Shown one piece after another: positions 1 to 44,129 of a stretch of DNA of 44,129 nucleotides. The stretch lies in contig CAMYPM010000013.1 of the NCBI GenBank assembly GCA_947290775.1, positions 1-44,129 on the forward strand. The letters run 5' to 3'. The translations under genes and the position numbers were made by a program. The DNA is from an uncultured Bacteroidales bacterium. GTDB lineage: Bacteria > Bacteroidota > Bacteroidia > Bacteroidales > Porphyromonadaceae. Numbering within the stretch: position 1 is the first letter of the stretch; every line of letters begins with the position of its first letter. Below the pieces are notes generated by a model, which worked only from the letters and a program-made list of their open reading frames with translations, ran no database searches and was not told the DNA's origin.

Positions 1-147
1 AATTGTAGCGGCGTGATTACGCCCCGGTTCGCTCTCCCATTCCCCAATCAGCTCCATGCCTTTCGCCAAAGCAACGGAACAGACCTCCGCTGTGGTTTCA
101 ATGCAGAGTAATACGGGACTTTTTGTCTGCTCGCTTTCGTTCATCAT
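1..147 (-). CDS. tsaB: TsaB, tRNA threonylcarbamoyladenosine (t6A) synthesis protein, N-terminal part only
   Basis: The minus strand starting at the ATG that ends at 147 reads MMNESEQTKSPVLLCIETTA and continues with a CSVAL segment, then runs off the window edge after 49 residues. The ...LLCIETT..VCSVAL pattern is the first strand of the ASKHA fold typical of TsaB, the scaffold partner of TsaD in making t6A on ANN-decoding tRNAs. A second ATG lies at 144. The gene begins 13 bases after the pdxH stop on the same strand, so the two are probably co-transcribed. The C-terminus lies outside the window, so the full length cannot be judged. Confidence 0.8.
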   Translation of the reverse strand, partial: MMNESEQTKSPVLLCIETTAEVCSVALAKGMELIGEWESEPGRNHAATI

Positions 148-160
148 TTTCACAACAGAT

Positions 161-811
161 TTAAGGGGCAATTCGTTCAATCGACCAACTTCCATCCTCC
201 TGTTTTTGATACAGAAAGCGGTCGTGTAAACGGCTCGCTCGCCCTTGCCAGAACTCTATTCTGCTCGCCTTTACAGCAAATCCGCCCCACGTGTCGGGGC
301 GAGGAACCGGACGCCCTACATACTTGAGCGATTCTTTTGCGAACTGAACCATTATATATTCACGATTTGGAATAGGATGGCTTTGCGGTGAGATACGTGC
401 TCCAACGCGGCTTGTATAGGGTCTCTTCCTAAAATAAGCATCGCTCAGCTCCGGCTCCAAGTGCCGAACGGTACCTTCAATATGGATTTGCCGCTCCGTT
501 TCGTGCCACAAAAAGGTTACTGCCACGTTCGGATTGGCCGCCATCTGCTGTCCTTTTCTACTTTCGTAGTTACTATAGAAGATGATCTCTTCGTTAAGCA
601 CCTCTTTCAGTAATACAGTTCGCACGCTGGGATGCCCGTCCGGTGTAGAGGTAGCCACAATTAGCGCCGTAGGCTCCAAAGCTTTTGCTTTAAAAGCATC
701 CTCAATCCATTTATCCACCAAGTCAAAGGGATTCTCCGGCATATCACGTCGCGTCAGCGAATGCTTCGTGTACTCCCGTCTGACATTCTCCAAATGCAGG
801 TCCTCGCTCAT
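161..811 (-). CDS. pdxH: Pyridoxamine/pyridoxine 5'-phosphate oxidase
   Basis: This is a 216-residue FMN-dependent oxidase that makes pyridoxal 5'-phosphate in the cytosol. Visible family features are PENPFDLVDKWIEDA near the N-terminus, the VRTVLLKEV and FYSNYESRKGQQMAANP segments that bind FMN and phosphate, the SRVGARISPQS loop, and an end in IERIAP. The open frame continues upstream to 904, but a TAnnTTTG promoter box (882-889) lies inside that extension. The ATG at 811 gives the normal family length and has AAGGA just upstream, so 811 is chosen as the start. tsaB follows 13 bases downstream. Confidence 0.95.
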   Translation of the reverse strand: MSEDLHLENVRREYTKHSLTRRDMPENPFDLVDKWIEDAFKAKALEPTALIVATSTPDGHPSVRTVLLKEVLNEEIIFYSNYESRKGQQMAANPNVAVTFLWHETERQIHIEGTVRHLEPELSDAYFRKRPYTSRVGARISPQSHPIPNREYIMVQFAKESLKYVGRPVPRPDTWGGFAVKASRIEFWQGRASRLHDRFLYQKQEDGSWSIERIAP

Positions 812-881
812 CTTTGTTCCTTTCTCGTTAACCCATACCTTTCGGGGGAGGCAAACCCAGCCCGAAAAGTTCTTTCTTTCG

Positions 882-889
882 CAAAAGTA
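882..889 (-). promoter_or_regulatory. Predicted promoter -7 box for pdxH-tsaB
   Basis: On the minus strand this reads TACTTTTG, matching the Bacteroidetes -7 consensus TAnnTTTG. It would give a leader of about 65 bases before the pdxH ATG at 811. A clear -33 TTG is not seen. Confidence 0.5.
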
Positions 890-1106
890 GCGAAAAATGC
901 GCATACGCAGGTTTCGCGTCTGCTCTCCTTATTTGGGCATCATCCAATCCGTCAGGATGAAGGGATATAAGTTTGCTCGGGCGCGCAAAAAGCATTTGTT
1001 GCGTTTGAATGGCTTTTGTGTTAAGAAGAGCATTACGTAAGGAGTGAGTGATACAGCGGTTGCGGATTATTCTCTAAATTTGTTGCAATATGAAAGAAAA
1101 GTTGCT

Positions 1107-1961
1107 ATGCTATTGAGGAGAGAAGGTACTATATTTCGGCAGATTAATTTATTTTTTGGAAGCATCCGGTTAGTTGCTTCTGGGCGGCTGCTCATTTTTT
1201 TCTGCCTATTTCTGCCACTCTTTGGCGTGTGCTCGGCTTTATCAGCTCAAGAGAAATACGATATCCGGCTACAGCTTAAGGAGGGAGACAAACTGGGAAT
1301 TGGGATAAAAATTAATTCCATAACTACGACAAAAATACCTATTGTAGGCAACGCCACCTTTAACACGATCGAGAAATATGCTATTACCCTACAGGTATTA
1401 GGCATTCAGGGAGAAAATTATCGCATTAAATGTACCGTAAATAAAGTGGATGTATCTATGAAAAGCGAGGGGGTAGGCAGATACGAAAAGGAAGCCAATC
1501 AGGCCCTTTTGGATGCACTAAAGCCGGACGAGTTACGCGGAAGCTCCGTAATAGCCGTAATTACTCCTTATTTTGAGCCGGTACAAGTTCCGAGTGACGA
1601 TACTTCAAAGCGAATTATAGAGCTATTGCAAGATGCTGTATCGCGCGCTTATGCTCCACAAGCTGCAACTATTGATGAACAGAGAAAGAAGAGTGATGGA
1701 GCGAACAGCGTTATTTCCACTCTGACCTCTGTAACCAATACAAAAGCTACCGTTCAGGGTCAATTTAGCGAGTGTTTGAAAGAGAAGAAGATGTCACTGA
1801 ACCGAAAGGGAAACTTTACCTACAAAATGGAACGAAAGAGTGGCAGCCCTATTAGCGGAAAGATTAGCGATAAATCAACCGGCACCCAAAAAGCTCTTTT
1901 GCTGAATCTCTCGTTCCAAAGCACGCGACACATGCACGTCACCCTCACGCACTCCCGATAA
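1107..1961 (+). CDS. Exported protein of unknown function (DUF6263-like)
   Basis: I do not recognise a function. From the ATG at 1107 the protein has 284 residues. A hydrophobic stretch (LLIFFCLFLPLFGVCSALSA, about residues 27-46) followed by QEKYDI looks like a signal peptide with a long front end. The mature part opens with YDIRLQLKEGDKLGI, resembling the start of the DUF6263 group of Bacteroidetes envelope proteins, and is rich in beta-forming and Lys/Thr segments. A GTG at 1044 would add 21 residues, but AAGGAG abuts that GTG with no spacing, so 1107 is preferred. No operon partner is visible. Confidence 0.6.
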   Translation: MLLRREGTIFRQINLFFGSIRLVASGRLLIFFCLFLPLFGVCSALSAQEKYDIRLQLKEGDKLGIGIKINSITTTKIPIVGNATFNTIEKYAITLQVLGIQGENYRIKCTVNKVDVSMKSEGVGRYEKEANQALLDALKPDELRGSSVIAVITPYFEPVQVPSDDTSKRIIELLQDAVSRAYAPQAATIDEQRKKSDGANSVISTLTSVTNTKATVQGQFSECLKEKKMSLNRKGNFTYKMERKSGSPISGKISDKSTGTQKALLLNLSFQSTRHMHVTLTHSR

Positions 1962-2283
1962 GTGCACACACTTGGATGTCCATACGGTGTGGATATAGCC
2001 GCTATTATTGATGCCGTAGGCTACAAAACTTTCGCCTTACCTTAAAAGCATCATTGATGCGCATACCAAACTAATCAAAGAGGTCAATACTACTCCGGCT
2101 CAGGGAGTGCTTAGAATAAATTCCTCTAACACCTTAGTAAAGTCCTACTCAGAGTAGTTATTCAATTCGACAAAAGCAATCGGGTATTTTCTACACACAG
2201 GCTATATTTCACTGCATGAATATATATAACCCATAAAGTATATACTCTCTCTCTCAGTACTCTTTCCAGGGTGATACTTTATT
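1962..2283. other. Intergenic stretch with a decayed coding remnant and short repeated modules
   Basis: No intact gene is seen. The + frame at about 2048-2157 is open for 36 codons (SIIDAHTKLIKEV ... LVKSYSE) and ends in TAG. A different + frame just before it (about 1977-2043) reads CPYGVDIAAIIDAVGYKTFA before a stop, suggesting a degraded reading frame. At 2230-2240 and 2258-2267 lie CCCATAAAGTA and TACTCTTTCC, both of which recur near 3.68-3.84 kb. A short CT dinucleotide run lies at about 2244-2255. Confidence 0.4.
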
Positions 2284-2691
2284 CTAATCCTTAACAACGG
2301 GCTTCCCGGTCTTCATCCATTCGACAAATCCGCCTTCCAAATTACCCACTTTGTATCCTGCATCAGTAAGTTTATGTGCAGCCTTCATACTGCGCAAACC
2401 ACTACGACAGTACACGTAAACAATCTGCTCCTTATCAGGATAAAGACGCTGTACAACCTCAGCAAAGTCTACTTGCTTCACATCCACATTCTGTGCCCCT
2501 TTTATATGTCCCTCTGCATATTCTTCAGCCGTTCGCACATCTAACAGATATACCCCGGACACCTGAATGGCTGTTTCGAATGCCGCTACCTCTAAATGCA
2601 TTATTTCTTTTTGTACTTTACATCCCTCTAGACTTATGATCATCGCAAAGCATATAGCCCATACACTACACAAAGTCACACACCGATTCAT
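2284..2691 (-). CDS. Rhodanese-domain lipoprotein
   Basis: This is a 135-residue single-domain rhodanese with a lipoprotein signal. The N-terminus (MNRCVTLCSVWAICFAMIIS) ends in the lipobox LEGC, so Cys24 is the predicted lipidated residue and the domain would face the periplasm. The rhodanese fold is seen as YLLDVRTAEEYAEGHIKGA (about 48-66), the active-site loop CRSGLRS with catalytic Cys95, and LEGGFVEWMKTGKPV at the end. The open frame extends 13 codons upstream, but the ATG at 2691 has AAGGAA five bases before it and gives a proper signal peptide. Such proteins move sulfur or reduce persulfides, but no substrate can be inferred. It is divergent from the methyltransferase. Confidence 0.85.
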   Translation of the reverse strand: MNRCVTLCSVWAICFAMIISLEGCKVQKEIMHLEVAAFETAIQVSGVYLLDVRTAEEYAEGHIKGAQNVDVKQVDFAEVVQRLYPDKEQIVYVYCRSGLRSMKAAHKLTDAGYKVGNLEGGFVEWMKTGKPVVKD

Positions 2692-2864
2692 TCTTCCTTG
2701 TATCTTTTTCTTTATTCTTATACATCTCAAAGTTACGCAAACTTGCCATAATACTTTCTGTTATACTCTTCTTCCGCAATCCGTAGACTCTATTCAATGA
2801 AGTAAAAAGGGTACTTTCTTGTGTTTTTTATTACCTTCGTTTTGGGAATCATACCCCCCAAAGA

Positions 2865-3655
2865 ATGATGCAGAAGAGACAACTTAACAGAAGACAATAT
2901 TTCCATGAACTCGCAAAGACAAGCGAGAAATATTTTATTCCCTACGTACAGCAATACAGGCAAGTAAGTAAAGGAATGAATGTGTTAGAGATTGGGTGCG
3001 GGGATGGAGGAAATCTACTACCCTTTTCTCGCATGAACTGTAACGTGGTGGGAATAGACCTATCAGAGGAACGAATAAGGGACGCAAGGGTGTTTTTTGA
3101 AGAGAATAAAGCAAAAGGGCGTTTCATTGCTTCCGATATTTTTCAGATAGAAGAGTTCAAACAGCAGTTCGACATAATCGTATGCCATGATGTTATAGAG
3201 CATATCAACGACAAAGAGAGCTTTTTACGCAAATGTAAACAGCTGTTAAAACATAGGGGGGGGGGATTTTCATTTCTTTTCCTGCGTGGCAGATGCCATT
3301 TGGGGGACATCAGCAAATATGTAGAAGTAGATTCTTATCACATTTGCCTTTTTTCCACCTGCTCCCCACTGCATGGTATAAGGGAATCTTAAGAGCTTGG
3401 AAAGAGGATGAGGAGTGTGTCAGGGAATTGCTGAATATCAGGCAGACCAAATGTCCGATAGAATTGTTTGAACGAACAATAAGAAAAGAAAGGTTTAAAG
3501 CTATTGATCGGACACTCTATTTCATTAACCCTCACTATGAGGTGAAATTCCACTTGCGTCCAAGAAAACTATACACATTGATAGGGAGCATTCCCTATAT
3601 CCGCAATTTCTTCACAACATCGTGTTTCTATTTTTTGGAGTTGTCAGAAGAGTAG
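2865..3655 (+). CDS. Class I SAM-dependent methyltransferase, currently out of frame at a G10 tract (likely phase-variable)
   Basis: The first frame (2865-3392) holds a methyltransferase N-half: LEIGCGDGG at residues 41-49, acidic Asp65 in VGIDLS, and HDVIEHI at 108-114. At ten consecutive G (3256-3265) the frame slips, and the rest of the domain continues in another frame, from about 3266 to 3655 (IFISFPAWQMPFGGHQQI onward). As read, translation ends after 175 residues at 3392 with a non-family tail. A tract of 8 or 11 G restores one frame of 262 or 263 residues. Similar Bacteroidales enzymes act on surface glycans; the substrate here is unknown. The downstream half keeps a conserved, stop-free sequence, so the gene is probably switched off rather than long dead. 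A homopolymer sequencing error is the main alternative. Confidence 0.8.
3256..3265 (+). repeat. Homopolymer G10 tract inside the methyltransferase
   Basis: Ten consecutive G lie exactly where the reading frame breaks. Lengths of 8 or 11 G give the full enzyme. Ten G gives a 175-residue product. Nine or 12 G gives a third frame that stops at a TAG about 20 codons later. The position and modulus are those expected of a slipped-strand switch. Confidence 0.8.
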
Positions 3656-3675
3656 CTTTTCTTCTGTTAAATACC

Positions 3676-3844
3676 TACTCTTTCCCTTGATTGGCATGAA
3701 ACAATGAAGTCGTGGAAAGTAAAATATTCATACTCTTCACCGAGGGTAATGAGTGCTCTGTAGGCAAAAAGCCAATGGACCTCTCCAATATGTCGTAAAT
3801 TCAGGAAAGCTACGTCCTATTTACCCATAAAGTAGGAAAGAGTA
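3676..3844. repeat. Convergent intergenic region with repeated 10-11 bp modules
   Basis: TACTCTTTCC at 3676-3685 and its reverse complement at 3835-3844 form a widely spaced inverted pair. The same 10-mer occurs at 2258-2267. CCCATAAAGTA occurs at 3824-3834 and 2230-2240. The modules bracket the rhodanese-methyltransferase block. No gene is seen here; the region separates the convergent methyltransferase and rsh genes. Confidence 0.4.
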
Positions 3845-3931
3845 TAAGCTCCTCCCCTCTCCACGCACATTCATTCATTGGATAAGTAGTCAAAGAAAGG
3901 AGGGCGGCTCTTAAGCCACCTCAACTTCTCT

Positions 3932-6169
3932 CTATACGCGCATTACTTCTGTAATAGAGGGATTTGCCCTTAAGCCTTCACACACCTTTTTCAACGTATC
4001 GGTATCATGTACCAGCAAAGTGATTGTACCCCCGAAAATACCATCTCGTGAAGTCATATTCACATTTGTAATACTCAGATTAAAATCCTCCGTAATATTC
4101 TGAATAATGGTATTTAGTATGCCCGTGGAGTCAACTCCTTTAATCTGTATTTTTCCTTGAAAGAGACTATGCGAGTGATTTCCCCACTCCGTTTCTACGA
4201 TACTATTTCCGTAGCTACTTTTTAGCCGCATGGCAACAGGGCAAGAGCGCTTGTGCAATACCAATTTCCCTTGCACATTGATAAAAGCGATCGTCTCATC
4301 GCCATAAATAGGCATACAGCAGTCCGCAACAGTGTAATTAGTCTTGAAGTTATGCTCCTCTAAGATATATTTTTTGCTTGCATCGGGTACAACGTCGGCA
4401 TGAGCGTTGCGCTGCTCTTCGCTTTTACGCTTAGAAGAGCCGAAAAGACGTGAGAAGAAATCCTTGCGATCCCCCTCCTTAGCCAACTTCTTGAAGCTTT
4501 CCGGTAGTTGAATAAGTCCTTGCCCTACGGCATAGAAAAAGTCCTCTCGCTTGTGAAAGTTGTAGTAATTGGCCACACGATCCAATTCGCTTGCCGACAC
4601 AGCCACCCCATCACGACGAAAAACCTCCATTACCTCTTTCTCTCCCTTGGCAGCTAATTCCCGTCTCTGGCGTCTAAGATAGAGGTCTATAAAACTCCTT
4701 GCCTTACCGGTAGTCACATAGTTGCGCCACTCCGGTATGGGGAATTGCTTGGCACTCGTAATGATAGAGATTTGGTCTCCATTCTGTAAAGGGCTGCTCA
4801 GCGGCACTAAGCGATGATTCACCTTTGCGCCAATGCAGTGCATACCAATCTCCTCATGAATAGCGTAAGCGAAGTCTAATGCTGTAGCGCCCTGAGGTAA
4901 TGTAATTGTATCTCCCTTGGGCGTAAATACTTTTATTTCATCATTGAAGAGGTTCAACTTGATCGTGTCGAGAAAGTCCATCGCATCCGGTGAGGGATGT
5001 TCCAATATTTTACGGATCGTCTCCAGCCACTTTTCCAACTCAGAGTCCTCTTCGATGGTATCGTTCTTATACTTCCAATGCGCAGCAACACCCAACTCAG
5101 CTATCTCGTCCATCATACGGCTGCGGATCTGAACCTCTACCCACACTCCGTCGGCTCCCATAACCGTTAGATGCAATGCCCGATAGCCGTTACTCTTTGG
5201 ATTGCTCACCCAGTCTCGAAGACGATCCGGCTTCACACGATATATATCGGTGATGATAGAGTATATCTGCCAGCAACGGTTCTTATCGTTGATTGTCTCA
5301 TCCGACTCAAATACGATGCGCACGGCAAATAGATCGTAAACCTCCTCAAAGGGAATATTCTTCTGCTCCATTTTGCGCCAAATGGAGTAGCAACTCTTTA
5401 CACGTGTTTGAATCTGATACTTAAGTCCAATTTTATCAAACTGCTCTCTAAGCGGAGCAGCAAAGCGCTCAAAGAGTTCACTACGCTGTTGCTCGCTGTT
5501 GCGTATTTTTTCACTTATATCGGCATACTCCTCTGGATGCTCAGTCTTAAAACTCAGCTCCTCAAGCTCTGTCTTAATAGCAAAGAGTCCTAAACGATGG
5601 GCGATAGGCGCATATACGTAGAGCGTTTCTCCGGCTATCTTCAGCTGCTTACGTTCAGGCATAGAGCTTAGCGTACGCATATTGTGCAGTCTGTCGGCGA
5701 TTTTGATCAATATTACACGAATATCATCGTTCATCGTAATAATGAGCTTACGGAAGTTCTCCGCCTGAGCACTCTCCAGCAAACGATCTGCAAAGAGATC
5801 ACCGCTTATTTTGGTTAACCCTTCTACTATCTGGGCAACCTTATCGCCAAATAACTCTCGGATATCCTCGGTCGTATACTCAGTATCCTCCACTACATCG
5901 TGAAGAAGCGAGCAGACAATACTCGTAGAGCCCAGCCCCATCTCTTTGCATACTATAATAGCAACCGACAAAGGATGCAGGATATAAGGCTCACCGCTTC
6001 GCCTACGCACACCCTCGTGTGCTTTCTTTGCAAAGTTGAAAGCCTTTTCAATACGCTCTACCTTACGACGATGATTGCTGGCCAAATATGCCTCAATCAG
6101 CTCGTTATACTTATCCGCTACTTGTTGCTCTTCTCTTTCTTGCTGCGTCATATCCATTGACCGGACCAT
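3932..6169 (-). CDS. rsh: Bifunctional (p)ppGpp synthetase/hydrolase (RelA/SpoT homologue)
   Basis: This 745-residue cytosolic enzyme makes and degrades the alarmone (p)ppGpp. In order it shows an HD hydrolase domain (YILHPLSVA ... HDVVEDT, His90-Asp91), a nucleotidyltransferase synthetase domain (about 255-370, with WVSNPKSNGYRALH and VEVQIRS), a TGS domain (VFTPKGDTITLPQGATALDFAY) and a C-terminal ACT domain (about 665-745). The intact HD residues indicate that hydrolase activity is kept. A promoter-like TATATTTG (minus strand, 6178-6185) lies only about 9 bases before the first ATG, so translation may start at the ATG at 6157 or 6151. The capsule-type glycosyltransferase lies 138 bases upstream on the same strand. 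Confidence 0.96.
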   Translation of the reverse strand: MVRSMDMTQQEREEQQVADKYNELIEAYLASNHRRKVERIEKAFNFAKKAHEGVRRRSGEPYILHPLSVAIIVCKEMGLGSTSIVCSLLHDVVEDTEYTTEDIRELFGDKVAQIVEGLTKISGDLFADRLLESAQAENFRKLIITMNDDIRVILIKIADRLHNMRTLSSMPERKQLKIAGETLYVYAPIAHRLGLFAIKTELEELSFKTEHPEEYADISEKIRNSEQQRSELFERFAAPLREQFDKIGLKYQIQTRVKSCYSIWRKMEQKNIPFEEVYDLFAVRIVFESDETINDKNRCWQIYSIITDIYRVKPDRLRDWVSNPKSNGYRALHLTVMGADGVWVEVQIRSRMMDEIAELGVAAHWKYKNDTIEEDSELEKWLETIRKILEHPSPDAMDFLDTIKLNLFNDEIKVFTPKGDTITLPQGATALDFAYAIHEEIGMHCIGAKVNHRLVPLSSPLQNGDQISIITSAKQFPIPEWRNYVTTGKARSFIDLYLRRQRRELAAKGEKEVMEVFRRDGVAVSASELDRVANYYNFHKREDFFYAVGQGLIQLPESFKKLAKEGDRKDFFSRLFGSSKRKSEEQRNAHADVVPDASKKYILEEHNFKTNYTVADCCMPIYGDETIAFINVQGKLVLHKRSCPVAMRLKSSYGNSIVETEWGNHSHSLFQGKIQIKGVDSTGILNTIIQNITEDFNLSITNVNMTSRDGIFGGTITLLVHDTDTLKKVCEGLRANPSITEVMRV

Positions 6170-6177
6170 TTCATCTA

Positions 6178-6185
6178 CAAATATA
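6178..6185 (-). promoter_or_regulatory. Predicted -7 box for rsh
   Basis: The minus strand reads TATATTTG (TAnnTTTG). Transcription would begin near 6171, almost at the first ATG, which favours one of the in-frame ATGs at 6157 or 6151. Confidence 0.45.
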
Positions 6186-6307
6186 GGAATATAATAACAA
6201 GGATGTATTAAATAAAGTCCTTTTCAGACTGCCTTTGAATCGCCTCTCAAGTAATGCACCATGTATCGGAGGCATTCACCACCCAATAACCATTTTTTCT
6301 ACAGATC

Positions 6308-7264
6308 TCATTTCTCTGCGGAAGAAGATTCGAGCTGCCTTACTATCTCTCTAAGCCGCTGTATCTCTCCCTTCTTAAAATATGAGAGTTTATGTAGATT
6401 ACTTTTTGACAAAGCATCTTGGCTACTATAGGGCAGCAAAGTACCCAAAATAACAGCATGCAAAAGATGCGGTGTACAGTCACTTATTACTATGGGCTTA
6501 AGACGTTGATATTCTCCGGTAATGAGACGGTTGTAAAGTATTTGGAAAAAGAAATATTCCTTGCTCTTCTCATCATGTAGCCAATAATAAAGCAGCAAAT
6601 CGCTGAGGAGAATCATCATCTCACTTCCTTTTTTTGCCCATAGAATACTACTAAGCATGCGAACCTGGAACTTATCTCTCCAGCAATAATAATAGATAAA
6701 CGCATTCTCCCAAATTCGCTTGTAGGGTTCCCGATCATCCCTTTGATAACAAAAATGGTCGCCCTGCATAAACTCTCTGGGAAAACTTCCCGTCATCAAA
6801 ATCGTGGCATCCAGCCAAATCCCCCCATAGGAAGCTAAGAGCATTACACGTAGCAAGTCGCTAAAAAAAGCTTTCTTCATCAGGCCGCTATCTCGCTTGT
6901 CGAGTATCTCCTTCGGAATAGAGAGATAATCGGCTACATTTTCGTCTGTCAGGCGGATCACTTTGAAGTCACCGGCATACTTGTCAACCGACTCAAAACA
7001 GATCTGCACTACCTCCGGAAGTTTTTCTCTGCTGATACCCTGCCCCCAGTATTGCCAAATTATTTTCTCCGTACCGAGGTCCTGCAGAGGCACATACTGC
7101 CGATGCTCAATTTCGCCAGCTATATATTGGCTAATCACCTTATCCCATGCCTCCCCTACTCTTCGGTGTGAAGCAATGAGTCGGTGATAGGTCAAATTAT
7201 TAATCAATCTAAGGGGATACGTTCCCTTGATACGCTGCTGAAATCTTCTATGTGAAGCACTCAT
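6308..7264 (-). CDS. Capsular polysaccharide-type glycosyltransferase (Caps_synth / GT32-like)
   Basis: The 318-residue protein has the pattern of sugar transferases in the capsular polysaccharide synthesis family (PF05704). EKIIWQYWGQG (about 66-76) forms the first strand, SDLLRVMLLASYGGIWLDATI (about 135-155) is the conserved core, and LDAT stands at the expected DxD-like nucleotide-sugar site. No signal peptide is evident, so it probably acts at the cytosolic face of the membrane. The donor and acceptor cannot be read from sequence. It is transcribed away from the polysaccharide cluster that starts at 7.7 kb and probably serves the same surface glycan. Confidence 0.85.
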   Translation of the reverse strand: MSASHRRFQQRIKGTYPLRLINNLTYHRLIASHRRVGEAWDKVISQYIAGEIEHRQYVPLQDLGTEKIIWQYWGQGISREKLPEVVQICFESVDKYAGDFKVIRLTDENVADYLSIPKEILDKRDSGLMKKAFFSDLLRVMLLASYGGIWLDATILMTGSFPREFMQGDHFCYQRDDREPYKRIWENAFIYYYCWRDKFQVRMLSSILWAKKGSEMMILLSDLLLYYWLHDEKSKEYFFFQILYNRLITGEYQRLKPIVISDCTPHLLHAVILGTLLPYSSQDALSKSNLHKLSYFKKGEIQRLREIVRQLESSSAEK

Positions 7265-7532
7265 AAGTTAGTAACGATATAATCATCTATCTAAGATGCC
7301 CGAAGAGGGTTTTACTCCATGACCCAAATCTTATGTTTATGTGACATCTTCAATCACTCCACTCATGTAGCAAGTGGAACTCGTATTTCTCTCGCAAAGG
7401 TATTACAAAAAGAGCAACTCATCTAAGTTTAAGCCTTAGGTTACGCTCCACTACAGACAACCTCATAGCCGAAGAAGCCTTGCCCATTCCATGTAATTCC
7501 TACCCAAAAGATGATACCCGAGAAATAATATA

Positions 7533-7540
7533 TACCTTTG
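7533..7540 (+). promoter_or_regulatory. Predicted -7 box for the HU-like gene and polysaccharide cluster
   Basis: TACCTTTG matches TAnnTTTG. Transcription would start near 7547, placing the whole 22-bp repeat array inside a leader of about 150 bases. No clear -33 TTG is seen. Confidence 0.55.
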
Positions 7541-7552
7541 TTCTCGGAGAAA

Positions 7553-7618
7553 CCCTATAGGGTTTTCTCAAAAAGGCTATAGGGTTTTTGCCAATACCCT
7601 ATAGGGTTTTAAGAAAAA
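7553..7618 (+). repeat. Three direct repeats with exact 22-bp period; palindromic CCCTATAGGG cores
   Basis: CTATAGGGTTTT occurs at 7555-7566, 7577-7588 and 7599-7610, exactly 22 bases apart. Each 22-bp unit has a 10-nt head (CCCTATAGGG in units 1 and 3, GGCTATAGGG in unit 2), then TTTT, then a variable A-rich end. The first unit is flanked by GAGAAA and TTTTCTC, so it can also form an RNA hairpin. The array sits between the predicted promoter and start codon of the HU-like gene. It could bind a protein as DNA or fold as leader RNA. Confidence 0.8.
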
Positions 7619-7695
7619 GAATAGAACGAAAGAGCTACCTTAGAGTAAGAAGCAATTAAGTAATAAGAGACCTTACAGTAGTGGGGATTATATAA

Positions 7696-8076
7696 ATGAA
7701 CTATAAGATTGTAAAACAGCGCGTTGCCTTCGGTGAGAAAGCAGGAAAAGAACAGTACAGAGTAGTACCTATTACCACCGGGACAAAGTCTTTTCAAGAG
7801 ATTGTGGACGAATTAGTAAGGCGCACTGCCTTCTCCTCAGGAGATATAGTAGGTTTGGTTACGGCACTAAGCGACATTCTATGCGACTATTTACAAGCCG
7901 GGTATGCCGTGCAGTTGGGCGAGATGGGTAACTTCCGTCTCACTTTTGGGAGCAGGGGATTCGATGCACCGCATAATTTCAATGCACAGCGCGATATACA
8001 AAATGTGCGCATCACTTATCTTCCCTCCAAAAGACTCAGAAATTTCAACCTTAATTTCCGGCGTATAGAGGAGTAA
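7696..8076 (+). CDS. HU-like DNA-binding protein (HU-related family)
   Basis: The 126-residue protein matches the Bacteroidales HU-related group (TIGR01201 type), longer than classical HU of about 90 residues. Seen are an N-terminal strand (MNYKIVKQRVAFG), a helical region (SFQEIVDELVRRTAFSSGDIVGLVTALSDILCDYL), the VQLGEMGNFRLTF beta-arm entry and an ENVR-like NVRITYLPSKRL segment. It should bend or coat DNA. It starts a run of polysaccharide genes, 24 bases before the flippase, and its leader carries the 22-bp repeat array. In P. gingivalis an HU gene (PG0121) lies with the K-antigen capsule genes and affects their expression; the parallel is suggestive only. Confidence 0.85.
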   Translation: MNYKIVKQRVAFGEKAGKEQYRVVPITTGTKSFQEIVDELVRRTAFSSGDIVGLVTALSDILCDYLQAGYAVQLGEMGNFRLTFGSRGFDAPHNFNAQRDIQNVRITYLPSKRLRNFNLNFRRIEE

Positions 8077-8100
8077 AACAACCCTCACTCCACACAGAGC

Positions 8101-9390
8101 GTGAAACCACTCCCCCACTTTATCTCAGATAACGTCAATCTACTTAGGCGTCATACCGGCATCTTGGAGAACTTCTTCTCCATGACGCTCGTTTCTTTTC
8201 TCAATTCCGCCTTTTCGCTGATCCTCTATCCCCTACTGATAAGGCGATTAGGAGCTGACAGCTATGGACTTTTTGTTTTTGCCTTCTCATTTGTCAACTA
8301 TTTTCTTGCCCTCGTTGCTTTTGGATTTGATATGGTAGGGGCACGACATGTAGCCATAGCAGACGGGAAGAAAGATCTACAGCTTAAGGAGGAAGTACTC
8401 ACCGCTATTCTGACAATCAAGAGTATCATTGCCATTGGGGCGACTCTACTCTACTTTATCATCATTCTATGCGTGCCCTTTTTACGTACGCATATAGCAC
8501 TATACACAGCACTTGCCTTTTTGATTCCTATCAACGTACTCTCCACTGCATGGTACTTTCAAGCAATCCAAAAGAATCGTGTCAACCTGATCATCCAATT
8601 GCTCTCCAAAGTACTGCTCCTAATCGGTGTCGTCTTATGGGTACAGCAGGAGAGTGACACTGCTGTCTATGCAACTTGCGTATCGGGTACAACACTATTA
8701 GCCATGGTCGGAGCACTCGTGTACATACTTCGCAAGGAACACCTATCTCTTCGGTGGGTATCGCACGCTACCCTACGCAATTATACCCGACAAGCTACGC
8801 CACTTTTTTTCTCCAATATGGTGAATACGGTGAAGATAATGGGCATGAACAACGTAATCGGCATTGTACTTGGCATGTCGGAGCTGGCTGCCTTTGACCT
8901 CGCATATAAGATTATGACGACCGCTAATATCGCCATCCGCTCACTCAACGCAGCAATCTTCCCCAATTTGGTACAAAACTTCTCTATGATGCGGGCCAAA
9001 AAGGTACTGCGAAAAGAGCTGGCCTTAGGCTTTGTCGCCATGATAGCCCTCATGCTTTGCAGCAAATGGATCATATTACTTATTGCCGGAGAAGCGCTTG
9101 TACCTATTGCACAGCCTATCCTCATCATACTCTCCCTACTACTCATGATATGGATGATCACTGGCTTTTTAATTGATTTGGTACTCATTCCCACGGGACG
9201 CTACCGAGTGGTTTTCATCAATCAATTAGTCAGCTTAACCTCGCTTATATTATTGGGCTTTGCGGCTGTTTCCATACACCGTTCTGCAGCCTCTGTAGCC
9301 TTAGCTCTTGTGGCAGCAGGCATTGCTGAGTTGGCATTCCTCATGTTACAGATATTTTTCAAACGGAAACAATATAATCTCCCCAAATGA
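8101..9390 (+). CDS. Polysaccharide (O-antigen/Wzx-type) flippase
   Basis: The 429-residue membrane protein has about twelve hydrophobic segments and the start typical of the RfbX/Wzx branch of the MATE-like flippases (SFLNSAFSLILYPLLIRRLGADSYGLFVFAFSF). It would move lipid-linked glycan repeat units from the inner to the outer face of the cytoplasmic membrane. Translation starts at GTG 8101; an internal ATG at 8182 would remove part of the first segment and is less likely. It follows the HU-like gene by 24 bases and overlaps the next glycosyltransferase by four bases (ATGA), indicating one transcript. No Wzy polymerase is visible nearby. Confidence 0.88.
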   Translation: MKPLPHFISDNVNLLRRHTGILENFFSMTLVSFLNSAFSLILYPLLIRRLGADSYGLFVFAFSFVNYFLALVAFGFDMVGARHVAIADGKKDLQLKEEVLTAILTIKSIIAIGATLLYFIIILCVPFLRTHIALYTALAFLIPINVLSTAWYFQAIQKNRVNLIIQLLSKVLLLIGVVLWVQQESDTAVYATCVSGTTLLAMVGALVYILRKEHLSLRWVSHATLRNYTRQATPLFFSNMVNTVKIMGMNNVIGIVLGMSELAAFDLAYKIMTTANIAIRSLNAAIFPNLVQNFSMMRAKKVLRKELALGFVAMIALMLCSKWIILLIAGEALVPIAQPILIILSLLLMIWMITGFLIDLVLIPTGRYRVVFINQLVSLTSLILLGFAAVSIHRSAASVALALVAAGIAELAFLMLQIFFKRKQYNLPK

Positions 9391-10532
9391 AAAGCACCAC
9401 AAATCCCCTTCTCTCCGTTATAATGCCTGTGTATAACGTATCCGATACGCTGATGAGTAGCGTGCAGAGCGTGCTTCAGCAGCAGGTACCTCTTGAGCTT
9501 CTTCTCATCAATGACGGCAGTTCAGATACATCAGGTATGCTTTGCGACAAGCTGGCAACTCAGTATCCGGAGTGTATCCGTGTATTCCACCAAAGTAACG
9601 CAGGTGTACTCGCTGCCCGTGCTATTGGCCTTAAGCATGCCTCCGGTGACTTTATCGTTCATTGCGATCCGGACGATACTGTACCGGAGGGCGCCTATCT
9701 ACGTATGCTCAATGTAATGGAGCTAAAGGAGGTAGACTGGGTAACTGCTCCCTATCGACGTATTCACAGGGATAGCGGAGAGATACTGCCACAAGATGAT
9801 GAGGCGCAATTGAACGACTATCGTTTGGCTCGTATGGGAGTAGAGGGGTATATCACGCACGAACTCTATTTTGAAGAGCTGCTGAGAGGGTATATCCACT
9901 CCGGCCTTTGGAATAAGATGATGCGCCGCACACTCATCAATGAATCGGTACTGCAAGGGCTATGTGCCATCGGGAGGCAAGACTTTATGGAGGATCGCTA
10001 TATATTAGCTCTCATTCTCTGCTTCAATGCACCCCGCATCTATATGATGAATGATGCTGATCCGGTATATAACTACTACCTCAATGCAGCCTCAATAACG
10101 GAGAATATAAGTTTTGAGCGCTACATAGAAAGCGACAAACTACTTCATATTATTGAACAGCTCGTAACTCCGCACAAGAATAGAGAAGCTGTAAGCGACT
10201 CTATATCTGCAAAGATCCAACAAGCAGCGAGTACTCAGCCTCCCTATAATAATGCCTCAATACGTCTGCAGCAAGCTGCCTTGGCCGGGCGCATACGCAA
10301 CTTTATAGGAGGGGTATTTTCATTCGGAGGCAGACAGATACGACACGATACACGCTTTACTCCAATTAACCTAAAAGCTGTGCTAAGAGCCCCACTGAAA
10401 TGGACTACAAAGACAATGGCTGTAATGGAGCTGTTGGGCATACCCTTTGCTCAGTCAGCAGATCGCTTCTCAAAGACAGTCCTACGTAGGAAGAATAAAA
10501 AAATGAGAAGGAGATGTGATTATGAGCAATAG
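9387..10532 (+). CDS. Family 2 glycosyltransferase
   Basis: The 381-residue protein has a GT-A fold of family GT2: SVIMPVYNVSDTLMSSVQSV (about 10-29), the nucleotide-binding LLINDGSSDTSG (about 39-50), and the metal-binding DPDD at 94-97. Its C-terminal part (about 270-381) is basic and has no recognised domain. It should add a sugar from a nucleotide donor to a lipid-linked glycan on the cytosolic face of the membrane. The start overlaps the stop of the flippase gene (ATGA), so the two are translationally coupled. The specific sugar is not readable. Confidence 0.9.
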   Translation: MKSTTNPLLSVIMPVYNVSDTLMSSVQSVLQQQVPLELLLINDGSSDTSGMLCDKLATQYPECIRVFHQSNAGVLAARAIGLKHASGDFIVHCDPDDTVPEGAYLRMLNVMELKEVDWVTAPYRRIHRDSGEILPQDDEAQLNDYRLARMGVEGYITHELYFEELLRGYIHSGLWNKMMRRTLINESVLQGLCAIGRQDFMEDRYILALILCFNAPRIYMMNDADPVYNYYLNAASITENISFERYIESDKLLHIIEQLVTPHKNREAVSDSISAKIQQAASTQPPYNNASIRLQQAALAGRIRNFIGGVFSFGGRQIRHDTRFTPINLKAVLRAPLKWTTKTMAVMELLGIPFAQSADRFSKTVLRRKNKKMRRRCDYEQ

Positions 10533-10580
10533 TTATCTACTTCATTACAAATCCGTCTTGCCCATTCTATAGATAATAAA

Positions 10581-10588
10581 TACCTTTG
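10581..10588 (+). promoter_or_regulatory. Predicted promoter for the epimerase/dehydrogenase genes
   Basis: TACCTTTG (-7) is preceded by TTG at 10558-10560 with a 20-base gap, the usual Bacteroidetes -33/-7 spacing. The box overlaps the TTG of the longest open frame, arguing that translation starts at the ATG at 10613. Confidence 0.6.
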
Positions 10589-10612
10589 TCACAGTTAAAA
10601 ACAGCACTCAAT

Positions 10613-11593
10613 ATGACCGGACATTCTGGAGAAACAATTCTGATTACCGGCGGCGCCGGTTTCATAGGGTCCAATCTGACGGCATATTTCTTAAACCGTG
10701 GCTACAGGGTACGCTGCTTGGACAACTTTGCTACCGGGAGGCCCCAAAACATAGTGGAATTCCTACCCAACCCCAACTACACATTCATGGGTGGAGATAT
10801 ACGCAATTCAGGCGACTGCAGCAAAGCATGTGAAGGAGTAGATTATGTGCTGCACGAAGCTGCGCTCGGCTCAGTGCCACGCTCTGTAGTAGACCCTGCT
10901 ACTACAAATGAAGTGAATATATCGGGGTTCGTGAATATACTGATTGCAGCTCGTGATGCAGGCATAAAGCGTTTTGTATTTGCCGCCAGTAGCTCTACCT
11001 ACGGGGATAGCACCCAACTTCCCAAAGAGGAAGAATACATAGGACGTCCACTCAGCCCCTATGCAGTGACCAAATACGTGAATGAGCTATATGCCGATGT
11101 TTTCGCACGCACCTACGGTATAGAGTACATAGGACTACGTTACTTCAATGTATTTGGCCCCAAGCAGGATCCACATGGGGCTTATGCAGCAGTTATACCA
11201 CAATTTGTAAAAAAACTTTTGTCACACGAAGCACCTGTGATTAATGGGGACGGCTCTTTCAGTCGCGATTTTACTTATATAGATAACGTAATACAAATAA
11301 ATGAACTGGCACTTACGACCTCTAATCCCGAAGCTGTGAACCAAATATATAACACTGCCTTTGGCGAGCGTACAACCCTTAACCAATTAGTAGATTATCT
11401 TAAGGAGATCTTAAGCAAGCAGGATCCTAAGATCGCCTCAATAGAACCTCTGTACGGGCCCAATCGTATAGGAGATATCCCCCACTCCCTCGCTTGTATT
11501 GACAAAGCAAAGAAACTACTGGGCTACAATCCACAGTTTTCTGTAAGAAAAGGCTTAGCAGCCTGCTGTGATTGGTATAGAGAGCACCTATAA
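10613..11593 (+). CDS. UDP-N-acetylglucosamine 4-epimerase, WbpP/TviC-like
   Basis: The 326-residue short-chain dehydrogenase/reductase has the NAD loop TGGAGFIG near residue 12, a serine group near 127, and the catalytic pair Tyr150/Lys154 (SPYAVTK). ALGSVPRSVVDP is characteristic of the WbpP/TviC group, which interconverts UDP-GlcNAc and UDP-GalNAc (or their uronic acids). The longest frame begins at a TTG (10586) that lies in a predicted promoter, so the ATG at 10613 is used. The next gene is a WbpO-like dehydrogenase, the usual partner in making UDP-GalNAc uronic acid. Confidence 0.85.
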   Translation: MTGHSGETILITGGAGFIGSNLTAYFLNRGYRVRCLDNFATGRPQNIVEFLPNPNYTFMGGDIRNSGDCSKACEGVDYVLHEAALGSVPRSVVDPATTNEVNISGFVNILIAARDAGIKRFVFAASSSTYGDSTQLPKEEEYIGRPLSPYAVTKYVNELYADVFARTYGIEYIGLRYFNVFGPKQDPHGAYAAVIPQFVKKLLSHEAPVINGDGSFSRDFTYIDNVIQINELALTTSNPEAVNQIYNTAFGERTTLNQLVDYLKEILSKQDPKIASIEPLYGPNRIGDIPHSLACIDKAKKLLGYNPQFSVRKGLAACCDWYREHL

Positions 11594-11652
11594 CCAAAGC
11601 ACATACCCTAATTATTGAATAGTAATACCTCCACCTATTTCGCAAGACAAAC

Positions 11653-12927
11653 ATGAGAGCGCTCAGCGATACCAAAATAGCCGTGATTGGTCTTGGCTAC
11701 GTAGGACTACCCTTAGCCCGCCTCTTTTCAACTAAATACGAGACCATTGGATTCGACATGAACCCGAAGCGTGTTGAAGCGCTTATGGCAGGGCATGATA
11801 CCACACTTGAAGTTTCGGACGACTTGCTGCAATCTGCTCTGGACAACGGATTCCGTTGCACTTCCAACCTTGAAGAGATACGCAACTGCAACTTTTACAT
11901 AGTTGCCGTACCTACACCGGTAGATAAAAACCATACCCCCGACTTGACTCCCTTAATTGGTGCCAGCACCACCATCGGCAAGGTAATTGACCGTGGTGAC
12001 GTGGTAGTGTATGAAAGTACTGTCTATCCCGGGGTGACCGAAGATGAATGCATTCCGGTAGTAGAGCGTATTTCCGGCTTGAAACTAAATAAGGATTTCT
12101 ATGCCGGCTATAGCCCCGAACGCATCAATCCAGGAGATAAACAGCATACTGTTGAGCATATCAAAAAGGTTACTTCAGGCTCTACTCCTTCAGTAGGCAA
12201 GTATGTGGATGCCGTGTACAGCTCTGTAATCACAGCCGGTACCCATCTAGCTCCTTCTATTAAGGTAGCGGAAGCGGCTAAAGTGATCGAGAACTCCCAA
12301 AGGGACATCAATATTGCCTTTGTCAACGAGTTAGCAAAGATATTTAGCCGTATCGGCATTGACACATTAGATGTGCTTGAAGCCGCCGGCACAAAATGGA
12401 ATTTCCTGCCCTTTCGCCCAGGGTTGGTGGGTGGACATTGTATTGGAGTAGATCCCTACTACCTAGCTCAGTGTGCGCAGCGACATGGCTATAACCCCGA
12501 AATCATACTTGCCGGTAGACGTATGAACGATGGAATGGGAGCCTACATAGCGGATCAGGTGATTAAACTGATGCTCAAAAAAGGCATTCAGGTACTTGGA
12601 GCCAATGTACTGATTCTCGGCTTCACCTTCAAAGAGAACTGCCCTGATGTGCGTAACACCAAAGTAATTGACATCGTCAAGACACTTAGCGAGTACAACG
12701 TGAATGTAACCATCCACGACCCATGGGCTGACCCCGAAGTGGCTCGGTGTGAATATGGCGTAGAGGTATACAATGTTCTTCCTCAAGCACAGTACGATGC
12801 GATAGTCCTTGCCGTGGCACACCAAGAGTACGATGCCCTTGACCTCACTCCCCTCAAAGCCACTAATACAGTTGTCTACGACGTTAAGTCCGCACTCCCC
12901 ACCGGCGCCTACGACCAACGGCTGTAA
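11653..12927 (+). CDS. Nucleotide-sugar dehydrogenase, WbpO/TviB-like (UDP-HexNAc 6-dehydrogenase)
   Basis: The 424-residue enzyme has the NAD motif GLGYVGLPLA near residue 13, YESTVYPGVTEDEC in the central part, KWNFLPFRPGLVGGHCIGVD containing catalytic Cys263, and the C-terminal NAD/UDP-sugar domain. The GGHCIGVDPYYL signature and the ESTVYPG motif separate the UDP-HexNAc dehydrogenases (WbpO, TviB, WecC) from UDP-glucose dehydrogenase. It would oxidise UDP-GalNAc or UDP-GlcNAc to the uronic acid, using the product of the adjacent epimerase. It lies 59 bases downstream of that gene. Confidence 0.88.
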   Translation: MRALSDTKIAVIGLGYVGLPLARLFSTKYETIGFDMNPKRVEALMAGHDTTLEVSDDLLQSALDNGFRCTSNLEEIRNCNFYIVAVPTPVDKNHTPDLTPLIGASTTIGKVIDRGDVVVYESTVYPGVTEDECIPVVERISGLKLNKDFYAGYSPERINPGDKQHTVEHIKKVTSGSTPSVGKYVDAVYSSVITAGTHLAPSIKVAEAAKVIENSQRDINIAFVNELAKIFSRIGIDTLDVLEAAGTKWNFLPFRPGLVGGHCIGVDPYYLAQCAQRHGYNPEIILAGRRMNDGMGAYIADQVIKLMLKKGIQVLGANVLILGFTFKENCPDVRNTKVIDIVKTLSEYNVNVTIHDPWADPEVARCEYGVEVYNVLPQAQYDAIVLAVAHQEYDALDLTPLKATNTVVYDVKSALPTGAYDQRL

Positions 12928-13026
12928 AGGATAGAAGTTTTTCCTTGAGGTCTTGATCCCTTTTAACAATCACATTCTGTGCTGCGGAGTAAACTTTATG
13001 CATGATTCGGCTGTTCATGTCTTGCT

Positions 13027-14364
13027 ATGCGGATAGTAATGGTAGGATGCGGTTACGTAGGTTTGGTTACCGGTGTTTGCTTTGCGGCAATGGGTAATCA
13101 AGTTTGTTGCGTGGATACGGATGCAACAAAGATAGCGCAGTTACAACAAGGGCTATGCCCCATCTACGAACCCGGCTTGGAATCTCTTATCAAAGAAAAT
13201 AGAGCTAAGGGTCAGCTAACCTTTACCGACCAGCTACCTCAAGCATTAGAAGGAGCCGAGGTGGTTTTTATTGCAGTAGGCACCCCACAAGGAGAGAATG
13301 GTAACGCAGACTTGCGATATATCCATGCTGCTGCTCGGGGGATTGGTGCTGCTATGCAGGCGCCACTGCTCATTGTAAATAAATCGACTGTTCCACCCGG
13401 CACTGCCGATCAAGTTCGCTCCATCATTCGACAAGAGTTGGACACACGCAAAGTGGATATTCACTTTGACGTTGTATCAAACCCAGAGTTTCTCAAAGAA
13501 GGTGCTGCAGTGAAGGACTTTATGAGTCCGGACCGCATTATCGTAGGTAGCGAAAGCAAGGAGGCATTGGAGGTAATGCGTACCCTATACGCACCCTTTA
13601 CTCTGCTTAATGATCGCTTTATCGCTATGGATACACGTTCGGCGGAAATGACTAAGTACGCAGCAAATGCAATGCTGGCGACCAAGATATCTTTCATGAA
13701 CGAGATCGCCAATATTTGTGAGCGAGTTGGTGCTGACGTACAAAAGGTACGTATAGGCATAGGCTCCGACACGCGTATAGGCTATAGTTTTACTTATCCC
13801 GGAGTGGGGTTTGGTGGCAGCTGCTTTCCAAAGGACATCAGAGCGCTACGGCACACAGCCGAAAGCTTTGGTTATACCCCTCGCATCACTGCTGCCGTTG
13901 AGGCGGTTAACGAATCTCAGAAGCTGCTACTTGCCCAAAAGGTAAAAGCCTGCTACGGAGAGGATCTCTCGGGGAAAATATTTGCCATTTGGGGATTGTC
14001 TTACAAGCCCGAAACGGACGATATGCGTGAAGCTCCCTCCATCGTCATCATTAAAGAGCTTTTACGCTGTGGTGCATCTATCCGTGCCTATGATCCCAAA
14101 GCTATGCCCATAGCTAAGAAGCTTTACTTAAAAGACTATCCCATTCTCTATTGCACCAATAAATACGAGGCATTGCAAGGAACTAATGCACTGCTTCTAC
14201 TTACCGAATGGAAAGAATTTCGTGCTCCGGACTTCTCTGAGATAGCAATGCAGCTATCTGATCACTTGATCTTCGATGGGCGCAATCAATATGATGCAGA
14301 GCATCTCTACTCCTATGGGTTAAGGTGCATACAGATCGGGCGTCCCTCTTTTCCCTCTGCTTAG
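13027..14364 (+). CDS. ugd: UDP-glucose 6-dehydrogenase
   Basis: The 445-residue enzyme shows the N-terminal NAD fold (MVGCGYVGLVTGVCFA), the central VNKSTVPPGTAD and SNPEFLKEGAAVKDFMSPDR segments, catalytic Cys266 in GFGGSCFPKD, and the C-terminal UDP-binding domain (WGLSYKPETDDMREAPS). It converts UDP-glucose to UDP-glucuronate with two NAD+. It follows the WbpO-like gene by 99 bases. With that enzyme the cluster can supply two acidic sugars. In P. gingivalis a UDP-glucose dehydrogenase (UgdA) contributes to A-LPS, the glycan that anchors type IX cargo, so a similar role is possible here. Confidence 0.95.
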   Translation: MRIVMVGCGYVGLVTGVCFAAMGNQVCCVDTDATKIAQLQQGLCPIYEPGLESLIKENRAKGQLTFTDQLPQALEGAEVVFIAVGTPQGENGNADLRYIHAAARGIGAAMQAPLLIVNKSTVPPGTADQVRSIIRQELDTRKVDIHFDVVSNPEFLKEGAAVKDFMSPDRIIVGSESKEALEVMRTLYAPFTLLNDRFIAMDTRSAEMTKYAANAMLATKISFMNEIANICERVGADVQKVRIGIGSDTRIGYSFTYPGVGFGGSCFPKDIRALRHTAESFGYTPRITAAVEAVNESQKLLLAQKVKACYGEDLSGKIFAIWGLSYKPETDDMREAPSIVIIKELLRCGASIRAYDPKAMPIAKKLYLKDYPILYCTNKYEALQGTNALLLLTEWKEFRAPDFSEIAMQLSDHLIFDGRNQYDAEHLYSYGLRCIQIGRPSFPSA

Positions 14365-14414
14365 ACAGAACCTTTTTCGCAAGTCTCAATAGTTCATTAT
14401 TCAGAAGAAATACT

Positions 14415-14422
14415 TACTTTTG
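14415..14422 (+). promoter_or_regulatory. Predicted -7 box for the sorting-tail-like gene
   Basis: TACTTTTG matches TAnnTTTG and lies about 33 bases before the preferred ATG at 14455. A -33 element is not clear. Confidence 0.4.
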
Positions 14423-14454
14423 CTCAGAAGCGAGTGAATAGTAAAAGGTGGCTT

Positions 14455-14826
14455 ATGCGAAAAATATTATACTTTTTAGTTACCGTAATATTGATCGATT
14501 TCTGTCAGTTGCATGCTTTGTCTGCTTCTGAGAGAGAGATTAATACTACTTCAATGTCAGACTATATAGCAGTTGCCACACCCCAGAAAGCAGTTCCCGA
14601 TGTACGCATCTCAACTACAAAAAGCGAGATTTCCATTGAGTCATCGGACGTTATAAAGAGCATCACTATATACGACATTACGGGGAAAGTTCTCTATAAT
14701 ACCCTTCTCCAACCCTCTCGTAGAGTCTGCATAGATCGCACTCTATTGCCTGTCTCCCCTGCTCTGTTACTCGTACAGATTACTTTCGAAGGCGGAGAGA
14801 CCTGCGTTACGAAGCTAAAGGTTTGA
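14455..14826 (+). CDS. Small exported protein consisting mainly of a type IX sorting-tail-like domain
   Basis: From the ATG at 14455 the product has 123 residues. It starts with a signal peptide (MRKILYFLVTVILIDFCQLH...LSA), has a short linker, and ends in an 80-residue segment laid out like a T9SS type A sorting domain: ISIESSDVIKSITIYDITGK, a turn, then LLLVQITFEGGETCVTKLKV. The upstream YPNP-type motif of typical tails is missing, and there is no cargo domain. It may be a stand-alone beta-sandwich protein of the DUF3244-like kind, a decoy tail or a truncated gene. The GTG at 14434 would add seven residues; the ATG has AAAGGTGG before it. Confidence 0.65.
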   Translation: MRKILYFLVTVILIDFCQLHALSASEREINTTSMSDYIAVATPQKAVPDVRISTTKSEISIESSDVIKSITIYDITGKVLYNTLLQPSRRVCIDRTLLPVSPALLLVQITFEGGETCVTKLKV

Positions 14827-14908
14827 TCAACCTTTTCTTTTCTCTAATTTTTGAAAGGACTTTTACAGAGTCTCTTTCTTGTATCAGGAGTCTTTTTCTT
14901 TTGAAATT

Positions 14909-15844
14909 ATGAAAGTATCTGTAAATAACGAAACCGGCAGACTTAAATCGGTAATCGTAGGGCGTCCCGAATCACAAGGAGCAGTTCCTACTCTATCAGA
15001 GGCCTACGATGCTCGCAGTTATCAATCTATAGAAGAGGGTGACTATCCATCCGAATCGGCTATTACGAAGGAAATGAATGGATTGGTTGAGGTACTTACA
15101 CAATTAGGGGTTGAGGTACTCCGTCCTACTCCAATTGAGAATTGTAATCAGATATTTGCACGCGACATATCGTTTGTGATTGGTGATCACTTCTATGTAG
15201 CAAATGTATTAGAGGAGCGCACACAAGAGCAAAAGGCCCTACAAGAGATTATCCACAGTATTCCCCAAGAAAAAGTTACTTATTTGGAGAAAGAAGATAC
15301 TTCCGTTGACCCCATACGTGTGGAGGGAGGCGATGTAATGCTCTACGACGACATTGTCTTCTTAGGAGTCACTGAGCAAAACGATGGCTTCGATCGATAC
15401 AAGACGGCTCGTACCAACAGAGCGGCATTGGAATACTTTCAGCGCACTTTGCCTCATAAACGCTTCATTCCCCTACATTTAAAGAAACATGACACACGTC
15501 CCAAAGAGGGAATCTTACACGTTGACTGCGCCTTTCAGCCGGTTGGAAAGGGCAAGGCTGTCTACTATCCGGAGGGGTTCGCTTGCGAAGAAGAGCGAAA
15601 GTTCATAGAGGAACTCTTTGGTAAAGAGAATCTTTTTTCTGTCACTGCGGAAGAAGCTTACCGATTAGCTACTAACTTTGTCTCTGTAGCTCCAAATAAG
15701 GTAATATTGGAAGAACACTTTACTCGACTTGCTCAACATCTTTCCGAACAGTGGAATATACAAACCTATTCCATACCCTATGCAGAGACCTCCAAGCAGG
15801 GAGGGCTACTACGCTGCTCAACGTGTCCTCTCATACGCGAATAA
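14909..15844 (+). CDS. Amidinotransferase / dimethylarginine dimethylaminohydrolase-family enzyme
   Basis: This 311-residue protein belongs to the guanidino-group-modifying superfamily. Seen are NCNQIFARDISFVIGD (substrate-binding Asp), RVEGGDVMLY, ILHVDCAFQPVG (catalytic His) and the nucleophile Cys in GGLLRCSTCPLIRE at the very C-terminus. It therefore should act on arginine or another guanidino compound by a covalent Cys intermediate; which one is not decidable by eye. No signal peptide is present, so it is not the secreted peptidyl-arginine deiminase of P. gingivalis. The longest frame starts at a TTG (14879), but the ATG at 14909 fits the family start. radA follows after nine bases. Confidence 0.85.
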   Translation: MKVSVNNETGRLKSVIVGRPESQGAVPTLSEAYDARSYQSIEEGDYPSESAITKEMNGLVEVLTQLGVEVLRPTPIENCNQIFARDISFVIGDHFYVANVLEERTQEQKALQEIIHSIPQEKVTYLEKEDTSVDPIRVEGGDVMLYDDIVFLGVTEQNDGFDRYKTARTNRAALEYFQRTLPHKRFIPLHLKKHDTRPKEGILHVDCAFQPVGKGKAVYYPEGFACEEERKFIEELFGKENLFSVTAEEAYRLATNFVSVAPNKVILEEHFTRLAQHLSEQWNIQTYSIPYAETSKQGGLLRCSTCPLIRE

Positions 15845-15853
15845 CTACTTCTT

Positions 15854-17236
15854 ATGGCTAAAGCAAGAACTGTCTATGTATGCAGTAACTGTGGAGCAAA
15901 CTACACAAAGTGGCAGGGGCAATGCAGTTTCTGTAAATCGTGGAATACCCTCACAGAGGAGAATGAACCTTCCGGATCCGGGAAAGAAGCTACTCTGGCA
16001 GAGAAGATAATAGGAACGACTAAGGGGGGCAAACCCCATTTCCTCAAGGACATAACCTCACAACAAGAAGCTCGAATCACACTTACCGATAGCGAGTTCA
16101 ACCGAGTACTCGGAGGAGGACTCGTGCGGGGCTCTTTTGTACTCTTAGGGGGAGATCCGGGCATTGGAAAGTCCACCCTCATCTTGCAGACAGTGCTCCA
16201 CACAAAGGGTCTCCGTACTCTCTACGTATCAGGAGAGGAAAGCGAATACCAGATCAAAATGCGGGCAGAACGCATTGGAATCAGCGACTCAGAGCCGGCC
16301 ATCCTTACGGTCACAGATATAGAAGCGATTCTAAATGTTGCAGAAGAGTTCAAACCCGATCTATTAGTTATTGACTCCATACAAACAGTATCCACTTCCC
16401 TTTCGGAGAGCTCTCCCGGATCACCGGCTCAGATAAAAGAATGCGCCAACTTGCTGCTGCGCTATGCTAAATCACAGGGAGTAAGCGTAATTGTGATTGG
16501 ACATATTACAAAAGAAGGCACTTTGGCAGGTCCAAAAGTACTGGAGCACACAGTAGATACTGTGCTGCAATTTGAGGGGGATAGACACTATCAATTTCGT
16601 ATTCTGAGAGCCTCTAAGAACCGATTCGGCAGTACTTCCGAGTTAGGAATCTATGAAATGGAGCAAACAGGGTTACGTATTGTAGATAACCCTTCTGAGC
16701 ACTTCATTAGTAAAAATATGGACGGCTTGAGTGGCCGTGCTATTGCTGCTGCCTTAGAAGGGAATCGTCCTCTTCTGATCGAAGCGCAAGGCTTAGTAAG
16801 TAGTGCCGTATATCCCAATCCTCAGCGTTCCTCTACGGGGTTTGATCTGCGTAGGCTCAATATGCTACTTGCCGTATTAGAGAAGCGGGTCGGCTTTAAG
16901 CTACTACGACAAGATGTATTCATGAATATAGCCGGGGGCATTCGCATTAATGATCCTGCTGTGGACTTAGCTATATTGCTTGCTATCCTCTCCTCTACTA
17001 TTGACAAACCGATACCTGGAAGCGTATGTTTCGCCGGGGAGGTGGGACTCAACGGGGAGATACGGGCGGTCAATCGTATTCGCGAACGAGTTGCCGAAGC
17101 GGATCGCTTAGGATATAAAGCATTCTTTCTGCCAAGCGATAATATGAAAGGGCTGCTACAGAAGGATTACTCAATCCGTCTTATAGGGACAAGCAATGTG
17201 GAAGGCACCTTCCGCAAACTCTTCTCGCACGAGTAA
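15854..17236 (+). CDS. radA: DNA repair protein RadA (Sms)
   Basis: The 460-residue protein contains a four-cysteine zinc finger (C10, C13, C24, C27 in VCSNCGANYTKWQGQCSFC), a RecA-like ATPase with Walker A GGDPGIGKST (about 99-108), the RadA-specific KNRFGSTSELG motif, and a C-terminal Lon-like S5 domain (about 310-460). RadA is a DnaB-type helicase that extends D-loops in recombination and branch migration. It starts nine bases after the amidinotransferase-family stop, so the two are probably co-transcribed although functionally unrelated. Confidence 0.97.
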   Translation: MAKARTVYVCSNCGANYTKWQGQCSFCKSWNTLTEENEPSGSGKEATLAEKIIGTTKGGKPHFLKDITSQQEARITLTDSEFNRVLGGGLVRGSFVLLGGDPGIGKSTLILQTVLHTKGLRTLYVSGEESEYQIKMRAERIGISDSEPAILTVTDIEAILNVAEEFKPDLLVIDSIQTVSTSLSESSPGSPAQIKECANLLLRYAKSQGVSVIVIGHITKEGTLAGPKVLEHTVDTVLQFEGDRHYQFRILRASKNRFGSTSELGIYEMEQTGLRIVDNPSEHFISKNMDGLSGRAIAAALEGNRPLLIEAQGLVSSAVYPNPQRSSTGFDLRRLNMLLAVLEKRVGFKLLRQDVFMNIAGGIRINDPAVDLAILLAILSSTIDKPIPGSVCFAGEVGLNGEIRAVNRIRERVAEADRLGYKAFFLPSDNMKGLLQKDYSIRLIGTSNVEGTFRKLFSHE

Positions 17237-17245
17237 ACTCAAAAA

Positions 17246-17599
17246 TTTATCAAAACATATAAGTTTTGGGGTATCACATTTGCTGTGCCCTTTGTTGTAC
17301 TGCTTCAGGCTGAAACGGCAAATAAAGGAATTACACACGTACTTAAATATAAGTCCGTAGCCGAGAATAAGACGGCAAACAAATCTTTATAGCACAATCC
17401 TAAAATAAATGGACTTGCCATACGTTATATGATTGTAAATAAAGCAGTAACGCCTATGGCATACGACTACACATCCGATCCCCACACCCCTCAAATAAAG
17501 GGAGTCAGTACAAAAGATATACAGCGCTTTGCAGCCGAGCGAGCATCAAGCCACCATCAAAACATGCTTTTGCAACTCATGATGGCGGCCATTAGGTAG
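17246..17599 (+). pseudogene. Possible decayed small exported protein, including a 56-residue open frame at 17429-17599
   Basis: The first part (17246-17392) has a signal-peptide-like hydrophobic run followed by polar sequence (ETANKGITHVLKYKSVAEN) but no usual start codon. The second part, in another frame, starts at ATG 17429 and reads MIVNKAVTPMAYDYTSDPHT, continuing to QLMMAAIR and a stop. Neither matches a family I know. Together they would resemble a protein of about 115 residues interrupted by indels. The second part could be an intact small gene instead. This is an inference from composition only. Confidence 0.3.
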
Positions 17600-17691
17600 T
17601 AGATAACATTTCGTTTATCAAAGTCGGTGCTGTAACCTCAATCTCCCTTTCCTATCATAACAAAAGGGAAAGAAATTATCTTACGCTAATT

Positions 17692-17757
17692 TATCTATAT
17701 CTTTTTACCAAAACATCTGTACCTTTTATTTGAAAGGTCTGTACATTTTGTTTGGAG
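17692..17757 (+). repeat. 22-bp repeat array (three degenerate units, TCTGTACC type)
   Basis: Units start at 17692, 17714 and 17736, each 22 bases long. Their 10-nt heads are TATCTATATC, CATCTGTACC and GGTCTGTACA. TTTT follows each head, then a variable stretch, mostly TTTG, ending A-rich. The plan matches the arrays at 30910, 40807 and 7553. It is intergenic, about 210 bases before the anti-sigma-like gene. Confidence 0.7.
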
Positions 17758-17969
17758 CTCTAAATCCTATAAAGCCCACCCACTCTTCAAAGGCCAAATA
17801 TAATATTACAGAGTTCCTTTCGATCTACTGCTGTAACATTATAGCAAAAGGCAACCTGTGTGCAAAGACAAGTAATCTGCCTCACCTATAGTATGGGGAT
17901 TAAACCTTTGCAATTTTCACACTCTAATAAAGAGTACCAGTAGGAAAAGAAACTTGGTATAGACAACTG

Positions 17970-18401
17970 ATGAGACAAAAAGAAGAGAACTTAGGGCCTA
18001 TTCCTTCAAGTGAACAGTGCCGAAAGGCTTACCGAGTACCCGAAGGATATTTTACACAGCTAAAGAAAGAAGTCGAGGAACGCATATTACAAGAGCCCAT
18101 ACCCGTCCCCGAGGTAAAGAAAGAAGTAAAGACAAACAAACGTCTTACTATAGTGCTACGTCCTTATCTATATATGGCTGCTACCTTTGTGATTGTCATT
18201 GGCTCAATACGTATGCTCAACCTGCTACAGCACGACCTTACAGAGACACAAACCCATGTAGACTCTATCTCTAACGTGCTAACTAATAAAGTTGAGCCCA
18301 CACTTACTGAGAGCGATTTTGCCGAATATTACGCCTCCTATGTAGAGGAGCATTTGGCAGATGAAAATTGGTTAGAAACAGTTGCTTCGGAACGACAATA
18401 A
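17970..18401 (+). CDS. Membrane protein resembling the anti-sigma-like partner of ECF sigma operons
   Basis: The 143-residue protein has a cytosolic N-terminus containing the YRVPEGYF motif (residues 21-28) often seen in small Bacteroidetes proteins encoded just after ECF sigma genes, then one membrane segment (about 66-84, LYMAATFVIVIGSIRML) and a periplasmic C-terminus ending in acidic sequence. This layout suggests a membrane-bound regulator, possibly an anti-sigma factor, but no zinc-binding motif is seen. The expected upstream sigma gene is absent; an ECF sigma gene lies 2.4 kb downstream in the opposite direction. The Spy-like gene follows after 13 bases. Confidence 0.55.
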   Translation: MRQKEENLGPIPSSEQCRKAYRVPEGYFTQLKKEVEERILQEPIPVPEVKKEVKTNKRLTIVLRPYLYMAATFVIVIGSIRMLNLLQHDLTETQTHVDSISNVLTNKVEPTLTESDFAEYYASYVEEHLADENWLETVASERQ

Positions 18402-18414
18402 GTCACAAAAAAAC

Positions 18415-18912
18415 ATGAAACACACATCCTATATTATTCTAAGTGTACTCCTATTTATAGCAGTTGGCACTCCACTGAAGGCACAGAGCTCGTCAAAACA
18501 AGAATCTGCCTGCCCCATACATACTTCTGCCCTCATTAATGATCGCAAGGCATATATTAAGCAGCAGCTCTCCCTCACAGACGAGGAGAGTGAGGTGGTA
18601 TCAGCCACACTTACCGACATAGATAAACAAAGAGCAGTTCTGTGGAAAAGAGTTCGAACACAACGGGCTGAATTAAAGAAAAAAGGTAGTGCCGTAACTC
18701 AAGAGGAAGTCCTTGCATTCTATAAACTTCAACAAAAGGCAAAAGAACAAAAGGCCGCTATTACTTATGAAAAAGAAGTAGAGCTCGCCAAAGTACTCTC
18801 TCCGGAGAAACTTCTTCGTCTGGATGAGGTATGCAAAGGCTATATGCATCACTTTATGAGCCAACAAAAAAAGAGAGGAAAACCCATACATTCCATTGGA
18901 TCTTTCCACTAA
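18415..18912 (+). CDS. Periplasmic Spy/CpxP-like helical protein
   Basis: The 165-residue product starts with a signal peptide (MKHTSYIILSVLLFIAVGTP, cleavage near KAQS). The rest is a highly charged helix-rich region (about 45-150) with LTDEESEVVSATLTDIDKQR and VLSPEKLLRLDEVC, the LTxxE-repeat style of Spy/CpxP-type chaperones and periplasmic sensors. Such proteins sit in the periplasm and report or relieve envelope stress. The longest frame starts at a TTG (18382) overlapping the previous gene; the ATG at 18415 gives the signal peptide. The order membrane regulator then Spy-like protein is common in Bacteroidetes after an ECF sigma gene. Confidence 0.65.
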   Translation: MKHTSYIILSVLLFIAVGTPLKAQSSSKQESACPIHTSALINDRKAYIKQQLSLTDEESEVVSATLTDIDKQRAVLWKRVRTQRAELKKKGSAVTQEEVLAFYKLQQKAKEQKAAITYEKEVELAKVLSPEKLLRLDEVCKGYMHHFMSQQKKRGKPIHSIGSFH

Positions 18913-19089
18913 CCATAAGATAGGGTTGGAAAAAGAACACCTTCACAAGTGCTTTTTTTCAAAGGGCCTAAACTTACAATTCCTCATTTCTTTTCTTTGA
19001 TTATCTTTGTCCTGCGGTAGTGACAGCGCCTCCCGCGAGTATGCTGCATGCCCATAGAAAAATGCAAATTGAAAGAGAATAACTACATT

Positions 19090-19686
19090 ATGCCTATTCA
19101 AAAAGACCACTACGTAGCTTGCAGCTATGATCTCTACCTTGGAGAGAAGAATGATGACAATTTGATTGAAAAAGCAACCGCAGAAGCTCCTCTTATTTAT
19201 ATCCAAGGGATTGGAATGATGCTTCCCCTCTTTGAAGAAAAGCTTGAAGGACTCAATGAAGGAGATAATTTTGACTTCACTCTCAAGCCTGAAGAAGCCT
19301 ATGGAGAGGTGCGAGAAGACATGATACTAAAGCTCCCCAAAAGCATTTTCTCAGATGCATCCGGCAACTTCGATGCTGCCAACGTACAGCCGGGTCGCAC
19401 TTTGCCCATGATGACCAGTGACGGACACCATATTCAAGGTGCCGTGGTAGAGGTTACAGAAGAGGAAGTGGAGATGGACTTCAATCATCCCTTAGCAGGC
19501 GAAACGCTCCATTTCATTGGTAGCGTAATCACTACCCGCCCCGCTACAGATGAGGATAGAGCTAGAATAGAAGCCATGAACCATTCTTCCGGAGAAGGGT
19601 GTGGATGCGGATGTGGTGACGACTGTGGTTGCGGTGACGAGCATGACTGCAACTGCGGGAATAGTGGCTGCTCAGGCTGTCACTAA
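19090..19686 (+). CDS. slyD: SlyD-like FKBP-type peptidyl-prolyl isomerase with Cys/His-rich tail
   Basis: The 198-residue protein begins with the FKBP domain (VACSYDLYLGEKNDDNLIEK, then APLIYIQGIGMMLPLFEEKL), has the inserted flap domain (about 75-130) and returns to the FKBP fold with FNHPLAGETLHFIGSV. The C-terminal tail from about residue 172 is packed with Cys, His, Asp and Gly (GCGCGCGDDCGCGDEHDC), fitting nickel or other metal binding. SlyD assists protein folding and hydrogenase metallation elsewhere. The ATG at 19048 would add 14 residues, but the ATG at 19090 matches the family start. A TATCTTTG box lies at 19002-19009. Confidence 0.9.
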   Translation: MPIQKDHYVACSYDLYLGEKNDDNLIEKATAEAPLIYIQGIGMMLPLFEEKLEGLNEGDNFDFTLKPEEAYGEVREDMILKLPKSIFSDASGNFDAANVQPGRTLPMMTSDGHHIQGAVVEVTEEEVEMDFNHPLAGETLHFIGSVITTRPATDEDRARIEAMNHSSGEGCGCGCGDDCGCGDEHDCNCGNSGCSGCH

Positions 19687-19697
19687 ATAGCAGACAA

Positions 19698-19721
19698 CCC
19701 CAGTAAAAAGGGGAATTTTTT
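19698..19721 (+). terminator. Weak intrinsic terminator after slyD
   Basis: CCCC and GGGG enclose an eight-base loop, followed by AATTTTTT. The stem has only four pairs, so the call is modest. Confidence 0.4.
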
Positions 19722-19750
19722 ACACATATCACTTGCCCCCTTCATCGACC

Positions 19751-20818
19751 GTGAATACATTCGGCAATTATGTAAGACTTACGACATTTGGCGAGTCACA
19801 CGGATTAGGTATAGGTGGAGTGTTGGATGGGATCCCGTCCGGCTTAGCTATTGACCTTTCAGCATTGCAGAAGATGATGGGTCATAGACGTCCGGGGGCA
19901 AGTGACTTAACCTCTGTACGCAATGAGAGTGACGAGGTCACCTTTCTGTCCGGATTGACAGAGGAATACGTGACCACTGGTGCTCCCATTGCCTATTTCG
20001 TTGAAAATAGGGACGTAAGGAGCTCTGATTACGATGCCGTTAGAAACCTATTCAGACCGGGTCATGCTGACTATACCTATTTCGTTAAATATGGTCATTC
20101 CACAGCATCAGGTGGCGGAAGGAGTTCTGCAAGAGAAACAGTAGCACGCTGCGTAGCCGGAGCAATTGCTTTACAATGGCTGGCACAACGAGGAATTAAG
20201 ATTTATCCTTATATATGTAGTGTAGGGGAACTTTCTCTTCCGGAGTGGACTGAGGTAGATCCTACACGTGCGTATGACTTTTCTTCTCGATGCCCAAATG
20301 AAGCTTTAGATAAAGAGATCATCCGACTTATATCTTCGATTCGTACGGAAGGGGATAGTATTGGCGGTGTAGTGGCTTGTAAAGTAGAAGGCGTACCGGC
20401 TGGCTGGGGAGAACCCATTTACGACAAATTGAGTGCTCGGTTAGGCTATGCCATGCTCAGCATCAATGGAGTGAAGGGATTTGAATTTGGAGATGGTTTT
20501 CGTACTGCTTCAATGACAGGTAGTAAAGCAAATGATGCTATGGCACTACGAAAAGACGGCTCACCCTATTTCCTTAGCAACCATGCGGGAGGAATTTTAG
20601 GGGGTATCTCTACCGGAGCACCTATATTCTTTAGAACAGCATTCAAACCAACGCCTTCCATAAGCAAACCACAACAAACCATCTCTTCTGACGGCCATGC
20701 AGCAACCATCGAGATTGCAGGGCGACACGATCCCTGTATCGCAATCCGAGCTGTAGCTGTGGTAGAAGCCATGACTGCGCTGGTACTGGCCGATTACATG
20801 GCCTTAAGTAGAGATTAA
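19751..20818 (+). CDS. aroC: Chorismate synthase
   Basis: The 355-residue flavoenzyme converts 5-enolpyruvylshikimate 3-phosphate to chorismate, the last common step of aromatic amino acid synthesis. Family marks are TTFGESHG at the N-terminus, MMGHRRPG, HSTASGGGRSSARET and the C-terminal AGRHDPCIAIRAVAV. The longest frame starts at TTG 19733, but GTG at 19751 gives MNTFGNYVRLTTFGESHG, the standard start of the family, so it is chosen; no strong ribosome-binding site is visible. It converges on the ECF sigma gene with only seven bases between the stops. Confidence 0.95.
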   Translation: MNTFGNYVRLTTFGESHGLGIGGVLDGIPSGLAIDLSALQKMMGHRRPGASDLTSVRNESDEVTFLSGLTEEYVTTGAPIAYFVENRDVRSSDYDAVRNLFRPGHADYTYFVKYGHSTASGGGRSSARETVARCVAGAIALQWLAQRGIKIYPYICSVGELSLPEWTEVDPTRAYDFSSRCPNEALDKEIIRLISSIRTEGDSIGGVVACKVEGVPAGWGEPIYDKLSARLGYAMLSINGVKGFEFGDGFRTASMTGSKANDAMALRKDGSPYFLSNHAGGILGGISTGAPIFFRTAFKPTPSISKPQQTISSDGHAATIEIAGRHDPCIAIRAVAVVEAMTALVLADYMALSRD

Positions 20819-20825
20819 TACACCG

Positions 20826-21410
20826 CTAAAAAGGACTTGCTGCCGCCTGCTTGCGCAGATTAATCAGTGCATAGCGCATACGCCCGAGAGCTGTATTGAT
20901 ACTCACTCCGGTTTGTACAGCTATTTCTTTGAAACTCATATCCTCCAGATAGCGCATTTCGAGTACCTCCCTTTGGGAGTTGGGTAATTTGTCCACCCAA
21001 CTGCGCACTGCCTTGTGGTTACTCTGACGGATCAATTCCTCTTCAGCATTGCGCGCTTCCGAAGGAAGTCTATTCAATATATCTTCACAGCTGCCATCTT
21101 CAGGTGCTGTCACTACGTTCTTCACTCGTACACGTCGGAAATGATCTATAATCAGATTATGTGCAATTTGCATAATCCAAGCCTTGAATTTTCCTTGTTC
21201 TGAATAGCCTCCACTACGCAAAGTTAAGATAACCTTCATGAAGGTATCCTGAAAAATATCATCTGCCAAGACGCTATCAGCTACCGTCATGCGAATATAT
21301 GTATGAAGGGGAGCGTCATAACGCAATACGAGCGTATTAAAAGCCGCATTACTACCCTTTCTGTATAGTGCTACCAACTCGTTGTCGGTTAGCTTGGTCA
21401 AGTCGTCCAT
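20826..21410 (-). CDS. ECF-family RNA polymerase sigma factor
   Basis: The 194-residue protein has sigma region 2 (about 20-90, DIFQDTFMKVILTLRSGGYS, then KAWIMQIAHNLIIDHFRR) and region 4 with a helix-turn-helix (about 125-190, LPNSQREVLEMRYLEDMSFK, then EIAVQTGVSINTALGRMRYA). It has no C-terminal extension. It would direct RNA polymerase to stress- or envelope-related promoters. No anti-sigma gene is next to it; the anti-sigma-like and Spy-like genes near 18 kb are the closest candidates but are on the other strand and separated by slyD and aroC. Confidence 0.92.
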   Translation of the reverse strand: MDDLTKLTDNELVALYRKGSNAAFNTLVLRYDAPLHTYIRMTVADSVLADDIFQDTFMKVILTLRSGGYSEQGKFKAWIMQIAHNLIIDHFRRVRVKNVVTAPEDGSCEDILNRLPSEARNAEEELIRQSNHKAVRSWVDKLPNSQREVLEMRYLEDMSFKEIAVQTGVSINTALGRMRYALINLRKQAAASPF

Positions 21411-21905
21411 ACTTGTTATACCAAAATAGTTACAAACAAAAAAGTAGTAGTACTCCGATAGGCTTCTCTTCGTGTTACGTTCTATTTGAATTCTGACTGC
21501 AAATTAAAAGGAAAGATCTCTAATAGCCAAATAACTCTGCTCAAAACAGACAATAAGCTTTCTGAATACACCTCACAGAGGTGTTTATACAGGTCACTTA
21601 GCTTGATGAGTAGGCTGTGTTGCACAAGAGATTTGTGCGGAGCGTCTCTTTGAAAAAGAATAACAGATGTTTTTCGCCTTGTCATTTCACGTAATAGGCA
21701 AACAGAGAGGCTTATACTTTCCATATAATAGCGCAAATACTAACCGATAAAGAATAAACATAGCCTATTCATAAGGGAACATAGCAACTTTTGTTGTACT
21801 TTTGTAGTATGTTTGCTTAGTTGGCTGTGCGGACTTAGCGAAGAGGAATAGGAGCTTTGAGAGAAATCTTTTTTAGAGTATGAGTTTTTTATTGTAATAG
21901 AAGCG
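21411..21905. other. 495-base intergenic region between divergent sigma and glucosaminidase genes
   Basis: No coding sequence is convincing. A minus-strand frame at 21482-21736 has no family features and no ribosome-binding site. A TACTTTTG box at 21797-21804 is a plausible promoter for the long operon that starts at 21906, giving a leader of about 95 bases. Confidence 0.55.
21797..21804 (+). promoter_or_regulatory. Predicted -7 box for the glucosaminidase-to-nnr operon
   Basis: TACTTTTG matches TAnnTTTG, about 100 bases before the ATG at 21906. The -33 element is unclear. Confidence 0.4.
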
Positions 21906-22853
21906 ATGCAATATCAAAGACTAAAGAGAACACGAAGTGTCATACTGCTTTTTCTGCTCGTTATTTCTCCAGCGATCTCGTTGGAAGCACAGCAGATGAA
22001 TGCCATTTATCAAGAGTATATTCGCACCTATGCAGACGAGGCTATTCACCAAATGAAAGAGCACCACATACCTGCTTCTATCACTATGGCACAGGGGCTT
22101 CTTGAGTCCGGTGCAGGAAAAAGCACATTGGCCTCCGTACACAATAATCACTTTGGAATCAAATGCCATAAATCATGGCAGGGAGCTCGTACTTATCGAT
22201 CTGACGACCGCCCCAACGAATGCTTTCGCAGCTATGATAATGCAAAGGATTCTTATCGTGACCATTCTTATTTTCTGAAGCAACCTCGCTACCAACTACT
22301 TTATGATCTAAAAAAATCGGACTATAGGGGTTGGGCTAAAGGGCTACAGCGAGCAGGCTATGCGACAGATAAAGGGTACGCGAACAAGCTTATTGCGCTT
22401 GTAGAGTTATATGAATTGTACGAATTGGATCGCGGACGCTACCCTAACTGGATGAAAGGAAGAGGTAAAGGGCAAGAGGACACAACCGAGCCTGCAACAT
22501 CCCCCACCTTCAAACATAAAGGGTATATCAGTTACGGCTTACTATACGTGATAGCTCAGCAAGGGGATACTTACACCGGCATAGCGCAAGAAATGGAGCT
22601 TAGTCCCCAAAAAGTAGCCAAATGGAATGATGCGCCTATAGACTTTCCACTACAAAAAGGAGATATTGTATATCTACAAAAGAAGAATGACCGAGCTTCC
22701 GAGCAATACACCACACACACAGTAGTCGTGGGAGAATCCATGCACAGCATATCGCAAACATATGGTATACGCGTGGAGAAACTTTACAAAATAAATGGAT
22801 TGGACATGGACGAATACGTACCCGAAGAGGGGGATGTGCTACGTCTCAGATAA
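21906..22853 (+). CDS. Exported glucosaminidase-domain peptidoglycan hydrolase with two LysM domains
   Basis: The 315-residue product starts with a signal peptide (RSVILLFLLVISPAISLEAQ, cleavage near residue 28). The glucosaminidase domain follows (about 35-180) with ASITMAQGLLESGAGKSTLA, the NNHFGIKCH motif and FRSYDNAKDSYRDHSYFL. Two LysM domains (about 218-260 and 270-315, IAQQGDTYTGIAQEM and HTVVVGESMHSISQTYGI) would bind peptidoglycan. The enzyme would cut between GlcNAc and the next sugar in the periplasm. It is followed by purM after six bases, so it is co-transcribed with housekeeping genes. Confidence 0.92.
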   Translation: MQYQRLKRTRSVILLFLLVISPAISLEAQQMNAIYQEYIRTYADEAIHQMKEHHIPASITMAQGLLESGAGKSTLASVHNNHFGIKCHKSWQGARTYRSDDRPNECFRSYDNAKDSYRDHSYFLKQPRYQLLYDLKKSDYRGWAKGLQRAGYATDKGYANKLIALVELYELYELDRGRYPNWMKGRGKGQEDTTEPATSPTFKHKGYISYGLLYVIAQQGDTYTGIAQEMELSPQKVAKWNDAPIDFPLQKGDIVYLQKKNDRASEQYTTHTVVVGESMHSISQTYGIRVEKLYKINGLDMDEYVPEEGDVLRLR

Positions 22854-22859
22854 AAGACA

Positions 22860-24029
22860 ATGACAGATAATAGATATATGGCTCGCGGTGTATCTGCCGC
22901 AAAAGAAGATGTGCATAACGCCATCGCAGGGCAAGATAAGGGATTGTATCCTAACGCATTTTGCAAGATACTCCCCGACATACTGGGTGGAGACCCGGAT
23001 TACTGCAATATAATGCATGCCGATGGGGCAGGAACAAAAAGCTCTCTTGCGTATGTGTATTGGAAAGAGACCGGAGATCTAAGCGTATGGAAGGGAATTG
23101 CCCAAGACGCTGTAGTAATGAATACAGACGATCTCTGTGCTGTCGGTGCTGTGGATGGTATGCTTCTTTCCTCCACGATAGGTAGAAACAAGCAGCTAAT
23201 TCCCGGTGAGGTGATCAAAGCGTTGATTGAAGGCACAGAGGAATTTCTCGAAAAAATGCGTTCTCTCGGTGTCGGAATTACACTAACAGGTGGAGAGACC
23301 GCAGATGTGGGGGATCTTGTACGCACTGTCATTGTAGATAGTAGTGTTACATGCAGACTACATCGCAATGAGGTAATCAATAATGCTAGAATCTCTTCCG
23401 GAGATGTTATAGTCGGGCTTGCCTCTTACGGACAAGCTTCTTACGAGAAGTGCTATAACGGTGGTATGGGCAGCAATGGACTCACTTCAGCTCGCCACGA
23501 TATACTCAATAAAACCATTGCATCAAAGTACCCCGAGAGCTATGACAAATCTATCGCTGAAGACTTGGTATACAGTGGGACAAAAAATTTATTAGATCCG
23601 GTAGAGGGAACTCCTCTTAATGTAGGTCAACTCATATTATCCCCCACTCGCACCTATACTCCTATTGTAGCTCAAGTACTGAAAGTAATGCGCAGTCAGA
23701 TACATGGGATGATACATTGCACAGGGGGAGCGCAAACTAAGGTAATGAACTTTATAAATGGGTTACATGTTATCAAAGACAACATGCTCCCGATACCTCC
23801 GCTCTTTAAGTTAATAGGAGAGGAAAGTGCTGCAGACGCAAAAGAGCTTTATAGGGTGTTTAATATGGGACATCGATTTGAGTTTTACGTTCCGAGTGAA
23901 GCGGCTAATGATATTATTTCTATTGCACAAAGCTTCCAAGTAGACGCACAAATAATTGGACGAGTGGAAGCTGCCCCATGTAATCGCTTGACAATAAAAA
24001 GCCCCTACGGAACCATTGAGTACGTATGA
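22860..24029 (+). CDS. purM: Phosphoribosylformylglycinamidine cyclo-ligase (AIR synthase)
   Basis: The 389-residue protein fits the long Bacteroidetes form of PurM, which closes the imidazole ring in purine synthesis using ATP. It shows MHADGAGTKSSLAYVYW, AQDAVVMNTDDLCAVGA, the GVGITLTGGETADVGDL segment and a C-terminal AIRS domain with IHGMIHCTGGAQTKV and FNMGHRFEFYV. It is longer than the E. coli enzyme of about 345 residues, as is usual in this phylum. The last four bases overlap the prfA start. Confidence 0.9.
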   Translation: MTDNRYMARGVSAAKEDVHNAIAGQDKGLYPNAFCKILPDILGGDPDYCNIMHADGAGTKSSLAYVYWKETGDLSVWKGIAQDAVVMNTDDLCAVGAVDGMLLSSTIGRNKQLIPGEVIKALIEGTEEFLEKMRSLGVGITLTGGETADVGDLVRTVIVDSSVTCRLHRNEVINNARISSGDVIVGLASYGQASYEKCYNGGMGSNGLTSARHDILNKTIASKYPESYDKSIAEDLVYSGTKNLLDPVEGTPLNVGQLILSPTRTYTPIVAQVLKVMRSQIHGMIHCTGGAQTKVMNFINGLHVIKDNMLPIPPLFKLIGEESAADAKELYRVFNMGHRFEFYVPSEAANDIISIAQSFQVDAQIIGRVEAAPCNRLTIKSPYGTIEYV

Positions 24030-25114
24030 ACGAAGAGAGAATAATTAGCTATGCTTCTTCCTTAAAAGGTCGATATGAGGAATTAGGTGTACTCATCACA
24101 GATCCCAATGTAATCTGTGATGCAGAACGCTATACTCGCCTATCAAAGGAATACAAGCGCTTAGAAAACTTATTCCACGAACTTAGTGAATACGAACAAT
24201 GTAAGGCTCTGATTGAAGAGGCTCGCCATACGCTTGACTCCTCAAATGACGAAGAGCTCAAAGCACTTGCAAAAGATCAATTGGAGGAGAGTGAGGCGAA
24301 TCTTCCCCTTACAATTCAACAGATAGCGTTAATGCTTGTACCGGAGGATCCGGAAGATGCAAAGAATGTGATCGTAGAAATTCGTGCCGGGACCGGTGGA
24401 GATGAGGCTGCGCTATTTGCGCGCGACTTATTTAAAATGTATAGTCGCTTTGCGGAGCAACAGCGGTGGCAGATCTCTGTGACACATGTAACGGAAGGCG
24501 CTTTAGGTGGATATAAAGAGATCATCTTTAACTTATCCGGCACAGCGGTATATGGGACTATGAAATACGAATCCGGTGTGCATCGAGTACAGCGTGTGCC
24601 GGAGACGGAGACCCAAGGAAGAGTACACACTTCTGCTGCCTCAGTTGTCGTGCTACCAGAGGCAGATGAGGTGGATGTAGACATAAAAGAGAGTGATCTG
24701 CGTATTGATACATTCTGTTCTAGTGGAGCAGGTGGACAAAGTGTCAATACGACTTACTCAGCAGTTCGCATCGTTCATATACCGACAGGTGTAGTGGTGC
24801 AGTGCCAGGATGAACGCTCTCAACTAAAAAACAAAGCAAAAGCATTGGCTGAACTTCGAAGTCGTATCTACGACATAGAGCGAAGTAAGCAACTGGAAAG
24901 TGTAGCCTCACAAAGGAAATCCATGGTTTCTACGGGAGACCGATCAGCCAAGATTCGCACGTACAATTATCCGCAAGGACGTGTTACCGACCACAGAATC
25001 GGATTGACGATACATGATTTGGATGGAGTAATGAATGGTAACTTATCTACCATTATAGATGCTCTTTCGGTAGCAGAAAATACAAACAAGATGAGCGAAG
25101 CAATGCTCGCTTAA
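24026..25114 (+). CDS. prfA: Peptide chain release factor 1
   Basis: The 362-residue factor reads UAA and UAG stop codons. It contains the recognition motif PET (P-x-T) in RVPETETQGRVHTSAAS and the catalytic GGQ in SSGAGGQSVNTTYSAVRI, followed by CQDERSQLKNKAKAL and the TYNYPQGRVTDHRI C-terminal domain. Length and motif order are normal. The start overlaps the purM stop by four bases (ATGA), indicating coupling. pyrF follows after 31 bases. Confidence 0.97.
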   Translation: MNEERIISYASSLKGRYEELGVLITDPNVICDAERYTRLSKEYKRLENLFHELSEYEQCKALIEEARHTLDSSNDEELKALAKDQLEESEANLPLTIQQIALMLVPEDPEDAKNVIVEIRAGTGGDEAALFARDLFKMYSRFAEQQRWQISVTHVTEGALGGYKEIIFNLSGTAVYGTMKYESGVHRVQRVPETETQGRVHTSAASVVVLPEADEVDVDIKESDLRIDTFCSSGAGGQSVNTTYSAVRIVHIPTGVVVQCQDERSQLKNKAKALAELRSRIYDIERSKQLESVASQRKSMVSTGDRSAKIRTYNYPQGRVTDHRIGLTIHDLDGVMNGNLSTIIDALSVAENTNKMSEAMLA

Positions 25115-25145
25115 TACACAACAGATAGGACACTTCATTTATAGT

Positions 25146-25976
25146 ATGACACGAGAAGAATTAATAGCTCAGATAGTGGCAAAACGCTCTTTCCTTTGCG
25201 TGGGATTGGACACAGATGTACGAAAGTTGCCACCCCACATTATGGATGAAGAGAATCCAATGCTTTCATTCAATAGGGCAATTATTGATGCCACAGAACC
25301 ATCAGCGGTAGCTTTCAAACCAAATGTAGCTTTCTACGAATCGATGGGCTCCTACGGAATGAAGGTATTGGAGGAAACTATCGACTATATAAAGGACAAA
25401 TACCCCCATATGCTGGTAATAGCAGATGGCAAACGGGGCGATATCGGCAATACTGGGGCATTGTATGCGCGTGCTTACTTTGAGCACTTTCATGCAGACG
25501 GCATTACAGTAGCCCCATATATGGGCGAAGATAGTGTAAAGCCCTTCTTAGCCTACTCAGACAAATGGGTCGTGCTCCTTGCGCTTACCTCCAATGATGG
25601 TTCTAAGGACTTTCAAATGCAAAAGAATGACCATGGAGAGTATCTTTTCGAAAGTGTAATTCGCACTTCCCAAGAGTGGGGAGACAAGGAGCATTTGATG
25701 TATGTAGTAGGAGCCACACATCCTGAATGGTTGGAGCGTATCCGTGCTATTGCGCCTGATCACTTTCTACTGGTCCCCGGTATTGGCGCACAAGGTGGTG
25801 ACTTTGATGCGATTGTCAGTGCCGGTATGACAACGGAGTGTGGACTGCTTGTTAATGCATCTCGAAGTATTATCTATGCTAGCAATGGGGAGCGTTTTGC
25901 AGAAGCAGCTCATAACGAAGCGGAAGCTGTACGGCTCAAGATGGAACGTGCTTTAATTAGCAAAGGAATAATCTAA
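25146..25976 (+). CDS. pyrF: Orotidine 5'-phosphate decarboxylase (group 2)
   Basis: The 276-residue enzyme makes UMP from OMP in pyrimidine synthesis. The N-terminus FLCVGLDTDVRKLP, the catalytic VIADGKRGDIGNT (Lys and Asp), VAPYMGEDSVKPFL, and VPGIGAQGGD near the C-terminus mark the longer type 2 branch. lpxD begins at the base after the stop codon, so pyrF is part of the same operon. The mix of nucleotide and lipid A genes seems to be gene-order conservation rather than a pathway. Confidence 0.96.
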   Translation: MTREELIAQIVAKRSFLCVGLDTDVRKLPPHIMDEENPMLSFNRAIIDATEPSAVAFKPNVAFYESMGSYGMKVLEETIDYIKDKYPHMLVIADGKRGDIGNTGALYARAYFEHFHADGITVAPYMGEDSVKPFLAYSDKWVVLLALTSNDGSKDFQMQKNDHGEYLFESVIRTSQEWGDKEHLMYVVGATHPEWLERIRAIAPDHFLLVPGIGAQGGDFDAIVSAGMTTECGLLVNASRSIIYASNGERFAEAAHNEAEAVRLKMERALISKGII

Positions 25977-27008
25977 ATGAAGATAATAATTAGAGATATA
26001 GCAACTCTTCTCGGAGCTTCCGTAATAGGAGACGAACTGCGAGAAATTACCTCCTTTGCAGGAATTGAAGAGGCTACTGAAGGATGCATTTCCTTTCTCT
26101 CGAATGGGAAATATAAGTCATGCTTAGACACAACGCAAGCTTCTGCAGTACTCATCAGTAAGGAGCTTCTCCCCGACCATCCTATTCAAAGTACTCTCAT
26201 TGTAGTAGACGATGCCTATGCAGCTCTATCCATGCTTATGCAATACGTGTCACGGGCTACAGAAAGACACCCACAAGGCGTTTCTGACAAGGCGGTGATA
26301 GATCCTTCAGTGAAAATACCGGATCAATGCTATATTGGGGCCTATGCAGTTATTGAAAAGGGCGTTCAACTGGGAGAGGGATGTGCTATCTATCCACTTT
26401 GTTACATAGGAGAAAACTGCTCTGTAGGAAAAGGGACCACGCTCTATCCACGTGTTACGCTTTATCATGGTACCATTGTAGGAGAGAATGCCACCATACA
26501 TTCTGGAGCTGTACTGGGAGCAGATGGCTTTGGCTTTGCGCCTGTTGGAGATCATTATGAAAAGATTCCTCAGCTAGGTCATGTGGTAATTGGCAACGAT
26601 GTAGAGATAGGTGCCAATAGCTGCATTGATCGCGCTACTATGGGAGAGACCTCTATTGGACGAGGAACTAAGATTGATAACCTTATTCAAGTTGGACACA
26701 ACTGCCAGATCGGAAACAACACCGTAATGGCAGCTCAAACCGGATTGGCCGGCTCTACTAAGTTAGGCAATCATTGTCGTATTGGAGGACAATGTGGCTT
26801 CGCCGGACATATCAGTATTGGAGACAATGTAGAAATAGGAGCACAAAGTGGAATACTTAAGAATACAGAAACAGGAAGTCGCCTCTTAGGTTCTCCTGCC
26901 GTAAATGCAAGCGAAGCACTCCGCACCTATGTTCTTATGAATAAGCTACCTGAGCTTTACCACCGTATCAATGAATTAGAGAAAGAAATTAAAGAACTGA
27001 AAAAATAA
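25977..27008 (+). CDS. lpxD: UDP-3-O-acylglucosamine N-acyltransferase
   Basis: The 343-residue cytosolic acyltransferase adds the N-linked hydroxyacyl chain in lipid A synthesis. It has an N-terminal uridine-binding region (about 1-100) and a left-handed beta-helix of hexapeptide repeats (about 110-315, for example CYIGAYAVIEKGVQLGEGCA and IHSGAVLGADGFGFAPVGDH containing the catalytic His). A C-terminal coiled segment (LPELYHRINELEKEIKELKK) completes the trimer-forming structure. It follows pyrF directly and overlaps lpxC-fabZ by one base (TAATG). Confidence 0.96.
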   Translation: MKIIIRDIATLLGASVIGDELREITSFAGIEEATEGCISFLSNGKYKSCLDTTQASAVLISKELLPDHPIQSTLIVVDDAYAALSMLMQYVSRATERHPQGVSDKAVIDPSVKIPDQCYIGAYAVIEKGVQLGEGCAIYPLCYIGENCSVGKGTTLYPRVTLYHGTIVGENATIHSGAVLGADGFGFAPVGDHYEKIPQLGHVVIGNDVEIGANSCIDRATMGETSIGRGTKIDNLIQVGHNCQIGNNTVMAAQTGLAGSTKLGNHCRIGGQCGFAGHISIGDNVEIGAQSGILKNTETGSRLLGSPAVNASEALRTYVLMNKLPELYHRINELEKEIKELKK

Positions 27009-28390
27009 TGGAACTGCAACATACTCTGTGTAACGAAATTACATTTAATGGAGTTGGACTACACACTGGGAAAGAAGTTACCCTTACCATGCGCCCTGCA
27101 CCGGCAGATAGCGGATACATGATATGTCGTACAGACCTTGCGGAACCTGCTACGATTAATGCTGTAGCTGAGCTAGTCGCCTCTACAGAAAGATCTACTC
27201 TACTGAAAAGTCGCACTATGAGTGTAGGCACTGTGGAACATGCCTTGGCTGCTCTCTACGCATTAGGTGTGGATAACTGTCTCATGGAGGTCAATGGAGA
27301 AGAATTTCCCATTTTAGACGGAAGTGCAGCTCCTTATGTAGAAGCCATCAAAAGAGTTGGCCTCCAAGAGCAAAAGGCAGAGAGAGAGTATTTTGTCGTA
27401 AAACGTCCATTCGAAGTAAAAGACGATGAATCTGGGGCTCGTATTTTAGTGCTCCCTGACGACACATTTGCCATTGAAGCACACCTCTCCTACAACAGTC
27501 CGCTATTGGATCACCAGTTTGCCTCCTGGTCACTACAAGATTCCTTTGAGACAGAAATAGCAAAAGCTCGCTCCTTTGTATTTGTTCGTGATATTATGAA
27601 GCTTCATAAGATGGGACTTATACAGGGTGGAGATATATCCAATGCTCTAATTATAGCCGACACTCCCCTCTCGGACGAGGAACGCTCATTCTTCTCAGAA
27701 CACTATCCTCAGTTCTCTCTGCCGGAAAAGATCGGAGCACTCAATCCTAATGAGGCTTTCAGTAATGAGCCGGCCCGCCATAAAATATTAGATATTATAG
27801 GCGATTTTGCCCTTTGTGGACGCTTCATCAAAGGACATGTAATTGCATTCCGTCCGGGGCATGGCATCAATAATAAGATGGCACGCCTTCTTCGCAAGGA
27901 TATCAAGATGTACGAAAGTCTGGCTCCGGAGTATGATCCCGATGCAACCCCACTAATGGACATTAATCGCATCAAGCAACTTCTTCCACACCGCTTTCCC
28001 TTCCTCATGGTAGATAAGATTGTCTCCATGGGGTACAGAAGCATCGTAGGGGTTAAGAATGTATCCGGCAATGAGCCATTCTTCGAAGGACATTTTCCCA
28101 ACGAACCGGTAATGCCGGGCGTGCTCATAGTTGAAGCCATGGCACAGACAGGCGGACTCTTAGTTCTCAACTCTATGGGGGATAATTGCTCCACCTACTT
28201 CTTAACTATTAACAATGTCAAGTTTAGACAAAAAGTAGTGCCCGGAGATACCTTAATTTTCAAATTAAAAATGACTAGTGAGTTACGTCGCGGAATAGCC
28301 AATATGCGTGGCCTTGCTTTTGTGGGTAGTAAGTTAGTTTGCGAGGCTGAATTTATGGCTCAAATAATAAATAACAACAAAAACGAATAA
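27008..28390 (+). CDS. lpxC-fabZ: Fused LpxC deacetylase / FabZ dehydratase
   Basis: The 460-residue protein joins two enzymes. Residues 1-300 are LpxC, the zinc deacetylase that commits UDP-acyl-GlcNAc to lipid A: TVEHALAALYALGVDNCLME with a metal-binding His, EFPILDGSAAPYVEAI, and HKILDIIGDFALCGRFIKGH. Residues about 315-460 are FabZ, the beta-hydroxyacyl-ACP dehydratase: LLPHRFPFLMVDKIVS and FFEGHFPNEPVMPGVLIVEA. This fusion is known in Bacteroidetes and would couple acyl-chain supply and lipid A synthesis. It lies between lpxD and lpxA. Confidence 0.97.
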   Translation: MELQHTLCNEITFNGVGLHTGKEVTLTMRPAPADSGYMICRTDLAEPATINAVAELVASTERSTLLKSRTMSVGTVEHALAALYALGVDNCLMEVNGEEFPILDGSAAPYVEAIKRVGLQEQKAEREYFVVKRPFEVKDDESGARILVLPDDTFAIEAHLSYNSPLLDHQFASWSLQDSFETEIAKARSFVFVRDIMKLHKMGLIQGGDISNALIIADTPLSDEERSFFSEHYPQFSLPEKIGALNPNEAFSNEPARHKILDIIGDFALCGRFIKGHVIAFRPGHGINNKMARLLRKDIKMYESLAPEYDPDATPLMDINRIKQLLPHRFPFLMVDKIVSMGYRSIVGVKNVSGNEPFFEGHFPNEPVMPGVLIVEAMAQTGGLLVLNSMGDNCSTYFLTINNVKFRQKVVPGDTLIFKLKMTSELRRGIANMRGLAFVGSKLVCEAEFMAQIINNNKNE

Positions 28391-28434
28391 GTGTATTAAT
28401 ACCACCAACTATATAGCAAACACAAATCGACACT

Positions 28435-29229
28435 ATGATAAATTCTATTTCTTCATCTATTCATCCTTGCGCAGTTATCAGTCCTGATGCCCAAATAGCG
28501 CCTAATGTTAGGATAGACCCTTATGCGGTCATTGAGGATGGAGTTTCTATCGACGAAGGAACACACGTCATGTCTCATGCAACCATATGCCATGGTAGTC
28601 GTATCGGCAAAGATTGCAAGATTCACCAATTTGCGGTTGTGGGGGGGATACCACAAGATCTTAAGTTCAAAGGAGAGGAAACAGAGCTCATCATCGGAGA
28701 CAGAACCACCATCCGCGAGTATGTTACCTTAAGCCGAGGTACCGCCTCACGGGGGTATACTAAAATTGGGAATGACTGCCTCATCATGGCCTATAGTCAT
28801 ATAGCGCACGACTGTGTCATTGGGAATCGGGTCATTGTAGGGAATGCAACACAAGTTGCCGGTGAAGTAATCATAGATGATTTTGCCACAATAAGCGCAG
28901 CTATATTAATTCACCAGTTTGTCCGGGTCGGTGCATATTCTATGATGCAGGGAGGAGCAAAGACCTCCAAGGACATTCCACCATACTCTTTAGTAGGTCG
29001 CGATCCAATCTGTTTTTGCGGGATCAACTCTGTAGGCTTGGAGAGAAACCACTTTTCCCCTGATGCTATACATTTAATTGACGATATTTATCGAACAATC
29101 TACTATAGCGGTCTCAATACAAGTAATGCAATTGCCGAAATTAAAGAGAAATTTCCCACTTGTACAGAGCGCGACACTATCATAAATTTTGTAGAATCAT
29201 CCGAGAGGGGTATTCTTCGGAAGATTTAA
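28435..29229 (+). CDS. lpxA: UDP-N-acetylglucosamine O-acyltransferase
   Basis: The 264-residue enzyme performs the first step of lipid A synthesis, transferring a hydroxyacyl chain from ACP to UDP-GlcNAc. Hexapeptide repeats fill residues about 8-185 (IHPCAVISPDAQIAPNVRID), with GGIPQDLKFKGEETELIIGD, catalytic His in LIMAYSHIAHDCVIG, and an all-helical C-terminus. It lies 44 bases after lpxC-fabZ. A run of seven G at 28641-28647 inside the gene does not disturb the frame. Confidence 0.96.
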   Translation: MINSISSSIHPCAVISPDAQIAPNVRIDPYAVIEDGVSIDEGTHVMSHATICHGSRIGKDCKIHQFAVVGGIPQDLKFKGEETELIIGDRTTIREYVTLSRGTASRGYTKIGNDCLIMAYSHIAHDCVIGNRVIVGNATQVAGEVIIDDFATISAAILIHQFVRVGAYSMMQGGAKTSKDIPPYSLVGRDPICFCGINSVGLERNHFSPDAIHLIDDIYRTIYYSGLNTSNAIAEIKEKFPTCTERDTIINFVESSERGILRKI

Positions 29230-29243
29230 CTACAATTGTCTTT

Positions 29244-30761
29244 ATGATTAAAGTCTTCACTTCCGACAAAATAAAAGCTCTGGATCAATACACAATGGAG
29301 CACGATGGAGTCTCTTCCATCGAATTAATCAATCGAGTTGCACAACAATTCGCACAGCACTTTAGTCGCCTGTATAAGCCACAGGCCAATCCTGTAGTCT
29401 TATTAGCAGGGCCGGGCAATAATGGTGCAGAAGCTTTAACCATTGCTGTGGAGCTGGCAAGAATGATGTACACAACGGAAGTGTACTTGTTCAATGTCAA
29501 AGATAACCTCTCTGTCGAATGCAGTGAAAAGCGTGCCGTAGCATGCAATGAGGGGAATCTGATCTTTAACGAGGTAAAGACCTCTTTTACAATGCCTCAG
29601 CTTACACAACGGCACGTAATCATTGACGGGCTTTTTGGAGTAGGACTTAATCGGCCTTTGGAGAGTGGGTTTGCTCAATTGGTAGATCAAATAAATCAAA
29701 GTGGTTGCCAAGTTGTGTCAATTGATATTCCGAGCGGACTTTTTGCAGATAGCAATCGCAATCGTTCGGGTGATAGTATTATACACGCTACGCACACTTT
29801 TACCGTTGAAACTCCAAAACTTAGTTTCTTCTTTGCAGAAAACAGCTCCTTTGTAGGAAATATAGTGACCCTTCCGATCAATCTGAGTCGAGAGGGCAAA
29901 GAGGAACTTTCTGCAAAGTACCACCTGATTACGGACCACGATGTAAGCGAAGCTATAGTGCCATTAGATCGTTTTGCTCATAAGGGTACATTGGGTCATT
30001 TACTTTTAGTCGCCGGTTCGCGGGGGAAAACAGGAGCAGCCATCATGGCAGCAAAAGCTGCACTACGCAGTGGCGTTGGGAAACTTACAGCTCACCTACC
30101 CGGTTGTTGCGAAACAGCTATGCAGAGTGCTTTGCCGGAAGCTATGATTAGCTTGGATAAGCATAATGAGGTTGACACCCGTATTGCCTCGTTAGAGCCT
30201 TACTCTTCTATTGCGATAGGGCCCGGCATAGGTCAAGCCGACCTTACAGAAGCCATGTTGGACGACCTATTGCTCCGAGCACGTACTCCCGTAGTACTTG
30301 ATGCTGATGCGTTGAATATACTCGGAGAGCGGAGAGATCTTTTCACAAGAATTCCGGAATACTCTATTTTGACTCCACATGCCAAAGAGTTAGAACGCAT
30401 GGTTGGATACTGTACTTCAAGTGAACAGCGTTTGGATGAGGCTCTCTTCTTGGCCCAGCAATACAATATTTATGTGTTACTCAAAGGCCATTATTCAGCG
30501 ATTTGTACTCCCGGAGGAAAGGTTTATTTTAATCCTACAGGAAACTCCGGAATGGCTACAGCAGGCAGCGGAGATGTATTGACCGGCATGATAGGAGCAT
30601 TCTTAGCTCAAGGGTACAGACCACTTGTAGCTACTATGATTGCTACCTACTTACATGGGTTGGCGGGTGACTACTACGCAGCTCGCTTCTCCCCACGCTC
30701 ACTCATTGCGTCCGATATCATTGATATGCTTCCGGAAGCATTCAAAGCATTTCAAGCTTAA
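29244..30761 (+). CDS. nnr: Bifunctional NAD(P)H-hydrate epimerase / ADP-dependent dehydratase
   Basis: The 505-residue protein repairs hydrated NAD(P)H. The N-terminal half (about 1-220) is the epimerase YjeF_N with VVLLAGPGNNGAEALTIAVE and IIDGLFGVGLNRPL. The C-terminal half (about 230-505) is the ribokinase-like dehydratase with GTLGHLLLVAGSRGKTGAA, TPVVLDADALNIL, and GNSGMATAGSGDVLTGMIGA. The longest frame begins at a TTG inside lpxA (29160); the ATG at 29244, 14 bases after lpxA, gives the family start. It is the last gene of the operon. Confidence 0.95.
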   Translation: MIKVFTSDKIKALDQYTMEHDGVSSIELINRVAQQFAQHFSRLYKPQANPVVLLAGPGNNGAEALTIAVELARMMYTTEVYLFNVKDNLSVECSEKRAVACNEGNLIFNEVKTSFTMPQLTQRHVIIDGLFGVGLNRPLESGFAQLVDQINQSGCQVVSIDIPSGLFADSNRNRSGDSIIHATHTFTVETPKLSFFFAENSSFVGNIVTLPINLSREGKEELSAKYHLITDHDVSEAIVPLDRFAHKGTLGHLLLVAGSRGKTGAAIMAAKAALRSGVGKLTAHLPGCCETAMQSALPEAMISLDKHNEVDTRIASLEPYSSIAIGPGIGQADLTEAMLDDLLLRARTPVVLDADALNILGERRDLFTRIPEYSILTPHAKELERMVGYCTSSEQRLDEALFLAQQYNIYVLLKGHYSAICTPGGKVYFNPTGNSGMATAGSGDVLTGMIGAFLAQGYRPLVATMIATYLHGLAGDYYAARFSPRSLIASDIIDMLPEAFKAFQA

Positions 30762-30909
30762 TAAAATTCCCAACAAAAGGGCTTTTCTCTCCTCTTTACG
30801 CTTAAGTAGTACCTTTAAATAGGTTCCTTACTTGCTTAGATTCTCCCTCCGGGGAGCTTTAAAAGACGGTGCTATAGAGGTCTTTTCTTTCAACGTTGAA
30901 GGTAAAAAA

Positions 30910-30975
30910 GATCTATATCTATCGTTTGAAATATCAGTATCTTTTGGGTAAAAGATCTGTACCTATGAAATCATT
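30910..30975 (+). repeat. 22-bp repeat array (three degenerate units)
   Basis: Units start at 30910, 30932 and 30954, each 22 bases. Heads are GATCTATATC, TATCAGTATC and GATCTGTACC. The second is followed by TTTT and ends in AAAA; the first ends in TTTGAAA. The plan and much of the sequence match the arrays at 17692 and 40807. It lies in the gap between nnr and the ferredoxin gene. Confidence 0.7.
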
Positions 30976-31197
30976 GCATAGTATCTTTCCTCGCACGGTT
31001 TTAGCGGAGTATGAGCATAACTATTAGGTTTCCACTTCGTTTTCCTATTTTAGTTCATCACTCAAAAATAATATCTTCACCCCAATAGTCACATTACTTT
31101 TCCAATACCTTTCCTAATGCGAGAAAGAGGATTGAGTTAGAAAAAGAGGCAAAGAGTAACGAAAAAATGGTATGAAAAGAGAATTTTTCTACTTTGA

Positions 31198-31217
31198 TAT
31201 ACCTAATAGTAGGTATA
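31198..31217 (+). promoter_or_regulatory. 20-bp perfect dyad, possible operator of the ferredoxin gene
   Basis: TATACCTA and TAGGTATA are perfect 8-base inverted arms around a 4-base spacer. The right arm falls about 20 bases before the -7 box at 31234, where the -33 element should be, so a protein bound here would block or aid transcription. Confidence 0.5.
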
Positions 31218-31233
31218 ATATGAAATTTGTTAT

Positions 31234-31241
31234 TATCTTTG
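31234..31241 (+). promoter_or_regulatory. Predicted -7 box of the ferredoxin gene
   Basis: TATCTTTG matches TAnnTTTG and would give a leader of about 80 bases before the ATG at 31327. Confidence 0.55.
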
Positions 31242-31326
31242 CAGTGCAAGGAGAGGATAAAGGTCTTCTTGCCGTGTTAAACAAGAGCGAAAAAGGTATT
31301 AACTAATAATAGAAAGAAAAAGGAAT

Positions 31327-31494
31327 ATGGCTCATTTTATTACAGACAAATGTATAGCTTGTGGCACCTGCAAAGATGAGTGCCCGGTAGGCGCTATTAG
31401 TGAAGGCGATATCTATGTAATTGACGCTGATTCATGTATAGATTGTGGCGCATGCGCTGCTGCTTGTCCTTCTGAGGCTATTACCCAGAAATAA
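31327..31494 (+). CDS. Small 2[4Fe-4S] ferredoxin
   Basis: This 55-residue protein starts MAHFITDKCIACGTCKDECP and has two CxxCxxCxxxCP clusters: Cys9, 12, 15, 19 and Cys37, 40, 43, 47. That is the clostridial-type 2[4Fe-4S] ferredoxin, a low-potential electron carrier in the cytosol of anaerobes, for example for pyruvate:ferredoxin oxidoreductase or Rnf. It has its own predicted promoter with an overlapping dyad and a strong terminator, so it is a single-gene unit. AAAAAGG lies just before the start. Confidence 0.95.
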   Translation: MAHFITDKCIACGTCKDECPVGAISEGDIYVIDADSCIDCGACAAACPSEAITQK

Positions 31495-31518
31495 GTTTTA
31501 GAGGAAACTGTGTTTACA

Positions 31519-31561
31519 GAAGCCTCCGCAACGATGTATCGTTGTGGAGGCTTCTCTTTTT
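31519..31561 (+). terminator. Strong intrinsic terminator after the ferredoxin gene
   Basis: GAAGCCTCCGCAACGA and TCGTTGTGGAGGCTTC form a 16-base stem with one G-T pair and a four-base loop, followed by TCTTTTT. Confidence 0.9.
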
Positions 31562-31618
31562 GGCTGTTATAGTGCATTCTTTCCTCACGAAAAGTGTTTA
31601 CCAAAGAGAAAAACGCCA

Positions 31619-32614
31619 CTACTTTCTCTTTTCCTCATCACTGAGATGCCGGACGCAATATCTTATACGTTCTATGCCGGCTCGCTTCAATGGCGACTCG
31701 TGGGCAAGGCATTCAAATACCTCTTCCGGTAGATTAAGCCAATCCTGTTTGCTTAAGTTTAGGAGTGAGGAGCGTAAAGATAGTTGTGGCTCCTGATGTG
31801 GAGTGAGTTTGCGGTTGTAGGGGCAAACCAATTGACATTGATCACAACCGAAAATAAAGCGGTTACCGGTTGTTGGGAAGTTGGATGGAAGTTTGCTTTT
31901 ACTCTCAATAGTTTGGTAGCTGATACACTTAGTGGGGATAATTCCATCAGATTCGGTAATTGCTCCCATGGGACAAGCTTCCATACAGCGATGGCAATTG
32001 CCACACGGAGAGCCACTAAGAGGAGAGTCGTAGGGCAATGGAAGAGTGAGGAGTATCTCCGATAAAAAGCAAAAGCTTCCATGATCGGGAATAAGCACTA
32101 AGCCATTGCGAGCGATACGTCCTATGCCGGCTTTCATTGCCCAATAGCGCTCCATGAAAGGAGCAGAGTCCACGAATACTCTTGCCTTAAAAGGAGTAGA
32201 GATTCGCTCCTTTAGGAAGTTTACTAATATATAGAGTTTATCTTTGACTACCTTGTGGTAGTCCGTTCCATAGGCATAACAAGCTATTTGAGGTACCTCA
32301 TCGGATTGTTTTTCAGCAGGGTAGTAATTAAAGGCCAGCATGATTATACTCTGTGCACCCGGAAGTAGAAGTCGAGGATCGAAGCGTATATGATCATTGC
32401 GCTCTAAGTAAGTCATATCACCGACTCCATAGCGAGCCCGCTTGGATAAATGATGAAGGCGCGCAGCCTCATCTACCTCCTCGGCACGAGCTATTCCCAT
32501 AGCTACGAAACCAAGACGCAGCGCCTCTTCCTGAAGACACTGTTTAATATAATAGGCCTCTTGTGGTAGGGGGTCTTTCTTATTTGAGGTGTGATGTATT
32601 CCCAAGCCGGACAT
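31619..32614 (-). CDS. queG: Epoxyqueuosine reductase
   Basis: The 331-residue enzyme performs the last step of queuosine synthesis in tRNA, reducing epoxyqueuosine with cobalamin and iron-sulfur clusters. It shows the QueG N-terminal domain (ALRLGFVAMGIARAEEVDEA), the central RVFVDSAPFMERYWAMKAGI, and two 4Fe-4S motifs (CGNCHRCMEACPMGAI and CDQCQLVCPYNRK). The open frame continues to 32671 across the end of the upstream SPOR gene; the ATG at 32614, 23 bases after that stop, is preferred. Its C-terminus is about 40 residues shorter than the E. coli protein, lacking the HEAT-like tail. Confidence 0.93.
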   Translation of the reverse strand: MSGLGIHHTSNKKDPLPQEAYYIKQCLQEEALRLGFVAMGIARAEEVDEAARLHHLSKRARYGVGDMTYLERNDHIRFDPRLLLPGAQSIIMLAFNYYPAEKQSDEVPQIACYAYGTDYHKVVKDKLYILVNFLKERISTPFKARVFVDSAPFMERYWAMKAGIGRIARNGLVLIPDHGSFCFLSEILLTLPLPYDSPLSGSPCGNCHRCMEACPMGAITESDGIIPTKCISYQTIESKSKLPSNFPTTGNRFIFGCDQCQLVCPYNRKLTPHQEPQLSLRSSLLNLSKQDWLNLPEEVFECLAHESPLKRAGIERIRYCVRHLSDEEKRK

Positions 32615-32637
32615 TGAGGAGAGGCAAGGGTTGAAAC

Positions 32638-33600
32638 TTATTTTTGCAGCGCAGATGCATTGAAGATCCATGCAGATGCATGCTCTCTAGGATAAGCTTC
32701 TATTAGCTCTTCGCGAGCTTTCAGAGCCTCTTCCTGTGTCGCATAGCCATTAGTATAGACAAGTATGTGCTTTCCTTTGCGCATAGTACCAATTGTAGCT
32801 GCAAAGCTATGATCTTTCTGTGAAGCAATAAACTGCTCACAGCGTGCATCGGTTGTAAAGGAGGCAATTATAATAAAATACTTTTGAACCTCCTCTTGTA
32901 TGGGGACAAGGTTAGTTGACGGTTCTTCAGCGGGTTTAGTCTCTTCAATCACTTTCGGGGCAGCCTCAACTTCTTTATTCTGCTCCGGAGAAACACTTAC
33001 AAACCCTGCACTATAGCGTGACGAGGAAGAAGGAGAAAGGAATGGGAGAAGCGCAAAAAGCACTACAAAGAGAGCAGCAGCACGTGCAAAAGTATTTGCG
33101 TCAATGCGGAAGCGTCGAGAGCTCTTGGGCTGCTGCTTGCGAAGCGATTCCATAGCGATAACCTCAGCCCGAGAGGAAGCCATTCTGAAGGGCATGGGAA
33201 GCAACCCATAAGCGCTTCCGCATCCTAAAATTTTTTCTCTATCAGAAGGGATAAAGTCTATACTTCCATTACTTTGGAGTTTAAGTAAGCCTATACTGCC
33301 CAAAGTGAGTTCTTTATGCTCCAAAAGAAGCTGCTTAGCCTCTTCAACGTCCTTTGTTAACATTATTTGCGCACGCCGCAAGCTAACTGCATAGGCCTCC
33401 GCATAGCAATGCTCAAGTAGGCCATCTCTCTCCATAAGGGCATTATTAAAGTGATACTGCTCACCGGCCGGATAGATCAGTCCCTGCTTCACATCATATC
33501 GTGCGGCAATAGGCTCTTTGAGTACTGCACCCAAAGAGGGAATAACTACGCAGTCGTGTACAACCAAAAGCTGCTCAAGATAATAAAACAAAGGGTTCAT
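32638..33600 (-). CDS. HU-CCDC81 and SPOR domain membrane protein
   Basis: The 320-residue protein starts with two tandem HU-like domains of the bacterial CCDC81 type (LEQLLVVHDCVVIPSLGAVL, then a region to about 130), has a basic linker, one membrane segment (about 174-190, FARAAALFVVLFALLPFL), a periplasmic linker rich in Glu and Pro, and a C-terminal SPOR domain (about 243-320, YFIIIASFTTDARCEQFIAS). SPOR domains bind denuded peptidoglycan at division sites, while the HU-like part is cytosolic, so it may link nucleoid and septum; that link is inference. It lies upstream of queG. Confidence 0.85.
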   Translation of the reverse strand: MNPLFYYLEQLLVVHDCVVIPSLGAVLKEPIAARYDVKQGLIYPAGEQYHFNNALMERDGLLEHCYAEAYAVSLRRAQIMLTKDVEEAKQLLLEHKELTLGSIGLLKLQSNGSIDFIPSDREKILGCGSAYGLLPMPFRMASSRAEVIAMESLRKQQPKSSRRFRIDANTFARAAALFVVLFALLPFLSPSSSSRYSAGFVSVSPEQNKEVEAAPKVIEETKPAEEPSTNLVPIQEEVQKYFIIIASFTTDARCEQFIASQKDHSFAATIGTMRKGKHILVYTNGYATQEEALKAREELIEAYPREHASAWIFNASALQK

Positions 33601-33653
33601 GATGAGGTTTCTTCCTTTTTTTTACAATGACAAAGGTAATAAATCCACTTAGA

Positions 33654-33944
33654 TTACGACATATTGATATCAATCAGAAAGTCTGTTTCCAACTGTGTAT
33701 TTATAAGCCGGATAAACTCCTGCTTACGATTGGTCATTTCGTGTCGTACCGCAGAAGACGAGAAGCGCACGTAAATAATTCGTTTACGACATTCGGCTGA
33801 GTTTATATACTGCTTAATAGGAGCAACACAATCATTGAATACCTCCATAAGACGCTGCTCCATAAGTCCTTCCCGTATATATGGGCGACGTGAGAGCCAG
33901 CTATTAAGGGCATCCGATATGGGGACAACAGGAGTTCGTTTCAT
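33654..33944 (-). CDS. DUF721 (DciA-like) protein
   Basis: The 96-residue protein has the DUF721 pattern: ALNSWLSRRPYIREGLMEQR, the usual VAPIKQYINSAECRKRIIYV, and a closing RLINTQLETDFLIDINMS. DUF721 includes DciA, which operates the replicative helicase in many bacteria, but this short form is not proven to do so. The longest frame starts at 33980; a minus-strand promoter with TTG and TATCTTTG (33969-33976) lies just upstream, so the ATG at 33944 with an 18-base leader is chosen. The SPOR gene follows after 53 bases. Confidence 0.8.
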   Translation of the reverse strand: MKRTPVVPISDALNSWLSRRPYIREGLMEQRLMEVFNDCVAPIKQYINSAECRKRIIYVRFSSSAVRHEMTNRKQEFIRLINTQLETDFLIDINMS

Positions 33945-33968
33945 AATCAATGATAAGTCTGAGTCTTT

Positions 33969-33976
33969 CAAAGATA
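33969..33976 (-). promoter_or_regulatory. Predicted promoter of the DUF721-SPOR-queG genes
   Basis: On the minus strand TATCTTTG is preceded by TTG with an 18-base gap, close to the Bacteroidetes consensus spacing. It lies inside the longer open frame and supports the ATG at 33944. Confidence 0.6.
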
Positions 33977-34051
33977 CCAATATTTTTCATTTTTCAATCG
34001 ATCCTTTGAGGGAGAAGTTATCGGCACCTATCATATTCGTTATAATTTTCT

Positions 34052-34059
34052 TACCTTTG
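34052..34059 (+). promoter_or_regulatory. Predicted -7 box of the PpiD-like gene
   Basis: TACCTTTG matches TAnnTTTG and lies about 33 bases before the ATG at 34092. Confidence 0.55.
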
Positions 34060-34091
34060 CACACTGTAGACAATAAGAAACAGATAAGGAT

Positions 34092-36212
34092 ATGGCTACA
34101 CTTCAGAAGATACGTAACCGAGCCGGTTTACTTATAATAGTAATCGGTGTGGCATTGTTAGCTTTTATCATTGGTGACGGGTTGCGCTCCGGCTCCACTG
34201 TAGCACAGCAACGAAAGCAGAATGCTCTTACCATTAATGGCGAAAAAGTTAAAATTGAAGACTATTCACAGCGTCTGTCAGAGATCACAAGAATGTATGA
34301 GCAACAGGGGCGACAGTTGGATGATGCACAGCGCATGCAAATCAATAATCAGCTGGCACAAGAATTCATACAAAATGAAGCCCTCAAAAAGATTACTAAG
34401 CAGACAGGATTGGTAGTAACACCAAAAGAACTTTTTGCATTGGTAATGGGCGATGGAGTACAACAGCATCCCATTGCAGCTCAAAACTTAGGGACAGATC
34501 CGGAACAGATCAAGGACTTCCTCCGTCAGTTGGATGAAAGCCAAATAAAGGCACTTCCACAAGAGCAACAAGCAGCTGCCTATGAGGCAAAAGCTCAATT
34601 AGATGCTTTGTATAAGTCAATCTCATCGGAGCGCCTTTTACAGAAATACACCTCTTTAATCGCGCGTACCTATGCAGTGAATAAGGTGGATGAAAAATTC
34701 ATGAGTGGTGCTCCCACTCGTACAGTGGCAGTGGTTCGTACTCCTTCTACCTTGCTAAAAGATCCTACAATTGAAGTATCTGACAAGGAGGTTGCAGATT
34801 ATTATGCACAGCATATTGAGAACTATCGTTTGCCATTCCCCTATACCTTAGTGGACTACATAGCAGCAGAAGTACTGCCTAGTGAAGCAGATAATGCTGC
34901 TTCTAAAGCAGAAATGGAGAAAGCCCGTGAAGCTCTTCTCAATACGACTCATCCGGAAACAGTTGTACGTAACTACGACAACGGTTTTGCTCCCGACATG
35001 TACCTTACGGGTGATGAAATTAGTTCAATGAATATTAGTGTGCTTGCTAACTCTTATATTCAAGTTGCCGGGATAGGTGATGTAAATAGGCCTTTTGCTG
35101 AGAATGGTCGCTATAACTTAGTTAAAATAGTAGATAAGAAGCAAGCGCCAAAAGATCTGACGGCTCGTGTGATTGTGCTTGATTCAATCAACTTCAAGTT
35201 AGCAGATAGCATTGCAACGGCCATCAATGCGGGAAGTACCTCTTTTGCCGAAATGGTAAATCGCTACTCCATTGATCCGACAACAAAAGCACAAGAAGGC
35301 TTCTTTACCTTTCAGGACAACAATGGCATGCTGAGCCGCAACCTCACAGAACCCATGCTGTCACGCTCCGGCTTGGATACCCTCATGCAGGTAGCTCCCA
35401 ACAAAGCTTTTGTATTTAATCAAGGAGCCAATAAGTTGATTCTGCAAGTAGCTTCATTTGGTGAAAATGTGCCTAAGTTTAAGATTGCTTTCTGTAGTAT
35501 ACCCGCTACTTATTCTGATGAAACTTATAACGAAAAGTATCGTCTTATGAGCGATATACTCGCAGAGAACAAATCTTTTGATAGCATGAAAGAGGCTGCA
35601 AAAAAGGCAGGTTTTGAAGTTTCAGAAGGCGTTAAGACGAGTGCCAGTGAAGCACAATTGGGAAGCATTGGACAGTCTCGTGAAGTAGTTAGTTGGGCAT
35701 TGCGTGGCAAAGAGGGAGAAGTAAGCGAGCATGTATTCCGTTGTGGTACCAGTCATTTGGTAATTGCTAGAATCGGAAAGACTATTCCTGCCGGCCATCT
35801 TCCTATTGAGGAGGTAAAGCAGTCTATTACAGACAAGCTTATAGCTGAAAAACGCGGAGAGCAGCTCGCTACTCAGTTGGCCGAAAAGAGCTACAAGACT
35901 ATGGGAGAGTATGCTCAAGCAATGCAAACTCAAATAGACACTCTTAGCAGTGTATCAAACATCTCGGAACTCAATTCCGCTCCTCGCTTAAGTGCTTATG
36001 CAATGACACTTCCTTTGGGTACTATCTCCAAGCCTTTCCCCTCTACTACAGAGGTGATTGTGGTGCAACCTATTGCAGAAAACAGTGTTACAGTAGTTAA
36101 TAGCAACATTGAGCAGCAACGTCGTTCTATTGGACAGGGCTTAGGTTGGCGTGCCTTCCGCTCTGTAATGGATAATATGAAGGTAGTAGACAATCGTGGT
36201 CGCTTCTATTAA
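34092..36212 (+). CDS. PpiD/SurA-like periplasmic peptidyl-prolyl isomerase
   Basis: The 706-residue protein has one N-terminal membrane anchor (about 11-28, AGLLIIVIGVALLAFIIGDG), a SurA_N-like chaperone region (about 40-170), a parvulin-like domain at about 340-450 (LTARVIVLDSINFKLADSIA, then FAEMVNRYSIDPTTKAQEGF), and a further C-terminal segment. It would sit on the periplasmic face of the inner membrane and help outer-membrane proteins fold. It has its own promoter and terminator, so it is a single-gene unit. Full-length PpiD in this phylum is about 700 residues. Confidence 0.9.
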   Translation: MATLQKIRNRAGLLIIVIGVALLAFIIGDGLRSGSTVAQQRKQNALTINGEKVKIEDYSQRLSEITRMYEQQGRQLDDAQRMQINNQLAQEFIQNEALKKITKQTGLVVTPKELFALVMGDGVQQHPIAAQNLGTDPEQIKDFLRQLDESQIKALPQEQQAAAYEAKAQLDALYKSISSERLLQKYTSLIARTYAVNKVDEKFMSGAPTRTVAVVRTPSTLLKDPTIEVSDKEVADYYAQHIENYRLPFPYTLVDYIAAEVLPSEADNAASKAEMEKAREALLNTTHPETVVRNYDNGFAPDMYLTGDEISSMNISVLANSYIQVAGIGDVNRPFAENGRYNLVKIVDKKQAPKDLTARVIVLDSINFKLADSIATAINAGSTSFAEMVNRYSIDPTTKAQEGFFTFQDNNGMLSRNLTEPMLSRSGLDTLMQVAPNKAFVFNQGANKLILQVASFGENVPKFKIAFCSIPATYSDETYNEKYRLMSDILAENKSFDSMKEAAKKAGFEVSEGVKTSASEAQLGSIGQSREVVSWALRGKEGEVSEHVFRCGTSHLVIARIGKTIPAGHLPIEEVKQSITDKLIAEKRGEQLATQLAEKSYKTMGEYAQAMQTQIDTLSSVSNISELNSAPRLSAYAMTLPLGTISKPFPSTTEVIVVQPIAENSVTVVNSNIEQQRRSIGQGLGWRAFRSVMDNMKVVDNRGRFY

Positions 36213-36243
36213 TTGAAGATAATATCCTGTAGAAAACACTGAA

Positions 36244-36296
36244 GCTTCGGAGAGCGTCTGTATACCGCATTGGTGACGTCTCTCCGAAGTTTTTTC
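36244..36296 (+). terminator. Intrinsic terminator after the PpiD-like gene
   Basis: CTTCGGAGAG and CTCTCCGAAG pair, extended by CGTC/GACG with a bulged base, and TTTTTT follows. It overlaps the upstream extension of the phosphodiesterase frame, supporting the later start of that gene. Confidence 0.85.
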
Positions 36297-36308
36297 TTTT
36301 TAATCAAT

Positions 36309-36812
36309 ATGACACGAATTGGCATTCTCTCTGATACGCATGGCTATTATGATGAAAGTTTCGCACACTATTTCAGAGAGTGTGACTTGATACTCCATGC
36401 AGGAGACATAGGGAGTGTAGTAGTCGCAGAGCATCTTGCTTCAATTGCCCCATTGAAGGCAGTTTATGGAAATATTGACGGACAGGATATAAGAGGTCTT
36501 TATCCTGAGTATCTCACTTGTGAAATAGAGCATGTCAAGTTATTGATGATGCATATTGGAGGCTCTGTAGGGCATTACAGTAAATCTGCCCGTATGCAAA
36601 TAGAGCGATTTAAGCCAAACCTTTTTGTATGTGGACATAGTCATATTCTTAAAGTACAATATGATAAACAATATGATTTATTGCATGTAAACCCTGGTGC
36701 TGCAGGTCTCTCAGGTTGGCAAACAGTACGTACATTAATTCGGTTAGATATTGAAGGTAATGAGATGCACAATTTAGAGGTCATTGAGCTTAAATCACCT
36801 TATAGATCGTAG
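36309..36812 (+). CDS. YfcE-type metallophosphoesterase
   Basis: The 167-residue cytosolic enzyme has the full metallophosphatase signature: ILSDTHGYY (DxH), HAGDIGS (GDxx), VYGNIDG (GNxD), MHIGG and CGHSHI (GHxH). It resembles the YfcE/MJ0936 phosphodiesterases, whose natural substrate is generally not known. The longest frame starts at 36270 across a terminator hairpin; the ATG at 36309 fits the family start. It is followed by a terminator at 36861-36888. Confidence 0.9.
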   Translation: MTRIGILSDTHGYYDESFAHYFRECDLILHAGDIGSVVVAEHLASIAPLKAVYGNIDGQDIRGLYPEYLTCEIEHVKLLMMHIGGSVGHYSKSARMQIERFKPNLFVCGHSHILKVQYDKQYDLLHVNPGAAGLSGWQTVRTLIRLDIEGNEMHNLEVIELKSPYRS

Positions 36813-36860
36813 ATTGCTATTGCAAGGCAGCTTTGATTTAAAGAAACAATTACTACAAAT

Positions 36861-36888
36861 AGGGCCTATAAAGGGGCCCTTTTTATTA
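36861..36888 (+). terminator. Intrinsic terminator after the phosphodiesterase gene
   Basis: AGGGCC and GGCCCT enclose a loop of about eight bases, followed by TTTTT. It cuts across a spurious 70-codon frame (36784-36996). Confidence 0.8.
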
Positions 36889-36979
36889 GCTTTACTTTTG
36901 TACGCATTCGCTACGCTATATAAATATTATGACCTTTATTTGCACAAATGGTTAGTGAATGCGCTGTTTACCTATATAG

Positions 36980-36995
36980 TATTGCATATGCAATA
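36980..36995 (+). promoter_or_regulatory. 16-bp perfect palindrome, possible operator of the OadA-like gene
   Basis: TATTGCATATGCAATA is perfectly self-complementary. It ends 13 bases before the -7 box at 37009, so it covers the -33 region. The position is typical of a repressor or activator site. Confidence 0.55.
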
Positions 36996-37008
36996 GGCAC
37001 TATTTTTG

Positions 37009-37016
37009 TACCTTTG
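37009..37016 (+). promoter_or_regulatory. Predicted -7 box of the OadA-like gene
   Basis: TACCTTTG matches TAnnTTTG and lies about 38 bases before the ATG at 37054. Confidence 0.6.
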
Positions 37017-37053
37017 CGATAATAGAAATAAGTATAGAGTCTCATAATAAGAT

Positions 37054-38919
37054 ATGGCAGGAAAGAGAAAGATTCAGTTTAGCCTTGTGTATCGCGACAT
37101 GTGGCAGTCCTCAGGTAAGTTTCAGCCTCGTGCAGAGCAGTTGGCTGAGATTGCTCCGATCATTGTAGAGATGGGATGCTTTAGCCGGGTAGAGACGAAT
37201 GGAGGCGCATTTGAGCAAGTGCAGCTATTGGCGGGCAACAACCCTAATAAAGCAGTTCGCGCCTTTACAAAAGCGTTCAATGAAGCCGGTATACTTACGC
37301 ATATGCTGGACCGTGGATTAAATGGGTTACGTATGTATCCTGTACCTGCTGATGTGCGCAAACTGATGTATAAAGTAAAGAAAGCGCAAGGAGTGGACAT
37401 TACGCGTATTTTTGATGGTCTTAATGATCCACGCAATATAATTCCCTCTATTCGCTATGCAAAGGAAGCAGGTATGATTCCCCAAGCTACCCTCTGCATT
37501 ACTTATTCTCCGGTACACACCATTAAGTATTATAGCAATCTTGCTGATCAGCTGATAGAAGCAGGGGCTCCTGAGATCTGTTTAAAGGATATGGCCGGTA
37601 TTGGGCGTCCTCACTTCTTGGGCAAATTAGTAAAGACTATAAAGGATAAGCATCCCGAAGTAATCATTGAGTATCACGGACATAGTGGTCCGGGCTTTTC
37701 TGTTGCTTCCATGCTGGAAGTTTGTGAGAATGGCGCTGATATCTTAGATGTAGCGATGGAGCCAATCTCGTGGGGGAAGGTGCATCCGGATGTGATTACC
37801 ATACGAGAGATGTTGGCTGACGCGGGCTTTGATGTACCGAGCATCAATATGAATGCATATATGCGTGCCCGTAGTAAAACTCAAGAGTTTATTGATGATT
37901 TCCTCGGTTATTTCATGTCACCTACAAATAAAGAAACCTCTTCTCTGCTTGTCGGTTGTGGGTTGCCCGGTGGTATGATGGGCTCAATGATGAGTGACCT
38001 AAGAGGTGTACATGCCGGTATCAATATGTATCTGAGGAATAATGGTCAGCCGGAGCTCTCCATTGATGATCTTTTGGTAAAGTTATTTGATGAAGTTGCT
38101 TATGTTTGGCCACGTGTCGGGTATCCCCCACTTGTAACTCCATTCAGTCAGTATGTGAAGAATGTTTCTCTTATGAACGTGTATAACATGGTACGCGGTG
38201 AGGAACGCTGGCAAGCTATTGATCAGAATGTGTGGAACATGATCTTAGGTAAGGCCGGTCAATTGCCCGGCAAGCTGGATAAGGAGATTGTTGATTTGGC
38301 AAAGTCTAAGGGCTTTGAGTTTAGTGATGCCGATCCTCAGCAGTTCTATCCTGATGCATTAGATGAGTATAGAAAAGAAATGGATACAAATGGTTGGAGC
38401 TATGGCGAAGATGATGAAGAGCTCTTTGAACTTGCTATGCATGACCGTCAGTATCGCGACTTAATGAGTGGTGTAGCTAAAGAGCGTTTTGAGGAAGATT
38501 TAGCTAAAGCAAAGGCAGAGAAGTTTGCTAAGCAGGGATTTGATGACGAGGAGATCAAGAAGGCGATGCGAGCTGGCACTGTGGCTGTAGAGGCGCCTGT
38601 CAGTGGTATTGTCCTATGGGAGATAGATCCTGTGGAGGGCAGTATGGCTCCACGTGTTGGTGCTGAGTTTGCTACCGGACAACCATTCTGTAGTATTGAG
38701 AATAGTTATGGGCAAATGACCGAGGTACTTAGTCTCATAACCGGAAAGATTGCAGAGATTTGTGTGCCACAGGGCAAGGCTGTTCGTAAGGGTGATCCTA
38801 TTGCCTATATGCGTCCGGCAGAAACGGAGGTGCAATGGCCTTCATACGTGTCTCCCTTAGTGAGAATCGAGCAAATGAAACGCCCACATAAACGCATATC
38901 CCGCCCCAGACATTCCTAA
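37054..38919 (+). CDS. OadA/PycB-like carboxyltransferase with a biotinyl-type domain lacking the biotin lysine
   Basis: The 621-residue protein has an HMGL-like carboxyltransferase barrel (about 8-290: RDMWQSSGK, RIFDGLNDPRNI, LKDMAG with the usual carboxylated lysine, EYHGHSGPG with metal-binding His), a PYC_OADA domain (about 300-480), and a C-terminal biotinyl-like domain (about 530-600). The barrel start RDMWQSS replaces the usual RDAHQSL. In the C-terminal domain the EAMKM site is replaced by IENSYGQMTEV, so no lysine is available for biotin. It may use a separate carrier, carry no biotin or have another role. It stands alone between terminators and may be controlled by the palindrome at 36980. 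Confidence 0.85.
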   Translation: MAGKRKIQFSLVYRDMWQSSGKFQPRAEQLAEIAPIIVEMGCFSRVETNGGAFEQVQLLAGNNPNKAVRAFTKAFNEAGILTHMLDRGLNGLRMYPVPADVRKLMYKVKKAQGVDITRIFDGLNDPRNIIPSIRYAKEAGMIPQATLCITYSPVHTIKYYSNLADQLIEAGAPEICLKDMAGIGRPHFLGKLVKTIKDKHPEVIIEYHGHSGPGFSVASMLEVCENGADILDVAMEPISWGKVHPDVITIREMLADAGFDVPSINMNAYMRARSKTQEFIDDFLGYFMSPTNKETSSLLVGCGLPGGMMGSMMSDLRGVHAGINMYLRNNGQPELSIDDLLVKLFDEVAYVWPRVGYPPLVTPFSQYVKNVSLMNVYNMVRGEERWQAIDQNVWNMILGKAGQLPGKLDKEIVDLAKSKGFEFSDADPQQFYPDALDEYRKEMDTNGWSYGEDDEELFELAMHDRQYRDLMSGVAKERFEEDLAKAKAEKFAKQGFDDEEIKKAMRAGTVAVEAPVSGIVLWEIDPVEGSMAPRVGAEFATGQPFCSIENSYGQMTEVLSLITGKIAEICVPQGKAVRKGDPIAYMRPAETEVQWPSYVSPLVRIEQMKRPHKRISRPRHS

Positions 38920-38946
38920 GTGCTACAAGGAGTGAATAGAACATGT

Positions 38947-38988
38947 AAGCCTCGGAGGAGCTATTTCCTTCCGAGGCTTATTTTTTTT
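38947..38988 (+). terminator. Intrinsic terminator after the OadA-like gene
   Basis: AAGCCTCGGA and TCCGAGGCTT pair around a loop of about 12 bases, followed by ATTTTTTTT. Confidence 0.88.
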
Positions 38989-39060
38989 ATTACAGTAGTG
39001 AGTAGGAGCCAAGGCATAAGCGTTTTTTCATTTTTTGCCGTTTGGACTCTTTTTCATTAA

Positions 39061-40317
39061 ATGGGGTTGTTTATCTTTGTACTGATGTTTTTGAATTGGC
39101 TTTTTGCAGGCTTTTTTTTAGTAGCTGTTGCTTTTGGACTGTTTACCCTATGCACAACGGGTAGCACAGCTCCATTTGAGGCTATGTCAGCGGCACTCTT
39201 TTCCTCCTCTAAGAATGCTTTTGAGATAGCTATTGCATTGACCGGTATATTGGCCTTTTGGTTAGGGCTTATGCGAATAGGACAGAATAGTGGGTTGCTG
39301 GATCGTGTAGCGCGAAAGGTAGCTCCTTATGTAAGTCCTCTCTTTCCCTCGCTACCCCCCAATCATCCGGCTATGAGTGTTATTTTGATGAATTTTTCTG
39401 CTAATCTCTTGGGAATGGACAATGCTGCTACACCCATGGGATTAGAAACCATGAAGCAGCTCCAAAAGCTTAATCCAAACAAAGAACATGCCAGTGATGC
39501 AATGATTATGTTCCTTGCGATCAATGCCAGTGGACTCACATTAATACCCACTTCAATTATGGCTTTTCGGATGCAGGCTGGCAGTGCAAATCCGGCTGAC
39601 GTGGCGGTTCCTATTCTACTCGCCACAAGTGTCTCTACGCTGGTTGCTATACTGGCTGTCGCTTTGAAGCAGCGAATACGCTTGTGGCAACCGAGATTAA
39701 TAGCCCTCTTTTCTGTGGTACTATCACTACTGGCTCTTACATTCATTGCTTGGCATTTCATCCCCGCTGCGCAATTTTCACAAGCCGCTACGGCAATAGC
39801 CTCTATTATTCTTATGCTCCTTGTGTGTGCCTTTATTGTAGATGGTCTTCGTCACAAAGTCAACGTTTACAGCTCTTTTATCGAAGGAGCCAAAAGCGGT
39901 TTCGCTACTGCTGTGCGGATAATCCCCTATTTAGTAGCTTTGTTGGTAGGAGTGGCTGTTTTTCGTGCTTCCGGAGCAATGGATTTACTTATGGATGGGT
40001 TACATAAATTCTTATCCTTCACGGGGGTAAATACGGATTGGGTAGAGGCTCTTCCGACTATGATAATGAAGCCTATCAGTGGCAGTGGAGCGCGTGCAAT
40101 GATGATTGATGCCATGCAAACTCATGGAGCAGACAGCTTTATTGGTAGATTAACGTCTTGTGTTCAAGGCTCTACCGACACAACGCTCTATGTGGTTTCT
40201 GTCTATTTTGGAAGTGTAGGAATAACCCACTTTCGCTATACTGTTGGCTTCTCGCTGTTGGCAGATCTGGCCGGATTAGTAGCTGCTGTTGGGTTTACCT
40301 ATTTATTTTTTGCTTGA
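39061..40317 (+). CDS. SpmA-SpmB-like fused nucleoside-recognition (Gate) membrane protein
   Basis: The 418-residue inner-membrane protein joins two Gate domains. The N-half resembles SpmA (about 20-205: IALTGILAFWLGLMRIGQNS, MNFSANLLGMDNAATPMGLE) and the C-half resembles SpmB (about 235-418: FIEGAKSGFATAVRIIPYLV, PTMIMKPISGSGARAMMIDA). In Bacillus the two parts are separate spore maturation proteins; here the organism does not sporulate, so the role is probably transport or envelope-related and is unknown. Translation could start at the ATG at 39085, which aligns as well as 39061; a TATCTTTG within the first codons (39072-39079) may be chance. ybeY follows after 24 bases. Confidence 0.85.
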   Translation: MGLFIFVLMFLNWLFAGFFLVAVAFGLFTLCTTGSTAPFEAMSAALFSSSKNAFEIAIALTGILAFWLGLMRIGQNSGLLDRVARKVAPYVSPLFPSLPPNHPAMSVILMNFSANLLGMDNAATPMGLETMKQLQKLNPNKEHASDAMIMFLAINASGLTLIPTSIMAFRMQAGSANPADVAVPILLATSVSTLVAILAVALKQRIRLWQPRLIALFSVVLSLLALTFIAWHFIPAAQFSQAATAIASIILMLLVCAFIVDGLRHKVNVYSSFIEGAKSGFATAVRIIPYLVALLVGVAVFRASGAMDLLMDGLHKFLSFTGVNTDWVEALPTMIMKPISGSGARAMMIDAMQTHGADSFIGRLTSCVQGSTDTTLYVVSVYFGSVGITHFRYTVGFSLLADLAGLVAAVGFTYLFFA

Positions 40318-40341
40318 AATAGTTTTTAGATAAGGAATATC

Positions 40342-40776
40342 ATGATTAGTTATTCAGTAGAAAATACGGGGATGCCTCGCATAAAAAAGCGACTTGTAGA
40401 GCGCTGGATAGAGGCAGTTCTCCAGGAACGTGGGTATGAGCTTGGAGAAGTGAATTATCGTTTTGTAGACGATACTACTATGCTTAAGGAAAACAAACGA
40501 TACTTGGGACACGATTTTTACACAGATATCCTTACTTTTGAAAATAGACCTTTCGGAGTTTCCGAGAAGGTGATTTATGGCGATATCATCATCAGTACTG
40601 ATCGGGTGAAGGAGAATGCTCGTAATTTGAAGGTGAGCTATCAGGAGGAACTTCATCGTGTGCTGATACATGGCATGCTGCACTTATGCGGATTGAATGA
40701 CATCACTCCGGAAGAAGAGAAAGCGATGCACCTTGCTGAGGATAAAGCCTTGCAACTTTTACACACTATACAATAG
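40342..40776 (+). CDS. ybeY: Endoribonuclease YbeY
   Basis: The 144-residue zinc endoribonuclease matures the 16S rRNA 3' end and helps ribosome quality control. It has the conserved LGHDFYTDILTFE segment with GDIIIS, and the metal-binding HRVLIHGMLHLCGLND motif with three ligands (two His and, in this branch, Asp or His further on). Length is normal. It lies 24 bases behind the SpmA-SpmB-like gene, suggesting co-transcription. Confidence 0.95.
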   Translation: MISYSVENTGMPRIKKRLVERWIEAVLQERGYELGEVNYRFVDDTTMLKENKRYLGHDFYTDILTFENRPFGVSEKVIYGDIIISTDRVKENARNLKVSYQEELHRVLIHGMLHLCGLNDITPEEEKAMHLAEDKALQLLHTIQ

Positions 40777-40806
40777 AAAAAAATAACCTTTTCCTCAAAG
40801 AAAAAA

Positions 40807-40894
40807 GGTATAGGTGTTTTGTTCCATAAGTACAGATCTTTTATTGGATAGATCTATATATTTCGATTGAGAGATATAGATCTATTTTTTATGC
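40807..40894 (+). repeat. 22-bp repeat array (four degenerate units)
   Basis: Units start at 40807, 40829, 40851 and 40873, each 22 bases. Heads are GGTATAGGTG, AGTACAGATC, GATCTATATA and GATATAGATC. TTTT (or a close variant) follows in three units, ending A-rich (GGATA, GAGA). It lies between the convergent ybeY and lipoprotein genes. AGTACAGATC is the reverse complement of the GATCTGTACC-like head of other arrays, so some units point the other way. Confidence 0.6.
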
Positions 40895-40917
40895 TATGGA
40901 AACGTTAGTTCCTTGCA

Positions 40918-40947
40918 AAAGAAAGGGTGGACCTTATGATCCACCCT
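40918..40947 (-). terminator. Intrinsic terminator of the fimbrillin-like lipoprotein gene
   Basis: On the minus strand GGGTGGA and TCCACCC pair around an eight-base loop, followed by TTTCTTTTG. It lies 38 bases after the stop. Confidence 0.75.
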
Positions 40948-40985
40948 CTAAATCAACTTGGCATTACTATAGCTCTGCCACTGTG

Positions 40986-42668
40986 TTAGCGCTTACCGAA
41001 AGGAGAGAAATCGTCTGTCGGTAATTTCGTCCACTGCTCTTCGTTGTAGGTCGCACTCGGCTTGTTGATTTCTGCATTTCTGTGCAGTGTCACATCAGCT
41101 GCGAAATTAGTCGTAGGGCCGGCCCTAAAAGGACCTATTGCGTCTATCACTTCTTCGCCTTTAAGGAGCGCTACCGGATCGTTTCCATTAAAGTTACATA
41201 CATTATTATCAATTATTTCCTTACCCGGATATGACCCTTTGGCGCTAGAATGACGAATCACAAGATAGTCTCCAGCAGCTAAAGAACCCTTCAATGTGAG
41301 TTTTTTTTCCTCTACCAATTTATTGGTTTTGCCATAGTTCTCCATGGCTATTTTATACATGCTAAGATCAATTGGATTGGCCGTGGGATTATAGATCTGA
41401 ATAGCTTTATTAAACCCCTTTCCTTCAATGTATGCAGAAATAATCAGCTCAGTTAATTCGCTACCGGACTCTTCTTTGGCTGCTTGCTTTACTGTAAAGG
41501 AGAACGTACCTTCTGCACGCATCTTCTCCAATGAGTAAGTGACCGTTACTATTGCGGTTCGTTCTGTGTTGGATGAATTTGCCTCAGCGACAAGCGAAAT
41601 TGCATTAGCGGCCTTGCTTGCTTTAAGCCAACTTTCGGAAGAAGAAACAGACCACTCTTTGCTATCTGTGCTTACCGGTATAGTCTCATTGATGGCTTCA
41701 TTGGTGAAATCTTTGGTTGCACCGGCCTCAATGGTGGGAATAGCAAACTGGGCATCTTCTGCAGGAGGAGTAACCGTTCCATCCGGGCGAAGTTCATCGG
41801 GGGTTGCATTACCCTCTTCTGCCGTACGCCCATTGATTACTCCGGATATAGCATCAATGGTAACAGCTTGATTAGCAAAAAGCTTGGCCTTGAAGGTGTA
41901 TGCTGTAGCAGGAGCAAATACGAAGTTTTGTTTTGCATTCCAAGTGTAGTTCTTACCATTGTAAGACAATGTAACCACTACATCTGTAGTCTGTGGCATT
42001 AGAAGCAATTTGTTACCGGTTACTGAAAGATCACTTTTCTCTTCAGCTACGGTAATTGCTCCATTATTCAAATCCATACTACCCTTGTATTGAAGTGCTT
42101 TTACTGTAAGATTGGTTATTTCAGAAGCAGGAATAACTTGATCAGCTTCATCCGTAAACTCAAAGCGTACAATAGGCAGTACATAGTTGAAGTTCAAAAC
42201 CACATTAGCGGCTGTCTTAGCCACATTCTTAGTAGCCTCTTTAGTGTAGAGATAGTCTACCGGATTTGCCTTCACATCCAAGTCAAGCGTAAGTCCGGAC
42301 AGATCACTCTTGTAGGGACAATAAGCGTAGAAGTCAACATTACCATTATCGGGATAGGTAAGTACATTATCACCGGTAGCCGTAAAATTACTCGTGTTAC
42401 TTCCGGCCGTCTGCGCTGTATAACATGCGTTCACTTTAGGTAGTGCAGAAGCGATAGCCTGACCGGCAGGTGTCATAAAAACTCCGATATTATCATTGGC
42501 CTCCCATTTACCATCATCTGTGGCACGCGGAGAAGCAATTACACCGGAGGGGATGTTGCTAAAGAAGCGAACTATATTATCCGATTCACGAACAGTCTTA
42601 CTCTCATTACTACATCCAACTGCAAAAAGCACTGTTAGTGACAACAGCATCAAGAAAGATTTTTTCAT
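40986..42668 (-). CDS. Fimbrillin-like lipoprotein with BACON and lamin-tail domains
   Basis: The 560-residue protein has a lipoprotein signal ending in FAVGC (Cys19). Residues about 30-270 resemble the fimbrillin (Mfa-like) fold (NIGVFMTPAGQAIA, YAYCPYKSDLSG, TAYTFKAKL). Residues about 320-398 are a BACON domain (WSVSSSESWLKASKAANAIS, then FTVKQAAKE). Residues about 404-560 are a lamin-tail domain (LTELIISAYIEGKGFNKAIQ, IYNPTANPIDLSMYKI). The lipid anchor and fimbrillin-like part fit an outer-membrane surface protein; the later domains likely bind carbohydrate, DNA or other surface ligands. The -7 box TATATTTG lies at 42733-42740 (minus). A terminator follows. Confidence 0.85.
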   Translation of the reverse strand: MKKSFLMLLSLTVLFAVGCSNESKTVRESDNIVRFFSNIPSGVIASPRATDDGKWEANDNIGVFMTPAGQAIASALPKVNACYTAQTAGSNTSNFTATGDNVLTYPDNGNVDFYAYCPYKSDLSGLTLDLDVKANPVDYLYTKEATKNVAKTAANVVLNFNYVLPIVRFEFTDEADQVIPASEITNLTVKALQYKGSMDLNNGAITVAEEKSDLSVTGNKLLLMPQTTDVVVTLSYNGKNYTWNAKQNFVFAPATAYTFKAKLFANQAVTIDAISGVINGRTAEEGNATPDELRPDGTVTPPAEDAQFAIPTIEAGATKDFTNEAINETIPVSTDSKEWSVSSSESWLKASKAANAISLVAEANSSNTERTAIVTVTYSLEKMRAEGTFSFTVKQAAKEESGSELTELIISAYIEGKGFNKAIQIYNPTANPIDLSMYKIAMENYGKTNKLVEEKKLTLKGSLAAGDYLVIRHSSAKGSYPGKEIIDNNVCNFNGNDPVALLKGEEVIDAIGPFRAGPTTNFAADVTLHRNAEINKPSATYNEEQWTKLPTDDFSPFGKR

Positions 42669-42732
42669 TTCAGTTATTGTGCTATATATATTACTATATT
42701 TTTTCTTCGAAAAAGATTTAACCCTTCAACAG

Positions 42733-42740
42733 CAAATATA
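42733..42740 (-). promoter_or_regulatory. Predicted -7 box of the fimbrillin-like lipoprotein gene
   Basis: The minus strand reads TATATTTG (TAnnTTTG), giving a leader of about 60 bases before the ATG at 42668. Confidence 0.5.
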
Positions 42741-42809
42741 ATCACTAATTATGACGTAAATGATAAGCACACTACAAAAAAGAAAGATTGCCTGCATTCA
42801 AGGAATCCT

Positions 42810-42817
42810 TACCTTTG
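42810..42817 (+). promoter_or_regulatory. Predicted promoter of the radical SAM gene
   Basis: TACCTTTG (-7) is preceded by TTG at 42788-42790 with a 19-base gap, as in Bacteroidetes. Transcription would start near 42824, about 33 bases before the ATG at 42857. Confidence 0.6.
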
Positions 42818-42856
42818 TGTAGGGTGTAGAAGTTTTCACCATCTCAATATTTTACG

Positions 42857-43879
42857 ATGAAATGGAATTCTCTGCTACAGAAGACAGCACGCAAGGTTAG
42901 CCGTAAGGGAGGAGATAGACTTAAGTTATTCTCAGTTTGGGGGGCTCATTTGATGGGGCAACGCTATATAGGGGTCTTTATAGATCCCATCTTAGCTTGT
43001 AACCTACGATGCCAGATGTGCTACTTCAGCGACCATGCGTACAGAGCTACCTTACAGGGGAGACTTACTGCGGAGGACTGTGATCAGTTTGCTGCCAACC
43101 TCTTTCCTTATGCGCTGCGATTACAAATAGGATGTGGTGCCGAACCATCTCTTGCTCCGGATATGGTGATTCGATTGATTCAATTAGGGAGACAGTATAA
43201 AGTACCCTTCATCTCTGTTGTAACAAATGGGAATCTATTCACTTCCGACATCCTTCAGGAAGCCGTCACTGCCGGACTCAATGAGCTGATTTTATCCCTG
43301 CACGGTGTGCGAAAAGAGACCTATGAATCATTGATGGTCGGAGCTAAGTGGGAGCGTTTTATCAGTCTATTAGAAAGCCTAAAGAAACTGAATAATCCCC
43401 CTGCGGTACGTTTGAATTACACAATGAATAAGGATAATATTATAGAGCTCAGTGCCCTTCCGGATCTAATCCGCGACTATCCGATTACAACTGTCCAGCT
43501 ACGCCCTATCCAAAAAATTGGAGAATCGGCATATCAGGACTTTTCCATGGAACCCCTTCTGGATGTGTATGATGAGATAATAGAGCCAACGGTAAGACGG
43601 CTGCGCACAACCGGGATAGAGGTGTTCTGTCCGGATAAGAAGAAGATGAGTGTAACAGCCACTCCTCCGCGACACTTGGCAAAGCTTTTTGAAGAGGCCA
43701 CCTATTATTACCTATCACCCCAGAGCAACGGACCGGGAATAGTGGACTTTCGTAAAGTTTCTTTTTTAGATTATACACGAAAAATACATCTCGCTAAAAA
43801 GCTCTTTCACGCCATTCTATTTGAGAAGAATACCCTATCGGAGAAAGCTTTGCACACGACTAAAAAGCTCAATTATTGA
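42857..43879 (+). CDS. Radical SAM protein
   Basis: The 340-residue protein has the radical SAM core: VFIDPILACNLRCQMCYFSD with the CxxxCxxC cluster ligands, then LRLQIGCGAEPSLA, a typical second motif, and the NGNL strand of the barrel. A C-terminal region (about 240-340) has no clear SPASM cysteines, so its extra-domain type is not identified. It is probably cytosolic and modifies a peptide or small molecule; the substrate is unknown. It has its own promoter, and no partner gene precedes it. Confidence 0.8.
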   Translation: MKWNSLLQKTARKVSRKGGDRLKLFSVWGAHLMGQRYIGVFIDPILACNLRCQMCYFSDHAYRATLQGRLTAEDCDQFAANLFPYALRLQIGCGAEPSLAPDMVIRLIQLGRQYKVPFISVVTNGNLFTSDILQEAVTAGLNELILSLHGVRKETYESLMVGAKWERFISLLESLKKLNNPPAVRLNYTMNKDNIIELSALPDLIRDYPITTVQLRPIQKIGESAYQDFSMEPLLDVYDEIIEPTVRRLRTTGIEVFCPDKKKMSVTATPPRHLAKLFEEATYYYLSPQSNGPGIVDFRKVSFLDYTRKIHLAKKLFHAILFEKNTLSEKALHTTKKLNY

Positions 43880-44004
43880 TCACACCTCCTCTTTTCTCCC
43901 AAGAGAGCATAAAACAGAGGAGAAAAGGAGTAGAAAAAGTCTTTCAAGGGACATTTTGCAAATTATTTATGAGGGGTAAGTATTGTTACATTCGAAAAAA
44001 GTTG

Positions 44005-44012
44005 TACCTTTG
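44005..44012 (+). promoter_or_regulatory. Predicted promoter of the tRNA operon
   Basis: TACCTTTG (-7) has TTG at 43983-43985 with a 19-base gap, matching Bacteroidetes spacing. It drives the tRNA-Val gene from about 44019, giving about 57 bases of leader. Confidence 0.7.
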
Positions 44013-44075
44013 CACCACTGCAAACGAGAGAAGAGCTGAAGCGATGCTCTTGGCAGGAAAGAAAAAGGCTGATTA

Positions 44076-44129
44076 GGGCTCATAGCTCAGCTGGTTTAGA
44101 GCATCTGTCTTACAAACAGAGGGTCATAG
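44076..44129 (+). tRNA. tRNA-Val (anticodon UAC), 5' part
   Basis: The acceptor half GGGCTCA, the D arm with GCTC paired to GAGC, and an anticodon arm with TCTGT/ACAGA around the loop CTTACAA are visible. The anticodon is TAC (UAC), for valine. The window ends in the variable/T-arm region, so the 3' half is missing. Confidence 0.9.

Follow-up and report, generated by a model that had tools for sequence, protein, structure and literature searches.

We found that a class I SAM methyltransferase gene on the forward strand of a 44,129-base window (2868-3655; the window is the whole stretch of DNA that was analysed) changes frame exactly at a run of ten G (3256-3265), and we hold with considerable confidence, on the sequences compared here, that slipped-strand phase variation is the best explanation of the split gene. 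Slipped-strand mispairing at the G tract of this stand-alone methyltransferase gene would add or remove Gs at replication; one third of the tract lengths would give the full enzyme of 261-262 aa (ON), two thirds would give products of about 132-175 aa (OFF), and the window would represent an OFF cell or clone. The features of the locus are as follows.

2832-2839, + strand: candidate promoter element TACCTTCG, one mismatch to the Bacteroidetes -7 element
2865-3392, + strand: open reading frame as it stands (OFF product), 175 aa, final 41 residues out of frame
2868-3251, + strand: methyltransferase N half, 128 codons, the SAM-binding part, with VLEIGCGDGGN and VCHDVIEHI
3252-3255, + strand: variable spacer CATA, immediately 5′ of the tract
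3256-3265, + strand: run of ten G that forms the proposed switch; in the intact homologue P0003 its codons correspond to about residues 130-132
3266-3655, + strand: methyltransferase C half, 129 codons plus stop, in a different frame from the N half, conserved and without internal stop

The first-pass annotation had described ten consecutive G, a break there between gene halves in different forward frames, and a truncated product of 175 residues, all of which we could confirm. The second ATG, at 2868, is the start of the gene in the ten copies compared and gives a short product of 174 aa; frame arithmetic beside nine relatives likewise placed the window copy out of frame. As homopolymer-based translational phase variation would require, the tract lies within coding sequence at the frame break. 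It is also the longest G/C run in the window, where no other run reaches eight and only a single G7 reaches seven, and a first-order Markov model predicts 0.017 G/C runs of at least ten. The upstream open reading frame (2865-3392) matched the Pfam families Methyltransf_31, 25, 12, 11 and 23, with Methyltransf_31 at 5.2e-19, while the downstream open reading frame alone (3293-3655) gave no Pfam match. The C half reads IFISFPAWQMPFGGHQQICRSRF and onward without a stop up to the stop codon at 3653-3655, and in the comparison with intact homologues that the first-pass annotation had proposed, it aligned with the C half of proteins of 261-262 aa, the length of the close homologues P0003, P0013 and P0018.

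Most lineages differ in the few bases just 5′ of the tract, with CATA in the window and ACCC, CAA, ATC, AC or ATA in relatives; the codons preceding this spacer, by contrast, are conserved. The tract presumably sits where class I methyltransferases have their PGG motif. Upstream of the gene, TACCTTCG resembles the Bacteroidetes -7 element, whose consensus we take to be TAnnTTTG, and four relatives (L001, L113, L002 and L116) carry TACCTTTG or TATCTTTG at about the equivalent place.

Tract length and reading frame among relatives

The best genome locus was L001, from Prevotella vespertina A2879, and the second was L002, from a record titled Porphyromonas uenonis. A block of 7.7 kb is common to L001, L114 and L115 at 99.3-99.8% identity, and within it both halves of the methyltransferase gene are letter-identical in the three loci; the tract is G6 in L001, where the gene is whole, G7 in L114 and G8 in L115, where it is broken. 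We thus observed the tract-length difference between near-identical copies that is expected of phase variation. L001 and L114 differ over the 7.7 kb by 11 mismatches, with the tract as the sole internal indel and a second gap at the edge of the alignment, and L001 and L115 differ by 36 mismatches, with the tract and one other single-base indel. A further locus, L177 (G8, OFF), aligns with L001 over 7.7 kb at 99.8% identity and with two gaps. The gene is whole in L113 (G7, after a different spacer) and L002 (G9) and broken in L116 (G6) and L176 (G9). Altogether, three of the nine tract-bearing copies read as DNA (the window, L001, L002, L113, L114, L115, L116, L176 and L177) are ON and six are OFF, with tracts of 6-10 G as assembled. 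A single fixed length in all relatives, which would have spoken against the switch proposed in the first-pass annotation, was not seen. What counts against a switch is that some relatives have tracts of 6-7 G, short for slippage to be frequent. L003, about 75% identical to P0003, is whole with four G only.

The closest DNA relatives of the window are 76-80% identical, and our genome searches yielded no gene or part of one that exceeds 83% protein identity to P0003 or, across the full gene, 80% DNA identity to the window, although short matches at higher DNA identity do occur. The probable tract variation of the window's own gene therefore rests on the proteins P0002 (OFF) and P0003 (ON), which came from a comparison of 217 proteins (216 database proteins and the window's own product). 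In this comparison we identified four groups with near-identical N halves that then continue in different frames, a second line of support for the claimed switch. In the first group, P0018 is ON while P0014, P0012 and P0005 are OFF, in two frames, with 127-128 of 128 N-half residues identical; in the second, P0013 is ON while P0010 and P0008 are OFF (127-128 of 128); in the third, P0023 is ON while P0020 and P0004 are OFF (125-126 of 128); and in the fourth, P0003 is ON while P0002 and the window are OFF (124-127 of 128). The close protein matches that bear a name are from Prevotella (P0008 and P0014), as is the best genome locus, L001, and the host of the window is therefore probably a Prevotella; plasmid records searched with the first 25,000 bases of the window matched over 56 bases only. 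The source label of P0008 is 'partial'. Six proteins that stop at the tract, possibly at a contig end (P0015, P0016, P0017, P0019, P0030 and P0031), were left out of the evidence. The ratio of ON to OFF proteins was not used, because short queries bias such counts. The OFF cluster P0014 lists 732 contigs versus 6 for the ON protein P0018, an imbalance that could mean that OFF is nearly fixed in that group.

The position of the breaks was followed in two genome surveys, whose loci were counted by hand from listings. Three of the five tract-bearing loci in a survey of 398 genomes are split at residues 124-135. A family survey of 399 genomes, 97 of which match at E <= 1e-20, brought in G781 and G645, which bear the tract and have the gene split at this position as well, and also G635, where the gene is split but is not one of the tract-bearing copies; in both surveys together, five of seven tract-bearing genomes are split at residues 124-135. 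Among 56 other loci of the 398-genome survey (E up to about 1e-20), only part of which were read as DNA, 50 are whole, three are split elsewhere (G229:C110, G320 and G295:C11) and three are partial matches (G159, G012 and G380). When 137 sites were read as DNA, duplicates included, only this lineage had runs of at least six at the tract position; another four six-G runs lie in the FGG codons. Moreover, 80 loci of relatives (1,120,753 bases) hold one G/C run of nine and none longer, and this run is the methyltransferase tract of L002. As far as these sequences go, the breaks track the tract.

Length differences at another homopolymer were also seen in this gene. The broken gene of G320 has T8 at a site where its near relative G234, which is whole, has T7, indicating that a homopolymer indel has hit the methyltransferase gene elsewhere too. 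For L117 and L086, from a more distant lineage, the copy with T7 is whole and the copy with T8 is broken, the T run lying a few dozen bases before the place of the G tract.

Selection on the downstream half and alternative explanations

The best-surviving alternative, though a quite improbable one, is that the gene is a decaying pseudogene that was broken by chance at a long homopolymer. It would fit the OFF state of six of the nine DNA copies, the 732 contigs listed for P0014, and the lack of a close homologue in most genomes, only 97 of 399 genomes of the family having a match at E <= 1e-20. However, all nine tract-bearing copies have a C half free of internal stops, and C-half pN/pS is 0.055-0.169 (bootstrap upper limits 0.102-0.255) in the six pairs that can be formed from four broken copies (the window, L115, L116 and L176), the N half of the same pairs giving 0.109-0.213. 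By the Nei-Gojobori method, C-half dN/dS between the window and L002 comes to 0.083 and between the window and L116 to 0.097; against the other five relatives synonymous change is saturated. Since constraint on the C half is kept where a dead gene at such divergence should have lost it, the broken copies are probably not decaying pseudogenes, in agreement with the earlier view that the downstream half is stop-free, conserved and not long decayed. It also counts against decay that each of four groups with near-identical N halves contains both ON and OFF copies and that all five split genomes of this lineage are split at the same place. In-frame and out-of-frame alleles thus occur together with purifying selection on the whole product, downstream half included, as phase variation would predict.

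There is only a very slim chance that a homopolymer sequencing or assembly error fakes the break. A run of ten G is error-prone on some sequencing platforms, and one other homopolymer differs in the alignment of L001 with L115. In contrast, the OFF frame of the window is also that of P0002, a protein with three listed sources, and L001 and L114 show no other internal homopolymer length difference over 7.7 kb. The relatives, moreover, have differing tracts of 6, 7 and 8 G, and short-read assemblies are usually correct at such lengths.

Just as improbable, and raised by analogy, is C-terminal switching, in which the short forms would have a function of their own; such switching was proposed for late repeats in Helicobacter canadensis (PMC2823697). 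The tract is at mid-gene, and among the tract-bearing relatives that were compared the out-of-frame tails are 37 or 41 residues long; one frame of the window gives 18. Five of the six pairs that do not include the window show less synonymous change in the first 43 codons of the C half, which the tails overlap, than in the rest of it, and pairs with L001 show this most clearly. In all four pairs with the window, however, the overlapped codons show more synonymous change, and these opposite patterns indicate no consistent constraint on the tails; outside the window's lineage, the tails may still have a function. A similar tail length would follow from conservation of the ON frame as well, and the tails replace what are modelled as the remaining core strands of the enzyme. 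Least probable of all is programmed recoding, in which ribosomal frameshifting or RNA polymerase slippage would give both products without DNA switching: homopolymers can be slippery for polymerase and ribosome, which PMC3711429 states for A/T runs, but all three frames occur in relatives, zero shift included, whereas recoding should keep one frame relation.

Slipped-strand phase variation, the reading that we prefer, would further imply that the tract changes reversibly and frequently within one population and that the short products are inactive, both of which we infer.

Enzyme class, genomic context and possible mobility

An AlphaFold model of the intact homologue P0003, built from a 12-row alignment (pLDDT 83.6, pTM 0.82), is that of a predicted class I methyltransferase. 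Its best Foldseek matches are small-molecule methyltransferases, UbiG included, and together with the Pfam matches above cut-off, they assign the family to the class I SAM methyltransferases. The tract codons (about residues 130-132) fall within a strand modelled at 127-137, followed by helices between 143 and 206 and strands at 209-219 and 251-258; as modelled, the OFF products would be without the last core strands and the C-terminal half. The best NCBIfam match of P0003 is UbiG (TIGR01983), with which, as with other small-molecule class I methyltransferases, it has a Rossmann-like SAM domain in common; P0003 reaches 79.7 bits and P0018 68.8 bits, below the cut-off of 102.95, and the residues after about 137 lie outside the match. 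A role in DNA methylation or defence was considered and rejected: no DNA-methyltransferase Pfam family, as a phasevarion would have, is among the matches obtained, and the PADLOC matches (mad2 and a weak MTase_II) are generic ones that cover the shared SAM domain only. By the evidence here, the enzyme is not a DNA methyltransferase; its methyl group may go to a small molecule or a glycan.

The window gene sits between a rhodanese-like gene and relA/spoT. A polysaccharide cluster within 6308-14364, starting about 2.7 kb from the gene, carries Caps_synth, Polysacc_synt, a glycosyltransferase, an epimerase and two nucleotide-sugar dehydrogenases. The neighbours change between relatives: L001 has a Mob_Pre relaxase and an integrase beside the gene and L113 a uridine-kinase-family gene, and none of the ten neighbours scanned in L001, L113 and L002 is a glycan gene by Pfam (four had no matches). 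A conserved place in a glycan gene cluster, as a surface-glycan methyltransferase might be expected to have, was not found among these loci, and because the neighbours change, the glycan target suggested in the first-pass annotation, as its own inference, is left a guess.

A conserved operon was also rejected, 30 of the 74 recognised loci (of 80) having no same-strand neighbour within 80 bp. We scanned 44 of the 52 same-strand neighbours within this distance, leaving out eight apparent near-duplicates, and the commonest were outer-membrane barrel (8/44) and sigma-70 (7/44) genes. Neither kind lies beside the window gene, although in L116 the gene after the tract-bearing copy contains sigma-70. 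Six distant homologues (L041, L044, L050, L061, L062 and L075) have a gene of about 490-555 aa immediately upstream; where this gene was profiled, it has sigma-70 regions and ends in a part resembling an outer-membrane barrel.

Besides two short repeats, L113 and L001 share only 1.26 kb around the gene, at 98.8% identity; this limited match suggests that gene and switch have moved together, laterally and as a small unit. The tract-bearing unit of about 1.26 kb (L001:7756-9017 and L113:9755-11017) lies in different genomic contexts. About 200 conserved bases follow the gene (L001:8787-9017 and the equivalents in L113, L114 and L115), after which the sequences differ, and in L114 this stretch leads into a DDE transposase gene. 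The intact G9 copy at L002:8001-8786 belongs to the record titled Porphyromonas uenonis DSM 23387.

Other G tracts, known switches and meaning

We counted sites with at least nine G in six genomes and obtained 0 in G001, 1 in G312, 2 in G307, 3 each in G295 and G015, and 10 in G002, one of the ten being the methyltransferase tract of G002 itself. The other host genes include one encoding a TonB receptor, hit at its N-terminus, an Acyl_transf_3 gene and, by a look at the sequence alone, a putative glycosyltransferase and a putative second acyltransferase; the open reading frames that host these other sites are open in these genomes. The sites hint at a wider set of G-tract switches. Several of the ten sites in the Porphyromonas uenonis DSM 23387 record (L002) adjoin 'agattagaggtt'-like repeats. 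In L151 and L148, a TonB-dependent receptor gene has G13 and G9, respectively, near its N-terminus and is open in both, a candidate second switch.

Known switching in the Bacteroidales is dominated by DNA inversion. The invertible promoters of this order also give reversible on/off switching, but the mechanism proposed here is homopolymer slippage. Ornithobacterium hominis is a relative in the wider phylum. Its adhesin genes have been described with a putative phase-variation mechanism (PMC13183296). PMC6321876 lists, for example, 'SAM-dependent methyltransferase G (7-10)' in the core phasome of Campylobacter fetus; there too a tract of similar length lies inside a methyltransferase gene and differs between strains, but in another phylum, and the likeness is one of gene type. 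The same paper gives 5-81 phase-variable genes per Campylobacter strain, versus the 0-10 sites of at least nine G in the six genomes here. Phasevarions, which are phase-variable DNA methyltransferases, are similar in that a methyltransferase is switched by slippage at simple repeats (PMC3711429), but here the protein has 261 aa and the adjacent genes are not restriction genes. Our searches of an open-access library for phase variation in Prevotella, Bacteroides, Bacteroidetes and Bacteroidota brought up no paper on a homopolymer case in Prevotella, subscription papers being outside this scope. The type of switch is already known; the gene, the genus and the joint movement of tract and gene are the new part.

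A bolder proposal, which we regard as doubtful, is that Prevotella has a poly-G slippage system beside inversion, whose best-supported member is a mobile methyltransferase cassette of about 1.3 kb that carries its switch, reaches a Porphyromonas-labelled genome and toggles the methylation of an exposed glycan. If such toggling is true, it could explain partly methylated sugars, for example in the T9SS linker of P. intermedia, which, according to PMC11969387, carries a partly O-methylated deoxyhexose; this would be an interesting parallel only. A methylated P. intermedia O-glycan in PMC10897501 was dropped as a further case, since a search of that source for 'methyl' found nothing. Tract length is simple to assay and can be related to cell chemistry. 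If the switch is real, some of the 'partial' or truncated methyltransferase annotations in these bacteria would be OFF alleles and not dead genes, and if G-tract switching is common to several Prevotella genomes, these bacteria, which are abundant in the mouth and gut, would have slippage as a second way to vary fast.
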